Source: a virus
Reading direction: 5' to 3' (one strand)
DNA: 59,588 bases
Virus record (IMG/VR): IMGVR_UViG_3300022841_000019
Span: 1-59,588 of that record
In this document: positions 1 to 59,588 of the stretch, piece after piece
How the letters are laid out: every line of letters begins with the position of its first letter
Position numbering within the stretch: the first letter of the stretch is position 1
Program-made: the position numbers and the translations under genes
The notes under the pieces: model-generated
Told to the model about the DNA's origin: nothing
The model's database searches: none
The model's input: the letters and a program-made list of their open reading frames with translations, nothing else

Positions 1-9
1 AAAGGAGAA

Positions 10-78
10 ATGGATTTCTTTGATTGGTGGTGGAATAGCATCCCTGTTTTTCAGTATTTAATATTATATAATTTATGA
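10..78 (+). CDS. Very short ORF, or C-terminal end of a gene cut by the window edge
   Basis: An ATG at 10, preceded by a purine-rich AAGGAG, opens 22 codons rich in Trp and Phe and ending in a hydrophobic stretch. Its TGA overlaps the ATG of the next gene (ATGA). The frame is also open back to base 1, so this may be the tail of a longer gene rather than a complete peptide. No function can be assigned. Confidence 0.3.
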   Translation: MDFFDWWWNSIPVFQYLILYNL

Positions 79-263
79 ATTGTTTTAAAAACATAATTAC
101 AAATATTTTAGGTTTAATATTTTGGGGGTTTGCAATTAAAGATGCAAACTCCTTAGAGCCTTCTATAACTTTTATAACTTCATTGGTTGTAATTGGTGTA
201 GCTTTATTCCTGTTTAAAAATGAAACGTTAATCGATTTGATTAAAATAGCTGAAGTAACTTAA
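75..263 (+). CDS. Small membrane protein, holin-like
   Basis: This 62-residue protein has two hydrophobic stretches (about residues 7-23 and 31-47) and a short charged C-terminus. That is the shape of small phage holins. It overlaps the preceding ORF by ATGA. If the genome is circular it follows the tail and lysis genes at the right end of the window. No sequence signature proves a lysis role, so it could be any small inner-membrane phage protein. Confidence 0.5.
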   Translation: MNCFKNIITNILGLIFWGFAIKDANSLEPSITFITSLVVIGVALFLFKNETLIDLIKIAEVT

Positions 264-315
264 AAATAAAAAGTGTAACTATATTGTTATAAAACAATCA
301 AATTAAATAAAAATT

Positions 316-582
316 ATGAGTGATTTAAAAAAAATTACAAAAGAAGAACTGGAGTCAATTAAACAACAGCAGGCTAAGCTACAGATATCATTAATCGATA
401 TTGGATTTATTGAAACTAAAAAACACGAAGCAATAAGTGTTTATGTAGAAGCAACTAGAAATCTAGAAGAAACAAAAAGAGAGTTAGAAAATGTATACGG
501 TAAGGTTAATATTGATTTAACTGATGGAAGCTATACTTTTATAGAGGAAAAAGAATTGTTAAACAATCTAGAAAAAGTATAA
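316..582 (+). CDS. Small coiled-coil protein of unknown function
   Basis: This 88-residue protein is mostly charged helix, with heptad-like Leu/Ile spacing over about residues 8-60, then a short acidic tail. The start follows an A-rich leader (TTAAATAAAAATT) and the stop overlaps the next ATG by one base (TAATG), so it heads a co-translated run leading to the terminase. Similar small helical proteins are common just upstream of packaging genes in phages. The function is unknown. Confidence 0.75.
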   Translation: MSDLKKITKEELESIKQQQAKLQISLIDIGFIETKKHEAISVYVEATRNLEETKRELENVYGKVNIDLTDGSYTFIEEKELLNNLEKV

Positions 583-809
583 TGAGCTCTATTATAAGGA
601 AAATAAGTATAGGGTCTGATTACAAAAACGATGCAATGCACTATGCTGTTGGTCAAAGTGTTTATGGAGGCCACATTATATCAGCTATTATACACGATGA
701 AGAGCCAAACTCTTACAGTATATATATTAAAAAAAATGACGAAGTAATGCCATGGAAAAAGTTTAACTCTAACATGGCAATAGCTGTTGAATACGATCTT
801 GAGTATTAA
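582..809 (+). CDS. Small conserved-type phage protein, unknown function
   Basis: The protein has 75 residues, a basic N-terminus (SSIIRKISIG) and alternating beta-like segments, with no Cys or recognisable motif. It is coupled to both neighbours by TAATG overlaps, so it is translated with 316-582 and 809-1414. Its place in the packaging operon suggests an accessory role in early particle assembly, but nothing in the sequence shows one. Confidence 0.75.
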   Translation: MSSIIRKISIGSDYKNDAMHYAVGQSVYGGHIISAIIHDEEPNSYSIYIKKNDEVMPWKKFNSNMAIAVEYDLEY

Positions 810-1414
810 TGAGAAGTCTGTATGATTTTATAGTTAAACCTGTAAAAAGTAGATATGAAAACGAGAAAGATATTAACGGTAAAAAACTAATACTTAATAC
901 GAGTATAGAAGAGTTTAAATTTATAAGTAAAGAAGCTATTGTAATATCAACACCGTTGGTTTATGATACGCCAATAAAACCTGGTGATAAAATAATTATA
1001 CATCACAATGTTTTTAGACGTTATTACAATCAAAAAGGCGAAGCGGTAGATAGTAGTAAGATGTTTGCTGAAAATTTATTTTTTTGTCAGCTAGACCAGG
1101 TTTATCTTTACAAAAAAGATAACGAATGGATTGCCTTAGGAGAAAGATGCTTTGTTTCTCCCGTTAAAAATTTAGATGAGTTGTCTTTAGATACTGAAAG
1201 AAAAGGCGTTGGTATAGTAAAGATTAGTAATAACTCGTTACGATCGCTTGGTGTAAAAAAAGGTTGTTTAGTTGGTTTTAAATCAGGTAGAGAATTCGAG
1301 TTTATTGTAAATGACAGTAAGCTGTATTGCATGGAATCAAATGATATTTTATTAAATTATGGATACGAGAGAAACGAAAAAGAACATAATAGCAGCTGGG
1401 CAAAAAGCAGTTGA
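809..1414 (+). CDS. Unknown protein upstream of the terminase, beta-rich
   Basis: This 201-residue protein is predicted to be beta-rich. A PGDKIIIHHNVFRR segment near residues 68-81 resembles the core strand of small beta-barrels such as GroES (x-G-D-x-V/I), which might mean a chaperonin-like fold. The resemblance is local and speculative. The start is fixed by the TAATG overlap with the upstream gene. The C-terminus overlaps the next gene by 56 bases in another frame. No catalytic motif is visible. Confidence 0.7.
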   Translation: MRSLYDFIVKPVKSRYENEKDINGKKLILNTSIEEFKFISKEAIVISTPLVYDTPIKPGDKIIIHHNVFRRYYNQKGEAVDSSKMFAENLFFCQLDQVYLYKKDNEWIALGERCFVSPVKNLDELSLDTERKGVGIVKISNNSLRSLGVKKGCLVGFKSGREFEFIVNDSKLYCMESNDILLNYGYERNEKEHNSSWAKSS

Positions 1415-1634
1415 AGAGTTGATAAAAGTAGCTGAAGAAAAGATACTTGATTCAGGTGAGGATATTACCGCGGATAGGCTTAAAAACGCTGCTGCTACAA
1501 AAAAGCTAGCTATATTTGATGCTTTTGAAATACTTAACAGAATAGAATTGGAGAGCAATATCTTAGAGGATGGTTTAAAAGAATTTAAACAAGAAAAACC
1601 TTTTAAAGGCTTTGCTGAAGGAAGATCTAAATGA
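1359..1634 (+). CDS. Candidate small terminase subunit (TerS)
   Basis: This 91-residue, highly helical, charged protein is encoded directly before the large terminase and overlaps it by ATGA. A small protein in this position is usually TerS, which recognises phage DNA and regulates the packaging ATPase. Residues 10-60 (AAGQKAVEEL through ADRLKNAAATKKLA) could form a helical N-terminal domain, but no clear helix-turn-helix can be assigned. The call rests on position and size. The ORF starts inside the end of the preceding gene, which is unusual but in keeping with the compact operon. Confidence 0.5.
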   Translation: MDTRETKKNIIAAGQKAVEELIKVAEEKILDSGEDITADRLKNAAATKKLAIFDAFEILNRIELESNILEDGLKEFKQEKPFKGFAEGRSK

Positions 1635-3859
1635 TATACCAACAAACACTAGTAAAAAAGCTAGAAAATTATATAAAACCAAATCTATTAGAAAAAAATA
1701 ATAGATACAAGAAATGGGCTAGAGGATACAACTCTGATATAGACGCTATAGTAATAAGTAATGACGGCACTATTGGCGAGGTTATAGAAATACAAAACCT
1801 TAAGATAGCTTTACCTTTAAAACCAAAAAAAGTTTACAAATGCTCTGATAGTAAAAAGGAGCAAAAGTGGGACAAGCTAGAGTGCCCTAAAGAATTAGAA
1901 AAAATAAAAAGTGTATTTGACTGGGATAGATGTACAAACCAATTTAAAGAAAAATGGTACGACTATATCGATAGCGAATTCAAAAAGAGAGAAGAGGGCT
2001 TTTGGTTTTACAACAATGGGGAGCCAACTTATATAACAGGAACACATTATATGTATCTTCAATGGTCTAAGATAGACGTTGGAGCTGCTGACTACAGGGA
2101 ATCTAATAGAGTATTTTATATATTCTGGGAAGCTTGCAAAGTTGATAATAGATGCTATGGAATGTGTTACCTCAAGAATAGACGATCCGGTTTTTCTTTT
2201 ATGGCTTCAGGTGAAGTGGTCAACCAAGCGACTATATCAAGTGACTCTAGGTTTGGTATATTATCAAAATCTGGAGGCGATGCAAAGAAAATGTTTACGG
2301 ATAAGGTTGTACCTATATCTATTAACTATCCTTTCTTTTTTAAACCTATACAGGATGGTATGGATAGACCTAAAACAGAGCTTGCTTATAGAATACCGGC
2401 ATCGAAACTAACTAGGAAAAAGTTCAATGAAGGGACTATGGACGAAGAAGTTGCTGGGCTAGATACCACTATTGACTGGAAAAACACAGGGGACAACTCT
2501 TACGATGGTGAAAAACTTAAGATGTTAGTACACGATGAAAGCGGTAAATGGGAGAGACCCGATAACATATTAAATAACTGGAGAGTTACTAAAACCTGTT
2601 TAAGATTAGGTAGCAGGATTGTTGGTAAATGCATGATGGGTTCAACATCTAACGCGTTAGACAAAGGTGGTAAGAATTTTAAAAAACTATATGAGTCTTC
2701 AAATGTCACAAACAGAAACCGCAATGGTCAAACTAGCTCGGGATTATATTCTTTGTTCATACCTATGGAATGGAACTACGAAGGATTCATTGATTCTCAT
2801 GGGCTACCTGTATTCGATAAACCAAAGAAAAACGTTATAGATGCGAGCGGTCAAGCTATAGAATACGGAGTTATAGAACATTGGGAGAATGAAGTTGATG
2901 GTTTAAAGAATGATCAAGATGGTTTAAATGAATACTATCGTCAGTTTCCCAGAACAGAAAAACACGCTTTTAGAGATGAAGCTAAATTATCTCTTTTTAA
3001 TCTAACTAAAATATATGAACAGATAGATTATAACGAAGATTTAGCAAACAGTAAAATGGTTACTAGAGGATCTTTTCAGTGGCAGAACGGAATAAGGGAT
3101 ACTTTAGTTCAGTTTGTTCCTAATAAAGATGGTAGATTTTTGATTAGTTGGGTTCCACCTGCTAATTTGCAGAATAGAGTTATAGTAAAAAACGGCGTTA
3201 AACACCCTGGAAACGAACACTTAGGTGCTTTTGGTTGTGATAGTTACGATATATCTGGAACAGTTGATAAAAGAGGTTCTAATGGCGCTTTAGCTGGTTT
3301 AACTAAGTACAGTATGGATGAAGCTCCTGTTAATATGTTTTTTTTAGAGTATATAGCTAGGCCTCAAACTGCAGAGATATTTTTTGAAGAAGTTTTGATG
3401 GCTTGTGTATTCTACGGTATGCCTATACTTTGCGAGAATAATAAACCTAGGTTATTATATCATTTTAAACGAAGAGGTTATAGAGGTTTCTCTATGAACA
3501 GACCTGATAAAATTTGGAGCAACTTATCAGTTACAGAAAAAGAAATAGGTGGTATACCTAACTCTAGTGAAGATGTAAAACAAGCACACGCTTCCGCTAT
3601 TGAATCTTACATTAATGATTTTGTGGGAGCAACAGAAAGAGGTTATGGAAATATGTATTTTCAAGAAACCTTAGAAGATTGGTCTAGATTTGATATAAAC
3701 AATAGAACAAAGTTTGATGCTACTATAAGCTCAGGATTAGCTATAATGGCTTGTAACAAAAACAGATATACACCAGTTTTTAAACAAGATAAAACACCGG
3801 TTTCAATATCTTTTGGTAGATATAACAATTCAGGTAATACCTCAAAAATAATAACATAA
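1631..3859 (+). CDS. Terminase large subunit (DNA packaging ATPase/nuclease)
   Basis: The 742-residue packaging motor has an N-terminal ATPase and a C-terminal RNase H-like nuclease. The ATP-binding loop is divergent: residues 181-190 read LKNRRSGFSF, where most terminases have G-K-S/T. A YxTGTHYMYLQW segment precedes it, a type seen in long-form phage terminases. The nuclease region has Asp537 in AFGCDSYD followed by a GSNGA turn, matching the first acidic metal ligand. The length is above the usual 450-600 residues. It overlaps the TerS candidate by ATGA and sits one base before the portal ORF. Function is inferred from motifs and gene order. Confidence 0.88.
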   Translation: MIYQQTLVKKLENYIKPNLLEKNNRYKKWARGYNSDIDAIVISNDGTIGEVIEIQNLKIALPLKPKKVYKCSDSKKEQKWDKLECPKELEKIKSVFDWDRCTNQFKEKWYDYIDSEFKKREEGFWFYNNGEPTYITGTHYMYLQWSKIDVGAADYRESNRVFYIFWEACKVDNRCYGMCYLKNRRSGFSFMASGEVVNQATISSDSRFGILSKSGGDAKKMFTDKVVPISINYPFFFKPIQDGMDRPKTELAYRIPASKLTRKKFNEGTMDEEVAGLDTTIDWKNTGDNSYDGEKLKMLVHDESGKWERPDNILNNWRVTKTCLRLGSRIVGKCMMGSTSNALDKGGKNFKKLYESSNVTNRNRNGQTSSGLYSLFIPMEWNYEGFIDSHGLPVFDKPKKNVIDASGQAIEYGVIEHWENEVDGLKNDQDGLNEYYRQFPRTEKHAFRDEAKLSLFNLTKIYEQIDYNEDLANSKMVTRGSFQWQNGIRDTLVQFVPNKDGRFLISWVPPANLQNRVIVKNGVKHPGNEHLGAFGCDSYDISGTVDKRGSNGALAGLTKYSMDEAPVNMFFLEYIARPQTAEIFFEEVLMACVFYGMPILCENNKPRLLYHFKRRGYRGFSMNRPDKIWSNLSVTEKEIGGIPNSSEDVKQAHASAIESYINDFVGATERGYGNMYFQETLEDWSRFDINNRTKFDATISSGLAIMACNKNRYTPVFKQDKTPVSISFGRYNNSGNTSKIIT

Positions 3860-6277
3860 ATGATTTACAAAACTGTAAATAGTACATTTCCAAGTCAGGT
3901 AGTACCCGATTCAGAGAAGCAAAGCTACGAATACGGAAGAGCTGTTGGTAATGGTATAGAAAACGAATGGTTCCGCGGTGATCGTGGAGCTGGTTCAGGA
4001 GGAAGGTTTGGTAGCAACTGGCAGAGCTTTCATAGACTAAGGTTATATGCAAGAGGAGAACAATCTGTACAAAAATACAAAGACGAGTTATCTGTTAACG
4101 GGGATTTATCTTACCTTAATTTAGATTGGCAGCCGGTTGCTGTTTTATCTAAGTTCGTAGATATCGTTATTAACGGTATGACTGATAAAGGTTATAAAAT
4201 AAAATCGTTCGCTACAGATCCTTACGCTTTAAAAGCTAGAACTGATTACGCTGCAAATGTGTTAAGAGACATGAACGCTAGAGAGCTTATTGAGGAATTT
4301 AAGCAAACTTTAGGAGTTGATTTATATAGTACAAATGATCCATCCAATTTACCTCAATCAAGAGATGAACTAGATTTATATATACAATTAAATTACAAGC
4401 AAAGCATTGAAATAGCTGAAGAAGAAGTTATTGACAACGTGTTAGAATTTAATAGATACGAAGAGACAAAAAAAAGATTAGCACAAGATTTAACTATATT
4501 GGGTATTGCTTGCGTTAAAACAGGTTTCAATTTATCAGAAGGTGTTACCGTTAGTTATGTGGACCCAGCTAATTTAGTTTACTCTTACACCGAAGACCCT
4601 AATTTTGAAGACATATATTATGTAGGCGAAGTCAAAGGGGTTTCTTTGTCTGAGCTTAAGAAACAGTTTTCTCACTTAACTAATGAAGAGCTAGAGGAAA
4701 TACAAAAATATCCAGGCTCACAGAATAATATTAGACAACAAGGAAATCAAGATGGTAACTATGATACGGTACAGGTTTTATATTTTGAATACAAAACTTA
4801 CACAAATCAAGTATTTAAAATAAAGCAAACAGAATACGGGTTAGAGAAAGCAATAGAAAAGAATGATGGTTTTGATCCACCGGTTAATGATAACTTTAGT
4901 AAAGTTTCTAGATCTATAGAAGTTATTTATAGTGGAGCTAAGATATTAGGCCACGATAAAATGTTAAAGTGGGAGCTGGCTGAAAACATGACTAGACCGT
5001 ATAGTGATCAAACTAAAGTAGAAATGAATTACGCTATATCTGCTCCTAGAATGTATAAAGGCAGAATAGATAGTTTAGTTAGTAAATGTATTGGTTTCGC
5101 TGATATGATTCAAATAACACATCTTAAAATACAACAGGTATTATCTAAAATGGTTCCTGACGGTATATTTATAGACGTAGATGGTTTAGCTGAGGTAGAC
5201 TTAGGTAATGGAACTTCTTACAACCCTCAAGAAGCTTTAAATATGTACTTTCAAACAGGTAGTATAGTTGGTAGATCTTTAACGCAAGATGGTGATCCTA
5301 ACAGAGGTAAAATACCAATCCAAGAGCTACAGTCGTCTTCAGGTATAAATAAAATACAAGCGCTAATACAGACTTATCAATACTATTTACAAATGATAAG
5401 AGATGTCACGGGATTGAACGAAGCTCGAGATGGTAGCATGCCTGCAAAAGATTCTTTAGTTGGTTTACAAAAGCTAGCGGCAGCTAATTCAAACGTAGCT
5501 ACAAAACATATACTACAGTCATTAATGTACGTTACCATTAGAACGTGTGAAAATATAAGTTTAAGGGTTGCTGATATGTTAGATTTCCCTCTAACTAAAA
5601 ACGCGTTAATGAATAGTATCAATGCAGTTAACACTGCTAGTTTAGAAGAAATATCTAAATTAAACATGCACGAGTTTGGTATATTTTTAGAACTAGAACC
5701 AGACGAAGAAGAGAAAGCTCAGTTAGAAAGAAATATTCAAATAGCTTTACAGACTCAGAGTATTGATCTAAGCGACGCTATAGACATCAGAGAAATAAGG
5801 AATTTAAAGTTAGCAAACCAATTTCTAAAACATAGGCAAAAAATAAAGAAAGAAGAAGTTAGAAAAGCTCAACTAGAAAATATTCAAGCTCAAGCTCAAG
5901 CAAACTCAGAGACAGCTGAAAGAGCGGCTCTGGCAGAAGTGCAGAAACAGCAGGCTTTAGCTCAAACAGAATTACAAATAGAGCAAGGAAAGTCTCAGTT
6001 CAGAGTACAGCAGATGCAGCAGGAGGCAGAAATAAAGAAACAATTAATGGCAGAGGAGTTTAATTACAACATGCAATTAGCTCAGATAAGAGCAAATGCT
6101 GAGTATGGAAAAGAAAAAGAAAAAGAAGACCGTAAAGATCAAAGAACAAAAATACAAGCAACTCAACAATCAGAGTTGATCGATCAAAGGAAAAAGGACT
6201 CTGTACCAAAAAACTTTGAATCATCTAGTAATGATGTACTAGGTGGTTTTGGTCTAGGAGGTTTTGAACCTAGATAA
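3860..6277 (+). CDS. Portal protein with Gln-rich coiled-coil C-terminus
   Basis: This 805-residue protein is encoded immediately after the large terminase. It would form the dodecameric ring at the capsid vertex through which DNA enters and leaves. Residues 150-560 show the mixed alpha/beta body expected of long portals, including a segment on bound membrane-like helices around GLNEARDGSMPAKDSL. Residues about 660-780 form a long Ala/Gln/Glu-rich coiled coil (QAQAQANSETAERAALAEVQ), suitable for a C-terminal barrel inside the capsid. The gene ends 28 bases before the scaffold-like gene. The assignment rests on position, length and architecture rather than one diagnostic motif. Confidence 0.85.
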   Translation: MIYKTVNSTFPSQVVPDSEKQSYEYGRAVGNGIENEWFRGDRGAGSGGRFGSNWQSFHRLRLYARGEQSVQKYKDELSVNGDLSYLNLDWQPVAVLSKFVDIVINGMTDKGYKIKSFATDPYALKARTDYAANVLRDMNARELIEEFKQTLGVDLYSTNDPSNLPQSRDELDLYIQLNYKQSIEIAEEEVIDNVLEFNRYEETKKRLAQDLTILGIACVKTGFNLSEGVTVSYVDPANLVYSYTEDPNFEDIYYVGEVKGVSLSELKKQFSHLTNEELEEIQKYPGSQNNIRQQGNQDGNYDTVQVLYFEYKTYTNQVFKIKQTEYGLEKAIEKNDGFDPPVNDNFSKVSRSIEVIYSGAKILGHDKMLKWELAENMTRPYSDQTKVEMNYAISAPRMYKGRIDSLVSKCIGFADMIQITHLKIQQVLSKMVPDGIFIDVDGLAEVDLGNGTSYNPQEALNMYFQTGSIVGRSLTQDGDPNRGKIPIQELQSSSGINKIQALIQTYQYYLQMIRDVTGLNEARDGSMPAKDSLVGLQKLAAANSNVATKHILQSLMYVTIRTCENISLRVADMLDFPLTKNALMNSINAVNTASLEEISKLNMHEFGIFLELEPDEEEKAQLERNIQIALQTQSIDLSDAIDIREIRNLKLANQFLKHRQKIKKEEVRKAQLENIQAQAQANSETAERAALAEVQKQQALAQTELQIEQGKSQFRVQQMQQEAEIKKQLMAEEFNYNMQLAQIRANAEYGKEKEKEDRKDQRTKIQATQQSELIDQRKKDSVPKNFESSSNDVLGGFGLGGFEPR

Positions 6278-6305
6278 AATTTTAACTATTTAATTATATT
6301 ATATT

Positions 6306-7466
6306 ATGGAAGTAAAGCAAGAAGGAGATTTCAAAATGAAATCAAAACCAAGAACGCCAAAAAAACTAAACAAGCCTAACGAAATAGCTGAGGTTAAAAT
6401 AAATAACGTAGCTGAAGAAAGTCAAGGTATTGTAGTGCCAGAGGTGACTCAGATTGTAATAAAAAAAGAAGACGCTAGTGTTATACAAGAACAAAAAGTA
6501 GAGCCATTAAGTCTAAAAGAAGAAGAGGAAGTTTTTCCTGACGTTAGCGATGTAGAGCAAGTAATGCAAGAGATTACAGAGCAAGAATCTGTATCTACAA
6601 TTAAAGAGCTACAGCCAGTTATTGCTGAAGACAAACCAATTGGGAAACCTTTACCGGAAAACATAGAAAAATTAGTTTCTTTCATGCAAGATACCGGGGG
6701 CACTTTAGAAGACTACGTTAGATTGAATTCTGATTACTCTAACGTAAATGAAGAAACTCTTTTGAGAGAGTATTACAAAAAAACAAAACCTCACTTAGAT
6801 GCTGAGGATATAGATATCATCTTAGAGGATTTTTCATATGACGAAGACTTGGACGATGACAGAGAAATACGCAAAACAAAAATTGCGTTAAAAGAGGAAG
6901 TTGCAAAAGCAAAAAGTTTTTTAGAGCAAACAAAGAGTAAATACTACGACGAGATCAAGTTGAGACCAGGCGTAACTCAAGAGCAACAAAAAGCGGTTGA
7001 CTTTTTCAATAGACACAACGAAAATCAAGTAGAAGCAGAACAGAAGCACGGAGAGTTTTTAAGTAAAACTAAACAAATGTTTAACAACGATTTCAAAGGT
7101 TTTGATTTCAACGTTGGTGAAAAAAAGTTTAGGTATAATGTTAAAAACCCAAACGAGGTAGCCGAAGCGCAATCTGACATCTCAAACTTTATAGGAAAGT
7201 TCCTTGACAAAAGTGGAGGAGTATCAGATCACGTAGGTTATCATAAAGCTTTGTATGCTGCTAGAAACGCAGACACTATGGCTCAGCATTTTTATGAGCA
7301 AGGTAAAGCAGATGCCATTAAAGAGGTAGTAGCTAAATCAAAAAACATAACCACAGAACCAAGGCAGACGTCAGCAGGTAATGTATTTGTTAATGGTTTA
7401 CAGGTTAAAGCTATTAGTGGTCTTGATTCTTCAAAACTTAAAATTAAAACAAAAAAATTTAACTAA
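6306..7466 (+). CDS. Scaffold-like acidic protein
   Basis: This 386-residue hydrophilic protein is strongly acidic in its first 190 residues, with a helical, charged middle (about 195-260) and a short basic C-terminus (SSKLKIKTKKFN). It lies between portal and major capsid genes. That position and composition are typical of phage scaffolding proteins, which guide capsid assembly and are then removed; the basic tail would contact the capsid protein. No protease motif is visible. An AT-rich 28-base gap precedes the ATG and may hold a promoter. Confidence 0.65.
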   Translation: MEVKQEGDFKMKSKPRTPKKLNKPNEIAEVKINNVAEESQGIVVPEVTQIVIKKEDASVIQEQKVEPLSLKEEEEVFPDVSDVEQVMQEITEQESVSTIKELQPVIAEDKPIGKPLPENIEKLVSFMQDTGGTLEDYVRLNSDYSNVNEETLLREYYKKTKPHLDAEDIDIILEDFSYDEDLDDDREIRKTKIALKEEVAKAKSFLEQTKSKYYDEIKLRPGVTQEQQKAVDFFNRHNENQVEAEQKHGEFLSKTKQMFNNDFKGFDFNVGEKKFRYNVKNPNEVAEAQSDISNFIGKFLDKSGGVSDHVGYHKALYAARNADTMAQHFYEQGKADAIKEVVAKSKNITTEPRQTSAGNVFVNGLQVKAISGLDSSKLKIKTKKFN

Positions 7467-7478
7467 AACAAAAAAATT

Positions 7479-8945
7479 ATGGCAATAAGTCCTGCATACG
7501 GTTCAATTAAACCGTCTCAAGCTCAACAAACATTAGTTGACAATTATTTATCATTTGACTCTGCTTCAGGCGGAGGAACTTTCGCACAACAGTATCTACC
7601 TGAGATCTATGAACAAGAAATAGAGCGCTATGGAAACAGAACTTTATCTGGATTCTTACGTATGGTTGGAGCTGAAATGCCTATGACTTCAGATCAAATT
7701 ATCTGGTCAGAGCAAAATAGATTACACGTGTCTTACGATGATGTAACTGTAACTGATGGAGATACTTTAACAATCAACAACATTAGCGCTACACCTGGTG
7801 CTGGTTTTGTTCAAAACGTAGTATCTAAAAATCAAACTTTAGTTGTTATCAACCCTGTCACTGGGAAAGAAGCTAAGGTTATTGTGAAAGCACAACCTGC
7901 AAATGGATCTGCATCTACTATTGATGTTGCTACTTATGGTTCTGCTAGTTTAACAGTTGCTAACGGAGCTGGAAACCCTGCGCCTTTTATCGCGGGTGAC
8001 GCAGTTAAGATCTTCGTTTATGGATCTGAATATGCTAAAGGTTCTCAAACTCCAAATAGCGAGTATACTAGTATCGAGCCTTCTTTCACTCAATACTCTA
8101 ATTCACCAATCATAATTAGAAACAAGTACACTGTATCTGGATCTGACATGGCTCAAATTGGTTGGGTTAATGTTGGGACTGAAGACGGAACTGGTGGATA
8201 TTTGTGGTATTTAAAAGCTGAGTCTGAAACTAGACTACGTTTTGAAGACTACTTAGAAATGTCTGTAGTTGAGGCTAAAAAAGTAGTTGCTGCTGATGGT
8301 GTTAGCGGTTATAACGCAAATCTATCTGGTACTCAAGGTTTATTTGAAGCTATTGAAGATAGAGGTAATGTTCAAACTGGATTTACAGCTGCTACTGGGT
8401 TAGGTGATTTTGACGCTATTTTGAAAAACTTAGATACTCAAGGGGCTATTGAAGAGAACATGTTATTCTTAAACAGACAAACATCTTTAGATTTTGACGA
8501 TATGTTATCTGAAGTTTCTTCTGGAGCTGCTGGAGGTACTGGTTATGGTTTATTTGAAAACTCTGAAGATATGGCTTTGAACTTAGGTTTCTCTGGATTC
8601 AGAAGAGGTTCTTATGATTTCTATAAAACTGACTGGAAATACTTAAATGATGCTTCTACAAGAGGTGGTTTAGATTATACAATCCAAGGTATTGAAGGAG
8701 TATTAATTCCTGCTGGAACTTCAACTGTATATGATCAAATCTTAGGAACTAACATTAGACGTCCTTTCTTACATGTTCGTTATAGAGCTTCTCAAGCTGA
8801 CGACCGTAAAATGAAGTCTTGGTTAACTGGTTCTGCTGGTGGAGCAATGACATCTGATTTAGATGCTATGGAGGTTAACTTCTTATCTGAAAGATGTTTA
8901 TGTGTACAAGGAGCAAACAACTTTGTTATCTTTAAAGGAGCATAG
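7479..8945 (+). CDS. Major capsid protein
   Basis: This 488-residue protein follows portal and scaffold genes and is followed by a strong terminator, as expected for the most abundant virion protein. Residues 30-75 (QQYLPEIYEQEIERYGNR, then a GFLRMVGAEMP helix) look like the N-terminal arm and spine helix of an HK97-fold capsid protein. A Gly/Thr/Val-rich insertion domain spans roughly residues 85-200. The codon use looks more regular than in neighbouring genes, in line with high expression. Capsid identity is from order, size and pattern; the exact family was not verified. Confidence 0.85.
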   Translation: MAISPAYGSIKPSQAQQTLVDNYLSFDSASGGGTFAQQYLPEIYEQEIERYGNRTLSGFLRMVGAEMPMTSDQIIWSEQNRLHVSYDDVTVTDGDTLTINNISATPGAGFVQNVVSKNQTLVVINPVTGKEAKVIVKAQPANGSASTIDVATYGSASLTVANGAGNPAPFIAGDAVKIFVYGSEYAKGSQTPNSEYTSIEPSFTQYSNSPIIIRNKYTVSGSDMAQIGWVNVGTEDGTGGYLWYLKAESETRLRFEDYLEMSVVEAKKVVAADGVSGYNANLSGTQGLFEAIEDRGNVQTGFTAATGLGDFDAILKNLDTQGAIEENMLFLNRQTSLDFDDMLSEVSSGAAGGTGYGLFENSEDMALNLGFSGFRRGSYDFYKTDWKYLNDASTRGGLDYTIQGIEGVLIPAGTSTVYDQILGTNIRRPFLHVRYRASQADDRKMKSWLTGSAGGAMTSDLDAMEVNFLSERCLCVQGANNFVIFKGA

Positions 8946-8963
8946 TAATTACAAGTGTGATAG

Positions 8964-8990
8964 TTACCCTCGTTAAATTTACGGGGGTAA
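8964..8990 (+). terminator. Rho-independent-type terminator after the capsid gene
   Basis: TTACCCTCGT pairs with ACGGGGGTAA (one G-U) around the 7-nt loop TAAATTT, giving a 10-bp GC-containing stem. A T-rich stretch (TTGTTACTCTTATTATTTTAT) follows on the plus strand. The hairpin lies 19 bases after the capsid stop and 43 before the next ATG, so it would cap or partly attenuate the capsid transcript. Confidence 0.75.
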
Positions 8991-9033
8991 TTGTTACTCT
9001 TATTATTTTATAAATTTTTAATCTTATTATATC

Positions 9034-9867
9034 ATGGCTAAACAAGTCTTAGCAAAAACAACTGAGGTTGCGCCTCAAGAAGAGAGTATAAAGCAAGTAA
9101 CTTTAAAAGAAATAAAACAACCAATCGTACCAAGTTGGGAAATTAAAGATAGAACTTATTTTTTACTAGGTGGTAAATCACCGTTAACACATACAATACC
9201 TTCTAAGCATACTAGAAAATATTCTTTATTATGGTTCGACAGCGAGACTAACGAACAAGAAGAGTTAAGGTATGCAACAAATCAAACATCGCCATTAGTT
9301 AGTAAACAAAAAGGCGAAGTTACACTTGGACACATTATGTTCAAAAACGGAACTTTATCTGTTCCTAAAGAAAAACAAAACTTACAAAAGTTATTATCAA
9401 TGTACCATCCTTTAAAAGAAAAAGTTTATGAGGAATTTAGTGCAATTGAGGTAGCTATTGATGAACTAGATGCTTTAGAATTACAATTAGACGCTTTAAA
9501 TGCAGCTAGAGAAATGGAATTAGATCAAGCTGAAGCAATATTACGCGTAGAGGTTGGCTCTAGGGTATCTAATATGAGTTCTAAAGAGCTTAAAAGAGAT
9601 TTATTGTTGTTTGCTAAGAGAAACCCTATTTTGTTCTTAGAGCTAGCTAATGACGATAATGTACAGTTAAGAAACATTGCTGTTCGAGCGGTTGAAGATA
9701 GGATTATACTTTTATCTCAAGACCAAAGAACTTTTACTTGGGCGTCTACGGGTCGTAAATTAATGAATGTACCTTTTGATGAAAACCCTTACTCTGCAAT
9801 GGCAGCATTCTTTAAGACTGACGAAGGTATTGAAATCTTCAAGTCTGTAGAGAAAAAATTAAAATAG
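9034..9867 (+). CDS. Probable virion-associated protein of unknown function
   Basis: The protein has 277 residues. A Lys-rich N-terminal 40 residues lead to a compact region with the pattern F-K-N-G-T-L-S-V-P followed by helical segments (about 115-200) rich in Glu and Leu. It lies between the capsid terminator and head-tail genes, so a head accessory or internal role is likely. An AT-rich leader precedes the ATG. No catalytic motif is seen. Confidence 0.65.
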   Translation: MAKQVLAKTTEVAPQEESIKQVTLKEIKQPIVPSWEIKDRTYFLLGGKSPLTHTIPSKHTRKYSLLWFDSETNEQEELRYATNQTSPLVSKQKGEVTLGHIMFKNGTLSVPKEKQNLQKLLSMYHPLKEKVYEEFSAIEVAIDELDALELQLDALNAAREMELDQAEAILRVEVGSRVSNMSSKELKRDLLLFAKRNPILFLELANDDNVQLRNIAVRAVEDRIILLSQDQRTFTWASTGRKLMNVPFDENPYSAMAAFFKTDEGIEIFKSVEKKLK

Positions 9868-9880
9868 TGTGTGATAATTA

Positions 9881-9917
9881 TGTAATAAGGAGGTTGCTTT
9901 GTGTGACCTCCATTACA
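9881..9917 (+). terminator. Hairpin between 9034-9867 and 9935-10696
   Basis: TGTAAT-AA-GGAGGT pairs with ACCTCCATTACA, a 12-bp stem with a two-base bulge and an 11-nt loop. It ends 17 bases before the next ATG. The T-run on the plus strand is weak, so it may be a terminator, an attenuator, or an RNA stem that shields the GGAGG sequence from ribosomes. Confidence 0.5.
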
Positions 9918-9934
9918 TTATAATAAAAATAGTA

Positions 9935-10696
9935 ATGGCAATAAACGTAGATACAGTATATAAAACAGTTCTGTTGATATTAAATAAAGAACAACGGGGC
10001 TTAATGACTCCGGATGAATTTAATAAAACAGCTACTCAAGTGCAGCTCGATATATTTGAGCAGTATTTTGAAGATATAAACCAGCAACTACGGGTGCCAC
10101 AATCAGATTACGACTACTCTGATAGACAGATGAGTATCGATGAAAAAATATCACCTTTTAAGACAGAGGGTAATTGCGTTTATTCTTCTGGTAAATTTAA
10201 TCTACCAGTAATAGATATTAGTGGTAATGTAGTTATCAATTCAGGGTCAGAACCATTAACAGGGCAAGTTGCTTTTTACAAGTTAGGAGCTGTTGTGTAT
10301 TCTCCGGTAATTGGTTTTCCTACAGAAATACAAATATTACAACGTAATGATTTTTACAATATAGAAAGATCGCCATTAACGGCATCTACAAAAGATTTCC
10401 CTACGTTTTTATACGAGGGTAATAAGCTGACAGTAAGACCGGTTAGTATAACTTCAAGCGTTTCAGCTAGTTTCTTAAGGAAACCTAAAAACGTTTTATG
10501 GTCATATACCATTGGTACCGTTGGGCAGTATTTATACAATAGCTCAGCTTCGGAACAGTTTGAACTAAATGCTTCAGAACAAGTTAATGTTATACTTAGA
10601 GTGTTACTATACTCAGGCGTTATAGTTAAGGACCCTCAAATAATTCAAGTTGCTGCTTCGGAAATTCAACAAAACGAACAAAATAAAAAAAGCTAA
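9935..10696 (+). CDS. Probable head-tail ring/adaptor protein
   Basis: I place the start at the ATG of MAINVDTVYKTV (9935) because the longer frame from 9899 would include the upstream hairpin and an untypical hydrophobic lead. The resulting 253-residue protein has an N-terminal helical part (residues 1-60, with an EQRGLMTPDEFN motif) and a beta-rich body. Three bases separate it from the next structural gene. Position after the head genes suggests a connector or tail-ring component. The protein family was not identified. Confidence 0.65.
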   Translation: MAINVDTVYKTVLLILNKEQRGLMTPDEFNKTATQVQLDIFEQYFEDINQQLRVPQSDYDYSDRQMSIDEKISPFKTEGNCVYSSGKFNLPVIDISGNVVINSGSEPLTGQVAFYKLGAVVYSPVIGFPTEIQILQRNDFYNIERSPLTASTKDFPTFLYEGNKLTVRPVSITSSVSASFLRKPKNVLWSYTIGTVGQYLYNSSASEQFELNASEQVNVILRVLLYSGVIVKDPQIIQVAASEIQQNEQNKKS

Positions 10697-10699
10697 TAA

Positions 10700-11905
10700 A
10701 TGTCATTGATAAAAGAAACAAATCAACAGTACTACGAAGGAGCTCAAAAATTTTTAGTACCTGGAGATAGCCCGTATCAAAAATTTACAACTACCTTTAA
10801 TACAGAATTGGTTTTTGGAGGAAGCACTGCTTGGAGCCCAACAGATACAAACTACGCTTTAAATAACTTTAAAATATACTTTGCAGGTGCAGGGGTTTTG
10901 CAATATACTGAATTTATACTTCCTTACTCTGTAAGTGGAAATACAATAACCATAGATGAAGACTTGAACGAAAACGATAGTATTGTTGTCCAGTTAAAAA
11001 AACTAGACGGCGGTAACTATGGTTCAACATATTTTGAAAAAGCTCATGGAGACACGGTTGAAAAAAACTATGGATCGTACGCCTACACTAAATTAAATGA
11101 CATTATAAATAACTTTATAGTAGCATACGTTGGTGTCGGTAAATTAATACCTAGCGTTAAAAGAACTGATGTTATATTCCACGCTAAAAGAGCGATGCAG
11201 GAGTTCAGCTATGATACTTTAAAAAGTGTAAACTCTCAAGAGTTAACTATACCAAGTAATCTAAGCTTAGCTATACCTCAGGATTATGTTAACTATGTAA
11301 ACTTGTATTGGGTAGATACTAGAGGTGTTAAGCATGTCATAATGCCAACTAGGTTGACCAGTAATCCAACGGAAGTGCCATTACAAGCAAATAGCGGCTC
11401 CCCAGTTCAGGATGATTTCGGGGACAACCTCGAAGTGACATCCATAACAGAAGATAGATGGAAAAACAACAACATAAACACAAGTAGCGACTCTTCTTTG
11501 TATTGGGAATCTTATTATGGTTTAGGTAATTCAAGAACTGGTCAACTATATGGTTTAGACCCAGAAAATTCTAATGCCAACGGATCTTACACTATAAACG
11601 AAAGAGAAAACAAGTTTTCGTTCTCATCTGATTTAGTTGACAAAGTAATCATTTTAGAGTACCTTTCTGATGGTTTATCAACAAGCCTAGACACTAGAGT
11701 CCCTAAGCTGGCCGAAGAGGCTATGTACGCTTATATCAGCCATGCTATAATTGCTTCAAGAATAAATCAACCAGAATACGTTGTTAATAGATTAAAGAGA
11801 GAGAAAAGCGCTAAACTTAGAAACGCTAAAATAAGATTATCAAATATCAAAATTAGCGAAATAACTCAGGTTATGCGAGGTAAATCTAAGTGGATAAAAC
11901 ATTAA
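10700..11905 (+). CDS. Tail/adaptor protein with fibre-anchor-like N-terminal domain
   Basis: This 401-residue protein appears to have two parts. Residues 1-115 are beta-rich, with TFNTELVFGG and VQLKKLDGG elements like the N-terminal anchoring domain of podovirus tail fibres. Residues 125-400 are mixed helix and sheet, with a helical FHAKRAMQEFSYDTL segment, more like a ring or adaptor protein. It is encoded three bases after the previous gene. A role at the head-tail junction, possibly with fibre attachment, is inferred. Confidence 0.6.
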   Translation: MSLIKETNQQYYEGAQKFLVPGDSPYQKFTTTFNTELVFGGSTAWSPTDTNYALNNFKIYFAGAGVLQYTEFILPYSVSGNTITIDEDLNENDSIVVQLKKLDGGNYGSTYFEKAHGDTVEKNYGSYAYTKLNDIINNFIVAYVGVGKLIPSVKRTDVIFHAKRAMQEFSYDTLKSVNSQELTIPSNLSLAIPQDYVNYVNLYWVDTRGVKHVIMPTRLTSNPTEVPLQANSGSPVQDDFGDNLEVTSITEDRWKNNNINTSSDSSLYWESYYGLGNSRTGQLYGLDPENSNANGSYTINERENKFSFSSDLVDKVIILEYLSDGLSTSLDTRVPKLAEEAMYAYISHAIIASRINQPEYVVNRLKREKSAKLRNAKIRLSNIKISEITQVMRGKSKWIKH

Positions 11906-11911
11906 AATTAA

Positions 11912-14900
11912 ATGGGAGAAGTTAAAAACGCTTTTATAAAGTCTAAAATGAACAAAGACCTTGACGACAGATTGATACCGTCAGGTGAATATAGAAACGC
12001 TATAAATGCTCAGGTCAGTAAATCCGAAGGCTCAGATGTTGGTGCTTTAGAAAATGTACTTGGAAATAAAGAAGTTGCCAACTTAACTAATGGCGTCGCT
12101 AACGTATCTTCTATAGGATATTTTGCCGACGAATTTAGTGGTAATGTTTATATATTTTTAACAGATAACACTAGTAGTTCTTATATTCCAACTGGAACTG
12201 GTTCTAACCACTTTATATTTAGTTACAATATAAATAATAATGTTGTAACAAAGTTAGTTGAAGGAGCTTTTTTAAACTTCAGTAAATTAAACCCAATATT
12301 TGGTGTAAACTTATTAGAAAAATTGTTATTTTGGACAGACAATAGAAATCAACCTAGGAAAATAAATGTACAAAATCCATTAGGTTATTATACTATAGAA
12401 GAGCATATATCTGTTGCTAAATATTATCCATATAGAGCTATTGATTTATATTCAGAAAGCGCTTTAGTTGCTGATGAATATGAATCAACAATGAAAGATG
12501 TTGTTAGTAAAAACTTACCTAATGGTGGTTCTGCCACTTGCTCAAGTGTCATAAGTTCAAGTACGTTTTCAATAAATGATTTTTCTCTTTCTATACAAAT
12601 ATATCCAAATGCACCACAGCAAGGATTTACTATAGGTTATGTTAATAGTAATAGTGAAATAATAGATTTAGAAGAAACTGTAGTGTCTTACAATGTCGCA
12701 ACTCTTGAAGTAACTTTAACTGGCGATGTGACTATACCTTTGGTAGGCACAGCAACTGAATTAGTATTTAACATAAACCCTTATTATGAAAGTGATTACT
12801 CTGGTGATGATACTTTTTTAGAAGATAAATTTGTTAGATTTAGTTATAGATTTAGATTTGATGATGGAGAGTATTCTTTAATAGCTCCATTTACTCAAGT
12901 TTGCTTTATACCAAGGCAAGATGGTTACTTTCTTAATACAACAGAACTAAAAGGCGATGAGAAAGAAACTTTTGAATCTACTATAGTTAAGTTTATGGAA
13001 AATAAAGTAAACAAAATATACTTACAAGTACCATTGCCTTGTCCTGGTGAAGACTTGTTAACTTATTTTCATATTACTGATATAGATATAATATACAAAG
13101 AATCAAATGGGCTAGCTTTACAAGTTGTTGAAACAATACCAGTAGAAGATATAACAATAGCTGAAAATGTTTTTGAGTATGTTTATTCTGCAAAAAAACC
13201 ATATAAGACATTACCATCAAGCGAAATAACTAGAGTTTACGATAAAATACCAGTCAAAGCTTTAGCACAAGAAATAATAAGTAATAGGGTTGTTTACGGT
13301 AATTACCTCAACAAACAAGATCCTCCTAGTTTTTTAAATTACAACGTAGCAGCCACTCAAAAATCTGAATTCAACTTGTTAAATAATTTTACTAGTTCTA
13401 TAGAGTACCCTAGTAGTAGTTTAAAAATGAATAGAAACTATCAAGTTGGCTTTGTTTTAGCTGATAAATTTGGTAGACAATCTACAGTTATACTATCAAA
13501 CAATAAAGATGGTATTAAAATTGAAGGTGTTAATTATTCAGGATCAACATTTTATCAACCATACTTTAATGAAGTAATTGGTAGCGTTGTCGATACTTGG
13601 AGAGGTAGTTCTATAAAAGTATTGTTAAGAGACCCTATAACTGACAATATTTATAACAATAATATAAATTCAGAGTCATATAATCCTTTAGGTTGGTATT
13701 CTTACAAGGTGGTTGTTAAGCAAACAGAACAAGAGTATTATAATGTATATACTGCTGGAGCTTTAAAAGGTGATCCATTTGCCCCTACTCAAGATTTATC
13801 TTTCACGTACTTGTCACTATTAAATGATAATATAAATAAAGTTCCTAGAGACTTATCTGAAGTTGGACCAATGCAGGATCAATTTAGAAGTTCTATAAGA
13901 CTATTTGGTAGAGTTGAAATAACAGAAAGAAGCGCTACTAATATTGGTAACGAGCAATTTTACCCAGGTAAAACATTTTTTACATCTACAGCCATACAAA
14001 ATTTATTTGAATTATTTGGTGTAGATAGAGCAAACCCTCCTGTTGGTGGTTTCGCAGAACTATATATCATGCAAAACGCAGGTTCAAATCCTATAACAAC
14101 ACAACTAACCACTTCTCAAAATATAGATAAACAGTTTGGTATAGTATATGATGGCATGGTTGGCGGAGGACCTATGAGTAATTTGTCTGTTTTTGAAACA
14201 AATCCAGAAACATCTAGATTAGATATTTTTTGGGAAACATCCACTTCTGGCGTTATATCAGAAATCAACACTGCTGTTACAGATGGTGTTAATATAGCTA
14301 GTGGTTTTAGTAGCGTATTCAATGTTTCTGGATTTAACGAGTCTATATCTATAGATGAAGATATTTCTAGTTTTGATTTTACTTTAGTTGACTCAGGGGG
14401 ATTTGATGTGCCAACAGCTAATATAGATAGTTTTGTTTTAACTTCAGTATTTAATACTCAAACTACACCACAAAACGTTTCAAGTTACTTTACTTTATAC
14501 GAAACTGGTGTAAGTGGTTTTTATAATATAAAAGTTAACAGCGACTTTATTGAAAACGTTTATTTTGGAAGTAGTTTAGGTGTTAGAGTTTGGGACTTTA
14601 AATTTACAGCTGTAATAAACGATATTACATCTATTGTAAACAAACGTATAACTTTAAACAATGTAGCTCCGGTAATGGATCCTACAACTAATTTTTCAAT
14701 AAATATATTAAGTTCAGACGTAACTTTAACTACATTGACAGCTTTAAACGGAGCTAATACAGAAAGTCCAAATAAAGGTAGAGATTTAAACTGGACAATA
14801 GTTTCTCAAATTGGAGCAGCTGGAGGTAGTGGTGAATATTTTTATTTAAGTGTAACAGATACAAGCGACTTGTCAACATGTAGATTAAGGAATAATTTAG

Positions 14901-15340
14901 TAGATACTTTACCAGCAGATAATTATGAAGTGGTTTTAAGAGTTCAGGACGCTGGTGGCGCTTTTGATGAAATTACTATAACTGTCAGTAATTCAGTTGA
15001 AGTTCTTTCTGTTAAAGAATATAATTTAACAGTAGATTTTGAAAGCTATTTATTTACAATAGTAGAAGCAAATTATCCAACAGATTTAGATAAACAAGGA
15101 TTTTACGTTTGGTTAGATACCTGGAGTGATCTCGTGATCAATAATGGCGGCTTTACAATTCTTCTAGATTATACTAGTAGTGCTAAAATTGGTTGCCCTA
15201 CCTTTCCAAACAAATGGATTTTTAAACATTCAGAAAACACAGCTATTAATCAAGCGATAGAATGTGTATATGGTTTTACGTTTGAATTACCTACTGTTAC
15301 AAATATTGATTTCTCTGGATACGGCTTTGAAATAGTGTAA
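11912..15340 (+). CDS. Large tail nozzle/muzzle-like protein with Ig-like C-terminal region
   Basis: This 1142-residue beta-rich protein starts with MNKDLDDRLIPSGEYRNA, a lead typical of the long tail-stabilisation or nozzle proteins of podoviruses. Repeated strand pairs over residues 40-600 (for example GNVYIFLTDN and EKLLFWTDN) look like propeller blades. Residues about 800-1010 resemble tandem cadherin/Ig-like folds (NVAPVMDP, SVTDTSDLSTC). The final 130 residues are a separate beta module. It would form the distal tail tube and may contact host glycans. The next gene, 27 bases on, looks like more of the same kind of protein. Confidence 0.65.
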   Translation: MGEVKNAFIKSKMNKDLDDRLIPSGEYRNAINAQVSKSEGSDVGALENVLGNKEVANLTNGVANVSSIGYFADEFSGNVYIFLTDNTSSSYIPTGTGSNHFIFSYNINNNVVTKLVEGAFLNFSKLNPIFGVNLLEKLLFWTDNRNQPRKINVQNPLGYYTIEEHISVAKYYPYRAIDLYSESALVADEYESTMKDVVSKNLPNGGSATCSSVISSSTFSINDFSLSIQIYPNAPQQGFTIGYVNSNSEIIDLEETVVSYNVATLEVTLTGDVTIPLVGTATELVFNINPYYESDYSGDDTFLEDKFVRFSYRFRFDDGEYSLIAPFTQVCFIPRQDGYFLNTTELKGDEKETFESTIVKFMENKVNKIYLQVPLPCPGEDLLTYFHITDIDIIYKESNGLALQVVETIPVEDITIAENVFEYVYSAKKPYKTLPSSEITRVYDKIPVKALAQEIISNRVVYGNYLNKQDPPSFLNYNVAATQKSEFNLLNNFTSSIEYPSSSLKMNRNYQVGFVLADKFGRQSTVILSNNKDGIKIEGVNYSGSTFYQPYFNEVIGSVVDTWRGSSIKVLLRDPITDNIYNNNINSESYNPLGWYSYKVVVKQTEQEYYNVYTAGALKGDPFAPTQDLSFTYLSLLNDNINKVPRDLSEVGPMQDQFRSSIRLFGRVEITERSATNIGNEQFYPGKTFFTSTAIQNLFELFGVDRANPPVGGFAELYIMQNAGSNPITTQLTTSQNIDKQFGIVYDGMVGGGPMSNLSVFETNPETSRLDIFWETSTSGVISEINTAVTDGVNIASGFSSVFNVSGFNESISIDEDISSFDFTLVDSGGFDVPTANIDSFVLTSVFNTQTTPQNVSSYFTLYETGVSGFYNIKVNSDFIENVYFGSSLGVRVWDFKFTAVINDITSIVNKRITLNNVAPVMDPTTNFSINILSSDVTLTTLTALNGANTESPNKGRDLNWTIVSQIGAAGGSGEYFYLSVTDTSDLSTCRLRNNLVDTLPADNYEVVLRVQDAGGAFDEITITVSNSVEVLSVKEYNLTVDFESYLFTIVEANYPTDLDKQGFYVWLDTWSDLVINNGGFTILLDYTSSAKIGCPTFPNKWIFKHSENTAINQAIECVYGFTFELPTVTNIDFSGYGFEIV

Positions 15341-15367
15341 TAAAATACAAAAATAAGTGATAATTAT

Positions 15368-16813
15368 ATGGGAGCAGTTATAGAAGTAAAATATTTTAAT
15401 ACTTTTTTACTAAGAAAAACAAATACGGTTATAGAAGAAACAGATCAAGCTCCCGCTTGGAATGGTTCTTTTGGCGTGCCTCCTACTTTAGGTGGTTATC
15501 CTCAAATAGATCCAGTTTCAACAACAGGTAATAATTGGATTATAGAAGAGTCTAGAATAAGAGGTGGTTTTAATAACACTAACGTTGATTATGGTGTTAG
15601 AGCGTATTTAGTTGATGAAGAAGCAAAGGGATCAGTTAGAGGTAATTCTTTAATATACTCTGGAATATTCAATTCAAGAACTGGTATTAACAATACAAAT
15701 GTGTTTTCAGTAGCTGAAGAAATAACTAAGTCAGCAGATCCAGCTAACGGTACTATTCAAAAACTATATGCTGAAGACACTAATTTAATAATATTTCAAG
15801 AAGCTAAAGTATCTAGAGCTTTAATAGATAAAGACGCTATATACACAGCTGAAGGCGGTGGTAGTATTACAAACGTAAACACGACTATAGGAACAATACA
15901 ACCTTATGGTGGAAATTTTGGTATAAGTAGAGACCCAGGAAGTTTTGCTACTTACGGTTATAGAAAATACTTTACAGATAAAAATAGAAACGCTGTTTTA
16001 AGGTTATCTATGGACGGTTTGACAGAAATATCAAACTACGGTATGAGTGATTACTTTAGAGATGAATTTGCTAATATGGATATAAACTCGGCTCCTGGTA
16101 TTATAACTGCTGGCTGGGATATATACAATAAGCAATATGTTTTATCAACACAGCAAAACCCTATATTTTCAAACCCAACCTACAATACTTTATCTTTCGA
16201 TGAAAGCGTTTTAGGTTTTACTAGTTTCTTTACGTATAAGCCTGACCAATTATTTAGTTTGAGGAATGGTTTTTATAGTTTAAAAAATGGTAAAATTTGG
16301 AAACATTATCAAGAAACAAATAACGAATCGCTACCAATAAAAAGAGGTAGTTTCTATGGGAATAATGATTACGACTCTACAAAAACATCAATAACTTTTA
16401 TATTCAATCCTAGTGTTAGTTTGTCTAAGGTATTTAAAACAATAAATTACGAAGGTAGTAATGGTTGGAAAGTTGACAGTTTTGAATCAGATCCTACAGG
16501 TAAAACATTGCAAGGTGGAAATTACATATTTACAAGTGATAAAGCAAACCCTATATACAGTTACAGTGAAGGTGTTTATGTAGATGGTGGTGTAACTTAC
16601 AGAGTTGGTTTTGATAGAAAAGAAAATAAGTATCACGCGGTTATAGTAAACAACAGTATACCTACAGGGGGAGAAATTTTATGGGGCAATAGTATGTCAG
16701 GTATAAAAGGCTACTTTGCTACAGTTACATTATCAACAGATCAAACTACTAATTTAGGAGGTTTAAAAGAACTATTTGCGGTTTCATCTAACTACATTGA
16801 ATCATCATATTAA
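15368..16813 (+). CDS. Second nozzle/stabilisation-type tail protein
   Basis: This 481-residue beta-rich protein has recurring blade-like motifs (KLYAEDTNLIIFQ, TYGYRKYFTDKNRNAV, LFSLRNGFYSLKNGKIWKH). Its style continues that of the 1142-residue protein just upstream, as if a longer nozzle protein had been encoded as two ORFs. It precedes the cupin-like gene by two bases. Function as a tail-tube tip component is inferred from order and fold pattern. Confidence 0.6.
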   Translation: MGAVIEVKYFNTFLLRKTNTVIEETDQAPAWNGSFGVPPTLGGYPQIDPVSTTGNNWIIEESRIRGGFNNTNVDYGVRAYLVDEEAKGSVRGNSLIYSGIFNSRTGINNTNVFSVAEEITKSADPANGTIQKLYAEDTNLIIFQEAKVSRALIDKDAIYTAEGGGSITNVNTTIGTIQPYGGNFGISRDPGSFATYGYRKYFTDKNRNAVLRLSMDGLTEISNYGMSDYFRDEFANMDINSAPGIITAGWDIYNKQYVLSTQQNPIFSNPTYNTLSFDESVLGFTSFFTYKPDQLFSLRNGFYSLKNGKIWKHYQETNNESLPIKRGSFYGNNDYDSTKTSITFIFNPSVSLSKVFKTINYEGSNGWKVDSFESDPTGKTLQGGNYIFTSDKANPIYSYSEGVYVDGGVTYRVGFDRKENKYHAVIVNNSIPTGGEILWGNSMSGIKGYFATVTLSTDQTTNLGGLKELFAVSSNYIESSY

Positions 16814-16815
16814 AT

Positions 16816-17292
16816 ATGAGCAATAAACTAGAAACAATAAAGTATAACAAATTAGCTAGAGCAGAAGATTTTAGAAACAAAATAACAAGCTTAGAGAATA
16901 CTATGCTTTTATCCAGTGACAAAAACATCGTAAAAGGTAACTCAGAATCATTCCCTTTAACTCATTCGTTTTCAGAGGGGGTTTATATTAGAGAAATGTC
17001 GATGCTTAAAGACGGTGTTGTTATAGGTAAGATACATAATAAAAGCCATACTTGGTTTTTAATGAAGGGTAAAATAAAAGTAGCAACAGAAGAAGAGGTA
17101 GTAACGTACTCTGCTCCTACGTACGTAAACGCTAAAGCCGGCGCTAAAAGGATTATAATAGCTATGGAAGATTCCGTTTTCGTTAACGTGCATCCAAACC
17201 CTGGCAATATAACGGACATTAAAAAATTAGAGGATATGCTCACTTGCAAAAGCTACGAAGCGTATGAGCAGTATAAATTAAAAAAAATATAG
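16816..17292 (+). CDS. Cupin-like virion protein
   Basis: The protein has 158 residues. The segment FPLTHSFSEGVYIREM, then IGKIHNKSHTWFLMKGKIKV, then TYSAPTYVNAKAGAKR follows the strand-turn order of a cupin barrel. It has histidines at the usual first cupin motif, but the second motif is not metal-binding in any obvious way. Similar proteins sit among tail and internal-protein genes of many podoviruses. A structural rather than enzymatic role is likely. Confidence 0.65.
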   Translation: MSNKLETIKYNKLARAEDFRNKITSLENTMLLSSDKNIVKGNSESFPLTHSFSEGVYIREMSMLKDGVVIGKIHNKSHTWFLMKGKIKVATEEEVVTYSAPTYVNAKAGAKRIIIAMEDSVFVNVHPNPGNITDIKKLEDMLTCKSYEAYEQYKLKKI

Positions 17293-17295
17293 ATT

Positions 17296-18039
17296 ATGAG
17301 CATGGTAACCGCAGGTCTGATAACAGGTGGCTTAAATATTGTTAGTGGGCTTTTCGGAGCTGCTAGCGCTAACAGAAGAGCAAAAGCTGCTGCAAACGAA
17401 AAAAGAGATTTAGTTAAAAAACTAGAATCACTTGAAAACAGTAGGCAAGAGATAATAAATCCATACTCTAATGTAAGCGACACTTCCTCTATGATTACAA
17501 ACCCTTTTGCTAATTTGGGAGTAGCTACTCAAGCAGCAGAAATGCAAGCTGAAGAAGCTGATATAGCCTTAGCTAACACGTTAGACGCTATTAGATCTAC
17601 AGGGGCAAGCGCTGGTGGAGCAACAGCTTTAGCTCAAGCGGCTTTGCAATCAAAGAAAGGTATTTCAGCAAGTATAGAAATGCAAGAAGCTCAAAACGAA
17701 AAACTAAGAGCACAAGGACAACAAGCTTTAGAACAAGTGAAAATGGGTGAAGCTATTAGACTACAACAAGCAGATGTAGCTGGTCAACAGTTTCAATTTG
17801 GAGTTAGAGAAAATAGACAAGTGGAACAGCTAGACAGGGTATCGTCTCAAATAGCAGGGTCAGAAGCTAGACAAACACAAGCTCAGTCAGATGTAACAGG
17901 AGCAATAACCGGAGCTATAGGAGGTGTGACCAGCGTTGTTGGGAACATGTACTCAGCAGGAGCTTTTAGTTCTAACACCCAAAGACCAGTTGCTAGAACA
18001 TTAGGATTAAATGCACTTGGTGTACAAAACGTAATATAA
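17296..18039 (+). CDS. Internal virion (ejection) protein with glycine-rich membrane segments
   Basis: This 247-residue protein has glycine-zipper hydrophobic segments at both ends (about residues 5-25 and 200-222) and an Ala/Gln/Glu-rich helical middle (about 80-170). The pattern matches the small pore-forming ejection proteins of podoviruses (T7 gp14 role), which leave the virion and insert in the host envelope. It is the first of three adjacent ejection-type genes. Confidence 0.7.
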   Translation: MSMVTAGLITGGLNIVSGLFGAASANRRAKAAANEKRDLVKKLESLENSRQEIINPYSNVSDTSSMITNPFANLGVATQAAEMQAEEADIALANTLDAIRSTGASAGGATALAQAALQSKKGISASIEMQEAQNEKLRAQGQQALEQVKMGEAIRLQQADVAGQQFQFGVRENRQVEQLDRVSSQIAGSEARQTQAQSDVTGAITGAIGGVTSVVGNMYSAGAFSSNTQRPVARTLGLNALGVQNVI

Positions 18040-18046
18040 TTATAAA

Positions 18047-19516
18047 ATGAGTTATAGAAATCCACAACAAGTAGTAGATACACAATCTGCTCAACATATA
18101 GCTAACCTACAACAGACTGTTTCTGGTGCATTTTCTAATGTGGCTAGTAGATATGCTGAGGAAAATAAAAATAAACAAAAGCAGTTTAAAGAAAGACAGC
18201 TTAAGAACGAACAAATAATAAAGAATAGTCAATCTGAAGAAGATTCAATAAGGTATAATTATCAAAAGTATAGAGCTGACAATCCAGCTTTAAATTTACC
18301 CGAAGTTTTACCTGCTTTTATCGATGAATATAGTGATATAAAAAACTCACTAGATTTAGGTACAATTACAGATCCTAAAGAGCAGTCTAGATTGAGAGAT
18401 AGGTTAGCTAAACTAAGGACTTTACCAGAACAAATTGTTAATGGTATAAAAGCTTTTTCTGAATTTGAGTTAACACGTAAGGATGCTTTTGGTAAATTAA
18501 ATAAACAAGGAGGTATTGATGTTACTTTAACTGATCCGAAACTACTTGAAGATGTTAATATATTTATGAATAACTCTCCTGGAACAAGAAAAATAGATAT
18601 AAGTGAGGATTATAATGGTAACATAAATGTAGACTACTTAATACATTCAACTGATGAAAAAGGAAATTCTATTGGAGAAGCTAGAAGATACCCGCAAGCG
18701 TATCTTAAAGATCTAATAGCAGGAAAAGTAGAAGGAGCTATAGTTACAGTGCCAGACAAAACAAAATCTTTAGAAAGCGCCAACGAGATGCTTATGACTA
18801 AAGAACCAATTACAGATAAAAAAATATACAAAAAAGACTTTTTAACTAGAAAAACAGTAGATAGAGGAGCATATGTAGAGTTGGTTGAGGTTATTGATAT
18901 CAATAAAGTTAAAGAGCAAGTTTACACTTCTTTAAATTCTGATATACAATCAATGAAACCAATTGAGCTGGCATCGTATTATAATAATATATTAAACCCT
19001 AATGGAGAAAAAATTAGCACAGATGACTTTATAGATAAAGAAAAAGGTGATAAACTAAAAAAAGATATAGCGGCTTTATATGTTGACGAGTACGTTAAGA
19101 GATTTAATGGATACGAGGTGTCTATAAGTAAAACAACTAAAGAAAAGCAAACAACTGAAAAAATAGACAAAGATTTTGTTGCTAAAGATCAAGTGAAAGA
19201 AGACGCAATTGCCACTTATGAAGAATACAAAAAAGACCCAGTAGGCACCTATGAGTTTTTAACTGGAGTAACTCCTAAATATAACAGAGGTAAAAATGTT
19301 ATAACAATAGATGTACCTGGTGAAACAGAAGAGGAAAACGAAGAGATTAGATATGACATGAATATAGCTTCGCAAAGGAATAGATTTTATAAAAAGCTAC
19401 TAGATTACACTAGCAACGCTAAAGGAACCTCAGAATACGCTAGATCTTTTAGAAGTAACTTTGAGGCAACTTTAAAGAAAGGTACTTCAAAAAAACTAGG
19501 TGATGATTTTCAATAA
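18047..19516 (+). CDS. Internal virion protein, mid-size
   Basis: This 489-residue hydrophilic, helix-rich protein has many Lys/Glu/Asp residues and no membrane segment. It lies between the pore-like ejection protein and the 3068-residue protein, the position of T7 gp15-type tube proteins. The gene is followed by a 49-base gap. A role as a periplasmic conduit component is inferred from context only. Confidence 0.65.
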   Translation: MSYRNPQQVVDTQSAQHIANLQQTVSGAFSNVASRYAEENKNKQKQFKERQLKNEQIIKNSQSEEDSIRYNYQKYRADNPALNLPEVLPAFIDEYSDIKNSLDLGTITDPKEQSRLRDRLAKLRTLPEQIVNGIKAFSEFELTRKDAFGKLNKQGGIDVTLTDPKLLEDVNIFMNNSPGTRKIDISEDYNGNINVDYLIHSTDEKGNSIGEARRYPQAYLKDLIAGKVEGAIVTVPDKTKSLESANEMLMTKEPITDKKIYKKDFLTRKTVDRGAYVELVEVIDINKVKEQVYTSLNSDIQSMKPIELASYYNNILNPNGEKISTDDFIDKEKGDKLKKDIAALYVDEYVKRFNGYEVSISKTTKEKQTTEKIDKDFVAKDQVKEDAIATYEEYKKDPVGTYEFLTGVTPKYNRGKNVITIDVPGETEEENEEIRYDMNIASQRNRFYKKLLDYTSNAKGTSEYARSFRSNFEATLKKGTSKKLGDDFQ

Positions 19517-19565
19517 TTACACGCCGCTGTAAACCCAGATAAACAACTTAAACATATTTATTATA

Positions 19566-22500
19566 ATGTTCGAATTTAACGGAAAACAATACTCACTAGA
19601 TCAACTACAAGCTATAGCTAATGAAAAAGGTTATACGTTTGAAGAATTACTTTCAAAAAACCCTACTATAAAAGAAATAAAACAAGAATCACCAGTTGGT
19701 GGTTTTTTTGGTGAAGAAGTAAAGACAAACGCTGTTGTGGGACCGGTTGCAAATGCAACAGCGAAACAAGGAGTAGCAACAGATACGGTTTTAGGTTCGG
19801 GAAACACTTCTTCGGCATTACAAGATTCTGATACTGAACTTAAAAAACCAACTTTAGATCAATTTGAGAAAATGTCTCTTGATCAAAAAAGAAAATTAAA
19901 TTTCAGTGATAGACAAAGATTAACAGCCGAAAGAGATTTAAAAGCTAAAAACAGCAGGCAGTTAGATAAAACCAAAGAAGCTTCAGTAAAAAAAATAAGC
20001 ACTGATCAAGCTTTGTTTAATTTTGAACAAAGAACTGGTCAAAAGGCTAGCTCTATAATGGACTTAACAGATAGCGATTACGGTGCTCCGCCTCAGTTGC
20101 AGAAATTTAAACCAGTAGATAAATTAGAAACATATAAAAGAAATAGAAATAGATTAAACGAGCTTCAACTAGAAAAAGATAAGTTAAGAAAAAAAGCTGA
20201 AGTTACTTCTTACGAGACTATGGATCCAATGGAAAGCGTAAATTACGTTAAGAAAACCATGAAAGATTTTGATGAAACCGTAGCCAACGAGGTAAAAGTA
20301 ATGAATCTTAATCCTGACTTTAAACTAAGAAACGATGCTATTATTCAGTTATCTAGAAACTCAAATAACAATAGAGCGACTGGCGACGTTGCTTCTGACC
20401 TATCTAGTGAGGCTGGTGTTTTGAATTTATTCAAAGGAAAAAGTTACTATAAGAACCTAGAGTCAACAGAGACAATAAAATTAAACGACGAGGTTGAAGA
20501 TGCAGTAATTAATAATTTAGACGAAAGGTCTTTACAGAAACTAGCAGGCGGTTTTTACACTTTACAAGAAAAAGAAAACTTGATTAATAACGTAAAAATA
20601 CCTTTAATTAAAGAAAAAGAAAAAGAGATTTCTACTGCAGTTGAAAAACTAACTATAGAAACTGAGAGTAAAATGTATAATTATTCTAAAGAAATAAATA
20701 ACATAAATGCATTAATAAAAGACGTAGTAAGTGGTAAACAAAAAGACGAGCAGGGTAGGTATATTTTAAACGAAGAAGACTCTAGCGCCTATAATATTTT
20801 AGTTAGTAAATACGAAAACACAAATAGCAAGATAAGGTCCACTGCAGAAAACTATGATTACTTCAAGAAAGACGCTGCTAACAAATTTAATTCATATCAA
20901 GGTGAACTAGGTGTTGACCTAGCTAAGCAGACTATGAATAACAACTTTAAACTAAGTAGCGACGCTGATAGTTTTAGAGAAAAATACGCAGGTGATGGTT
21001 TTTGGAACGCTACGAAAGACATAGTTGGTGGTGATTTAGTACAAGGCTTGTATCAAACTGTTAAAAAAGCAACAGTAGGGTCAGGTTCTTGGGTTTTATC
21101 TAGTTTCGGTGATATGTTTCAAGACCAAGATAATTACTCTAGTTTTGACGCTTTTAGAGACATTGTTGGTAACTGGACAAACAACACTATGGTACCTCAA
21201 TCAACTGATGAAAAATTTAGTATAACAAAAGAAGAAGGTGGTTTTAAAGGTTTTGAAGCCAGAAACTACGCTAAACTAGGTGTTAGTATGGTTCCTTTTA
21301 CTGGTTATCTAATATCTGAAGTTAGAAAAGGTAATTACACTGGTTTAAAAGACGCTTTAGGTAAAACATATATAAATCTAGGAGCTAAAGGAAAAGTGCT
21401 TCCACAGGCTTCACAAAAACTTAAAGATAATATAATAATGGTTGATGCTACTTTCAGGGCCACCATAATAGATAATCAAAAACAAGCAGAACTACTAGGT
21501 TTAAACGGGTTGCAAGCTACGGCTTACGCTACAGCTATATCAAGCACTGAGGCTTTAGTACAAAGTATAATGCCAGATGCTCAATTTCTAAAAGGAGTTG
21601 GAGGTAAAACAATAAAAGAAGCTTTTGCTGGCACGTTAAAAACCGCCGCAAACAAAGAAGGCGTTAAGTCTGCTGTTAAAGAATTTAGTACTGGAATTTT
21701 AAAAGAATACGCGGAAGAAGAGATAACTTTGGGTGCTAACATTCTTACAGACGCTTCTTTTGGTTTAGCACTACCTAAAGCTAGTGAGTTTTTAAATCAA
21801 CAAATAGAATTGACAATGGGTACTTTAATGCTTAGTGGTTCTATGGGTACGGTTGGAGCAAAAAATACGTTTAGTAACCAAAAAAAATTAATATACAATC
21901 AAATATCAGAAAACATAAATGGTCTAGAACTTCACTTGATGACCATGTACAAATACACGAAAGACAGCGAATCTAAAGAAAAGATAAACGACGCTATAGT
22001 GTTTTCTAGAGATATTAAAAAAGCTATAGAATCTTCTCCAGAAAACGTTACATCTGAACAGATAGACTTGTTAGTTGAAAAAAGCAAATTAATACAAGAA
22101 AAAGAAAAAACAGATCCAGCTTTTTATAGCGAAATTGATGAAAAAATAAATAAAATAGATAAAGACATAAAGCAGGGAGGTGTAAAAAGAGATATTTTAT
22201 CTAAAATAGAAAAAGACATTGAAAACGTACAAAAAAATGCCGCTAAAATTGGTGTTAATATAGGTGAAGTTATAGCGCTTGAAGATGATGTTAATGAAAG
22301 CTCTGCTGATAAAATGAAAAAAATACTCTTAGACTCTGGTTTAAGCGAAGAACGATCTGAAGAAAGTAAAGGCAACCTAGGTGTTTTTATTACTAACAAA
22401 GAAGGTAAGGAGATTTTAGTTATAAATAAAACCGTTGCTATAAAAGAAAGCGTTGTTACAACAGGTCAACACGAGTTTTTACATAAATTACTAAGATATA

Positions 22501-25500
22501 ACTTTGCTGAAGATTCTAAGTCTTTAAATGAAGGTGTTGAATTACTTAAAAATGTAATACAATCTTTACCAGAAAGCCAAGGTGTAGAATTTAAAGATAG
22601 ACTATCTTCTTACGAAAAAGACTACGAAGACAAAAAAATAACTAAAGATAATTTTTACGAAGAATATATAACTTTATTTTCAGAAGCTCTATCTCGTGAA
22701 GATGTAAAACCTGATAAATCTACCTACACTAAGATAAAAGATTATTTTAGAAGACAATTTCAAGACGTCGGATTAATTAAAATTAAGTTCAATGAAAGCG
22801 AAAACTCTGTCGTTAATTTCATAGAAGATTATAATAAAGCTTTTCAAAAAGGAAAAATTGGAAAAGAATTTGTTATTAAGAAAAGTGCAAATGTAGATGA
22901 AAAAATAGCAAAACAAACTATATCAGAGAGTAAAAGTATTGCTGATATTGAAACTAAAATAGAGGATCTTACAGATCGATACTACAACGGCGAGATGGAC
23001 GACATCGAGTACGAGCAAGAATTAGGTAACTTAGAATCTAAATTAGAAGCTGCTAAAAGAGCGCCTATTGAAGAGAAAGTTGTTTCTAAGCCAAGTACAT
23101 TAGATAACAAAAACAACACAGAAGAGGTTATTAAAAAAGCCTCTGAAAAAGTATTTAAAGAAACAGAAGTATCAGATAAAAACAAGGACATATCTAAAAA
23201 AAATGAAGATATTTCTAACGAAATACTAGAGTTAAAAGCTAATAGCGTTTCTGACATAAAAGACCCTGAGAAGCGTAAAGCTATAGTCAACAGGCTAGGT
23301 GAAAACAATCTAGGTGCTGTAACTAATCTAGCTAAAAAAGCGGCAGCTGTAGGAAAAGACTTAGCTATAGATAGTGGTCTTAAGGTTGGTTATGATGAAT
23401 TCTTTTCTGGATTCAGTGAAGAGTTATCTGCTCTTATTAACACGTATAAAGTGTTAGTAGACGGTAAGAAAGTTCCTTTCGGTGCTTACATGAAGAAAAA
23501 CTTAAGCTTAAGATACGGGCAAATACTAGACAAAGCCTTAAAAGGTAAAATACAAAACACACAAAGCCTAGACTTAGAGGCTGGATCAGTAGGGTCAACT
23601 AGAGAACTAGCGGATGAAGGATCTAGAGATTTCGACGCCTACACTAGCGCTGAAAGAGGTTTACCAGCTGGTGAACTAATTGACGTAACTACTTTTAATA
23701 ACGTAAAAGACAAGATAGGTACAATAAAAGACATAGTAAAAACAGAGAATATAGACATAGCTAATTTAACTTACAAAAAAGTTGTTGATCAATATGCTGG
23801 ACCAGTTGGAGCAGCTATCTTAGGAGTGTATAGCACTGATCCTAACAACGCTTTTGATGTAGACATGAACAAGAAGTTAGCTGAGAGAATAGATGGCACT
23901 AGAACGCTTAACTACGGTAAAGACACCGGAGGTGAAGCAGAGGTTAGAGCTATGCAAAAACTGTTTTTAAACTATAACGACGCTGTTAAATTCATAAAAA
24001 CTATACCTGAGTTTAATATAGCTCCGTTTGAGACAACAGTGGATAAACAGGGGAAATCTATAGATTTAACTACAGACGCTAAAGGTTACAGTGTAGGGAC
24101 TTCAAGTGTTTTATTGAACCAATTATACGACGTGTACGTTGATCCTAAGTCTAAAAGCAGCGACAAAGACGTTAAAAATAGAGCTATAACTTCTCCATCT
24201 GGTAGAGGTAAAGGTAAAACTTCTCAAGTAGCTAAAGTATATAGATTAAAGGACAAATATAGAGGTAGAGTATCTAAAGAAGCAGTAAAAGAATTACAGA
24301 AAACAATAGGTATTACAGAAGCTGGTGAGGCTTTTATACCAATGAAAGGTGTTAACAGAACTAAATTTGGTACGGCTTTACAGGGTTTAACCAAGATATA
24401 TGCCGCGAACGTAGCTAACACTATAATTAGAAAAGATATTGTAGAAAAAGGTATCACATCTGATAAAAAACCTACAGAAAAAGTATTAGCTGATATTGGC
24501 GGGGGTAAATCCAGGGTAATGTTTAGCAAGAACGCTAAAAAGTCCTACGAAACTAGCTTAGCTAAGAATAGACCCTCAATGAAAGACGCTGCTGGACAAG
24601 TAGATAAACTGTTTTTATGGGTGGATAATTTAAACGTACCTAAAAATAAAAAAAGTAAATTTGAAAAGCTAGCTTTTTACTATATGAACAATGGTTTTGT
24701 AATACTTCCAGAAGATGGCTACAAAGTGATACAAGCTGAAAGAATATCTTCTATAAAGAAAATAGACCCATATAGCTATAAAAACCCTAACGAAATACTA
24801 GAACAGTTCTCAGGTGAGATTAAGCCAATGAAAATTAACCCTGATGAAGTAAATTCATTTAGCAATAAAAAAGTATTAGAAAATGGTTTAGTTGTTTACG
24901 ATGTTAAGGACGACAAGCAAGGTCAGCTTGATGTTAGAGCTGCTGTAGATAGTACTTGGGGTGTAAAGTCTAACCCTTGGTGCTTAATAGCTAGAACTAT
25001 AAAAAGTAAAGACAGTTTAAACCAAAAGATTCTTGATTTATGGGGAGAACAAGGTGTTGGTTGGTATGATTTTGAAGATTTTAGTTCTATTAAAGAAGCT
25101 CGTAAAGCTGCTAGTAAATACGAAAAAAGTGGTGAGTACGAAAAAATAACAGTAACTTCTGAGGTAGAGTACGACGAGTCCAGTAAGCAGTTTATTTCTT
25201 TAGATTCTTTGAATAAAGAAAAAGCTAAACTAAAAGAACTAGGATTCATGTTTAAGCCAGTTGTAGAACTACCAGGACTTCAAACAAAGCTTGGTAAAGT
25301 TTACATACTAACTTATTACAAGGAGGAAAGCGGAACTGTTGTAATGCGAAGAGATTTCAACAAAAGTAAAAAACACCCTATTAAAAATGTTTTCTTTAAA
25401 GAGAAAGAGACTGAAGCTAAATCTATTTTAAGTAATCTAAATGAATTAGATAATTCATTTAGATTGTTTGAAAGTTATAACTCTGATGGTAATGGCTATA

Positions 25501-28500
25501 AAATAGCTTTTACACCAAACAATAAGCTAGTATCTCTTAGAGACGGAAACGATAAGTTTTGGTGGGACCGTATGGATGCCGCGTTCAAAAACACAGATGA
25601 GTTAATTGAAGCTAACTATACAGATAAAAAAGGTGATATAAAATTCAGCAAGAATCTTGAAGTTAGGTTTTCTAAAGCGTTTGACAAGTCAGATGTGAAA
25701 ATTCTTACTAATACAGTAAATAACCAACTACTAAGTGATGAAACCAAAGAAGCATTATCTAGTGTCATCGAAGAAGGAAATAGCAATATAATAGATGTTT
25801 TAAAAGCAATAGATCAAATAGCTAAAGTAGAGATTACAGAAAAAGACCGTAGAGAATTTCAAGCAGAAAGTGTAAACAACCTAGTGTCTTCTTATAGACC
25901 TAGTGATCAATCTATAATACTAAAAGCGTTTAGTAATTATAGAGATACATATATTAAAGAGTATGAGCGGTTTGGACTTAGTGTAGTTTATTCAGACTTG
26001 AAATCTAATTTAAGTAAAACAAATAGCAGTGACGAAAATAGAGCGGAATTAATAAAAGAATTTCTATACTTTGCTTCTAGATCAGCTAAGTCAAGTAAGT
26101 TAGAGAAAGTTCCTAGTAATTATGATTTCTTTAATAAGTATATAAAACCTATAAAAATAGCTGTAGATTTAGGTTTTAAAGTAAAAAGAGAAGATGGTAA
26201 GTCATTTATTTACTATAAAGACGAATTGCTAAGAGGCATGTTGGATATTACTAACGAGATTAAAAAAACTGGTTTCACTCCAGCTACTGTTATTGAAATT
26301 GAGGCTCAAGCAGCGGCATCTGTTAATTACATTATTAAAGCTATATCAGACCAAAATGGTGATATTAATAAAATAAAATCAGTTATAGCTTTTCTTTCTT
26401 TAGATCAAAGAGGTCCAATACGTAAGCTTTCTAAACCTGGAGCGCAAATGCAAGGCGTAAAACCTAAAGACATGTATTTAGAACACGCTACAACAGTTCT
26501 AAAGATTAAAAAACAACTACTAGAGTTTGGCGAAAAAGGCAATGAAGCTTCTTTGAGAAGTTATTTGAAAGGAGTTTATGTTAACCTTATATCTAAAGAA
26601 CTAAACAGCGTTCTCTCTAAGAGTAATCTACAAGAGGCAGATGCTTCAAGATACTCTAACACAGAAGCTCAGTCGATAATTAGCAAAGCTATTAAAGAAA
26701 ATAAAATACTTCAAATAGCTCCTGTCAACACGGGTTTAGGAAAATATAACGAAGAAGTTAATAGCGACGCGCGATTCAGTAAAAACTTAAGTAGAGAATT
26801 TAACAAGATAATAGAAAATAAAACCGGCATACTAGCTACGGAGACAATATCTGAAGTAAAAGCTAAAATGATAGCAGATAGCCAACGTCGTTTCAATATA
26901 TTTATACCACCATCGGCTGAAGATTTTGTTGGGCTATTGTACTACACACTAGGTAAAGGTAAAATTGGTGATCAGCAGATGCAGTTTTACAAAAGAACAT
27001 TACTAGACCCATATGCTAGAGCGAATCAAGCCATATCAAGAGATAGGAATGCCTTTGGTAGAAGATTTAAAGAGATAAAAAAAGAATTCAAAGTTACACC
27101 GAAAGACCTTAAAGAAAAAACTCCAGATGGACTATTTACTAGAGAGCAAGCTGCTCGTGTTTGGATATGGAATAGCATAGGGATAGAAGCTCCAGGTTTA
27201 AGTAAAACAGATATTAGTGAATTGGTTAAATACGTCGATGCTGACGCAAATTTATCTGAATTCGCTGCTCAAGTAATGAGGTTGAACCCAGGTAAAAAAT
27301 ATCTTTCACCTAGTGACACGTGGATAACAGGTAACATAACAACTGATCTACTAGAGGTGTTAAACACAACTAGAAGAAAAATGCATTTAGAGCAATGGCA
27401 AAAAAACGTTGATGCTATTTTCTCAGTAGAAAACCTAAACAAGTTAGAAGCTTCTTATGGGACACAGTACCGTAAAGCAATGGAAAACACGTTAAGGAGA
27501 ATGAAAACCGGTAAGAACAGAGATTACGGTACCGATACTCTAACAGGTAGAGTTACAGACTGGGTAAATGGCTCTGTTGGCGCTATAATGTTCTTAAATA
27601 CTAGATCAGCAGTTTTACAAACAATATCTGCTATAAACTTTATAAACTTTACAGATAATAACGTTTTAGCCGCTGGTAAAGCTCTAGCTAATCAAAAGCA
27701 GTACTGGAGTGATTTTTCAACTCTTTTTAAATCTGAATACTTGATTGACAGGAGAGATGGTTTGAAAGTAAATGTAAACGAAGCTGATATAGCGGATATA
27801 GCTAAAGAAAAAGGCGCTAGAGGAGCTTTAAACTATTTGTTAAAACTAGGCTTTACGCCAACGCAGGTAGCTGATAGCTTTGCTATTGCATCAGGTGGTT
27901 CTACTTTCTATAGAAACAGAATTAATTCTTTAATTAAAAAAGGAATGGATCCATTAGCAGCAGAAAAACTAGCTATGAGGGATTTTATAGAGACAGCTGA
28001 AGAATCTCAACAATCTAGTAGACCAGATAAAATAAGTCAACAACAAGCAGGTCCTTTAGGGCGTATTATACTAGCTTTTGCTAACACACCAGCCCAGTAT
28101 GCTAGACTTATTAAAAAAGCCGCTAGCGATCTTAAAAACGGCAGAGGAGACGCTAAGTCTAACATATCTAAGATACTTTACTATGGGGTTGTTCAAAATA
28201 TTATATTTACAACGCTGCAACAGGCTGTTTTTGCTATGACATTTGGAGACGAAGAAGAGGAAGACAAGAAAACAGTGGATGTAGTTAATAGTATGATAGA
28301 CGGTATAGCTAGAGGTACGGGTATCGGTGGAGCTATATTTTCAGTTGTTAAAAACACAGCTTTAAAGCTATATAGAGACAGTGAAAAGAAAAACCCTAAA
28401 TATGAAGATGGTTTTTTAGAGTTATTAAAGATAGCACCTCCAATATCTTCTAAGATTCAAAAGTTTAGAGCAGCTGGTAGAACAATGTCTTGGGAGATGG

Positions 28501-28772
28501 ATGAAATTAAAGAACAAGGAGTTAGCTTATCTAGCCCAGCTGTTAAAGCAGGTGGTAAAGTTGTATCTGCTGCTTTTAATTTTCCATCAGATAGAATTAT
28601 ACAAAAAGTAGAAAACCTAGTTGACGCATCTAATAGCGAGATAGAGACGTATAAGAGATTAGCTTTAATAGGTGGTTGGTCAGCTTGGGAATTAGATATA
28701 AAAAAAGAAGAGGAAAAAAAGAAGAAAAAAACAAAAAATAACTTAAACTTAAAAACTAAGATAGAAAGATAG
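19566..28772 (+). CDS. Giant internal virion protein with HExxH metalloprotease motif
   Basis: This 3068-residue protein is the largest in the window. Its N-terminus (MFEFNGKQYSLDQLQAIANE) is a short hydrophilic domain. Residues 1-900 are largely charged helix. HEFLH at 969-973 is a gluzincin/zincin signature in a plausible strand-helix setting (VVTTGQHEFLHKLL). A central alpha/beta part includes an NPWCLIAR segment near residue 1805. Near residues 2600-2900 lie hydrophobic helices (IMFLNTRSAVLQTI; QAGPLGRIILAFANTPAQY), and the C-terminus is highly basic. Position and scale match giant ejected proteins. A virion RNA polymerase was considered, but no polymerase motif was found. The protease may help cross the envelope or mature other virion proteins. 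Confidence 0.75.
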   Translation: MFEFNGKQYSLDQLQAIANEKGYTFEELLSKNPTIKEIKQESPVGGFFGEEVKTNAVVGPVANATAKQGVATDTVLGSGNTSSALQDSDTELKKPTLDQFEKMSLDQKRKLNFSDRQRLTAERDLKAKNSRQLDKTKEASVKKISTDQALFNFEQRTGQKASSIMDLTDSDYGAPPQLQKFKPVDKLETYKRNRNRLNELQLEKDKLRKKAEVTSYETMDPMESVNYVKKTMKDFDETVANEVKVMNLNPDFKLRNDAIIQLSRNSNNNRATGDVASDLSSEAGVLNLFKGKSYYKNLESTETIKLNDEVEDAVINNLDERSLQKLAGGFYTLQEKENLINNVKIPLIKEKEKEISTAVEKLTIETESKMYNYSKEINNINALIKDVVSGKQKDEQGRYILNEEDSSAYNILVSKYENTNSKIRSTAENYDYFKKDAANKFNSYQGELGVDLAKQTMNNNFKLSSDADSFREKYAGDGFWNATKDIVGGDLVQGLYQTVKKATVGSGSWVLSSFGDMFQDQDNYSSFDAFRDIVGNWTNNTMVPQSTDEKFSITKEEGGFKGFEARNYAKLGVSMVPFTGYLISEVRKGNYTGLKDALGKTYINLGAKGKVLPQASQKLKDNIIMVDATFRATIIDNQKQAELLGLNGLQATAYATAISSTEALVQSIMPDAQFLKGVGGKTIKEAFAGTLKTAANKEGVKSAVKEFSTGILKEYAEEEITLGANILTDASFGLALPKASEFLNQQIELTMGTLMLSGSMGTVGAKNTFSNQKKLIYNQISENINGLELHLMTMYKYTKDSESKEKINDAIVFSRDIKKAIESSPENVTSEQIDLLVEKSKLIQEKEKTDPAFYSEIDEKINKIDKDIKQGGVKRDILSKIEKDIENVQKNAAKIGVNIGEVIALEDDVNESSADKMKKILLDSGLSEERSEESKGNLGVFITNKEGKEILVINKTVAIKESVVTTGQHEFLHKLLRYNFAEDSKSLNEGVELLKNVIQSLPESQGVEFKDRLSSYEKDYEDKKITKDNFYEEYITLFSEALSREDVKPDKSTYTKIKDYFRRQFQDVGLIKIKFNESENSVVNFIEDYNKAFQKGKIGKEFVIKKSANVDEKIAKQTISESKSIADIETKIEDLTDRYYNGEMDDIEYEQELGNLESKLEAAKRAPIEEKVVSKPSTLDNKNNTEEVIKKASEKVFKETEVSDKNKDISKKNEDISNEILELKANSVSDIKDPEKRKAIVNRLGENNLGAVTNLAKKAAAVGKDLAIDSGLKVGYDEFFSGFSEELSALINTYKVLVDGKKVPFGAYMKKNLSLRYGQILDKALKGKIQNTQSLDLEAGSVGSTRELADEGSRDFDAYTSAERGLPAGELIDVTTFNNVKDKIGTIKDIVKTENIDIANLTYKKVVDQYAGPVGAAILGVYSTDPNNAFDVDMNKKLAERIDGTRTLNYGKDTGGEAEVRAMQKLFLNYNDAVKFIKTIPEFNIAPFETTVDKQGKSIDLTTDAKGYSVGTSSVLLNQLYDVYVDPKSKSSDKDVKNRAITSPSGRGKGKTSQVAKVYRLKDKYRGRVSKEAVKELQKTIGITEAGEAFIPMKGVNRTKFGTALQGLTKIYAANVANTIIRKDIVEKGITSDKKPTEKVLADIGGGKSRVMFSKNAKKSYETSLAKNRPSMKDAAGQVDKLFLWVDNLNVPKNKKSKFEKLAFYYMNNGFVILPEDGYKVIQAERISSIKKIDPYSYKNPNEILEQFSGEIKPMKINPDEVNSFSNKKVLENGLVVYDVKDDKQGQLDVRAAVDSTWGVKSNPWCLIARTIKSKDSLNQKILDLWGEQGVGWYDFEDFSSIKEARKAASKYEKSGEYEKITVTSEVEYDESSKQFISLDSLNKEKAKLKELGFMFKPVVELPGLQTKLGKVYILTYYKEESGTVVMRRDFNKSKKHPIKNVFFKEKETEAKSILSNLNELDNSFRLFESYNSDGNGYKIAFTPNNKLVSLRDGNDKFWWDRMDAAFKNTDELIEANYTDKKGDIKFSKNLEVRFSKAFDKSDVKILTNTVNNQLLSDETKEALSSVIEEGNSNIIDVLKAIDQIAKVEITEKDRREFQAESVNNLVSSYRPSDQSIILKAFSNYRDTYIKEYERFGLSVVYSDLKSNLSKTNSSDENRAELIKEFLYFASRSAKSSKLEKVPSNYDFFNKYIKPIKIAVDLGFKVKREDGKSFIYYKDELLRGMLDITNEIKKTGFTPATVIEIEAQAAASVNYIIKAISDQNGDINKIKSVIAFLSLDQRGPIRKLSKPGAQMQGVKPKDMYLEHATTVLKIKKQLLEFGEKGNEASLRSYLKGVYVNLISKELNSVLSKSNLQEADASRYSNTEAQSIISKAIKENKILQIAPVNTGLGKYNEEVNSDARFSKNLSREFNKIIENKTGILATETISEVKAKMIADSQRRFNIFIPPSAEDFVGLLYYTLGKGKIGDQQMQFYKRTLLDPYARANQAISRDRNAFGRRFKEIKKEFKVTPKDLKEKTPDGLFTREQAARVWIWNSIGIEAPGLSKTDISELVKYVDADANLSEFAAQVMRLNPGKKYLSPSDTWITGNITTDLLEVLNTTRRKMHLEQWQKNVDAIFSVENLNKLEASYGTQYRKAMENTLRRMKTGKNRDYGTDTLTGRVTDWVNGSVGAIMFLNTRSAVLQTISAINFINFTDNNVLAAGKALANQKQYWSDFSTLFKSEYLIDRRDGLKVNVNEADIADIAKEKGARGALNYLLKLGFTPTQVADSFAIASGGSTFYRNRINSLIKKGMDPLAAEKLAMRDFIETAEESQQSSRPDKISQQQAGPLGRIILAFANTPAQYARLIKKAASDLKNGRGDAKSNISKILYYGVVQNIIFTTLQQAVFAMTFGDEEEEDKKTVDVVNSMIDGIARGTGIGGAIFSVVKNTALKLYRDSEKKNPKYEDGFLELLKIAPPISSKIQKFRAAGRTMSWEMDEIKEQGVSLSSPAVKAGGKVVSAAFNFPSDRIIQKVENLVDASNSEIETYKRLALIGGWSAWELDIKKEEEKKKKKTKNNLNLKTKIER

Positions 28773-28774
28773 AT

Positions 28775-28972
28775 ATGAGGAAACCAGGACCAGAGGATAG
28801 ATCATTTTGGGATAACGAGGCTAGATTAAAAGCTGTAGGTAAAGGTATGAACAGTCCTTTAAACTTAAAAGACGCTTGTTATTACAAAGTAAAGAAACAA
28901 TACGATGTTTTTCCATCCGCATACGCTAGTGGTGCAATAGCTAAATGTAGAAAAAATAAAAGTAGCAAATAA
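28775..28972 (+). CDS. Small basic virion-type protein
   Basis: This 65-residue basic protein has the pattern YYKVKKQYDVFPSAYASGAI then AKCRK. This short module recurs in virion-associated proteins of large viruses and phages, often next to the type encoded by the following gene. Its stop codon overlaps the next ATG by one base (TAATG). The molecular function is unknown; a DNA-associated or internal virion role is possible. Confidence 0.65.
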   Translation: MRKPGPEDRSFWDNEARLKAVGKGMNSPLNLKDACYYKVKKQYDVFPSAYASGAIAKCRKNKSSK

Positions 28973-29244
28973 TGTATAACTCACCATTAAATAAAGTTCG
29001 TAAAACCGAGAAAGGGGCATCGTTAAAAAGATGGTTTGCAGAAGAGTGGAAAGATGAAAAAGGAAATACTTGTGGATCATCTGATAGAAAAGGAACTAAA
29101 GTATGTAGACCATCTAAAAGAGTCACTAAAGACTCTCCAAAGTCATGGAATGAAATGACTTCTTTAGAAAAAAGTAAAGTTGTTAGCGCTAAAAAGAAGG
29201 TTGGAATGGGTAAAAGAAGATCTTCAAGTAGCAACGTAAGTTAA
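28972..29244 (+). CDS. DUF5872-like small basic protein
   Basis: The protein has 90 residues. The core SLKRWFAEEWKDEKGNTCGS followed by KVCRPSKRV and a TKDSPKSWNEMT turn is the layout of DUF5872-type proteins found in phages and other large DNA viruses. Two cysteines and many Lys/Arg residues suggest metal or nucleic acid binding, but no activity is known to me. It is the last plus-strand gene before the bidirectional terminator. Confidence 0.7.
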   Translation: MYNSPLNKVRKTEKGASLKRWFAEEWKDEKGNTCGSSDRKGTKVCRPSKRVTKDSPKSWNEMTSLEKSKVVSAKKKVGMGKRRSSSSNVS

Positions 29245-29284
29245 GGGATAAATTAAATAGGCGTACCATACCTAAAATTCCTAA

Positions 29285-29318
29285 AAAAAAGAGGATCTCG
29301 ATTGAGGTCCTCTTTTTT
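29285..29318. terminator. Bidirectional terminator at the convergence point
   Basis: A near-perfect 15-bp stem (AAAAAAGAGGATCTC with GAGGTCCTCTTTTTT, one G-U) closes a GATT tetraloop. It carries a T-run on the plus strand and, because the other arm is A-rich, a T-run on the minus strand too. It lies 40 bases after the last plus-strand structural gene and 26 bases beyond the nrdA stop, so it can end both converging operons. Confidence 0.92.
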
Positions 29319-29344
29319 AATTAGAAAAGTGTATAGCATAGCTC

Positions 29345-31096
29345 TTAGCCATCACAACTTATACAATCCTCGCTCATAGCAGCAGCTGCGATATCGCCAC
29401 GTAAAACGCTTTCTGTTCTAGTGTAATATAAAGTTTTAACACCTTTTTTCCAGGCTTCCATGTGAACTTTGTTGATCCATTTTGGCGTAGCTTCACTAGG
29501 AAAAGCAAGGTTTAAACTAACGGATTGATCAATATACTGTTGGCGTATTCCAGCTTGATTAACTAATTCCAATTGGTTAATCTCTTTGAAAGTTCGATAC
29601 ACTTCTTTAGCGGGGATAGAATGCATACCCACAGTAACATCGTCAAGCTCCATAATATCCTCAACAGAGCCTCCGTCAGCCAGTATTTTATTCCAGATTT
29701 TTTCATTGTTTATTTTGTGTTTTTTTAATAATTTAACTAATGTAGGGTTTTTACGTATAAAAGTTCCTTTTGCTGACTGTTCGGTAAAAACATTCGCGGC
29801 CCAAGGTTCTACTCCTGGTGAAACATTCCCGCTAAGCTTACTATTACTAACGGTAGGAGCAATAGCGCGAAGATGAGTATTACGCATACCTGTACCAACA
29901 CACCAAAGAGGTTCACCATATATCTCGGCAAGAGCCATTGAAGCGCGTTCGCTTTCGATTTTAATTTGCGAAAAAATCTTCCTAGTTTCAAACTGAGCCA
30001 GTAAACCTTCAAAGGGAATTCCTTTTTCTTGGAGATACGTGTGCCATCCAAGAACTCCCAATCCCAATGCTCTCCCTTTCTGGGCGGAACGAATCGAATT
30101 CTCGAAGCCTCGTAACCCTTTGGCTCGTTGAATAAATTCTTCCATAACTCCATCAAGAAAGTAGATAGAGTCATATATAAGGTTAGTGTCTTTCCATTCT
30201 TCATATTTTGCTAAATTTAATGATGATAAACAACAAACAAAGCTGTGATTTTCATCGGTGTGTAATGTGATTTCAGAACATATGTTAGTCATATGAACTT
30301 TTAATCCGTTGTGTTTATATGCTTGAGGATTCGCTTTGTTAACGTTTCCCTTAAACATAATGTATGGTTCACCAGTTGCTTTTCTTTTTCTAAGAAGTTT
30401 GCTCCATCTAGTTCTTGCCTCTGCGTCACCGGATTCCAGTCTACGCATAAACTTATCTCCAACAACAGCGCATTGGTGAAGATTAAGCGACTGTCTATTG
30501 ACATCTCCCTTAGGTTCTCTGATTTCAAGCCAGTCTTCGAAATCGTCATGCTCGATATTAATATTAATCGAAGCAGCTCCTCGTCTAACTGATCCTTGAT
30601 TAGTGGCCAAGATAGTTGAATCGTAGATTTTACAAAATGGTACGACTCCATCTGATGTTCCATTGCCTGTTATTTTAGTTCCAGCGGCTCTAATTTGATT
30701 TATACCGATACCAACTCCACCGCCGTGTTTAGCGAGTAGCATCATCTCTAGATTTTTAGTTCCGATATCTTGTATCGAATCAGCAACGTCAATACCAAAA
30801 CAACTAATAGGTAAGCCGCGATCAGTCCCAGTGTTTGAGAGTACAGGACTAGCAAGGCACAACCAACCATTCCAGATATAATCGAAAAACTTATTAGCCA
30901 TTTCAGGTTTATATAATCTTTTAGCAACCGCTTCAGCGACTCTACGGTATGCTTCTTTGGGCGTTTCTCCGTTATGTAGATATCCCCCGGATATTGTCTT
31001 CTTGTATACGTCGTTATCACCCCACGTTGGAAAATCTTCTCCCTTGATCCAGTTCGGGTCCCATCCTGATTTATTCTTGATTTCATTTCCAGTCAT
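29345..31096 (-). CDS. nrdA: Class I ribonucleoside-diphosphate reductase, large subunit
   Basis: NrdA reduces ribonucleoside diphosphates to deoxy forms, with NrdB supplying the radical. The 583-residue protein keeps the key residues: Cys99 (SCFG) and Cys289 (CCLSSLNL) as the redox pair, Asn271-Ile-Cys273-Ser-Glu275 as the radical and acid/base site, Tyr557-Tyr558 for radical transfer, and a C-terminal CISC pair (578, 581) for re-reduction. It is shorter than E. coli NrdA (about 760) and lacks the N-terminal ATP-cone, so dATP inhibition through that domain is not expected. It is last in the minus-strand operon, downstream of nrdB and small ORFs. Confidence 0.97.
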   Translation of the reverse strand: MTGNEIKNKSGWDPNWIKGEDFPTWGDNDVYKKTISGGYLHNGETPKEAYRRVAEAVAKRLYKPEMANKFFDYIWNGWLCLASPVLSNTGTDRGLPISCFGIDVADSIQDIGTKNLEMMLLAKHGGGVGIGINQIRAAGTKITGNGTSDGVVPFCKIYDSTILATNQGSVRRGAASININIEHDDFEDWLEIREPKGDVNRQSLNLHQCAVVGDKFMRRLESGDAEARTRWSKLLRKRKATGEPYIMFKGNVNKANPQAYKHNGLKVHMTNICSEITLHTDENHSFVCCLSSLNLAKYEEWKDTNLIYDSIYFLDGVMEEFIQRAKGLRGFENSIRSAQKGRALGLGVLGWHTYLQEKGIPFEGLLAQFETRKIFSQIKIESERASMALAEIYGEPLWCVGTGMRNTHLRAIAPTVSNSKLSGNVSPGVEPWAANVFTEQSAKGTFIRKNPTLVKLLKKHKINNEKIWNKILADGGSVEDIMELDDVTVGMHSIPAKEVYRTFKEINQLELVNQAGIRQQYIDQSVSLNLAFPSEATPKWINKVHMEAWKKGVKTLYYTRTESVLRGDIAAAAMSEDCISCDG

Positions 31097-31223
31097 TATT
31101 TATTTTTTGTATTTCATTCATTATTTCCTTATCTACCTCTAAGTCTAAAGACTCATCTCTATTTAATATCCACATATCTCCTTCCCACCTTAATAAACCA
31201 GGCGTAAAATCATTAGTGTCCAT
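31083..31223 (-). CDS. Small unknown protein between nrdA and nrdB
   Basis: The ATG at 31223 opens 46 codons (start MDTNDFTPGLLRWEG) that overlap the nrdA start by 14 bases. The acidic, Trp-containing peptide fills an otherwise empty gap and ends in typical operon overlap, which supports coding. The function is unknown. Confidence 0.55.
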   Translation of the reverse strand: MDTNDFTPGLLRWEGDMWILNRDESLDLEVDKEIMNEIQKINNDWK

Positions 31224-31224
31224 A

Positions 31225-31449
31225 TTATATTTCTAGCTTTTTGTTTTCAACTTCATCAATCTCTTTAGCTTTATTTGTGATAGCTTTTATAGCTTTATCA
31301 TAACCAGGCATTAACTTAACAGTTTCAAGCGTACCTACAGCTAAATCTCTAAGATGTGAGTTTTCATTTAATAATCTCTGCACTACAGCTATTAGTGCTT
31401 GTGTTTTTTTATCTTGTAGATCAGATCTACTTTGTTTTAATTTAGTCAT
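31225..31449 (-). CDS. Small helical unknown protein
   Basis: This 74-residue, charged, mostly helical protein (MTKLKQSRSDLQDKKTQALI at the start) is encoded between nrdB and nrdA. It sits one base from the next small ORF, as part of the RNR operon. A regulator of reductase is imaginable, but nothing in the sequence supports it. Confidence 0.65.
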   Translation of the reverse strand: MTKLKQSRSDLQDKKTQALIAVVQRLLNENSHLRDLAVGTLETVKLMPGYDKAIKAITNKAKEIDEVENKKLEI

Positions 31450-31507
31450 TTATTATTAATTTAAGTGTTTATATATTTCTTCATTCGAGACGGGTCTGAC
31501 ATTATAT

Positions 31508-32476
31508 TTACCATATATTATCGTAGTCTTCATTTTCCCCAGCTTTTGAATAATCTGTCGACCTAATAGCGAAAAAATCAGTATGAGTGACCCCCCCGGT
31601 AAGATGATAGAACCAATTAAGATTATTTGCTGCTTTAACGTCATAAGCGAAATAGTTTCCAAGGTCGACATAACCCAATTCCACAAGTTTTTCATTTGTT
31701 CTCTTCTTTATAAAGTGTTTAAGGTCGTTTGATGAGATACCTTCTATGTCACCCATTTCAAACATTTTGTCAATATAATTTGTTTCTAGTTTTACCATTG
31801 CCTCTGCAGATGTTATAATATCCTCTCTACAAAGATTTAGTAATTGATTATCTTCTTCACACATATGTCTAAACAATTGACAACCCATTTTACTATGAAG
31901 AGATTCATCTCTCACAGACCATTTCATCTGTTGTCCGATACCCTTAAGTAAATTACGCAACTGAAAAGAATACAGAACTGCAAAAGCGGAATAGAGAGAT
32001 ACGCCCTCAGCGAAGGCTGAAAAGACAGCCAAAGATTTAGCGATACCAGTGCGGCTTGTACCACTATATGCAACCAGGTTATTAAACCTTTCAGCAGTTG
32101 CTGGTTCGTGTAAAAAAGCCTCATAGTCTTCTAATTTTAATGTTTCGTTTAAATAACTGTAAGCTACCGCGTGGACTGTTTCTTGTGATCCAAACATCAT
32201 AGCCATTTGTTGTATCTCGTGTTTAGGGAACCAACTAACAACTTTCTGGGTCCAGTAATCCGACACTGCACATTCTGTTTGAGCAAAGCCAAGAAGTATA
32301 TTCCCAACTAAGTTTTTTTCTTTTTCATCTAGCTTTTCATTCCAGTCTTTGATATCGCTTTGCATTGATATCTCTGTGTGTAACCAAAAAGCCTGAGCTT
32401 GTTTAAGCCAACCTTCAGTGTAATACTCTGGGTGCTCAAAGGGTTTGTAAGCAACTCGTGGTGTAAATAATGACAT
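31508..32476 (-). CDS. nrdB: Class Ia ribonucleotide reductase, small (radical) subunit
   Basis: This 322-residue di-iron protein generates the tyrosyl radical for NrdA. Metal ligands are visible at Glu35 (TEIS, in place of Asp), Glu99 and His102 (ETVH), Glu157 (AEGVS), Glu191 and His194 (ESLH). Tyr106, seven residues after Glu99, is the radical Tyr, marking class Ia/Ib chemistry rather than the Tyr-less class Ic. The C-terminus NEDYDNIW is the kind of acidic, aromatic tail that docks on NrdA. Length fits the family. Confidence 0.97.
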   Translation of the reverse strand: MSLFTPRVAYKPFEHPEYYTEGWLKQAQAFWLHTEISMQSDIKDWNEKLDEKEKNLVGNILLGFAQTECAVSDYWTQKVVSWFPKHEIQQMAMMFGSQETVHAVAYSYLNETLKLEDYEAFLHEPATAERFNNLVAYSGTSRTGIAKSLAVFSAFAEGVSLYSAFAVLYSFQLRNLLKGIGQQMKWSVRDESLHSKMGCQLFRHMCEEDNQLLNLCREDIITSAEAMVKLETNYIDKMFEMGDIEGISSNDLKHFIKKRTNEKLVELGYVDLGNYFAYDVKAANNLNWFYHLTGGVTHTDFFAIRSTDYSKAGENEDYDNIW

Positions 32477-32479
32477 ATT

Positions 32480-32635
32480 TTATTTATTTATTTTATTAGT
32501 GATTTTGTACTTACCAACCAATTCTTGGTAATCTATTTTCTCTCCTGTGCAACTATTAAATATTATTATAACCTCGTTTTTAAAGAAGTTTGTTAGAAAC
32601 TCTTCAAAAGCTACTCTCTCATCAAATAATCCCAT
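32480..32635 (-). CDS. Small unknown protein upstream of nrdB
   Basis: A 51-codon ORF (MGLFDERVAFEEFLTNFF at the start) ends three bases before the nrdB ATG. It has a hydrophobic/aromatic first half and a basic tail. The tight spacing and lack of overlap with other genes support real coding. The function is unknown. Confidence 0.55.
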   Translation of the reverse strand: MGLFDERVAFEEFLTNFFKNEVIIIFNSCTGEKIDYQELVGKYKITNKINK

Positions 32636-32638
32636 ATG

Positions 32639-32719
32639 TTATCTATATTGTTTATACCATTTTAAACCTAATTTTATGGATATGAAAATCCATAGTATTA
32701 TAATTGTTATTTCTATCAT
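32639..32719 (-). CDS. Single-span membrane microprotein
   Basis: A 26-codon ORF encodes MIEITIIILWIFISIKLGLK plus a short basic end: one transmembrane helix with an inside-positive tail. It ends three bases before the next ORF. It is too short to be certain, but the clean membrane pattern and operon spacing are suggestive. Confidence 0.4.
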   Translation of the reverse strand: MIEITIIILWIFISIKLGLKWYKQYR

Positions 32720-32743
32720 TTAGCTTATTAAAAGTTATACTTT

Positions 32744-32782
32744 GTAGCAACATAGTGATGTTTAAAGTCACTATGTTACTAT
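32744..32782 (-). terminator. Long hairpin in the minus-strand transcript
   Basis: GTAGCAACATAGTGA pairs with TCACTATGTTACTAT (13 of 15 positions) around a 9-nt loop. It lies between two small genes. The minus-strand side lacks a clean U-run, so this may be an attenuator, RNA-processing site or weak terminator ahead of nrdB. Confidence 0.5.
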
Positions 32783-32795
32783 GAAAGGTAACTAT

Positions 32796-32963
32796 TTATT
32801 CTATTAAGTATGTTACTGTTTGTAATTCATTTTCCCATGCGGATATATAAGCTAACATATCTCCTTTTGTAGTAGATTTGCTAACGTTTTTCATATCACT
32901 AAGTACATTACCTACGTACATTTTAGCGAGCTCCACTTTAGATTCGTATTCTTCAGGGGTCAT
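32796..32963 (-). CDS. Small unknown protein
   Basis: A 55-codon ORF (MTPEEYESKVELAKMYVGNV at the start) is probably helical, acidic at first and neutral later. Its ATG overlaps the stop of the upstream small gene as ATGA, a sign of translational coupling. The function is unknown. Confidence 0.6.
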   Translation of the reverse strand: MTPEEYESKVELAKMYVGNVLSDMKNVSKSTTKGDMLAYISAWENELQTVTYLIE

Positions 32964-33130
32964 TTATAAATGGTTAAAGCAATATCAAAGAACGGTATGT
33001 ATAGCACATGGATAGTGTAGTCATGCTCGGGATAACTTCTAATACCAATACACACCCCTGGGTATGAGCCTACCTCAATTGACCAAGCTACTTCATTTTG
33101 TTCGTTTTCTTCGTTTTCTTCTATAAACAT
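32960..33130 (-). CDS. Small unknown protein
   Basis: A 56-codon ORF has a Glu/Asn-rich N-terminus (MFIEENEENEQNEVAW) then a beta-like part (YPGVCIGIRSYPEHDYTIHV). It overlaps the downstream gene by ATGA and the upstream gene by 10 bases. The composition is protein-like, with ordered hydrophobic strands. The function is unknown. Confidence 0.6.
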   Translation of the reverse strand: MFIEENEENEQNEVAWSIEVGSYPGVCIGIRSYPEHDYTIHVLYIPFFDIALTIYK

Positions 33131-33291
33131 TGTATTCCGTATTTATCTTGTTGTTTAACTAATTCCTTGTATTTTACTATACCCTTTGTTTCCCAGCTCC
33201 ATTTTATGAACCTCTCTATTTGTCGCTCAGCATATTTTTGCTCAGCTAACCTTTTCTTTTCAAAAGGATTAATCTTACGGTCTCGTTGCAT
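33121..33291 (-). CDS. Small basic helical protein
   Basis: A 56-codon ORF (MQRDRKINPFEKKRLAEQKY at the start) is rich in Lys, Arg and Glu, with a helical pattern and a Trp-Ser-Trp. It overlaps the end of the nuclease gene by 46 bases and the next ORF by 10. It may bind nucleic acid given its charge, but this is only a guess. Confidence 0.5.
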   Translation of the reverse strand: MQRDRKINPFEKKRLAEQKYAERQIERFIKWSWETKGIVKYKELVKQQDKYGIQCL

Positions 33292-33704
33292 TCAGCTTGA
33301 CTTTGTGGTTTATATAAGGTTACACCAGGAAACTCATTAACTATTAATAGTTTAAACAACTTCCATCTCATAGGAAAGCTATCATTAGCTCTTCCTTTTG
33401 TTTCAATTATAAAGTCCTCACCAATAAAATCTGGCGTATACTTAATAGGTAGTATTCTTTTACCTCCTCTATTAATGTAATCACCTTTTCCATTAGCTTG
33501 TCTTTCGTACACTTCGTTCTCGAAATGAAACCCACTAAGCAGAACAAAAGTTTCTCCTTCGTATTTAGACTTTATTTTAGCCTCTTTTAAAGCCATGTAC
33601 ATATGCTTTTCAAGACCCGAAGCAAAGTCGATACCATCAAATGATACCTTCTTTGCTCTAACTGGACCTTTTTTAGCGCTACCTCTTTTATAAGGCTTCT
33701 GCAT
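33246..33704 (-). CDS. PD-(D/E)XK nuclease, endonuclease I-like
   Basis: I start the gene at 33704 (MQKPYKRGSAKKGPV), since the longer frame from 33767 runs deep into the preceding gene. The 152-residue protein has a helical LEKHMYMALKEA segment, then YTPDFIGEDFIIETKGR, which supplies the Asp and the E-x-K of the PD-(D/E)XK fold. This arrangement and size fit T7 endonuclease I-type junction resolvases that debranch replicating DNA. Restriction-like nucleases of other roles share the motif, so substrate is inferred from the replication context. Confidence 0.72.
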   Translation of the reverse strand: MQKPYKRGSAKKGPVRAKKVSFDGIDFASGLEKHMYMALKEAKIKSKYEGETFVLLSGFHFENEVYERQANGKGDYINRGGKRILPIKYTPDFIGEDFIIETKGRANDSFPMRWKLFKLLIVNEFPGVTLYKPQSQAECNETVRLILLKRKG

Positions 33705-34032
33705 CTTTATTTTTTTTATCGTGACAACCACGGGGCTTCTTAACGTAGTGCTCCCCGTTGTTACCATTTTGAGCTATTATATTTATACGTTTAAGTTCTA
33801 TGTCTTCAGATAAATCAGACAACTCTTCTTTAGCTGCTTGAAGATAAAGTATTGCGTCCATTAACTCTTCTTGCACATCGTTTAGATACCCAAATAGGTT
33901 TTTATGACCACCGGTTCTTTCGCTATCTAACGTTCTACCGTATTTAGCAAAGCCCACGTTGGATCTTTCTACAAACTTATTAACTACCCGTCTAACGACT
34001 GGATCTCTAAATTCTATTTTCTCTATACTCAT
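33688..34032 (-). CDS. MazG/dUTPase-superfamily-like NTP pyrophosphohydrolase candidate
   Basis: This 114-residue protein has the pattern GFAKYGRTLD, then NLFGYLNDVQEELMDAILYL, recalling phage all-alpha NTP pyrophosphatase-like proteins with an E-E-x-x-D helix. Such enzymes remove pyrophosphate from dNTPs to adjust pools. The second metal-binding helix is not obvious. It lies beside a clear MazG-type gene. The C-terminal 30 residues are polar and low in structure. Confidence 0.5.
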   Translation of the reverse strand: MSIEKIEFRDPVVRRVVNKFVERSNVGFAKYGRTLDSERTGGHKNLFGYLNDVQEELMDAILYLQAAKEELSDLSEDIELKRINIIAQNGNNGEHYVKKPRGCHDKKNKDAEAL

Positions 34033-34033
34033 T

Positions 34034-34804
34034 TTATAATGTTTGTTTTACAAATGTTCCGTTAATCATCTCGCCTTTTCTACCTTTAATAACGTCATAA
34101 GCACTTGTGACGCAGTCTTCTATTCTTAGATTTTCTAAAGCAGCTAAGTTTGTTAAAACAACAACAATATCACCAATAGCATCTATAATCTCTGCTTTAT
34201 CATTCTTAAGCAAAGCCTCAGCTAGTTCGCCAGCTTCTTCCATTAGTTTTAGATATTGAGTTTTTGAATCACCTTTAGCGTATATACCTTTTTCTTTAGC
34301 CCAAGTCCTTATTAAATCATAAACGTTTCTTTCGTTTTCCTCATAGAAAGGTTTTTCACTCTTAAATTCATTGGCCATAGCCTTGTTATACACATATGAT
34401 CTACCACTGTTGTACATGGAAGTTTTAGCATTAGCTACTATTGATTTAATGTTGTCTTTTGTTATAGTGAATTCACCATGAGCCGTACTCCACTTTAAAC
34501 CCAAAGCATCTAGTAATCTGCCTTTTAATTTATTAAGTGGAACTGGAAATGTAGTTGTTTGTTCTGTTATGTTAATGTCCATTTTTTTGTTTTTATTGAT
34601 TAAATTTTTATAAGATTGTCGGTCTACTTTGTAGCCATAAGACTTTTGAAGTTCTATCTCCATAGTTGATATATAATCTATATCGTCGCTAGTAAGTAGA
34701 ACTTCGTATTCGTCTAAAGCGTAACCTTGTTGCTTCGTAACCCTGTTAATAAGATCACGTGTTACTCCTATTTTTTTACCGAATATGTGATAGATGTTGT
34801 ACAT
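34034..34804 (-). CDS. GIY-YIG-like N-terminal domain fused to MazG-type pyrophosphohydrolase
   Basis: I use the ATG at 34804 (MYNIYHIFGKKIGVTRDLIN), because it gives a clean domain start and leaves the upstream gene intact. The 256-residue protein has an N-terminal YxIYHIFGKKIGVT-x-DLxxRV stretch like the first half of GIY-YIG nucleases (residues 1-75), a linker, then a MazG-like helical bundle with KLMEEAGELAEAL and DAIGDIVVVL metal-binding helices (about 180-220). MazG domains hydrolyse NTPs or dNTPs to monophosphates. The GIY-YIG part seems truncated, so it may bind DNA without cutting. Confidence 0.72.
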   Translation of the reverse strand: MYNIYHIFGKKIGVTRDLINRVTKQQGYALDEYEVLLTSDDIDYISTMEIELQKSYGYKVDRQSYKNLINKNKKMDINITEQTTTFPVPLNKLKGRLLDALGLKWSTAHGEFTITKDNIKSIVANAKTSMYNSGRSYVYNKAMANEFKSEKPFYEENERNVYDLIRTWAKEKGIYAKGDSKTQYLKLMEEAGELAEALLKNDKAEIIDAIGDIVVVLTNLAALENLRIEDCVTSAYDVIKGRKGEMINGTFVKQTL

Positions 34805-34808
34805 TTTA

Positions 34809-35450
34809 TTATATTTTATCGTTATACAAATGCAAGTTATGCGCGTGGTGATAATACGTACCAACGTTGAAACCTGTCATCTTAGACATTAAAACCTGTA
34901 GACGTGAAAAACAATACTGATCAATACAGAAACCGTACCAGAGGTCATTAGAACGCATATAGACTGACATATTTAGTTTGTTATCTACAACCGTGAACTG
35001 AACAGCATAAGTACAAGGCGTGTCGTTAGTGTATTTGTCATGCTCTTTACCATCGTAAATACTAATAGTTGCTTGTCTAGTGCTTGGGTTTTGTCTCAGT
35101 TTTTTAGCTACGTAACCTATTTGATCGTTTCTCATCCATTGATATCCATAATTAGAATTAACATCACCAAATTCATCGGCCATACGTTTCCATATAGGAG
35201 GTATTTTACCGTATATTTCTCCAAGCTTCTTTATATTAGGATCACCAGATACATACCAGGCCCATTCTGCTTTCGCGTAGTCTATATTGAATTTACGCTC
35301 AACGTTATGTATAGCATTATCCATTGGGTTTTCTAATGTAAATCCTACATTGAATAAAGCCTTAGTGTTACTAAAATTAACACCATCAGTAATAATCTTG
35401 TCGTGAAAGTACTCATACGCTTCGTTTGCATTTTTAAACTTTGTTTTCAT
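34809..35450 (-). CDS. Thymidylate-synthase-fold enzyme, candidate dCMP hydroxymethylase
   Basis: From the ATG at 35450 the protein is 213 residues. It carries the TS signature order: YGYQWMRNDQ (101-110), NPSTRQ (121-126), nucleophile Cys146 in DTPCTYAVQF, then RSNDLWYGF (166-174). At position 177, where TS has the Asn that reads dUMP, the sequence has Asp (FCIDQY). Asp there is the known mark of dCMP-specific members such as T4 gp42. So it may make 5-hydroxymethyl-dCMP for modified DNA rather than dTMP. It is shorter than canonical TS (about 264), and no glucosyltransferase or dCTPase is evident nearby. Confidence 0.75.
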   Translation of the reverse strand: MKTKFKNANEAYEYFHDKIITDGVNFSNTKALFNVGFTLENPMDNAIHNVERKFNIDYAKAEWAWYVSGDPNIKKLGEIYGKIPPIWKRMADEFGDVNSNYGYQWMRNDQIGYVAKKLRQNPSTRQATISIYDGKEHDKYTNDTPCTYAVQFTVVDNKLNMSVYMRSNDLWYGFCIDQYCFSRLQVLMSKMTGFNVGTYYHHAHNLHLYNDKI

Positions 35451-35688
35451 ATTTATTAAAATAATATTTATAGTATTCGTACATTTTAGGCCATACACTA
35501 CCTTTGATATATGTTTTAGGGTCTTTATTACTTACCCCTTTGTTTTTAATAACCATACCCCATCTACCTTCAGATATAGCGAAAGGGCTAATAAGTATAT
35601 CGTTACGCATACACCACAACCAGGCTTCAGTATCTGTTTTGTTAGGGGTGTAATCACCCATATCAAAAGGACTTTTTCTAGCTGCCAT
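35434..35688 (-). CDS. Small unknown protein
   Basis: I choose the ATG at 35688 (MAARKSPFDMGDYTP), which sits three bases past the primase stop. The 84-residue protein has several Trp and Tyr residues and a basic C-terminus (YEYYKYYFNKYENKV). It overlaps the TS-fold gene by 17 bases, consistent with coupling. No domain was recognised. Confidence 0.6.
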   Translation of the reverse strand: MAARKSPFDMGDYTPNKTDTEAWLWCMRNDILISPFAISEGRWGMVIKNKGVSNKDPKTYIKGSVWPKMYEYYKYYFNKYENKV

Positions 35689-35690
35689 AC

Positions 35691-37412
35691 CTACTCCCAA
35701 GGCATTTTATCACCACTTATATCTAGTTGTTGGTGAGGTATAAAACAACCTGAGGCTGGCTCCCATTTAAAATGAGACTCAGCGCCATTTTCGCCTAAGT
35801 TTTGAAACTTAACTTTCAAGACTTTAGCTTTAACTGTTTTCTTGTCATAATCCCTGTGAACTAATATACCATGGTAACTAGCATCATACCACTCTCCTCC
35901 TCCTTTAATGTTGTACATAGTTGGTTCTTCTATTTTACCGTCTTTGTCTTTATACATTTTAGTTGGATGAGCTACAATAAAGACTAACACATCATACTTT
36001 TTAGCAAATATCTCTATCTTAGCTAAGTACTCCATAGTGTACCTATTCACATCGTCAGAACCACCAACGTCTCTAACTTTATTAAATGGATCAATAACTA
36101 AACACTTAATACCTTTACGTTTAACAAGCTCAGCTCCTTTACGTAGAACCGAGTCTAATGTGTAACGCTCCATATCTATGTGAAAGAAATTAGAGTTACA
36201 ATGATCTGCTATTTGATTCCATCGATCACCACCAATATCATCTTTAGTTGGCATACCTTGCCAAACTTTACGCATTAACTTATGAGCGTGTAAATAAGTC
36301 GGTTGATTCTCTGGTGAAGCAAACGCCGTTTTCCAGCCGTAATTAGCATTATACCCAACAACCATTTGGTCGACAAAATCACTTTTTCCGGAAGACGGAA
36401 TACCAGTAACAGTAATGAATTGACCAGTGTAAGTTGAAAATATACTATCAAAATGCTCAAGACCAACTTGAAATCCTGGCTTGAACCCGTTACGAACAAA
36501 GTCGGTAATCTCTCCTTCAATATCTCTGAAAGTCGTAACATTCTCCATAGGTACCGGCTTTGCGCTTGATACTCTTTCTGATAACTTTTCTTTTCCATAT
36601 TTAATTAAGTATTCGTTAGCATCTTTACAGTCTTCAAAGGTAGCTATGTAACAAACTTCAGACCCTAGTCTACGTATTAATTCTGCTTGCAAAGCCTGAC
36701 CAGCTTCATCTGAGTCGCATGCTAAAATAATTTTATCTTTGCCTTCAAAATAATCAATACAGTTATCTAAGTAATCTAAATTGTTAGAGTTCAACGTAGC
36801 TCCATTAGGAACTGATATAACGTTTTTTACACCGGCCTCATGTAAAGCTAATACATCCATCTCGCCTTCAACTATAATACAGTGATCAAAACCAACTATA
36901 CTATTTATATTGTAAAATACTTTTTCAGCTCCTTTATATAGCTTAAAGTTTTTTCTACCATCACGGTATTTAACATTTACTAATTGATCACCTATTATAT
37001 AATTAAACTTTATAACGTTCTCTGTCTTCTGAGTCTGTGGCATCCATTCAGGGCCTTCAGAAACATTAAGATCTTTGAGCGTTTGTTCAGATATACCTCT
37101 AACATTAAACCAATCAACTACCTTAGAACTAGGAGGCTTAATGGATTTTAAAGCTTCAACATCTGGTCTTATGTAAACTTTTTCAGATTCACCTTTACGC
37201 TTGTAAGTATTCAATTGAAAACTTGTATTGCAATTGTGACATGTGCCTAAACCTCTCTGCCAATCGTAAGAAGCACATTGTGCTTTTTGATTTTTAGCTT
37301 TTCTATCAGACGAACAGAGGGGACAAACTCCTTGTTTCTTCCCCTCTTCTAATTTGTGAATATTAAATTCATCTATCTGAAAGCCATTAACTTCCGTATG
37401 TTCTACTTGCAT
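35691..37412 (-). CDS. Bifunctional primase-helicase (T7 gp4 type)
   Basis: This 573-residue replication protein primes and unwinds DNA. The N-terminal zinc-binding domain has C30-P-L-C33 and C58-H-N-C61. The TOPRIM primase core has IIVEGEMDVLALHEAG (about 180-195) and LACDSDEAGQAL. A RecA-like DnaB/gp4 helicase follows, with Walker A GIPSSGKS at 337-344 and a Walker B CLVIDPFN. Length equals T7 gp4 (566). The neighbouring SSB and recombination genes form a compact replication module. No separate DNA polymerase gene was recognised in this window. Confidence 0.93.
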   Translation of the reverse strand: MQVEHTEVNGFQIDEFNIHKLEEGKKQGVCPLCSSDRKAKNQKAQCASYDWQRGLGTCHNCNTSFQLNTYKRKGESEKVYIRPDVEALKSIKPPSSKVVDWFNVRGISEQTLKDLNVSEGPEWMPQTQKTENVIKFNYIIGDQLVNVKYRDGRKNFKLYKGAEKVFYNINSIVGFDHCIIVEGEMDVLALHEAGVKNVISVPNGATLNSNNLDYLDNCIDYFEGKDKIILACDSDEAGQALQAELIRRLGSEVCYIATFEDCKDANEYLIKYGKEKLSERVSSAKPVPMENVTTFRDIEGEITDFVRNGFKPGFQVGLEHFDSIFSTYTGQFITVTGIPSSGKSDFVDQMVVGYNANYGWKTAFASPENQPTYLHAHKLMRKVWQGMPTKDDIGGDRWNQIADHCNSNFFHIDMERYTLDSVLRKGAELVKRKGIKCLVIDPFNKVRDVGGSDDVNRYTMEYLAKIEIFAKKYDVLVFIVAHPTKMYKDKDGKIEEPTMYNIKGGGEWYDASYHGILVHRDYDKKTVKAKVLKVKFQNLGENGAESHFKWEPASGCFIPHQQLDISGDKMPWE

Positions 37413-37452
37413 TATATCTAATTGAATATGATTTGTTAATATTTCAGTGTTT

Positions 37453-37470
37453 TATATTCATTTGAATATA
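37453..37470. promoter_or_regulatory. Inverted repeat between SSB and primase-helicase
   Basis: TATATTCA and TGAATATA form perfect 8-bp arms separated by TT. A further TATTCAA occurs near 37425 just before the primase start. Clustering of TATTCA elements in a short intergenic gap suggests an operator or promoter element controlling the primase gene. Confidence 0.4.
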
Positions 37471-37471
37471 A

Positions 37472-37792
37472 TTAAAACGGTAGATCATCATCGACAGCGC
37501 TTACACTTGCTTGCTGATATTGTCCGTTACCACCATTTTCATCCCTAGGTGCGGTCTGTACGTTTGTACCGTTTGTCCATACGACTTTGATGTTGCCAAG
37601 ATAAACCTTAGGAGCTTTCGCTTCACGTTCTTCTTTAGATTGTTCCACTGTAACTGGACCTTGATTTCCATAGTTGTCAACTTCATCGTTTATTGTAATT
37701 GTGATTGGTAAATACGATCCTTTTTTTCCTTTGTAGATCTTGTCTTTAGGAATGTCGTTTAAGTTAATGTTTGCTTTAATAATACTTGCCAT
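37472..37792 (-). CDS. Single-stranded DNA-binding protein
   Basis: This 106-residue protein has a beta-rich body (YLPITITINDEVDNYG; KVYLGNIKVVWTNG) consistent with a small OB fold. It has a disordered Gly/Asn/Gln linker and the acidic, Phe-ending tail DDDLPF, the classic SSB C-terminus that docks partner proteins. It is encoded next to the primase-helicase. It differs in length from E. coli SSB (178) but fits phage SSBs. One of the eleven promoter-like sites lies upstream. Confidence 0.8.
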   Translation of the reverse strand: MASIIKANINLNDIPKDKIYKGKKGSYLPITITINDEVDNYGNQGPVTVEQSKEEREAKAPKVYLGNIKVVWTNGTNVQTAPRDENGGNGQYQQASVSAVDDDLPF

Positions 37793-37832
37793 AATTTTAC
37801 TGTTTTAATTGATTAATTTAATTTAATTTTAA

Positions 37833-37865
37833 TAATATTATCTTTAGTTGATCGTATTTTATTTG
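37833..37865 (-). promoter_or_regulatory. Promoter-like site upstream of SSB
   Basis: On the minus strand: CAAATAAAATACGA, then 9 nt, then GATAATATT. It matches the shared layout of eleven sites in this block (CAAAT-n-AAATACGA, exact 9-nt spacer, GATAATATA). It lies about 40 bases before the SSB start and would drive SSB and primase. Confidence 0.72.
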
Positions 37866-38603
37866 TCAAAGTGTTTTATCTATAAAATAAGCTTTAGGAT
37901 CAAATGATTTGTCTGTGTATTTTTTATAATTTAACACAGCTTGCTCTACTTTTTCCTTGCCTCTAGCTAAAAAAGATGGAGAGCAGTCAAATATACCTAA
38001 TCTTTTACTTTTTTTACAAAGAACTACAAAAATAAAATCCATTTTAAAATATTCTGAATAGATATATGCTTGTGAGTCGTAATTATACTCTTTAGCTGAA
38101 CTAGCAAATCTATCTATATCACCAGTTGTTTTAAGATCCACTATGAATCTTTGAGTATTGTTTTTAATGTCAGCTTTTAACTTCCACCAAGCACCTGATA
38201 GCTTTATTAATCCAGGAACCTCGTACTCAACATCTACATCTTGAACAAGATCCCTAGCTGTCGGGTTGCTTAACATAATATTAACTAAGTCTCGCAATTC
38301 CCTCTCTTCGTTTTTTAATAAACATATTTCCCCGTTTGACTCTTCTTTATATATCTTTGTATTCCTAGATGAAGCTTCTATAATTTTAAAATTAATTACT
38401 TTTTCTGGTTCTAAGACTAAGTTATGAAAGAATTGTCCTTTTACTAAGTTTATATGAGGTTCTGTTTTTTTTCCAAAATTCAAAGGATCTTTATCTAAAA
38501 CCCTTATGTTGGAGTTACTTAAGAACTGCTGTCCAAACTCACCATAGTAGTTCGAGTCGTCTCTAAGCTTTTTTAAAATATCATCTTTCTTTTCATCTGT
38601 CAT
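37866..38603 (-). CDS. PD-(D/E)XK recombination exonuclease
   Basis: This 245-residue protein has the RecE/lambda exonuclease-like core: KLKADIKN, then IVDLKTTGD (Asp and the D-x-K), then YNYDSQAYIYSEYF, where Gln and Tyr follow the usual QxxxY element. Such exonucleases resect 5' ends to make substrate for an annealing protein. The very next gene encodes an ERF-type annealing protein, so the pair forms a recombination module. Length is shorter than RecE's catalytic region plus extensions but normal for phages. Confidence 0.8.
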   Translation of the reverse strand: MTDEKKDDILKKLRDDSNYYGEFGQQFLSNSNIRVLDKDPLNFGKKTEPHINLVKGQFFHNLVLEPEKVINFKIIEASSRNTKIYKEESNGEICLLKNEERELRDLVNIMLSNPTARDLVQDVDVEYEVPGLIKLSGAWWKLKADIKNNTQRFIVDLKTTGDIDRFASSAKEYNYDSQAYIYSEYFKMDFIFVVLCKKSKRLGIFDCSPSFLARGKEKVEQAVLNYKKYTDKSFDPKAYFIDKTL

Positions 38604-38604
38604 A

Positions 38605-39135
38605 TTATTCTAGAGTTTTTAAGATATCTGGAGATATTTCATACTTGCTTTTAACGTCAGCTATAGAAAACTTACCGCTTTTAATTGCTGCTTTAGCTTT
38701 GATTAACGCTTCTCCACTTAATAAAGGTTTTTTAGCAACCACTTTATCATGCGTGTTAGTTGCGTCGCTGTCAGCTGTGTCATCTATTAAAAATAAATTA
38801 CCAAGAGCATATTTCTTACCATAAGAAGACGCGCTACCAAACTTCTGTGGCGCGTTCATACCTTTTTGGTCCATGTCAACAGCAACTAAAGCTATAGCAG
38901 TTATGTATTCTAACCCGTCAGATATCTTCGCATGAGATTCCATTATTAAATTACCGCTGATGTCTTGGATAGTTTCGTTGATAACTACAGTTACGTTGTA
39001 TTCTATTAAAAAAGGCTTTAGAGCCTCTAGAATGTCTTCAGCTGAACGATAATTGTATTTACCGAAAGAATTATACTTGCTTTTTTTAGCTTTTAAGCTT
39101 GATTGAATTTTTGAAAGTTTTTCGTTTATTTTCAT
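38605..39135 (-). CDS. ERF-family single-strand annealing protein
   Basis: This 176-residue protein has the ERF hallmarks: helical N-terminus, FGKYNYRSAEDILEALKP, and the conserved QKFGSASSYGKKYALGNLF followed by an acidic DDTADSDAT. ERF proteins bind ssDNA and promote strand annealing, e.g. for concatemer formation or circularisation. It is encoded one base from the exonuclease. It lies downstream of the sigma gene with a ~50-base gap that contains one TGCTATACA motif. Confidence 0.88.
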   Translation of the reverse strand: MKINEKLSKIQSSLKAKKSKYNSFGKYNYRSAEDILEALKPFLIEYNVTVVINETIQDISGNLIMESHAKISDGLEYITAIALVAVDMDQKGMNAPQKFGSASSYGKKYALGNLFLIDDTADSDATNTHDKVVAKKPLLSGEALIKAKAAIKSGKFSIADVKSKYEISPDILKTLE

Positions 39136-39188
39136 ACTTATATAATTACATATTTATTGGTTGATTTACGTGTATAGCATAGCTTAAT

Positions 39189-39965
39189 TTACAGATAATC
39201 AATCACTTGCGAGTGATCTACGTTATCTATTAATCTTTGTATTGCTTGTCTTTTTAGTTCTGATACGCGAACGTAAGAACTTACTCCTTCAATGTTTAAA
39301 GCATCGGCTATATGTTTGGCTGATTTTTTATCACAGTCTAAACCATAAGACAATCTTAGAACTTCATATTCGTTACCTACTAAATGTTTTTTCATTAAAC
39401 TCTTTAGATAAGAATTTAATAACTCCATATTATACGGCTCTGATTCATCTCTTATAGATTCAGCCCAAGAACTATGGTCTTCGTTAGATTTTTCACCAGC
39501 ATTGAAAGACGTATCTATACTTGTAAATATAGAGTTAAAAAACAACGCAACCATTTTTTCATCTTTAGGGTTACTACGTATTTCATTTAACTTATGCTCT
39601 GGTATTCTCATATCTCCTCTAACCATATCTATCCTGCGTCTTATAAGACCTTTGATGCGTTTGCTAAAGAAAGATTTAAGCGTACGTTCTACATCTAAGG
39701 AGTTTTCTAAAACTTTCCAGTCTAACTTATCCACAGCCCGTATTAGTCCCTCAGAACCAATCTGTATTATGTCGTTGATACTTAATACACCGGAAGCTTG
39801 CTGTGTTGTAGAGAATTTACGGCTTAAGTTTTCTACTAAAGGTAAAAACTTTATAATCAGTTCGTCTCTAGTATACTCATTCCATTTTGATTGTTTTATA
39901 TTAGATATAGATTTTTTTAAATCTTCTTTATACCTGATATAATTCTGTACATTATAGTTTTTCAT
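39189..39965 (-). CDS. Phage sigma-70-family transcription factor
   Basis: This 258-residue sigma factor has region 2 at about residues 40-125 (VLSINDIIQIGSEGLIRAVD, then SFFSKRIKGLIRRRIDMVRG) and region 4 at about 195-250 (YEVLRLSYGLDCDKKSAKHIAD, with a VRVSELKRQAIQRLI recognition helix). Region 1.1 is missing, as in alternative sigmas. It would bind host RNA polymerase core and direct it to phage promoters, most likely for late or middle genes. Sites it recognises may be the repeated promoter motif of this block or late plus-strand promoters; the sequence does not settle which. Confidence 0.88.
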   Translation of the reverse strand: MKNYNVQNYIRYKEDLKKSISNIKQSKWNEYTRDELIIKFLPLVENLSRKFSTTQQASGVLSINDIIQIGSEGLIRAVDKLDWKVLENSLDVERTLKSFFSKRIKGLIRRRIDMVRGDMRIPEHKLNEIRSNPKDEKMVALFFNSIFTSIDTSFNAGEKSNEDHSSWAESIRDESEPYNMELLNSYLKSLMKKHLVGNEYEVLRLSYGLDCDKKSAKHIADALNIEGVSSYVRVSELKRQAIQRLIDNVDHSQVIDYL

Positions 39966-40062
39966 AGTCTTCTATTATTTTAAAAGCTCTTGCCATTTTT
40001 TCATCATCAGCGTAGTATATATTACCTATACTAGCCATCCACTTGTTAAACTTGTCCGCCAT
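39952..40062 (-). CDS. Microprotein upstream of the sigma gene
   Basis: A 36-codon ORF (MADKFNKWMASIGNIYYADD at the start) overlaps the sigma start by 14 bases and the upstream gene by 17. Its amphipathic pattern and two-sided coupling support coding. It might translationally couple sigma synthesis. The function is unknown. Confidence 0.5.
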   Translation of the reverse strand: MADKFNKWMASIGNIYYADDEKMARAFKIIEDYEKL

Positions 40063-40309
40063 ATAGTTTATCTATTTTATCTTCCACTCTTTTGATCTCT
40101 ACCAGTACATCTATTAACAACTCATTGTGTTTAAGTGACTTGTTTAGATATCCTTTTAAAGCATATTTTAGGTTGTGGTAATAATAGTTATTTGTGAACT
40201 CATAAGTCTCCTTAGAACCGTCTAGTTTTGTCTTAATTCGGTCCTCGTGATACTGCAGCACTACGTTGTTATCATCACTTAGTATTCTATAGTTGTCGTC
40301 GATCTTCAT
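40046..40309 (-). CDS. Small unknown protein
   Basis: This 87-residue protein has a beta-like first half (YRILSDDNNVVLQYH) and a helical second half (LIDVLVEIKRVEDKIDKLY). The pattern is common in small phage early proteins, but I do not recognise a named family. One of the repeated promoter-like sites lies just upstream. Confidence 0.65.
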   Translation of the reverse strand: MKIDDNYRILSDDNNVVLQYHEDRIKTKLDGSKETYEFTNNYYYHNLKYALKGYLNKSLKHNELLIDVLVEIKRVEDKIDKLYGGQV

Positions 40310-40324
40310 ATTTGTTTCATTTAA

Positions 40325-40356
40325 TATATTATCAATTAGCGTTCGTATTTTATTTG
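40325..40356 (-). promoter_or_regulatory. Promoter-like site upstream of 40046-40309
   Basis: Minus strand reads CAAATAAAATACGA, 9 nt, GATAATATA: the full consensus of the eleven-member family. The GATAATATA box ends 15 bases before the ATG at 40309. It would start a transcript running through the sigma, ERF and exonuclease genes. Confidence 0.75.
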
Positions 40357-40432
40357 CGATTAAGTTGTTCTTCTTGTTCTTAATGCCTGTCCTAGCGTTA
40401 CTTTTGGTCTCTTTTGAATCCTTTCTTTAGTT

Positions 40433-40756
40433 TTATCTTTCCTTGTCTCTGTCTTTGTTATCATACTTTGTTAATTTATAAGTGCTGTTTGTTGTTTTGA
40501 ACTCCACGTAAGTAGGAGTTTGTTTAATTATTTCTGTAATAAAAGTTGTTCGCCACGTGAAGAACCTATCGAATGGTGACATTAGCAGGCTAAACCCTAT
40601 CCTAGGCTCATCTCGTTCTTTTTTAAAAGTACCATCCTTATTCCATTCCAACCATGTGATATCTTTAGATTCTTTAACCAGTTTGTCATGTTCTCTAACT
40701 AGCGTCCAGTTATCTCTGATATCAACAGGTATTGTTATTTGGTTTATCTTAGTCAT
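40433..40756 (-). CDS. Unknown protein
   Basis: From the ATG at 40756 (MTKINQITIPVDIRD) the protein is 107 residues, with Trp-rich stretches and a very charged C-terminus (KYDNKDRDKER). The chosen start overlaps the upstream gene by 8 bases, whereas the longer frame begins well inside it. No domain was recognised. Confidence 0.6.
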   Translation of the reverse strand: MTKINQITIPVDIRDNWTLVREHDKLVKESKDITWLEWNKDGTFKKERDEPRIGFSLLMSPFDRFFTWRTTFITEIIKQTPTYVEFKTTNSTYKLTKYDNKDRDKER

Positions 40757-40964
40757 CTGTATTAAGTTTATGTTCTTCAAGTAAATCATACATTGCTTCT
40801 TTATAACTCTCTAAAGTGAAATCAGTTTCATCATGCTTCCATTTTCTCCAAAAATTATGTTTAAGTTCCCAAATAAATCCAGCCATGTCAGATGCTTTTA
40901 TGCATTCCTTATGAGATATTTTATCGTCCTCGTTATCTAAGTCAAATTCTAGTATTGCTTTCAT
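40749..40964 (-). CDS. Small acidic protein of a common phage type
   Basis: This 71-residue protein reads MKAILEFDLDNEDDKISHKE, then CIKASDMAGFIWELKHNFWR. This short strand-helix protein type is frequent in phage early regions and has no known function. It overlaps the upstream gene by ATGA. Confidence 0.7.
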   Translation of the reverse strand: MKAILEFDLDNEDDKISHKECIKASDMAGFIWELKHNFWRKWKHDETDFTLESYKEAMYDLLEEHKLNTDD

Positions 40965-41392
40965 AATGTTACTTTTATATTACCTGTATCTTTTGTTACT
41001 AAATGAACGCTTGAGTCAACTGTTATATTACTCCTTGTTTCATCTGCTTTCCAAAATTCATGTCGAATCACTTGAATGATATCATAGGCTTCTCTACAAG
41101 ATTCATTTACTTTTTTATTATGAATACCCCAACTACCATTACGTGGGTGCGATGGATCTTGCATCAACATATTCCGTGGATGTATTAACATTGCATCTAC
41201 TGAATCTCTAACTTGATGAAACCTATTGTAATCTGTTCTTCCGTTCATTAACTTTAATTCATTAGACAAATGTCTTTCAAATGTTGGATGCTCTTTGATA
41301 ACTTCAAACTGCCCTATCCCTACTCTTGAGTAGAAATCTAATGCTCTTTGAATCAATCTTAATTGATTATTATTTAATTCTATTCTTGCCAT
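40961..41392 (-). CDS. Unknown protein
   Basis: This 143-residue protein is helical at first (NNQLRLIQRALDFYSRVG), with a His- and Arg-containing middle (HPRNMLMQDPSHPRNG). The ordering suggests a small globular protein. It sits two bases from the phosphoesterase gene and overlaps the next ORF by ATGA. The function is unknown. Confidence 0.65.
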   Translation of the reverse strand: MARIELNNNQLRLIQRALDFYSRVGIGQFEVIKEHPTFERHLSNELKLMNGRTDYNRFHQVRDSVDAMLIHPRNMLMQDPSHPRNGSWGIHNKKVNESCREAYDIIQVIRHEFWKADETRSNITVDSSVHLVTKDTGNIKVTL

Positions 41393-41394
41393 AA

Positions 41395-42072
41395 TTATAT
41401 TTCTAATATATTTCCGTTACTACTTAATCTACCAAACTTACCATCAGTTACCACAGACCCATTTGAGAATATAGTATTCTGAGTAGCTAATTGCATAGTT
41501 CCAGCATTAGTTATATCCACATTGTTATGGATATGACCGAAACACACCAACTTTAAGTTAGGTAATTTTAATACTCTCTTTTTTAATGCTGAACACCCGC
41601 AGAATTCTACTTCATGATTTCGGTTATACGCTAAATCCAAGATTCCTTTAGGTGGTCCATGCACCACTACAATATTTGTGTCGTCTGGTATCTGTTGCCA
41701 TACTTTATCTAACTTAGATCTTTGCTTCATAAAAGACCAATTCCCAAAAGAAGGTGTATGGGGGCTTCCCCATATCTTAACACCTTCAATAGTAATACTA
41801 TTATTTTCAAGATATATAATACCGTTATCATTAAAATCAGCTTCAATTACTAATTTAGACTCAATACTCGAATCGTGGTTTCCAGCTACAAATATCTTAT
41901 GTTCAATAGGCAGTGTTTTAAACCAATGTATAAAATCTCTTACTTCAGGTTCATTAGTATAAGGAGATCTAGGATTAGAACAGTCACCACTAAAGATGAC
42001 TATATCTATTCCTTCAGGTATTTCTAATAATTTGTGGTACGTGTGAGTATCACTTATGTGCCATATTTTCAT
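41395..42072 (-). CDS. Calcineurin-like metallophosphoesterase
   Basis: This 225-residue protein has all five metallophosphoesterase motifs: D-x-H in ISDTHTYH (about 6-13), GDCSN, GNHD, HGPP and GHIHN. These bind two metals and hydrolyse phosphoesters such as cyclic nucleotides or nucleic acid ends. The length is that of the compact class (about 220-240). It may act on host signalling nucleotides or on RNA/DNA ends; the substrate cannot be told from sequence. Confidence 0.92.
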   Translation of the reverse strand: MKIWHISDTHTYHKLLEIPEGIDIVIFSGDCSNPRSPYTNEPEVRDFIHWFKTLPIEHKIFVAGNHDSSIESKLVIEADFNDNGIIYLENNSITIEGVKIWGSPHTPSFGNWSFMKQRSKLDKVWQQIPDDTNIVVVHGPPKGILDLAYNRNHEVEFCGCSALKKRVLKLPNLKLVCFGHIHNNVDITNAGTMQLATQNTIFSNGSVVTDGKFGRLSSNGNILEI

Positions 42073-42124
42073 ATTGTTTGTTTTTAGTTTGATTTAGAAA
42101 CTATTAGTTGGTATATAGCACTAA

Positions 42125-42373
42125 TTATAAACCTTTGTTAATAGCATTTATAAGTTTTCTAACGTGCTTTGTCTTATAAAACCTTATTGGTTCTTGTGTG
42201 TTAAATATTTCTACAAAACATTTCTTTTCATCGCTATCACTAGAAATTAAACAAAATTCTTCATGCTCTTTATAAAAATCATAAATAAAATAAATAAATT
42301 CTTTGTCCCCTGATTCCTCTGCTGAAACATATTCTTTTTTAAATCCTAATTTCTCTAAATCTTTAAAATTCAT
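42125..42373 (-). CDS. Small unknown protein
   Basis: This 82-residue acidic protein (MNFKDLEKLGFKKEYVSAEE at the start) has a beta-strand and helix pattern ending HVRKLINAINKGL. It overlaps the end of the HTH-protein gene by ATGA, so it is coupled to it and may work with it. The function is unknown. Confidence 0.65.
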   Translation of the reverse strand: MNFKDLEKLGFKKEYVSAEESGDKEFIYFIYDFYKEHEEFCLISSDSDEKKCFVEIFNTQEPIRFYKTKHVRKLINAINKGL

Positions 42374-42990
42374 AATTGTTGGTTTAATAGTTCTTTCTCT
42401 TTTTTTAATTCATTACTCATGTTTCTATGTATTGTCCTTGTTGAACATTCTAAAGATTTAGCTAATCCGCTAATAGTTATCTTAGATCCTAAGTCGTGAG
42501 TATCAAGCATGCATTGATAAATATCATCTTCATGTATCTTTTTACCACGACCTATAATTTGACCTACTATTTTTAATTTCTCTTCAGTGGTTAAACCGGT
42601 GAACTCATTGAAAATGATTTTTCTTAGCTTGTTTTTAGGTGGCTTTTCTAAGTCACACATGCTAACCTCATATATTATGTTGTTAAGTAGTTGCTCTGGT
42701 ATTTCAAAAGTTACAAAACCATTTGTTTTCTCAGCTATATGAGCTACTACTTGCTTAAACTGATCTTGATCAAGGCTTGGGTTTAAATACCATAATACTA
42801 ACATGTGCCATTTTAAAGACTTATATGTAGTAATCTTAGCTCTTGATCTAAACAATTCATAACATTCATTAGTTCCTTCTTCGTAATAATTACCCCATTC
42901 AAAAGTGCTGGTTGGTTTATCACTAATAGGACCTCTACGGTATATAATTCTTCGTCTATTCAATATTTCTAGATTTCTAATGTGTGACAT
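42370..42990 (-). CDS. Helix-turn-helix protein, start codon inside a repeated hairpin element
   Basis: This 206-residue protein has a C-terminal helix-turn-helix (KITISGLAKSLECSTRTIHR, about residues 168-187), so DNA binding is likely. The N-terminal part is Arg/Tyr-rich, then helical. The ATG at 42990 lies within the right arm of a ~56-nt hairpin element that occurs two more times in the window, preceded at short distance by AAGGGG. This layout suggests autoregulation of its own translation or transcription. A replication-initiator or repressor role is possible but unproven. Confidence 0.7.
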   Translation of the reverse strand: MSHIRNLEILNRRRIIYRRGPISDKPTSTFEWGNYYEEGTNECYELFRSRAKITTYKSLKWHMLVLWYLNPSLDQDQFKQVVAHIAEKTNGFVTFEIPEQLLNNIIYEVSMCDLEKPPKNKLRKIIFNEFTGLTTEEKLKIVGQIIGRGKKIHEDDIYQCMLDTHDLGSKITISGLAKSLECSTRTIHRNMSNELKKEKELLNQQL

Positions 42991-43034
42991 AAGCCCCTTA
43001 CTAATTAGTCTAATACCCTAATGTCACAGTTTTC
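42981..43034 (-). repeat. Hairpin repeat element, copy C, overlapping the start of 42370-42990
   Basis: On the minus strand: arm AAAACTGTGACATTAG, a 24-nt middle ending AGTAAGGGG, then arm CTTATGTCACAC. The ATG of the HTH gene is inside the right arm and AAGGGG sits three bases before it. Left arm is within the end of a 41-codon ORF. Two other copies lie at 50577-50633 and 51418-51474 on the plus strand. Confidence 0.85.
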
Positions 43035-43130
43035 AAAAGCCTCATGTGTTTCATAAAAAAATTTATTTTCAATAAATTCTTCGTAGGCTTGGTCGTGCAT
43101 TGTTTCTAATAATTCTTTAGTCCGTCCCAT
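43005..43130 (-). CDS. Small unknown protein upstream of the HTH gene
   Basis: A 41-codon ORF (MGRTKELLETMHDQAYEEFI at the start) has an amphipathic helix and an acidic tail. Its last codons form the left arm of hairpin copy C, so its translation would unfold that element before the HTH gene. This could make it a leader for the HTH protein. The function is inferred only from layout. Confidence 0.5.
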   Translation of the reverse strand: MGRTKELLETMHDQAYEEFIENKFFYETHEAFENCDIRVLD

Positions 43131-43137
43131 ATACAGG

Positions 43138-43422
43138 CTATTTTAACCTGTTGTTAAGTTTTTTTATCTCAGCATCAATAATAATTGCTTTATTGTAGTT
43201 TTCATCTTCTAAAGCTTTCGCTAACTCAATTTTAAGCTCTTTAATTTTTAATAGATTTTTTTCGTTAACATCTACCTTAGTTAAAATAGCTGTGCTATCA
43301 GATACGTAATTCTGCATATCAGCCTGGAACTCAATATCCCATTCTTTTTGTTTTGTTTCAATTACATCTAAAACCTTTTCTGCAACTAAAGCTGCGAATT
43401 TATTCATTTCATTTTCAGTCAT
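43138..43422 (-). CDS. Coiled-coil protein, unknown function
   Basis: This 94-residue, charged, all-helical protein (NEKNLLKIKELKIELAKALE in the middle) has regular heptads. It lacks Cys and Pro, in keeping with a dimeric coiled coil. It sits between the KTSC-type gene and the 41-codon ORF. The function is unknown. Confidence 0.65.
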   Translation of the reverse strand: MTENEMNKFAALVAEKVLDVIETKQKEWDIEFQADMQNYVSDSTAILTKVDVNEKNLLKIKELKIELAKALEDENYNKAIIIDAEIKKLNNRLK

Positions 43423-43444
43423 ATATTGTTTATTTATACAGTTA

Positions 43445-43693
43445 TTATCCGTTAGTCAACGTATTTTGTTTGAAACCTGTAACAAATTCAAACTTCTTGA
43501 AGATATAGTTATTAAGGAATCTACCCTTAGAACTAGCCTCAAACAAACCTCTCCAGTAAAAACGCGGCACACCTAGGTATGTATATACGCTTTTGTTGTT
43601 AAAACATACTGTCATTTCTTTTCTACTTACGTCATATTCAGCGCTGTGTATAGCACTAGAATTAACTAAAACTATTTCAATCTTGTTTTTCAT
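43445..43693 (-). CDS. KTSC-domain protein
   Basis: This 82-residue protein shows the KTSC pattern: VNSSAIHSAEYDV, then MTVCFNNKSVYTYLGVP, then FEASSKGRFLNNYI. These small domains are often next to RNA- or stress-related genes and may bind nucleic acid. In phages the role is not defined. Length is normal for the stand-alone form. Confidence 0.8.
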   Translation of the reverse strand: MKNKIEIVLVNSSAIHSAEYDVSRKEMTVCFNNKSVYTYLGVPRFYWRGLFEASSKGRFLNNYIFKKFEFVTGFKQNTLTNG

Positions 43694-43723
43694 TTTATTA
43701 TACTTGTTTTGTTTATATATTAA

Positions 43724-43921
43724 TTATTCTTCCTCTTCTTCTGACAATTCAAATTGTCTTAATATTATTTTAATAGCTTGTTCTCTAGTTATTGGATCAA
43801 TTCCTTCTATTTTAGAGTCTTTATCACTATAGACGCCGTGTGAATCATTCCACTCTAAGACATCTATTAGCTCTAATCTATCCATTTGAATTACTTCTTC
43901 TATTGTTATATTATGATACAT
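43724..43921 (-). CDS. Small acidic unknown protein
   Basis: This 65-residue acidic protein (ends FELSEEEEE) is largely helical. Acidic microproteins of this shape in phages sometimes mimic DNA and block host nucleic-acid enzymes; there is no direct evidence for that here. Confidence 0.55.
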   Translation of the reverse strand: MYHNITIEEVIQMDRLELIDVLEWNDSHGVYSDKDSKIEGIDPITREQAIKIILRQFELSEEEEE

Positions 43922-43972
43922 GATGTTATTTGTATTTAGTGAAATATTAATCCTACTTTTTTAATAAATTGT

Positions 43973-44074
43973 TTATATTCTATCATTTATGTTATATTTA
44001 TTTAATTGTTCGTTCTCTACTACTTGAAATGTATTAATGTTATGTACAAATATTGTTTGTTCTTGCTCCTTCAT
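43973..44074 (-). CDS. Microprotein, unknown
   Basis: A 33-codon ORF (MKEQEQTIFVHNINTFQVVE at the start) is Glu/Asn-rich and lies between 44087 and 43921. The gap otherwise holds only AT-rich DNA. Coding is plausible, not certain. Confidence 0.35.
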   Translation of the reverse strand: MKEQEQTIFVHNINTFQVVENEQLNKYNINDRI

Positions 44075-44086
44075 TATCTTATTATT

Positions 44087-44677
44087 TTAATTATTGTTTC
44101 TTAATATGTTCCATATTATTGCTTGATACTGATATCCTTTTAAACCTAATTTGTTTGCTTTGTTTATTGTTAGTTCCTTAATTTGTTGGTATGCTAATTT
44201 ACCTATTGAAGCACTATTAATTTTTATAGACTTATTCATGCACGCCCTTAAATGCCATATATCAATCGTTAAATGTGCATCACTTAATAAAGCTATATTA
44301 TATACAAAATTATATGTTTTAAGACTCTTACTTGTTATATGTATATTGTTGTTAACAATATTAAATGCCTTAAATTTATTTGTGTGAAAAGTGCAAACTT
44401 TTATATCTTCCGCAGGTACATTGTTTTTTATTGCTTCAAAAACTTTGTAAGCATCCAATATGTTTTGTTGCCATAAATTACGTGGTGATAAAGCAGAAAT
44501 GACACTTGCAGCTATAAAAGTATTGCTATCATATTTTGTTGCAATATCTTTGCAGATATCGTTAGCATCTTTGTACCAAACTAAACCGCTTTTAAAATCT
44601 TCTTCATTAGCTAAATTAAAATAATAGTCTAAATTTTTACTAATTTTTGATAGTTGGTATCTTGTTAATTTTTTCAT
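44087..44677 (-). CDS. Conserved-type phage protein, unknown function
   Basis: This 196-residue helical protein carries FKSGLVWYKDANDICKDIA, then VISALSPRNLWQQNILDA. This WY-x-D-A-N plus SALSPRNxW-x-x-N layout recurs in phage proteins of unknown role with a helical, nucleic-acid-enzyme-like look. Base composition is more A-rich than the neighbours (many AAT/AAC Asn codons), which may mark a different origin. No catalytic residues can be named. Confidence 0.7.
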   Translation of the reverse strand: MKKLTRYQLSKISKNLDYYFNLANEEDFKSGLVWYKDANDICKDIATKYDSNTFIAASVISALSPRNLWQQNILDAYKVFEAIKNNVPAEDIKVCTFHTNKFKAFNIVNNNIHITSKSLKTYNFVYNIALLSDAHLTIDIWHLRACMNKSIKINSASIGKLAYQQIKELTINKANKLGLKGYQYQAIIWNILRNNN

Positions 44678-44690
44678 TGGTTTAGTTATT

Positions 44691-45047
44691 TTATAATATC
44701 ATTACTTTATTGGTTAATGTATCAAAAATTGCTTTTTGTTTGTTTGTTGTTGCTGCTATTAAAGCAAAACTTAAATTGTCAATGTGCAAATTAGCGTCAA
44801 TAAAATATATATTTGTTTCTGTATCCATCCATCCGCCAATGCTACAAAATTGCTTCGATTCAATTGTTTTATTAATATTATTCCTTAAATCCGTATCATT
44901 TGAAGGGTTAACGCCCTTGTATAAGTTTTTAATACTTACTATGTATCTACTTTTTGAACTATTTAATTTAATGGTGAAATTCTGTTTATTAATACAGTTA
45001 TTTAAAATTAACTGAATTTTGTCTAAATTGTTATTTAATCGTGCCAT
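44691..45047 (-). CDS. Unknown protein
   Basis: This 118-residue, Asn- and Ile-rich protein (MARLNNNLDKIQLILNNCIN at the start) ends NKVMIL. Like the gene just downstream, it uses many AAT/AAC codons. It follows tRNA-Gln and the structured RNA in transcript order. The function is unknown. Confidence 0.6.
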   Translation of the reverse strand: MARLNNNLDKIQLILNNCINKQNFTIKLNSSKSRYIVSIKNLYKGVNPSNDTDLRNNINKTIESKQFCSIGGWMDTETNIYFIDANLHIDNLSFALIAATTNKQKAIFDTLTNKVMIL

Positions 45048-45085
45048 CTTGTTTATGTTTTATAATTTTATTGTTTTAACTCTAG

Positions 45086-45157
45086 TTTTCCCACAAGGAA
45101 TCGAACCTCGAATGTCTGCATCAAAAGCAGATGTGTTACCAATTACACCATGGGAAA
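45086..45157 (-). tRNA. tRNA-Gln, anticodon TTG
   Basis: A 72-nt cloverleaf reads on the minus strand. The acceptor TTTCCCA pairs with TGGGAAA, with discriminator A. The D-arm GTGT...ACAC encloses AATTGGTA. The anticodon arm is TCTGC-TTTTGAT-GCAGA with anticodon TTG, and the T-arm is CGAGG-TTCGATT-CCTTG. No CCA is encoded. It decodes CAA, the common Gln codon in this AT-rich phage, whose portal and ejection proteins are Gln-rich. Confidence 0.93.
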
Positions 45158-45490
45158 TAATAACCGCGGGCTGTATGAGACGACAAAGTTATTGTTGAAT
45201 AACTCCCAAGTAGTTGCCAAAACTACGATTTACTCTCTCAATAGAGCGTCTTATTAGATAGCGGCTGCATTGTTCTTTTGTATACCGTCGTAATGCTTGA
45301 CAACGGATGTAAGGCTCCCACTTTCCTTACTTGTTAGTCTAAAGTTTTTCTCTTTCCAGAAGCAGGTGACTAAATTATACTTTAACCTGAGTGGTTTTAA
45401 ATGCTAATCCCGTAGATTAACCGGGCAACTTAAGGTATTGCCTTTGATGGAATTACATCCTTACCAGGTCCTCCACCCTTTGAGCGGGGA
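45158..45490 (-). ncRNA. Highly structured non-coding region beside tRNA-Gln
   Basis: No ORF spans these 333 bases, yet they form many stems. Examples are 45188-45203, 45210-45226 and 45235-45246 (three hairpins closed by 45177-45182 with 45247-45252), then 45285-45306 (CCGTCG/CAACGG), 45309-45330 (GTAAGG/CCTTAC), 45334-45339 with 45368-45373 (TTAGTC/GACTAA), 45384-45396, 45409-45425 and 45446-45459. It lies between a coding gene and tRNA-Gln in one minus-strand transcript. I do not match it to tmRNA, RNase P RNA or a group I intron. It is most likely a stable phage RNA. Confidence 0.65.
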
Positions 45491-45760
45491 CTAGTCTAAA
45501 AGCACGTAATAAGCATCTACATTGGCTCTCCTGAACCAATTTAAACCTTTATGAAAATTATTAATTAGTTCTTTTGTTACTGACTTAGGTTGGAGTTCCA
45601 TAACTAACTGTGCCCCTATTATAAAGTCGTACATAGATAATTCTGCTCCAGTAAGATCGTAACTAGCTCCGCTGAACGGGTTAGTTACAGTTTCACCAGA
45701 CGTGTATAGCACGCCATCAAACCATTTAGGTAATAATTGTTCTTTAGTATTATTGCTCAT
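45491..45760 (-). CDS. Conserved-type phage protein, unknown function
   Basis: From the ATG at 45760 (MSNNTKEQLLPKWFDGVLYT) the 89-residue protein has LPKWFDGVLYTSGETVTNPF, then LTGAELSMYDFIIGAQLV, and ends AYYVLLD. I recall this sequence type in marine phages, always without a known role. The start overlaps the upstream gene by 11 bases. Confidence 0.75.
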   Translation of the reverse strand: MSNNTKEQLLPKWFDGVLYTSGETVTNPFSGASYDLTGAELSMYDFIIGAQLVMELQPKSVTKELINNFHKGLNWFRRANVDAYYVLLD

Positions 45761-46193
45761 TATATCCTTCATTTAATAGTTCTTCTGTTATACTTTCTAA
45801 TGCTGTGTCATAAATACTACCATATAATGAATGCATTGCCTCCATTACATAATCTTCTTCTAAATCGCCTATGAAGATTTTACCACCCCCGCTTGAGTTT
45901 TTAATTCCCTCACATAAACAACCAGCTAAATCGCGATCATAATAGTGAACGTCCTCATTTATACTTATTTTGTCAGGGTTATAGGTTGCAATAAATACTT
46001 CGTAGCCATCTTGGGTACTCTCTGTATATATATAGTAATCCAAATTCCTTTCCCAGTCATCTGTTAATTCTACATTGTGATGATCTAAAACTAAATCCAT
46101 TAGTCTTTCGTCGTCATTGCACACGTCTTCACCAAATCCACTAGCCTTTAGTCTTTCGTTAATTAATTCGATTGTAATTAGTTTATTTGTCAT
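45750..46193 (-). CDS. Unknown acidic protein
   Basis: This 147-residue, strongly acidic protein has Asp/Glu clusters throughout and a GGGKIFIGDLEEDYVMEAM segment. It is upstream of and overlaps the next gene. No fold was recognised. Confidence 0.6.
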   Translation of the reverse strand: MTNKLITIELINERLKASGFGEDVCNDDERLMDLVLDHHNVELTDDWERNLDYYIYTESTQDGYEVFIATYNPDKISINEDVHYYDRDLAGCLCEGIKNSSGGGKIFIGDLEEDYVMEAMHSLYGSIYDTALESITEELLNEGYNEQ

Positions 46194-46202
46194 GGTTGTT
46201 TA

Positions 46203-46589
46203 TTATACGGTTAAAGATTCTTTGTTTATTTCTTTCATGCCTCTATTTTTTATTAGATAATTTTTTAGATATAGTAATCTATCTATCTCTTGCGGAATCA
46301 ATACTCTAATAGTTCCTACGGATGATCGAACCAATAACCTACCTAAGTTACGATACATGTAATCTGTCATACGTTGACGAGTTAAGTTTAACTGATAACA
46401 AGTGTGTTTATCATATGTACGTACTATACCTGATTTATATACAGCGAAAAACTCATCTCCGTATTTAAACGCTATAGTTCCGTTTTTTAATTGCCTATCA
46501 CTGGTTACATTGTTTACAGCATAGCTTGTTGTTAACTCTTTAACGAACACAGCTACTTGTAGTTCTGCGTATGATTTATAATTTCTCAT
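46203..46589 (-). CDS. Unknown protein
   Basis: This 128-residue protein has a mixed strand/helix pattern, e.g. GDEFFAVYKSGIVRTYDKHT and a helical LTRQRMTDYMYRNLGRLLVR. It overlaps the upstream gene by 14 bases. The basic helices could bind nucleic acid. The function is unknown. Confidence 0.6.
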   Translation of the reverse strand: MRNYKSYAELQVAVFVKELTTSYAVNNVTSDRQLKNGTIAFKYGDEFFAVYKSGIVRTYDKHTCYQLNLTRQRMTDYMYRNLGRLLVRSSVGTIRVLIPQEIDRLLYLKNYLIKNRGMKEINKESLTV

Positions 46590-46794
46590 CTGTTTCTATT
46601 AATTTAGTTATGTAATTCCATATTTTTATTTCTTTCTTTGTGCCTTCTATAAGTAGTACCAACTCTCTTCTAGTTATACAACCGTAAAAACCTGCTAATA
46701 AATCTTGCTTATATGTGGACAACTCAATGTCTAACATTGTTAGCCGCGCAAACGCTTTATCGCTTGCTCTTTCTACAATCTCTTGCCTTGTCAT
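46576..46794 (-). CDS. Small helical protein
   Basis: I place the start at 46794 (MTRQEIVERASDKAFARL), because a promoter-like GATAAT box covers the earlier in-frame ATG at 46833. The 72-residue protein is helical with alternating charges. The function is unknown. Confidence 0.6.
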   Translation of the reverse strand: MTRQEIVERASDKAFARLTMLDIELSTYKQDLLAGFYGCITRRELVLLIEGTKKEIKIWNYITKLIETDEKL

Positions 46795-46820
46795 ACTGTT
46801 TAATTCGTTTGTTATATCAT

Positions 46821-46850
46821 TATTATCTACCATAGTTCGTATTTTATTTG
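46821..46850 (-). promoter_or_regulatory. Promoter-like site upstream of 46576-46794
   Basis: Minus strand: CAAATAAAATACGA, 9 nt (ACTATGGTA), GATAATA. It fits the family spacing exactly and sits 27 bases before the chosen ATG, which supports the shorter start for that gene. Confidence 0.68.
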
Positions 46851-46863
46851 TTTCTATTTATCT

Positions 46864-46926
46864 CTATTGCTTTTTAAGCCCCTTCTTAAACTCAGGCTTC
46901 AACCTACTCCATAGTGTTTTACTCAT
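46864..46926 (-). CDS. Microprotein with LKPEF motif
   Basis: A 20-codon ORF (MSKTLWSRLKPEFKKGLKKQ) begins two bases after the stop of the upstream gene. The same RLKPEF core starts the 68-residue protein at 47465-47671, so the two may share a binding mode or ancestry. It is a basic amphipathic peptide; coding is plausible. Confidence 0.4.
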   Translation of the reverse strand: MSKTLWSRLKPEFKKGLKKQ

Positions 46927-46928
46927 AA

Positions 46929-47237
46929 CTATTTTATTAATTTAACTAATATATTCCTTGCTTTATCAGTACTCTTTTTATCTACACCACCAATATGGAA
47001 ACTATATTCTCTGTCTAGATCAAGAGGTCTGTATTCTTTCCAATCATACACTGTAAACTGTAGGTCTTTACCTGCTTGAAAACTAAAATCAAAGTTAGTT
47101 TTATCTTCACCATCATTATAGTCATTATAAGATAGGTTGTTTTTCTTAGCTAGGTCTAGTAAACTATTAGGTGTTGTATCTATAGTTGTACCATGAAAGC
47201 TACTCTGTTCCCATTTAATTACTTCTGTTAACTTCAT
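46929..47237 (-). CDS. Unknown protein
   Basis: This 102-residue protein (MKLTEVIKWEQSSFHGTTID at the start) has a beta-rich core FDFSFQAGKDLQFTVYDWKEY and a final helix. It follows the tRNA-like RNA region in transcript order. The function is unknown. Confidence 0.6.
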   Translation of the reverse strand: MKLTEVIKWEQSSFHGTTIDTTPNSLLDLAKKNNLSYNDYNDGEDKTNFDFSFQAGKDLQFTVYDWKEYRPLDLDREYSFHIGGVDKKSTDKARNILVKLIK

Positions 47238-47250
47238 TATTTATATTTTA

Positions 47251-47464
47251 GTAACTAGTGAGGAATCGAACCTCATACCCGTCGGTAGTCTGCAAGACTT
47301 CAAGCTCGTGAAAACGTTTACTTAATTCAAGTTGCAACCATACCTAGTTGTCGGTTTTCGAGTTAAAGAGCCATCTACCGTAAAACTCTTGATTATATTA
47401 AAGGATCTTCGTCAGCTTAACAATTTAAAATACCATTCCCGTACTGAGCCTTTCACCGTAATCT
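47251..47464 (-). ncRNA. Structured RNA region ending in a tRNA-like T-arm
   Basis: The minus strand holds a perfect T-arm (TGAGG-TTCGATT-CCTCA, 47259-47275) followed by CTAGTT, which pairs with AACTAG 93 bases upstream as an acceptor-like stem. Between them are TACC-GACG-GGTA (like a class II variable arm), AGTCT/AGACT and ACTT/AAGT hairpins. A standard D-arm and anticodon arm cannot be drawn, so it is not called a functional tRNA. The remaining 110 bases, up to the stop of the upstream gene, are also non-coding with pairing segments. Confidence 0.5.
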
Positions 47465-47671
47465 TTATATAGTTATAAACAAGTCTCCAAAATATCTAAC
47501 CTCGCAAGCTGAGCATATGTCGCTGGCTGTGCCAAATCTTACGTCAGTAAAGTAGTTGTTATCTGCAAGTGTTTCCATGCACTCCTCATAAGTTCTTGGG
47601 AATTTTAATTTAAAGTCTTCCATTTTTTGGATAAACTCTGGCTTTAATCTTTGTAAAAGTGATAATTGCAT
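47465..47671 (-). CDS. Small unknown protein
   Basis: I choose the ATG at 47671 (MQLSLLQRLKPEF), since the earlier one at 47692 falls in the promoter-like box. The 68-residue protein has a basic amphipathic start and an acidic, Cys-containing C-terminal half (ASDICSACEVRYFGD). It shares RLKPEF with the microprotein at 46864-46926. The function is unknown. Confidence 0.6.
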   Translation of the reverse strand: MQLSLLQRLKPEFIQKMEDFKLKFPRTYEECMETLADNNYFTDVRFGTASDICSACEVRYFGDLFITI

Positions 47672-47690
47672 AATGTTAATTTTAATATTC

Positions 47691-47725
47691 ATATATATTA
47701 TCGATCAGTGATCGTGTTTCGTTTG
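47691..47725 (-). promoter_or_regulatory. Promoter-like site upstream of 47465-47671
   Basis: Minus strand: CAAACGAAACACGA, 9 nt (TCACTGATC), GATAATATATAT. It is nearly identical over 39 bases to the site at 48372-48406, with one difference, suggesting recent duplication or strong selection on the whole element. Confidence 0.75.
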
Positions 47726-47746
47726 AAAAACGCTTGTAATGTGCGC

Positions 47747-47956
47747 TTAATACGGCTCGTTATTGTGATCCCACAGTCTATTATTGGCAAAACCCTTGCC
47801 TTTAGTACCTGATCCTTTAGATTTAACTAATACTTTGTTGTACTCTTTAATACTTAGACCCCTAGCGTAACCGTGTATAGCAACTAACGCTAAGTGGTTC
47901 ATAGATCTTTCTTTTTTATTATTCTCAAGAATTGCTAGTACCTTGTTTTTATCCAT
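47747..47956 (-). CDS. Small basic protein
   Basis: This 69-residue Lys- and Asn-rich protein (MDKNKVLAILENNKKERSMN at the start) ends in a Gly/Lys-rich GSGTKGKGFANNRLWDHNN. It may bind nucleic acid given its charge. The function is unknown. Confidence 0.55.
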   Translation of the reverse strand: MDKNKVLAILENNKKERSMNHLALVAIHGYARGLSIKEYNKVLVKSKGSGTKGKGFANNRLWDHNNEPY

Positions 47957-47965
47957 GTCTATTAG

Positions 47966-48151
47966 TTATTTAATGCTTTTTAAAAGTAGCTTTAACGCTT
48001 TTTTAAAGATCTTTTTATTTAATTCATCGTACTCAACGCCGTGTAGACGTACGCTAGCGGTTTGCCACTCTATATTATCAATTATGAAGTCCTTGGTTAA
48101 TATAGCTGTGTTCTCTGCTATTTCTTTTATTTTTTTATTTGACAAACTCAT
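47966..48151 (-). CDS. Small unknown protein
   Basis: This 61-residue helical protein (MSLSNKKIKEIAENTAILTK at the start) ends KALKLLLKSIK. It is four bases from the gene upstream. The opposite-strand ORF in this place looks unnatural (Phe/Ser-rich), which supports the minus frame. The function is unknown. Confidence 0.55.
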   Translation of the reverse strand: MSLSNKKIKEIAENTAILTKDFIIDNIEWQTASVRLHGVEYDELNKKIFKKALKLLLKSIK

Positions 48152-48155
48152 AGGT

Positions 48156-48350
48156 TTAAACGGGTAAGTAAGTTAGACCTTTGTAGTTAAACCAGCTGTT
48201 AATACCGTCTTTGTCATCTATTTTATCAAATATAAAGCCGAAGTTTAAAGGTAATGATCCTACTTCATAACCTTTATATTTAACAGCGACAGATTCATTA
48301 TCTTTTTTTATTTGCAAAGTGGTTTTACTTGTAAATTTAATTTGTTTCAT
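48156..48350 (-). CDS. Small beta-rich unknown protein
   Basis: From the ATG at 48350 (MKQIKFTSKTTLQIKKDNES) the 64-residue protein alternates strand residues (VAVKYKGYEVGSLPL). The longer frame would start inside the promoter-like site, so it is rejected. The function is unknown. Confidence 0.6.
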   Translation of the reverse strand: MKQIKFTSKTTLQIKKDNESVAVKYKGYEVGSLPLNFGFIFDKIDDKDGINSWFNYKGLTYLPV

Positions 48351-48371
48351 GGTATATTTATTTATCGTTAC

Positions 48372-48406
48372 ATATATATTATCGATCAGTGATCGTATTT
48401 CGTTTG
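48372..48406 (-). promoter_or_regulatory. Promoter-like site upstream of 48156-48350
   Basis: Minus strand: CAAACGAAATACGA, 9 nt (TCACTGATC), GATAATATATAT, ending about 20 bases before the ATG. It is the twin of the site at 47691-47725. Confidence 0.75.
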
Positions 48407-48413
48407 AAAACAA

Positions 48414-48707
48414 CTAATCTAACTCCCAGTTTTCTTTGTTTAGGAACGATTCTACGTTCTTAGACCTATTCAAACGTTCAGCAGCATAGGTTTTATACTC
48501 GTCAAAATAATAGTCTATTAGATCTTGAGTTTCTTGCTCGCTGTAAGCTACAAACTGCTTTACGTGGTAGTCGTGTAAAAGATCTTTATCGTTACAAGTG
48601 TACTCTGTGATCGTGGATTCAGTCTGCTTTTCCAAGTTGTACTGAACGCGGCTACTAATTGTGTATAGCACGCCGCGATAGAAATTCTTTTTACTTATTG
48701 TACTCAT
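48414..48707 (-). CDS. Unknown protein
   Basis: This 97-residue acidic protein has Tyr-rich helices (DLIDYYFDEYKTYAAERL). It overlaps the upstream gene by 17 bases, and a promoter-like site lies just beyond its end. The function is unknown. Confidence 0.6.
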   Translation of the reverse strand: MSTISKKNFYRGVLYTISSRVQYNLEKQTESTITEYTCNDKDLLHDYHVKQFVAYSEQETQDLIDYYFDEYKTYAAERLNRSKNVESFLNKENWELD

Positions 48708-49263
48708 TATAGATCAATTTTTTAATAATACCATCTACGACTGAAACTGTAGTACCACTAACTTCTGTATTATCTTTTAGAATAAATCTCGCACGAGGTA
48801 ATTTGCTAAGACCTAAGGAAACTAGTATTTCATTTAAGCACCAATCTCGTTGTATTATCTGGAAATCACTTGCAGTAGTTTTCTTTTCACACTTAGCAAG
48901 CTCTATCTTTAAAAAGTTTATTCTATCTTCTACACTATAGCTAGACAGCTCGTTTTCAATAAATCCAATGATTGTTTTTTCCACTAAACAATAAACACCA
49001 CTCTGTAGATCAGAGTAATTGTTTTTAAATAACTTACTGTATAAATTTCTAAACTCTGAGTAGTTTGTATCATCACCACCTATTGACCATTGCATATCGC
49101 ACTCTAAGTCTTCTATGGTCCTAACTTCTTTATCACCGATTATTTGAGTGTGAATATTTCCCGTGGCTTCAACTTGCGCTGTTATAAGTTTGTTCACTTC
49201 TACTACTACATCGTAGTTAAATCTTATCCAATCTGGTTTCTTTGTAATTGCTTTAATTTTCAT
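48691..49263 (-). CDS. Unknown protein
   Basis: This 190-residue protein (MKIKAITKKPDWIRFNYDVV at the start) has a beta-rich first half and a helical middle with an Asp-Asp-Thr-Asn stretch. A repeated promoter-like site sits 28 bases upstream of its ATG. No family was recognised. Confidence 0.6.
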   Translation of the reverse strand: MKIKAITKKPDWIRFNYDVVVEVNKLITAQVEATGNIHTQIIGDKEVRTIEDLECDMQWSIGGDDTNYSEFRNLYSKLFKNNYSDLQSGVYCLVEKTIIGFIENELSSYSVEDRINFLKIELAKCEKKTTASDFQIIQRDWCLNEILVSLGLSKLPRARFILKDNTEVSGTTVSVVDGIIKKLIYNEYNK

Positions 49264-49290
49264 CTTTTGTTTTATTGTATTAAATTCAGT

Positions 49291-49322
49291 TATATTATCT
49301 ATTAGTGATCGTATTTTTATTG
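49291..49322 (-). promoter_or_regulatory. Promoter-like site upstream of 48691-49263
   Basis: Minus strand: CAATAAAAATACGA, 9 nt (TCACTAATA), GATAATATA, ending 28 bases before the ATG at 49263. It matches the family spacing exactly. Confidence 0.75.
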
Positions 49323-49323
49323 T

Positions 49324-49518
49324 TTAGAATAAAGAACTGTAAACACACTCGCTCACAAAATCTAAGTGATCTGAGTTTATCTCATCGAGCATTTCCTCTG
49401 ACATATCTTCACCATTATACTCTGCCGACTCAATAAAAGCATCGACAAAATCTGGGTAGTCACTTGCGTCTATTCCGTCGACACTTACGTTGGTTACTAA
49501 TTTAAAATCTATAATCAT
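49324..49518 (-). CDS. Small acidic protein
   Basis: This 64-residue, strongly acidic protein (MIIDFKLVTNVSVDGIDASD at the start) overlaps the upstream gene by one base (TAATG). It is rich in Asp/Glu, with a Cys near the end. The function is unknown. Confidence 0.6.
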   Translation of the reverse strand: MIIDFKLVTNVSVDGIDASDYPDFVDAFIESAEYNGEDMSEEMLDEINSDHLDFVSECVYSSLF

Positions 49519-49838
49519 TACTCTATTTCGTTTAAGTCTTCTTTTAATCTACTTATAAAGGAATCTTCTCCATCGTCTCCTGATAAATACCAATCTATTC
49601 TGTTGACATATGCTTCCGCTTGCTTTAAGATCTTGACTGCTTTTTTAAATTCTTCTTGAATATCCTTTCTGTAAGTATAATTATATCTTTCTTCTGGATG
49701 TTCTTCAAGGTATTCATCACAAAAGGAATAAAGCTCTTTTTTAGATATCTCTTCACCTTGGCTGTCTAACGTTGTTTGGATGTTATCCGCTATTTCTCCA
49801 ATTCTAAACTGGTGGTATTCAAACATTCCTCCGCTCAT
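49518..49838 (-). CDS. Acidic helical protein
   Basis: This 106-residue acidic protein (MSGGMFEYHQFRIGEIADNI at the start) has a YSFCDEYLEEHPEERYNYTY segment. A second ATG 12 bases in could also serve. It is downstream of one of the promoter-like sites. The function is unknown. Confidence 0.6.
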   Translation of the reverse strand: MSGGMFEYHQFRIGEIADNIQTTLDSQGEEISKKELYSFCDEYLEEHPEERYNYTYRKDIQEEFKKAVKILKQAEAYVNRIDWYLSGDDGEDSFISRLKEDLNEIE

Positions 49839-49872
49839 TTTTTCTTGTTGTTTTTATATGTATTATTTACAT

Positions 49873-49905
49873 CGATATTATCGATTACTTTACGTATTTC
49901 TACTG
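49873..49905 (-). promoter_or_regulatory. Promoter-like site upstream of 49518-49838
   Basis: Minus strand: AGTAGAAATACGT, 9 nt (AAAGTAATC), GATAATATCG, about 35 bases before the ATG. One base differs in the TACGA box; the 9-nt spacer is kept. Confidence 0.6.
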
Positions 49906-49916
49906 TAGACAGTATA

Positions 49917-50012
49917 CTATCTCTTTATTGAGTGTATAATTCTTGACCATAACTTTAATTCTTCATTGACTTCCTTTAGTGTAAGGATTAAATTGTGCGT
50001 AAATTTTCTCAT
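49917..50012 (-). CDS. Microprotein, unknown
   Basis: A 31-codon ORF (MRKFTHNLILTLKEVNEELK at the start) is helical and basic at both ends. It fills part of the gap between 49838 and 50092. It contains TCAAGAATTATACAC, which recurs in non-coding DNA near 50505, so coding is uncertain. Confidence 0.3.
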   Translation of the reverse strand: MRKFTHNLILTLKEVNEELKLWSRIIHSIKR

Positions 50013-50057
50013 TTTTAGTATGTTTTAAAAGGTGTATAATTATTTGTTTGTAGAAAA

Positions 50058-50089
50058 GGTTAGAGAGATATAAAACTACCTCTCTGACC
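50058..50089 (-). terminator. Hairpin terminator after 50092-50328
   Basis: On the minus strand GGTCAGAGAG pairs with CTCTCTAACC (one G-U), loop of 12, followed by TTTTC. It starts three bases after the gene's stop and would end its transcript. Confidence 0.65.
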
Positions 50090-50091
50090 AT

Positions 50092-50328
50092 CTAAGACTG
50101 CTCTACGATCAAGAACGGTCTTACTACTGTTGGTATTGAAGCACTTGAAGTGTAACTTTTATACTTTTCCCAGCAAGGCATTTTTTCTAGTTTCTCTTGC
50201 ATTGCAGCGAAGGCGTCGTCATGGTTGTACTTCGATACTTTTCCATTGCTGAAGGTAACTTCTATTATTTGGTTTTTACCGATTAGTGATTTTCTAATGA
50301 AAAATCTTTTTGAACTTAGTGTACTCAT
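50092..50328 (-). CDS. Small paralogous protein, copy 1
   Basis: This 78-residue protein has the pattern SKRFFIRKSLIGKNQIIEV, then VSKYNHDDA, then CWEKYKSYTSSASIP. The same protein, diverged, is encoded at 50801-51031. It is basic with a strand-rich front and a Trp-containing helix. Flanking promoter and terminator make it a single-gene unit. The function is unknown. Confidence 0.65.
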   Translation of the reverse strand: MSTLSSKRFFIRKSLIGKNQIIEVTFSNGKVSKYNHDDAFAAMQEKLEKMPCWEKYKSYTSSASIPTVVRPFLIVEQS

Positions 50329-50368
50329 AATTTATTTATTTTAAGGTTTATATTTATTTATTTACAAC

Positions 50369-50400
50369 TATATTATCTGTTAGTGGTCGTATTTAATTTG
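50369..50400 (-). promoter_or_regulatory. Promoter-like site upstream of 50092-50328
   Basis: Minus strand: CAAATTAAATACGA, 9 nt (CCACTAACA), GATAATATA, about 40 bases before the ATG. It fits the family exactly. Confidence 0.72.
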
Positions 50401-50454
50401 TAACTTCTTATAATTCTCATAAACTCTTTGTTTTTGTTATTAGTTTTTGTTACA

Positions 50455-50488
50455 TATATATTATCTGACGATGTTCGTATAATTTTTG
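50455..50488 (-). promoter_or_regulatory. Promoter-like site with no clear gene behind it
   Basis: Minus strand: CAAAAATTATACGA, 9 nt (ACATCGTCA), GATAATATATA. The only ORF right after it is 15 codons (ATG at 50420, MRIIRSYKLNTTTNR), ending just before the next promoter-like site. It may make a short RNA or add to expression of 50092-50328. Confidence 0.6.
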
Positions 50489-50576
50489 TACAAGTGCTAT
50501 ACACAGTGTATAATTCTTGAGCAACTCGTAGGGCGGAGTATACTCTTCCGATCTTGTTGCAGAACCAGGCTGTTGT
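50489..50576. other. Non-coding stretch upstream of hairpin copy A
   Basis: This part of a ~300-base stretch (50329-50631) has no gene. It holds a TGCTATACACAGTGTATA near-inverted repeat at about 50495 and a CG-richer GGGCGGAGTATAC segment, then runs into hairpin copy A. I see no ORF with a start codon in either strand. Confidence 0.45.
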
Positions 50577-50633
50577 AAAAGTGTGACACTAGGTAGTTAA
50601 GTATAACTAGTAAGGGGCTAATGTCACAGTTTT
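50577..50633 (+). repeat. Hairpin repeat element, copy A
   Basis: Plus strand: arm AAAAGTGTGACACTAG, a 25-nt middle with inner stem AGTTA/TAACT and ending AGTAAGGGG, then arm CTAATGTCACAGTTTT. It lies just past the stop of 50632-50772 on the minus strand, in opposite orientation to that gene. The AAGGGG-CTAATGTCACA part mimics the start region of the HTH gene but leads only to MSQF and a stop. Confidence 0.85.
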
Positions 50634-50772
50634 AAGATGAAGATCCGAAGGCTTCTATAGCTCTTTCGATTGTCAATTGATCTTCAGTTTTAAAGACCTT
50701 CTCTTCTGATTGCCAGAAAGCAGACTCATATGTCGATCCATCTGATCTTGTTATTGTTTTTATTATATACAT
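50632..50772 (-). CDS. Small unknown protein
   Basis: A 46-codon ORF (MYIIKTITRSDGSTYESAFW at the start) has strand then helix and ends AIEAFGSSS. It lies between the two paralogous genes and its stop abuts hairpin copy A. Protein-like composition supports coding. The function is unknown. Confidence 0.6.
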   Translation of the reverse strand: MYIIKTITRSDGSTYESAFWQSEEKVFKTEDQLTIERAIEAFGSSS

Positions 50773-50800
50773 ATTATTTAGTTTAGATTATTTGAAAGTA

Positions 50801-51031
50801 TTAGTCTGTGATTAACACAGATCTAACACTCACTGGAATACTTGCGCTTGAAGTATACGATTTGTATTTCTCCCAACAATTCATACTGTTCAATTTATCT
50901 TTCATAACATCATATGCCTGGTCGTGATTATACTTCGATACATTACCATTTTTGAATGTAACTTCTATGATCTGATTTTGACCGATTAATGACTTTCTTA
51001 CTAAGAATCTTTTTGATTTTAAAATTTCCAT
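50801..51031 (-). CDS. Small paralogous protein, copy 2
   Basis: This 76-residue protein shares SLIG-x-NQIIEVTF, VSKYNHD and CWEKYKSYTSSASIP with 50092-50328, so the two arose by duplication and kept the same core. It is the first minus-strand gene after the divergence region and has its own promoter-like site. The function is unknown; duplication and early position suggest selection for dosage or two targets. Confidence 0.65.
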   Translation of the reverse strand: MEILKSKRFLVRKSLIGQNQIIEVTFKNGNVSKYNHDQAYDVMKDKLNSMNCWEKYKSYTSSASIPVSVRSVLITD

Positions 51032-51070
51032 TTGACTTGATTTTATTATTATTATTATTATTTATATTCA

Positions 51071-51105
51071 ACTATATTATCTGATAGATGTTGTAGATTA
51101 TTTGA
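51071..51105 (-). promoter_or_regulatory. Promoter-like site upstream of 50801-51031
   Basis: Minus strand: CAAATAATCTACAA, 9 nt (CATCTATCA), GATAATATA, about 40 bases before the ATG. The GATAAT box and spacing are kept; TACGA is TACAA. Confidence 0.6.
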
Positions 51106-51136
51106 GGTTAAAATTTTGATTATTATTATTTTAATT

Positions 51137-51170
51137 ACATAGATATTATCTGAGACCAGCAGTAGAAAGC
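51137..51170 (-). promoter_or_regulatory. Weak member of the promoter-like family
   Basis: Minus strand: TTTCTACTG, 9 nt (CTGGTCTCA), GATAATATCT. Only the GATAATAT box and spacer fit well. It is the outermost site, facing the minus-strand block from the divergence region. Confidence 0.4.
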
Positions 51171-51184
51171 TTGTATGCTATACA

Positions 51185-51417
51185 TTTTCCTACGGAAAAA
51201 GAAATGCGATCGCGATAGTAGTCTCGTAATAAAAACGTGAAATACATACCGAAAACGATAACAAAACGTGAAAAACCATACGATTACCGAAAAAACACAG
51301 GGGGACCCGGCAAATTGAAACGTATTTGGGTTTTGAAGCAGGAGCTCTACGGTAGAGGGCAACCCCCTAGTTCTAGACATTTAACAAAAATTTTTTAGAA
51401 AAAAATTACACCAGCAT
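51185..51417. other. Non-coding divergence region, candidate origin or control region
   Basis: This is part of a ~500-base gap between the divergent blocks (51032-51536). It is richer in G and C than its surroundings and holds AAAACGTGAAA twice, GCGATCGCGAT, an AGGGGG/CCCCCT long-range pair (about 51300 and 51365), an inner CTCTA-CGG-TAGAG hairpin, and an AT-rich AATTTTTTAG/AAAAAAATT inverted repeat near 51390. The minus ORF that spans it (51135-51380) has an unnatural Phe/Arg/Ser-rich composition and is not believed. Confidence 0.5.
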
Positions 51418-51474
51418 AAAACTGTGACATTAGGCTATTAGATATATATAGTAAGGGGCTATTGTCACACTGTT
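51418..51474 (+). repeat. Hairpin repeat element, copy B, in the divergence region
   Basis: Plus strand: arm AAAACTGTGACATTAG, a 25-nt middle with AT-rich inner pairing and ending AGTAAGGGG, then arm CTATTGTCACACTGTT. It lies between the two divergent gene blocks, 60 bases before the first plus-strand gene. It carries ATT where copy C has its ATG, so it cannot start a protein. Confidence 0.85.
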
Positions 51475-51536
51475 GGTCACTTGTAAGAGTTTTTATTAAC
51501 ATGTAAGTATTAAAGGTATAATAATACATGATTAAA

Positions 51537-51809
51537 ATGGGTAAACAGAAATTAAGTCCTGTCGCTGCTAAAGCGAAAGCAGTTAGAGATTTAGCTTACG
51601 CTAACACAGATAATAGAAAAGCTAAGAGAGCGGATAGTCAGATGAAGAGGAGAGAAGCTGTGAAGAGTAAAGGGGTTGCTTTTTTAATAGGTAAGGATTA
51701 TGATCACAATACAGGTAAATTTGTGTCATCGTCACACAATAGAGGTGGTACGCAAAGCAAGAATAAGAAAGATGGTACAAAAGCGGAGTATAAGCAAAGC
51801 AAAAAATAA
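51537..51809 (+). CDS. Small basic protein, unknown function
   Basis: From the ATG at 51537 (MGKQKLSPVAAKAKAVRDLA) the 90-residue protein is very basic, with KADSQMKRREA-like and DYDHNTGKFVSSSHNRGG stretches. It is the first plus-strand gene after the divergence region; a TATAAT-like sequence sits about 20 bases upstream. Small basic proteins of this kind often bind phage DNA or sit in the virion. The function is unknown. Confidence 0.65.
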   Translation: MGKQKLSPVAAKAKAVRDLAYANTDNRKAKRADSQMKRREAVKSKGVAFLIGKDYDHNTGKFVSSSHNRGGTQSKNKKDGTKAEYKQSKK

Positions 51810-51812
51810 AAC

Positions 51813-52550
51813 ATGGCAAAAATATCAAGTTACCCGTTAATTACTCCAAAAGCAAGTGATCTTATAGTGGTGACACAAACTTATGATCCTAATGCGGTTA
51901 ACCCTGTGCTTGGTAATCCGACTAAATCAGCAACCTTAGGATCAGTAGCCGATTTAATAGATTCATCCAGCAAGATTAGTAGTATCGGTTTAAGGTTCAC
52001 TTGGTCGTTGAACGATCCGTTGTATAGAGTAGCTTCAGCTCACATCGGAAGCGATGGAGCTTATAGTAAGTTAGGAGTAGATTTTGACAACTTAGTGTTA
52101 AATAGCGGTTCTACGTACAAATTATTAATAGAGAGAAACAAGAGACCTGGTATTAAAGGTGCTTTACCAGATTTGTTTACTAGATATAGAAAAGGTGGAT
52201 ATAAATCACCTAACACTACGCAGATATTACCAGCCCCTTATACGGATAGATTAAGCGAAATACCTATAACAGCTGTAACAGGTCAGTTGTTTGATTTTAG
52301 GTTTGATTTATTTTTCAGAGCAGGAGGAGATCACTTTCCTACGCCAGCTGGTTTTTCTTTAAAAATCTCATCTAATGGATCCTCAACATCTAACGTATCA
52401 AAAAAGCAACATATAGCTCTTAGAGTGCAAGAAACAACAAATGGCGTTGTGACTACCTCTAGTATATTAGGGGAATTGTCTTTGGTCGGTTCGTATTCAC
52501 AACACTTAGCTGAGAGTGAGATACGTAGGGTTACATTTAGATATAAATAA
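51813..52550 (+). CDS. Fibre or virion-surface protein
   Basis: This 245-residue beta-rich protein begins MAKISSYPLITPKASDLIVV, a hydrophobic anchoring lead found on short fibre or head-surface proteins. It is followed by TQTYDPNAVNP and a beta-sandwich-like body. The next gene (52707) begins with a similar lead (MAIIDTYPINLTVALTDILI), so the two seem to share an attachment domain. The surface role is inferred. Confidence 0.6.
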   Translation: MAKISSYPLITPKASDLIVVTQTYDPNAVNPVLGNPTKSATLGSVADLIDSSSKISSIGLRFTWSLNDPLYRVASAHIGSDGAYSKLGVDFDNLVLNSGSTYKLLIERNKRPGIKGALPDLFTRYRKGGYKSPNTTQILPAPYTDRLSEIPITAVTGQLFDFRFDLFFRAGGDHFPTPAGFSLKISSNGSSTSNVSKKQHIALRVQETTNGVVTTSSILGELSLVGSYSQHLAESEIRRVTFRYK

Positions 52551-52579
52551 TACACATAAAATTGAGTATCTAATAAGTC

Positions 52580-52640
52580 GCCCAATGGGGTGGCGCAAGC
52601 GGGAACCCTAGCGGGATCTCACAGGGGTGCTCTCTAATAT
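52580..52640 (+). ncRNA. GC-rich structured leader between fibre-like genes
   Basis: In an otherwise AT-rich genome, this 60-base stretch is GC-rich. It has CGCCCAATGGGGTGGCG (CGCC/GGCG stem), CCC-TAGC-GGG, GCGGGA repeated twice and CACAGGGGTGC. It lies between two fibre-like genes (gap 52551-52706) with no ORF. It could be a cis-regulatory RNA, processing site or terminator; no known riboswitch or ribozyme motif was recognised. Confidence 0.5.
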
Positions 52641-52706
52641 GTAAATTCCTTTCCAATATATAGAACACTAATGTTTTGTGTGTGGGAAAATTAATTAAAC
52701 AATACG

Positions 52707-53288
52707 ATGGCAATAATAGATACATACCCTATAAACTTAACGGTTGCTCTAACTGATATACTAATAGGTTCGGACGGAACAAACCGTACAACTAAGAATT
52801 TCATAGTAAGTGACTTATTGGATTTGAAAGGTGAAGGAACACCTAAGCAAATTCTAATGTGGTCGCCTACAGGAACTGAATTAGTGGATTCCCCTTTGAG
52901 AGTAGCTACAACTGGAGGTGGACATAACCAAGTTATCCTTGATAATACTGATAGATTTATAATAGATAAGCTTTCCACATCGACAGCAGGTGATCCAGAA
53001 TACCTTATAACTCAAGATGGTAACTATAAGTTCAGCATGGGGTGGGATGACGATGGTGGAGGATTCGGTTATCTATACAACTGGTCTGGAGCAGGAATTA
53101 AACTTGGATCAGCAGGTAACAACCCTGTTTTAGAGATACTAACCTCAGGAATACCTAAGGTAGAAGTGTCTGGAGGGCTATCAGTTAGCGAGATTACCGA
53201 GTACACAGATAACACAGCAGCTATAGCAGCAGGTTTAACAACTGGAGCATTTTATAGAACTGGTGACTTGTTAAAAATAGTACATTAG
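52707..53288 (+). CDS. Fibre-like protein with anchoring lead
   Basis: This 193-residue protein has an N-terminal anchor (MAIIDTYPINLTVALTDILI), a Gly/Asp-rich beta body (GWDDDGGGFGYLYNWSGAGI) and an ending GAFYRTGDLLKIVH. That ending is a short trimerising motif common at the ends of phage surface proteins. It is upstream of the chaperonin genes. A virion-decorating role is inferred. Confidence 0.65.
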   Translation: MAIIDTYPINLTVALTDILIGSDGTNRTTKNFIVSDLLDLKGEGTPKQILMWSPTGTELVDSPLRVATTGGGHNQVILDNTDRFIIDKLSTSTAGDPEYLITQDGNYKFSMGWDDDGGGFGYLYNWSGAGIKLGSAGNNPVLEILTSGIPKVEVSGGLSVSEITEYTDNTAAIAAGLTTGAFYRTGDLLKIVH

Positions 53289-53367
53289 TAGAATACGGAG
53301 TAAAAATACCCTAATCCGAGTAATGATAACCATATAGTAACAAATCAAATTTAATTAAATAAAAAAA

Positions 53368-54909
53368 ATGACAGATAAGATAGTTAAAAACCTAAACTTT
53401 GGAGACGAAGCCAAGGTAAAGATATTTGAAGGAATAAACAAACTCACGAAAGCAGTAGGATCTACTTTAGGGCCAAGCGGGCAATGCGTGATACTAGAAG
53501 ATTCAAACGGTAGACCAATAATCACTAAAGATGGTGTTACCGTAGCTGATTCAATAACACTGTTAGACCCAGTGGAAAATATGGGTGCTACGCTTCTAAA
53601 GGAAGCTGCTAGAAAAACTGTAAGAGAAGCTGGAGACGGAACAACAACAGCTACAGTACTAGCACACTCTATATTAAGTAAAGCCTACGAGGCGTCAAAG
53701 TCGCATAATATAAGGGTCATTAAAAATGGTATTGATTCAGCTGTAGAAAAGGTTATTAGTTACTTAGAGAGCAAAGCTGTTAAAGTTGAGGGAGACATGT
53801 TAGATGACGTAGCTTCTATCTCTTGTAATAATGACAAAGAATTAGGTTCCATTATTGGAGCCGCGTTTAAAGAAGCTGGTGAAAATGGTGTAGTTACAAT
53901 GGAGACTACAGACGCTGAGCGGACAACATTTGAGTTAGTTAATGGAGTGCAGTACGATAAAGGATTAACTAATTCACATTTTATAACAAGCATCGACAAA
54001 AGAGTTGCAGAATTAGAAAAACCTCTTGTGCTACTATTGGAATCACCTGTAGATTCAATCAGGCAAATTCAATCAGTTTTAGAGTATGTTATTCAGAACA
54101 ATAAACCGCTTTTGATTATTGGAGATTTAGATCCTAAGGTTATGTCTACTTTAGCTATGAACAAAGTGAAGGGTAACATAAAGATAAACGTAATCAGTGC
54201 ACCGACATACGGTATCAATAAGAAAGACATGCTATCTGATTTATCTATACTAACCGGAGCTACTATTATAAACGAAGACCTAGGCGATGATTTAGATGTA
54301 ATAAAACCTGAGTTGTTAGGTACATGTTATAAGTCTGTAACTAGTGATTACGAAACTATACTTCAGGTAGATAACGATACTGATGAAATTAATACTTTAA
54401 TAGCCGAGGTTAAATCTCAGTTAGAATCTTCTAAGTCACCTGGTGATGTAATTAGGTTAGAAAAAAGATTAGCTAGACTATCTGGTAAAGTAGCAGTTGT
54501 TCAAGTTGGATCAAATTCTGAAATAGAACTAAAAGAAAAAGCAGATAGAGTTGAAGACGCTATATGCGCTACTAAAGCCGCTATAAAGGAAGGTATATTA
54601 CCTGGAGGCGGTGTTGCTTTGCTAGACGCTATGAGAGCTATAAAAGCAGAGAATATAGGCGAAGAAATATTGCTAGAAGCTATCAAGGCTCCTTATGAAA
54701 AGATAATGAGTAATGCTGGTATTGAAAATCTTTTACCAACCGAGTATGGCTTTGGTATAGACGCTATATCTGGCCTGATGATAGACATGATTAAGTCAGG
54801 AATTATTGATCCATTGCTAGTTACTAAAAGCGCTCTTAAAAACGCTGCGTCAGTTGCTACAACTATATTATCAACAGACTGTGTAATTAACAACTTAAGA
54901 ATTACATAA
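53368..54909 (+). CDS. groL: Phage GroEL-type chaperonin
   Basis: This 513-residue chaperonin subunit uses ATP to fold proteins inside a ring cavity. It has the ATP site TLGPSG (33-38), GDGTTT (89-94, with Asp90 as the catalytic-type Asp) and PGGGVA (412-417) preceded by Asp397, the E. coli Asp398 counterpart. The C-terminal GGM repeats of cellular GroEL are absent, and it is 35 residues shorter. It overlaps the co-chaperonin gene by one base. It is encoded among late genes, so capsid or tail proteins are the likely clients. Confidence 0.95.
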   Translation: MTDKIVKNLNFGDEAKVKIFEGINKLTKAVGSTLGPSGQCVILEDSNGRPIITKDGVTVADSITLLDPVENMGATLLKEAARKTVREAGDGTTTATVLAHSILSKAYEASKSHNIRVIKNGIDSAVEKVISYLESKAVKVEGDMLDDVASISCNNDKELGSIIGAAFKEAGENGVVTMETTDAERTTFELVNGVQYDKGLTNSHFITSIDKRVAELEKPLVLLLESPVDSIRQIQSVLEYVIQNNKPLLIIGDLDPKVMSTLAMNKVKGNIKINVISAPTYGINKKDMLSDLSILTGATIINEDLGDDLDVIKPELLGTCYKSVTSDYETILQVDNDTDEINTLIAEVKSQLESSKSPGDVIRLEKRLARLSGKVAVVQVGSNSEIELKEKADRVEDAICATKAAIKEGILPGGGVALLDAMRAIKAENIGEEILLEAIKAPYEKIMSNAGIENLLPTEYGFGIDAISGLMIDMIKSGIIDPLLVTKSALKNAASVATTILSTDCVINNLRIT

Positions 54910-55172
54910 TGAAAGCTGTAGGTAACAATATACTAATAAAAAAAGCAAAAGAAGAAACCATCTCTAAAACAGAGGGTGGTTTGCTTTTGACAGGTAAACA
55001 AAAGCAAGACTTAAGATATAAACAAGCTACAGTTGTAAACTATGGCGATTTAGTTCAAGGCATTAAAGAAGGTGATGAGATCTATTACGATATGCATGCT
55101 GGACATAGAATTGAAATAGACAATGATGTTCTTTACGTTATAACAATAAGAGATGTTGTTGTTGTGTTATGA
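54909..55172 (+). CDS. groS: Phage GroES-type co-chaperonin
   Basis: This 87-residue lid protein works with the GroEL just upstream. It has the mobile loop with EGGLLLTGKQKQ (the IVL-equivalent is LLL), GDLVQGIKEGDEIYYDMHAG and the beta-barrel end. It is close to the cellular length of 95-97. The one-base overlap (TAATG) with groL supports equal expression. It overlaps the next gene by ATGA. Confidence 0.9.
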   Translation: MKAVGNNILIKKAKEETISKTEGGLLLTGKQKQDLRYKQATVVNYGDLVQGIKEGDEIYYDMHAGHRIEIDNDVLYVITIRDVVVVL

Positions 55173-55612
55173 GACTAAGCGCTGGTGAAATAAGAGATAT
55201 AAATCTTTTAAAACATTACAGAATAATACGAAAATGGGCGTGTAAAAATAACGCTTTAAACGACGCAGATTTAGAATTACTTATATATCTAGACTGTACA
55301 GACATGTTTACCAAAGAAGACTTTAAAATAGGGACTTACTCTTATAGTTGGGATAACAGAAGATGGAACAGGTTGCTTAAGGAAGAATGGATAACTGTAT
55401 GGAGAAAAAGAAATAGAACAACACAAAAGTTCCACATATACAAAGTATCTTTTAAAGGCAAGCAACTAATAAGTAGAGTTTATAGAATGATGCTAGGCCA
55501 AGAAGATATACCCACTAGTACTAAAAGAAATAGTATTATGAAAGGTAGAACATACACAGACAAAGTATTAATTACTTCTATAGAAAACGTTAATAAAGAT
55601 AAAACTAGATAA
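55169..55612 (+). CDS. Unknown basic protein, possible winged helix
   Basis: This 147-residue basic protein has a helix-turn-helix-like part (NALNDADLELLIYLDCTDMF, then TKEDFK) followed by WRKRNRTTQKFHIYKVSFKG, a possible wing. This suits a nucleic-acid-binding protein. It overlaps groS by ATGA. No known family is claimed; it may regulate late genes or act in the virion. Confidence 0.6.
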   Translation: MRLSAGEIRDINLLKHYRIIRKWACKNNALNDADLELLIYLDCTDMFTKEDFKIGTYSYSWDNRRWNRLLKEEWITVWRKRNRTTQKFHIYKVSFKGKQLISRVYRMMLGQEDIPTSTKRNSIMKGRTYTDKVLITSIENVNKDKTR

Positions 55613-55613
55613 A

Positions 55614-55835
55614 ATGCAAAACGAATTAATGAGCGCAAACCCAGTAACAGATGCCCCAGTTGAATACACTACACAGTTACCAATACCTGCTAACGAACTA
55701 GGTAATGCTAAACCAGTATTTAATCAAAGTCAACAAACCGCTGCTCAAGGGGTTTTTGGGGATTCAAATCAGAGACAAAGTTCTCTAGGTGGTAATGCGC
55801 CATTATTTAAAAAATCTTGCGGAAACTGTAAATAA
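55614..55835 (+). CDS. Small Gln-rich protein
   Basis: This 73-residue, polar, low-complexity protein (NQSQQTAAQGVFGDSNQRQS in the middle) ends in two Cys (KSCGNCK). It is encoded between small virion-like genes. The Cys pair may bind metal. The function is unknown. Confidence 0.6.
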   Translation: MQNELMSANPVTDAPVEYTTQLPIPANELGNAKPVFNQSQQTAAQGVFGDSNQRQSSLGGNAPLFKKSCGNCK

Positions 55836-55842
55836 CAAAAAA

Positions 55843-56049
55843 ATGAAAGACATGGATAAACAATCAGGCGGGCAAGTTGGTGAAAACACTTTATGGGATG
55901 GGCCACTTAGTCAAGCAAATAGACCTCACGGTCAAGGATCAAGTTCTGGATCAAAAGGTATGAAGCTAAAGTTAATGCAGCCTTGTGGTTGTATTAGTAG
56001 CTGCTCTTGTACTATTTCAATACCTATAACTTCTAGAGCAAAAGGATAA
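55843..56049 (+). CDS. Small Cys-rich protein
   Basis: I choose the ATG at 55843 (MKDMDKQSGGQVGENTLWDG), since the longer frame begins inside the upstream gene. The 68-residue protein is Gly/Ser-rich, then CGCISSCSC, a metal- or disulfide-type cluster. The function is unknown. Confidence 0.55.
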   Translation: MKDMDKQSGGQVGENTLWDGPLSQANRPHGQGSSSGSKGMKLKLMQPCGCISSCSCTISIPITSRAKG

Positions 56050-56051
56050 CC

Positions 56052-56327
56052 GTGGCAGCTAAAGCTAATAAGTCTGAAATGGCTTGCAACTCTCCTAAGA
56101 GAACTTCGGGGCATCCTAAGAAATCGCACATCGTAAAAGCTTGCTTAGGTAGTGTTGAAAAGATTATTAGATTCGGAGAGCAAGGAGCTAGTACCGCGGG
56201 TAAACCGAAAGAAGGTGAGTCTGACAAAATGAAAGCTAAGAGAGCTTCGTTTAAAGCAAGGCACGGTAAAAATATAGCTAAAGGTAAAATGTCTGCAGCG
56301 TATTGGGCTGATAAAGTTAAATGGTAG
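56052..56327 (+). CDS. Small conserved-type phage protein
   Basis: This 91-residue basic protein has HPKKSHIVKACLGSVEKIIR, then RASFKARHGKNIAKGKMSAA and ends WADKVKW. I recall this pattern in marine phages; the basic C-terminal part suggests DNA or virion association. Its GTG-preceded ATG at 56052 follows a 2-base gap. The function is unknown. Confidence 0.7.
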   Translation: MAAKANKSEMACNSPKRTSGHPKKSHIVKACLGSVEKIIRFGEQGASTAGKPKEGESDKMKAKRASFKARHGKNIAKGKMSAAYWADKVKW

Positions 56328-56330
56328 AAT

Positions 56331-56645
56331 ATGGCATATAGAATGAAACTTGGTAGAATTTCTATAGATAACACACCTATATATTTAGTCGACACTGGAG
56401 ATGGTGTTATGGGTCAAGCTACTAAAAATGGTTCTATATTACTAGATAAAAACTTAAGTAAGCAAGATCAGAAAGATGTTATAAGTCACGAGAAGGTTCA
56501 TTTAAACCAAATGAAAAGAGGTGATCTAGATTATGATGACGATTATGTTTACTGGAAGGGAAAAAAACACTCAAGATCATCTATGGACGAAGGCAATAAA
56601 AACCTACCTTGGGAGCGAGAGGCTTACAAATACTCAAAAAAGTAA
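56331..56645 (+). CDS. Small zincin-like metallopeptidase
   Basis: This 104-residue protein has HEKVH (VISHEKVHLNQM, about residues 52-63), a gluzincin HExxH helix, followed about 25 residues later by WEREAY, whose Glu could be the third zinc ligand. The small size suggests a compact peptidase. A role in virion maturation or in cutting the host wall is possible. The giant internal protein also carries an HExxH. Confidence 0.7.
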   Translation: MAYRMKLGRISIDNTPIYLVDTGDGVMGQATKNGSILLDKNLSKQDQKDVISHEKVHLNQMKRGDLDYDDDYVYWKGKKHSRSSMDEGNKNLPWEREAYKYSKK

Positions 56646-56667
56646 AAAAACAATTAAATCAAGTATA

Positions 56668-57012
56668 ATGAGAAAATTAGTAATAACAGTATTAATATTA
56701 TTCTGCTTCAATAACTTAAGATCGCAGGAGCAATTTAACGGTATTTGGCACAGTGAAGATTCGTCTTACTTAACTTTTTTGCTTTGCAACAGTAGCGAGT
56801 GTTTAGAAGCTTTAAATATAAGCTTAGATGAACATAGAAGCATAAAAGAGAATATAATAAAGAAAAAAAAAGACACTTTATTTACAAGTCTTTATAATAA
56901 AAAAAATAAATATTCAGTTAGTATAAAGTATTATTTAAAAAGTAAAGACACTTTGATTAGCGAATACAGTGGAGATTTAAAAAAGAAAATAATACTAACA
57001 AAAATAATTTAA
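56668..57012 (+). CDS. Secreted or periplasmic small protein
   Basis: I place the start at 56668 (MRKLVITVLILFCFNNLRSQ), where a basic start, hydrophobic core and SQ end look like a signal peptide. The longer frame runs through the zincin gene. The mature ~95-residue part is Lys/Ser-rich with FNGIWHSEDSSYL, a style seen in Flavobacteriia secreted proteins. This may be an acquired host gene acting in the envelope. Confidence 0.6.
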   Translation: MRKLVITVLILFCFNNLRSQEQFNGIWHSEDSSYLTFLLCNSSECLEALNISLDEHRSIKENIIKKKKDTLFTSLYNKKNKYSVSIKYYLKSKDTLISEYSGDLKKKIILTKII

Positions 57013-57015
57013 AAA

Positions 57016-57351
57016 ATGAACGCACCTTTTAAAATGAAACCAGGTAGAGGCAATCTACCTAAAACAGGTAAAGATATTCCTTTAAATATGAAATCCCCTA
57101 CTTATCAAACAGATCCAGATCCAAAAACAGGTGCTGAAAAAGCTAAAATTGGTGAAGTTCCTGGTATAGATGAATTAAAAGAGAGGTTTAAAGGCAAGTA
57201 TACAGTAAGAGCTAAAGAAGGTAAAACTAATGAATACTCTTTATCTGATAAACTAGGCGGAAGCGTTAGCTATAGCCCAGGAGCTAAAGTAGAGGACAAG
57301 GGCAAGGATATCGCTTTCATTATAAAAAATTCGTTGAAAAAAAATAAATAA
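57016..57351 (+). CDS. Small basic virion-like protein
   Basis: This 111-residue, Lys/Pro/Gly-rich protein (MNAPFKMKPGRGNLPKTGKD at the start) has a YTVRAKEGKTNEYSLSDKLG segment. Low-complexity start and small beta part resemble short virion-tail proteins. The function is unknown. Confidence 0.55.
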   Translation: MNAPFKMKPGRGNLPKTGKDIPLNMKSPTYQTDPDPKTGAEKAKIGEVPGIDELKERFKGKYTVRAKEGKTNEYSLSDKLGGSVSYSPGAKVEDKGKDIAFIIKNSLKKNK

Positions 57352-57382
57352 GCTTTTTCAGTTTGTTTAAACTATACTTAAC

Positions 57383-57577
57383 ATGAGCAGAAAAGAAAGA
57401 TTAGACTTGTTTCTATCAAGGTGGATAAGTAGAAAACTAACAGTATTTATGATTGCTTCCGTTGCTTTATTCAGCGGAAGTATTCAATCTAATGACTGGG
57501 TTATAGTTGCTACGGCTTATATATCTTTACAAGGAATAACTGATATTGTTGAAAGATTATATAATGCTAAAAAATGA
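57383..57577 (+). CDS. Membrane protein, holin candidate
   Basis: This 64-residue protein has a basic start (RLDLFLSRWISRKL) and hydrophobic segments about residues 19-32 and 38-50. It is encoded just before another membrane protein and the endolysin, the place of a holin. Its stop overlaps the next ATG by ATGA. Which of the two opens the membrane cannot be told. Confidence 0.65.
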   Translation: MSRKERLDLFLSRWISRKLTVFMIASVALFSGSIQSNDWVIVATAYISLQGITDIVERLYNAKK

Positions 57578-57741
57578 ATATAGAAGATTTTAAATTATAT
57601 ACGTTAAACGCTTCTGCGTTAGCTGTTTCTTTTACAGGAGCGGAAAGAGCTTTAAAAATATTGCTATTATGTGTTTCAATAGTTTATACAGTTTTAAAAA
57701 TCATTGAAATGAATAAACTAAATAAAGATGAAACTAAGTAA
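57574..57741 (+). CDS. Second membrane protein, holin/antiholin candidate
   Basis: A 55-codon ORF has a short charged N-terminus (MNIEDFKLYT), a weak hydrophobic part (ALAVSF) and a clear transmembrane helix about residues 28-44 (KILLLCVSIVYTVLK). It overlaps the previous gene by ATGA and lies 43 bases before the endolysin, so it belongs to the lysis cassette as holin partner or antiholin. Confidence 0.6.
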   Translation: MNIEDFKLYTLNASALAVSFTGAERALKILLLCVSIVYTVLKIIEMNKLNKDETK

Positions 57742-57784
57742 AAATTTTAGTAAGTAAGAATTTGATAGTGGTGACGGAGCGGAA

Positions 57785-58372
57785 ATGCCTGCTAAGGTTT
57801 TAGTTAATATTAAAAAGCTAGTTCACACTTTGCAGATTATTAGAGACACAATTGGTAAGACAATAGATATTGTTAGACAAAGAAAAGAAATGATTACAAA
57901 AGTATCAAAAGAATTACTAGACTTCTTGAAGGAGTTTGAGAGTTTTGTAGGCAAACCTTATTTATGCCCAGCTAATGTACCCACTATTGGTTATGGTACT
58001 ACGTATTATTTTGACACAAAAAAACGTGTTACAATGGCTGATAAGCCTATTAGCGAAGATGAAGCTCTAAGATTAAAGTTAGGTCATATTAATAAAGTAT
58101 TTGCACCTTTAGTAAATAAACTTTGTAGAAACGACTTAAAACAAAACGAGTTTGACGCTTTGGTTTCTTTTGTTTACAATGCAGGAGCAACTTATATTTC
58201 TAAAAATGGAACTAAGAAATATTATAATTTATTTAGAAACGTAAATACAAAGTTAAGCGGAAAAGAAATGTTTAATTATTGGTCAAATTGTGCAGTAACA
58301 GGTGGTGGCATTAGATTAAATGGATTAATACGTAGACGTAAACGAGAAGTTGAAATGTATTTAAAACAATAA
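57785..58372 (+). CDS. Endolysin, GH24 muramidase (T4-lysozyme type)
   Basis: This 195-residue lysozyme cleaves peptidoglycan. Its catalytic triad is Glu52-x8-Cys61-x5-Thr67, the E-8aa-(D/C)-5aa-T of GH24 endolysins with Cys in the Asp place, in FESFVGKPYLCPANVPTIGY. Later QNEFDALVSFVYNAG is the conserved helix. The first 36 residues are helical and basic and may form a signal-arrest-like or regulatory lead, though not a clear membrane anchor; an internal start at 57893 is also possible. Confidence 0.9.
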   Translation: MPAKVLVNIKKLVHTLQIIRDTIGKTIDIVRQRKEMITKVSKELLDFLKEFESFVGKPYLCPANVPTIGYGTTYYFDTKKRVTMADKPISEDEALRLKLGHINKVFAPLVNKLCRNDLKQNEFDALVSFVYNAGATYISKNGTKKYYNLFRNVNTKLSGKEMFNYWSNCAVTGGGIRLNGLIRRRKREVEMYLKQ

Positions 58373-58374
58373 CA

Positions 58375-58818
58375 ATGAAGCTACAAAACAAATCTTACAT
58401 ATTTTTGCTTTTATTTTTTTTTATCGGTTGTAACGCTTCAAAATCTACTATTGAGTATAAAGAGCGTATTGTCAAAGATACAATTATACAAACAAAAAAA
58501 GAAATATTAGTAGAAAGATTTACTGATACATTAACAATAAAAGAACCTTGTGATAGCTTAGGTAATTTAAAGCCATTTAAGCAAGTTATTTCCACTAACC
58601 AAGGTAAAGTGTCTATACAAGGAAAAAACAACCTTATAACAGCTGAAATTGACTTAAAAGAATACAGAAAGATTTGGGAGACTGAATACAAAAGTAAATT
58701 AGATAAAAATACAGTAATTAAAGAAAAAGAAGTTATTCGCTATAAGATACCAATCTGGATAATATTACTATGCCCTATTTTATATGGCTTAGGTTATATA
58801 ACTAGTAGGTTTAACTAA
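58375..58818 (+). CDS. Unimolecular spanin (u-spanin)
   Basis: This 147-residue protein has an N-terminal lipoprotein signal (FLLLFFFIGCNAS, lipobox Cys19) for the outer membrane. A coiled, beta-rich periplasmic part follows, and a C-terminal transmembrane helix (IWIILLCPILYGLGYI, about 127-142) for the inner membrane. One protein spanning both membranes is the u-spanin design. It fuses the membranes after the endolysin acts. It follows the endolysin by two bases. Confidence 0.82.
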   Translation: MKLQNKSYIFLLLFFFIGCNASKSTIEYKERIVKDTIIQTKKEILVERFTDTLTIKEPCDSLGNLKPFKQVISTNQGKVSIQGKNNLITAEIDLKEYRKIWETEYKSKLDKNTVIKEKEVIRYKIPIWIILLCPILYGLGYITSRFN

Positions 58819-58839
58819 AAATAAATAAAAACAATAAAT

Positions 58840-59106
58840 ATGGGAACATTCGGAAATCAACCGGAATTTGCAACTAAAGTAGATGCGGTTGTCGCTTTGC
58901 CTCTTGAAAATATAAAATCAGGAGCTATCTATGTAGGTAAAATTTTAAGTGCTAGCTCAGATGCTAGTATAACAGTAAGGCCAGTTGGTAATAGTGCAGA
59001 TGTTACTTTTTCAGGTATAACGTCTGGATCTTTTATACCAGTTATAGTAAGTAAGATAACATCATCTATTAATATAGATAATAGTAGTATATTAATTATT
59101 TATTAA
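58840..59106 (+). CDS. Small virion-surface-type protein
   Basis: This 88-residue beta-rich protein (MGTFGNQPEFATKVDAVVAL at the start) has Ser/Thr/Ile-rich strands and no membrane segment. The type is common next to tail-fibre genes. It follows an A-rich leader (AAATAAATAAAAACAATAAAT) after the spanin gene. The role is inferred. Confidence 0.6.
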   Translation: MGTFGNQPEFATKVDAVVALPLENIKSGAIYVGKILSASSDASITVRPVGNSADVTFSGITSGSFIPVIVSKITSSINIDNSSILIIY

Positions 59107-59107
59107 C

Positions 59108-59332
59108 ATGATAGGTATAGGTATAGGTGTAACTTGGTCAGCCAGGGAAGTAAACAGATTAAATACGTTAACTAGACGCTACGCTCAAAGAGTAATTGCT
59201 GACGGTGGAACAGTAGAAGCAATAAACTGTGTAAACTCAGCGTATTATAATAAATACAACTGGGATTATTACTTTAGGGTAGTAGACGATGGTGGAGTAG
59301 TTGAATCCCTAGAATGTGTGCCTTTATATTAA
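59108..59332 (+). CDS. Small protein with internal repeat
   Basis: The protein has 74 residues. RVIADGGTVEAINCVNSAYY and RVVDDGGVVESLECVPLY repeat a DGG-x-VE-x-x-x-C-V motif in both halves, so it may arise from an internal duplication. Its start is one base after the previous gene. Likely a tail-fibre accessory. Confidence 0.6.
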   Translation: MIGIGIGVTWSAREVNRLNTLTRRYAQRVIADGGTVEAINCVNSAYYNKYNWDYYFRVVDDGGVVESLECVPLY

Positions 59333-59356
59333 TAATAAATAAATAAAATAAATAAT

Positions 59357-59588
59357 ATGGCATCAATACCAAGCATATCATTAATACCAAGTGGTTATAA
59401 AGCAAGTAAATTATACAGCGATCTACCTACTAACGGTAACGCTGATTTAACCGTTGTACGAAACAGTACAGCAAACAGAATAAACAAAGACGGTCTTATC
59501 GAATCTATGGCAGTTAACGTGCCTTTATTAGACCATTCAAACGGTACTTGTCCTAGTTTATTATTACAACCACAGTCTACAAATTTAA
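59357..59588 (+). CDS. Tail adhesin or fibre, N-terminal part, cut by the window edge
   Basis: The frame opens at the ATG of MASIPSISLIPSGYKASKLY, after an A-rich leader, and is still open at the last base. The lead SLIPSGYKASKLYSDLPTNG, then DLTVVRNSTANRINKDGLIE, is typical of the N-terminal anchoring part of large marine-phage tail adhesins that often carry LamG-like domains further on. At least 77 codons are present; the rest lies outside. Confidence 0.72.
   Translation, partial: MASIPSISLIPSGYKASKLYSDLPTNGNADLTVVRNSTANRINKDGLIESMAVNVPLLDHSNGTCPSLLLQPQSTNL

Follow-up and report, generated by a model that had tools for sequence, protein, structure and literature searches.

A conserved palindromic element in uncultured Bacteroidota-type podophages, a probable operator with a helix-turn-helix protein as its candidate ligand

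The 59,588-base IMG/VR record IMGVR_UViG_3300022841_000019, analysed here over its whole length and referred to as the window, contains three copies (A, B and C) of an imperfect palindrome of 46-48 bp with the pattern TGTGACA-N31-34-TGTCACA. By terminase identity the phage is related to the uncultured podophage MW202828 (64%) and to Flavobacterium Elemovirus (45%), with Cellulophaga, Maribacter and Tenacibaculum phages as more distant relatives. Its gene set is of the virulent type, and its genes include those for RNR, thymidylate synthase, a primase-helicase, GroEL/ES and a crAss-type muzzle protein. A 3068-aa protein encoded at 19566-28772 matches nothing in Pfam or PHROGs at threshold. Presumed early genes run leftward from ~51 kb and presumed late genes rightward, the two names being assigned from gene content.

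All three copies reported in a preliminary description of this DNA are present with exact arms: copy A at 42983-43028 on the minus strand (covariance-model E 4.5e-12), copy B at 50582-50628 on the plus strand (E 1.1e-12) and copy C at 51423-51469, also plus (E 1.0e-13). A search for the arm pattern gives three hits in the record and none in a backward-read control, and the oriented block AGTAAGGGG has the orientation described earlier. Copy B is flanked by early leftward genes and precedes an early promoter-like repeat, and copy C precedes the late operon, which runs rightward; both fall in the divergence region, in the window as in its relatives, where copy B had already been placed. The earlier assignment of a helix-turn-helix (HTH) start codon to the element was right, but the copy was not: the ATG is found not in copy C but in the minus-strand copy at 42981-43034, that is, in the right arm of copy A (position 42990). 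Otherwise the layout was described correctly. In the copies at 50582 and 51423 an ATG or TTG stands at the matching codon, and an in-frame stop comes after it. A 41-aa ORF (43005-43130, minus) ends inside copy A.

The HTH gene (42370-42990, minus) encodes a protein of 206 aa, and upstream of it is a 94-aa gene (43138-43422, minus) with which it probably shares a transcript. An early promoter-like repeat (43429-43474, minus) lies 5' of the 94-aa gene. It belongs to a family of ~46-nt repeats, CAAAnnnAATACG-N10-GATAATAT, with 12 copies between 37822 and 51175, all on the minus strand just 5' of leftward genes, which resembles a family of phage early promoters. The member nearest copy B, GATAATATATATG (50445-50490, minus), is ~116 nt away. 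Between them, the sequence AGATCGGAAGAG at ~50545-50556 (minus) was considered as an Illumina-adapter artefact and rejected; it is shared with L278, and almost fully with L259, and is therefore natural. To the right of copy C, the first late-operon gene (51528-51809, plus) encodes a small basic protein of 93 aa (phrog_6437, E 0.00036), and related loci have a similar first gene. An Rfam search of the whole window at gathering thresholds returned only a tRNA and no family at the element.

The 206-aa protein reaches threshold for no family in Pfam, PHROGs or NCBIfam, and no relative of it turned up in a tblastn search of the entire phage collection. With E values up to 1 allowed, Pfam HTH_11 matches 61 of 62 homologues (best 2.9e-6), and the match of the window's own protein is under the curated cut-off. 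The predicted fold has a pLDDT of 90, and model residues 149-204 align to winged-HTH and sigma-4 chains with Z of 5-6. A whole-fold search of the PDB gave no significant match, and among viral models one was matched, A0A516MIB4 (E 9e-11). The weak but consistent profile matches and the confident model together assign the protein a predicted C-terminal HTH at about residues 149-204.

To place the element among relatives, we combined pattern scans with protein-led retrieval. An IMG/VR pattern scan yielded 61 stretches, far more than chance would give, of which ~47 are clear relatives of the element, and the combined set comprises 104 non-redundant elements. They occur in uncultured Bacteroidota-type podophages, usually with two to four copies per genome, and the covariance model likewise found the element in all 40 chosen records, usually in two to four places each. 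In seven named related phage records the same model gave no convincing element (best E 0.66), and neither element nor HTH protein is present in the terminase-related phage isolates tested. Conservation in related phages, proposed as a check in the preliminary description, is thus borne out by more than 100 relatives.

The 206-aa protein is itself conserved. An HTH homologue is encoded by 15/15 element-bearing contigs of at least 54 kb; the element-bearing contigs that lack one are shorter and possibly fragments. Where contigs picked by their element have the HTH gene, an arm overlaps the gene start in 19 of 19 cases, and in all eight genome contigs found through the protein alone (53-66% identical) the element is at or next to the start. 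Among 80 viral homologues, the start codon of L109-L111 and L123 lies 17 nt beyond an element that has been kept, and L092, L095 and L097 lack the element at the expected start.

Placement follows a pattern across the genomes compared. Copies of type A are at the start of the regulator gene and point in the early direction, opposite to types B and C; type C is 5' of the late operon and points in the late direction, and type B stands beside the early promoter-like repeats (GATAATAT). A fourth type, absent from the window, follows the major capsid gene and its terminator and precedes the next structural gene. It is forward in L145, L208 and L220 and reversed in L154, L160, L162 and L179, and in either orientation is 27-29 nt from the same ATG. 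The window has a terminator between the capsid gene and the next gene at 8946-9033.

A promoter-like motif, TGTAAGTATATAA, lies downstream of copy-C-type elements, ahead of the first late gene. Exact copies are present in 7 of 30 downstream flanks of these elements, compared with 0.01 expected from dinucleotide shuffles, and in none of the left flanks. Distances from the element cluster at 22-25, 32 and 54-56 nt and are phased at 10.5 bp (Rayleigh p ~0.002, n=15, allowing up to 3 mismatches and uncorrected for relatedness), as expected of an activator acting from one face of duplex DNA. In the window, the putative late core promoter motif TGTAAGTATTAAA at 51502-51514 (plus), 32 nt after copy C, is the only zero-mismatch match to TGTAAGTATWWAA. 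TGTAAGTATATAA is a candidate late promoter.

Within the element, both arms match TGTGACAWTAGSCnNTTA position by position over ~19 bp in the set of 104, leaving an AT-rich centre of 8-10 bp between the two half-sites. The loop side is conserved equally with the arms. Compensatory changes in the stem amounted to one two-sided cell of 840, fewer than in any of 500 shuffles. No arm pair shows meaningful compensation, and the check for covarying pairs proposed earlier gave a negative outcome. As RNA, the three window copies fold better than shuffled sequences (z -2.0, -3.5 and -2.6), which is expected of any palindrome. The half-sites, the lack of compensatory changes and the occurrence of both orientations at one locus favor a duplex operator over an RNA switch.

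The most probable reading of these observations is that the element is a duplex operator bound by the 206-aa HTH protein, serving autoregulation and late-gene activation. Co-occurrence, the C-terminal HTH, placement, phased TGTAAGTATATAA, half-site symmetry and the use of both orientations all support it, as does the joint absence of protein and element from the related phages tested. The preliminary description had left the choice between operator and RNA switch open: the operator half finds good support in co-occurrence, placement and promoter spacing, with binding by the HTH protein itself still a prediction, whereas the RNA half is not supported, given the lack of compensation, the conserved loop, the two orientations at one locus and the displaced starts of L109-L111 and L123.

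We envisage that the protein, made early from the leftward early operon, would bind the two ~19-bp inverted half-sites as a dimer or tetramer. On copy C it would recruit or position RNA polymerase at TGTAAGTATATAA, two or more helical turns downstream; on copy B it would act on the adjacent early promoters, probably shutting them down; and on copy A, which covers the start codon of its gene, it would limit its own synthesis. Both the identity of the binder and the sign of each effect are proposed from the arrangement just described. Four observations weaken this model. The 45-48 bp range of lengths would shift the helical phase between half-sites, copy A is over a start codon ~400 bp past the nearest early promoter, and the spacing from copy B to the early promoter-like repeats is not clearly phased. 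The fourth is a lack of complementarity that a simple operator of two half-sites does not predict.

This last feature concerns the two positions flanking the TGTGACA core, where the arms avoid complementarity and often carry the same letter. Watson-Crick pairs are found there in 10/104 and 11/104 elements, against 32 and 41 expected (P < 5e-5). At the inner position the signal comes from the B and C copies and from the contrast between classes, because the class A start codon fixes one side. In L015 and L058 the core and flanks are otherwise nearly identical but both outer positions differ together, G/G in one and C/C in the other; a single inversion was rejected as the source, since the orientation of the flanks relative to the core is unchanged. 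The lack of pairing might reflect half-sites that differ from each other, or a perfect palindrome being disfavored. It is also conceivable, though unlikely, that the site is recognized as an extruded or single-stranded hairpin, as a DNA cruciform or RNA, in a structure-based operator that needs mismatches flanking the 7-bp core; this would explain both the kept non-complementarity and the joint change at both positions.

Equally doubtful is an RNA translational switch in which the start codon of the HTH gene is masked by an mRNA hairpin, the RNA being bound by the protein or by some other factor. The ATG and the ribosome-site-like block AAGGGG are within the hairpin, the element hairpins are stable, and many core changes leave G-U pairs, yet the arms have no compensatory changes to speak of, and other copies are 5' of promoters or reversed with an A-C mismatch on the transcribed strand. 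The freedom of orientation, together with the retention of the element where the start codon has moved outside it, argues against a required mRNA hairpin. One clade (L090, L137, L068 and relatives) has a second hairpin upstream of copy A, GGGG-CTGT/ACAG-CCC, which is mutually exclusive with the first and shows five two-sided changes. Suggestive as it is, we did not accept this GGGG/CCCC hairpin: it overlaps the coding sequence of the preceding ORF and is confounded by that frame, and a control with the partner slid by +1 equals it in two-sided changes and has the same covariation score.

Quite improbable is that the copies are replication-origin sites whose initiator also represses its own gene, as in iteron plasmids. 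The operators of self-regulated initiators are commonly related to origin repeats, and the copies are grouped in the divergence region, at the sign change of the GC skew; however, the skew tracks gene direction, a further copy is found between capsid genes, the late-promoter motif is phased relative to the element, and the 206-aa protein matches no replication-initiator family. Slighter still is the chance that a phage RNA polymerase or sigma-like factor uses the element itself as its promoter: the element is promoter-sized, with an AT-rich centre and a position at gene starts, and the HTH is similar to both sigma region 4 and winged repressors, but a separate conserved -10-like motif follows 22-56 nt downstream and both orientations precede the same gene. 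A small mobile or invertible element, conserved by spread and not by function, is very hard to credit, for although the capsid-gene locus may carry it in either orientation or lack it, the element keeps fixed positions, goes closely with a single gene and is under strong sequence constraint even where the proteins have diverged to 53% identity.

With the duplex operator as the preferred reading, a large uncultured Bacteroidota phage group now has a candidate regulator, operator and late promoter, and the proposed early/late switch is directly testable on named sites with one protein. In the one library searched, the literature held nothing on TGTGACA operators in phages, on Pachyviridae promoters or on transcription control in this phage group. 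The more than 100 natural variants also offer material for studying selected non-complementarity within a palindrome.

Known phage systems offer several points of comparison. Operators of the lambda type are imperfect palindromes whose two halves are unequal; they come as triplets, and the HTH protein that binds them regulates its own gene. The element shares the imperfect palindrome and unequal halves, and by our proposal the HTH protein and autoregulation, but it belongs to a phage with a virulent-type gene set, has far longer half-sites and forms no triplets. In phi29, protein p4 has sites between the early A2b/A2c and late A3 promoters (PMC10899789), and copies B and C are similarly located between divergent early and late units, where a phage protein would switch transcription from early to late; unlike p4, the 206-aa protein has no sequence family match, and its proposed site is 2 x ~19 bp within 46-48 bp, with a further copy placed over the start codon of the regulator itself. 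The late activators P2 Ogr and P4 delta act at TGT-N12-ACA sites of late promoters, and Ogr is a zinc-finger protein with the motif CX2CX22CX4C (PMC3931495). A dyad site 5' of late promoters, in several copies per genome, is common to both, but TGTGACA-N31-34-TGTCACA differs from the Ogr site in length and sequence, and the 206-aa protein lacks the Ogr zinc finger CX2CX22CX4C. The element system would work like phi29 p4 or P2 Ogr, but the features tested make it a member of neither.
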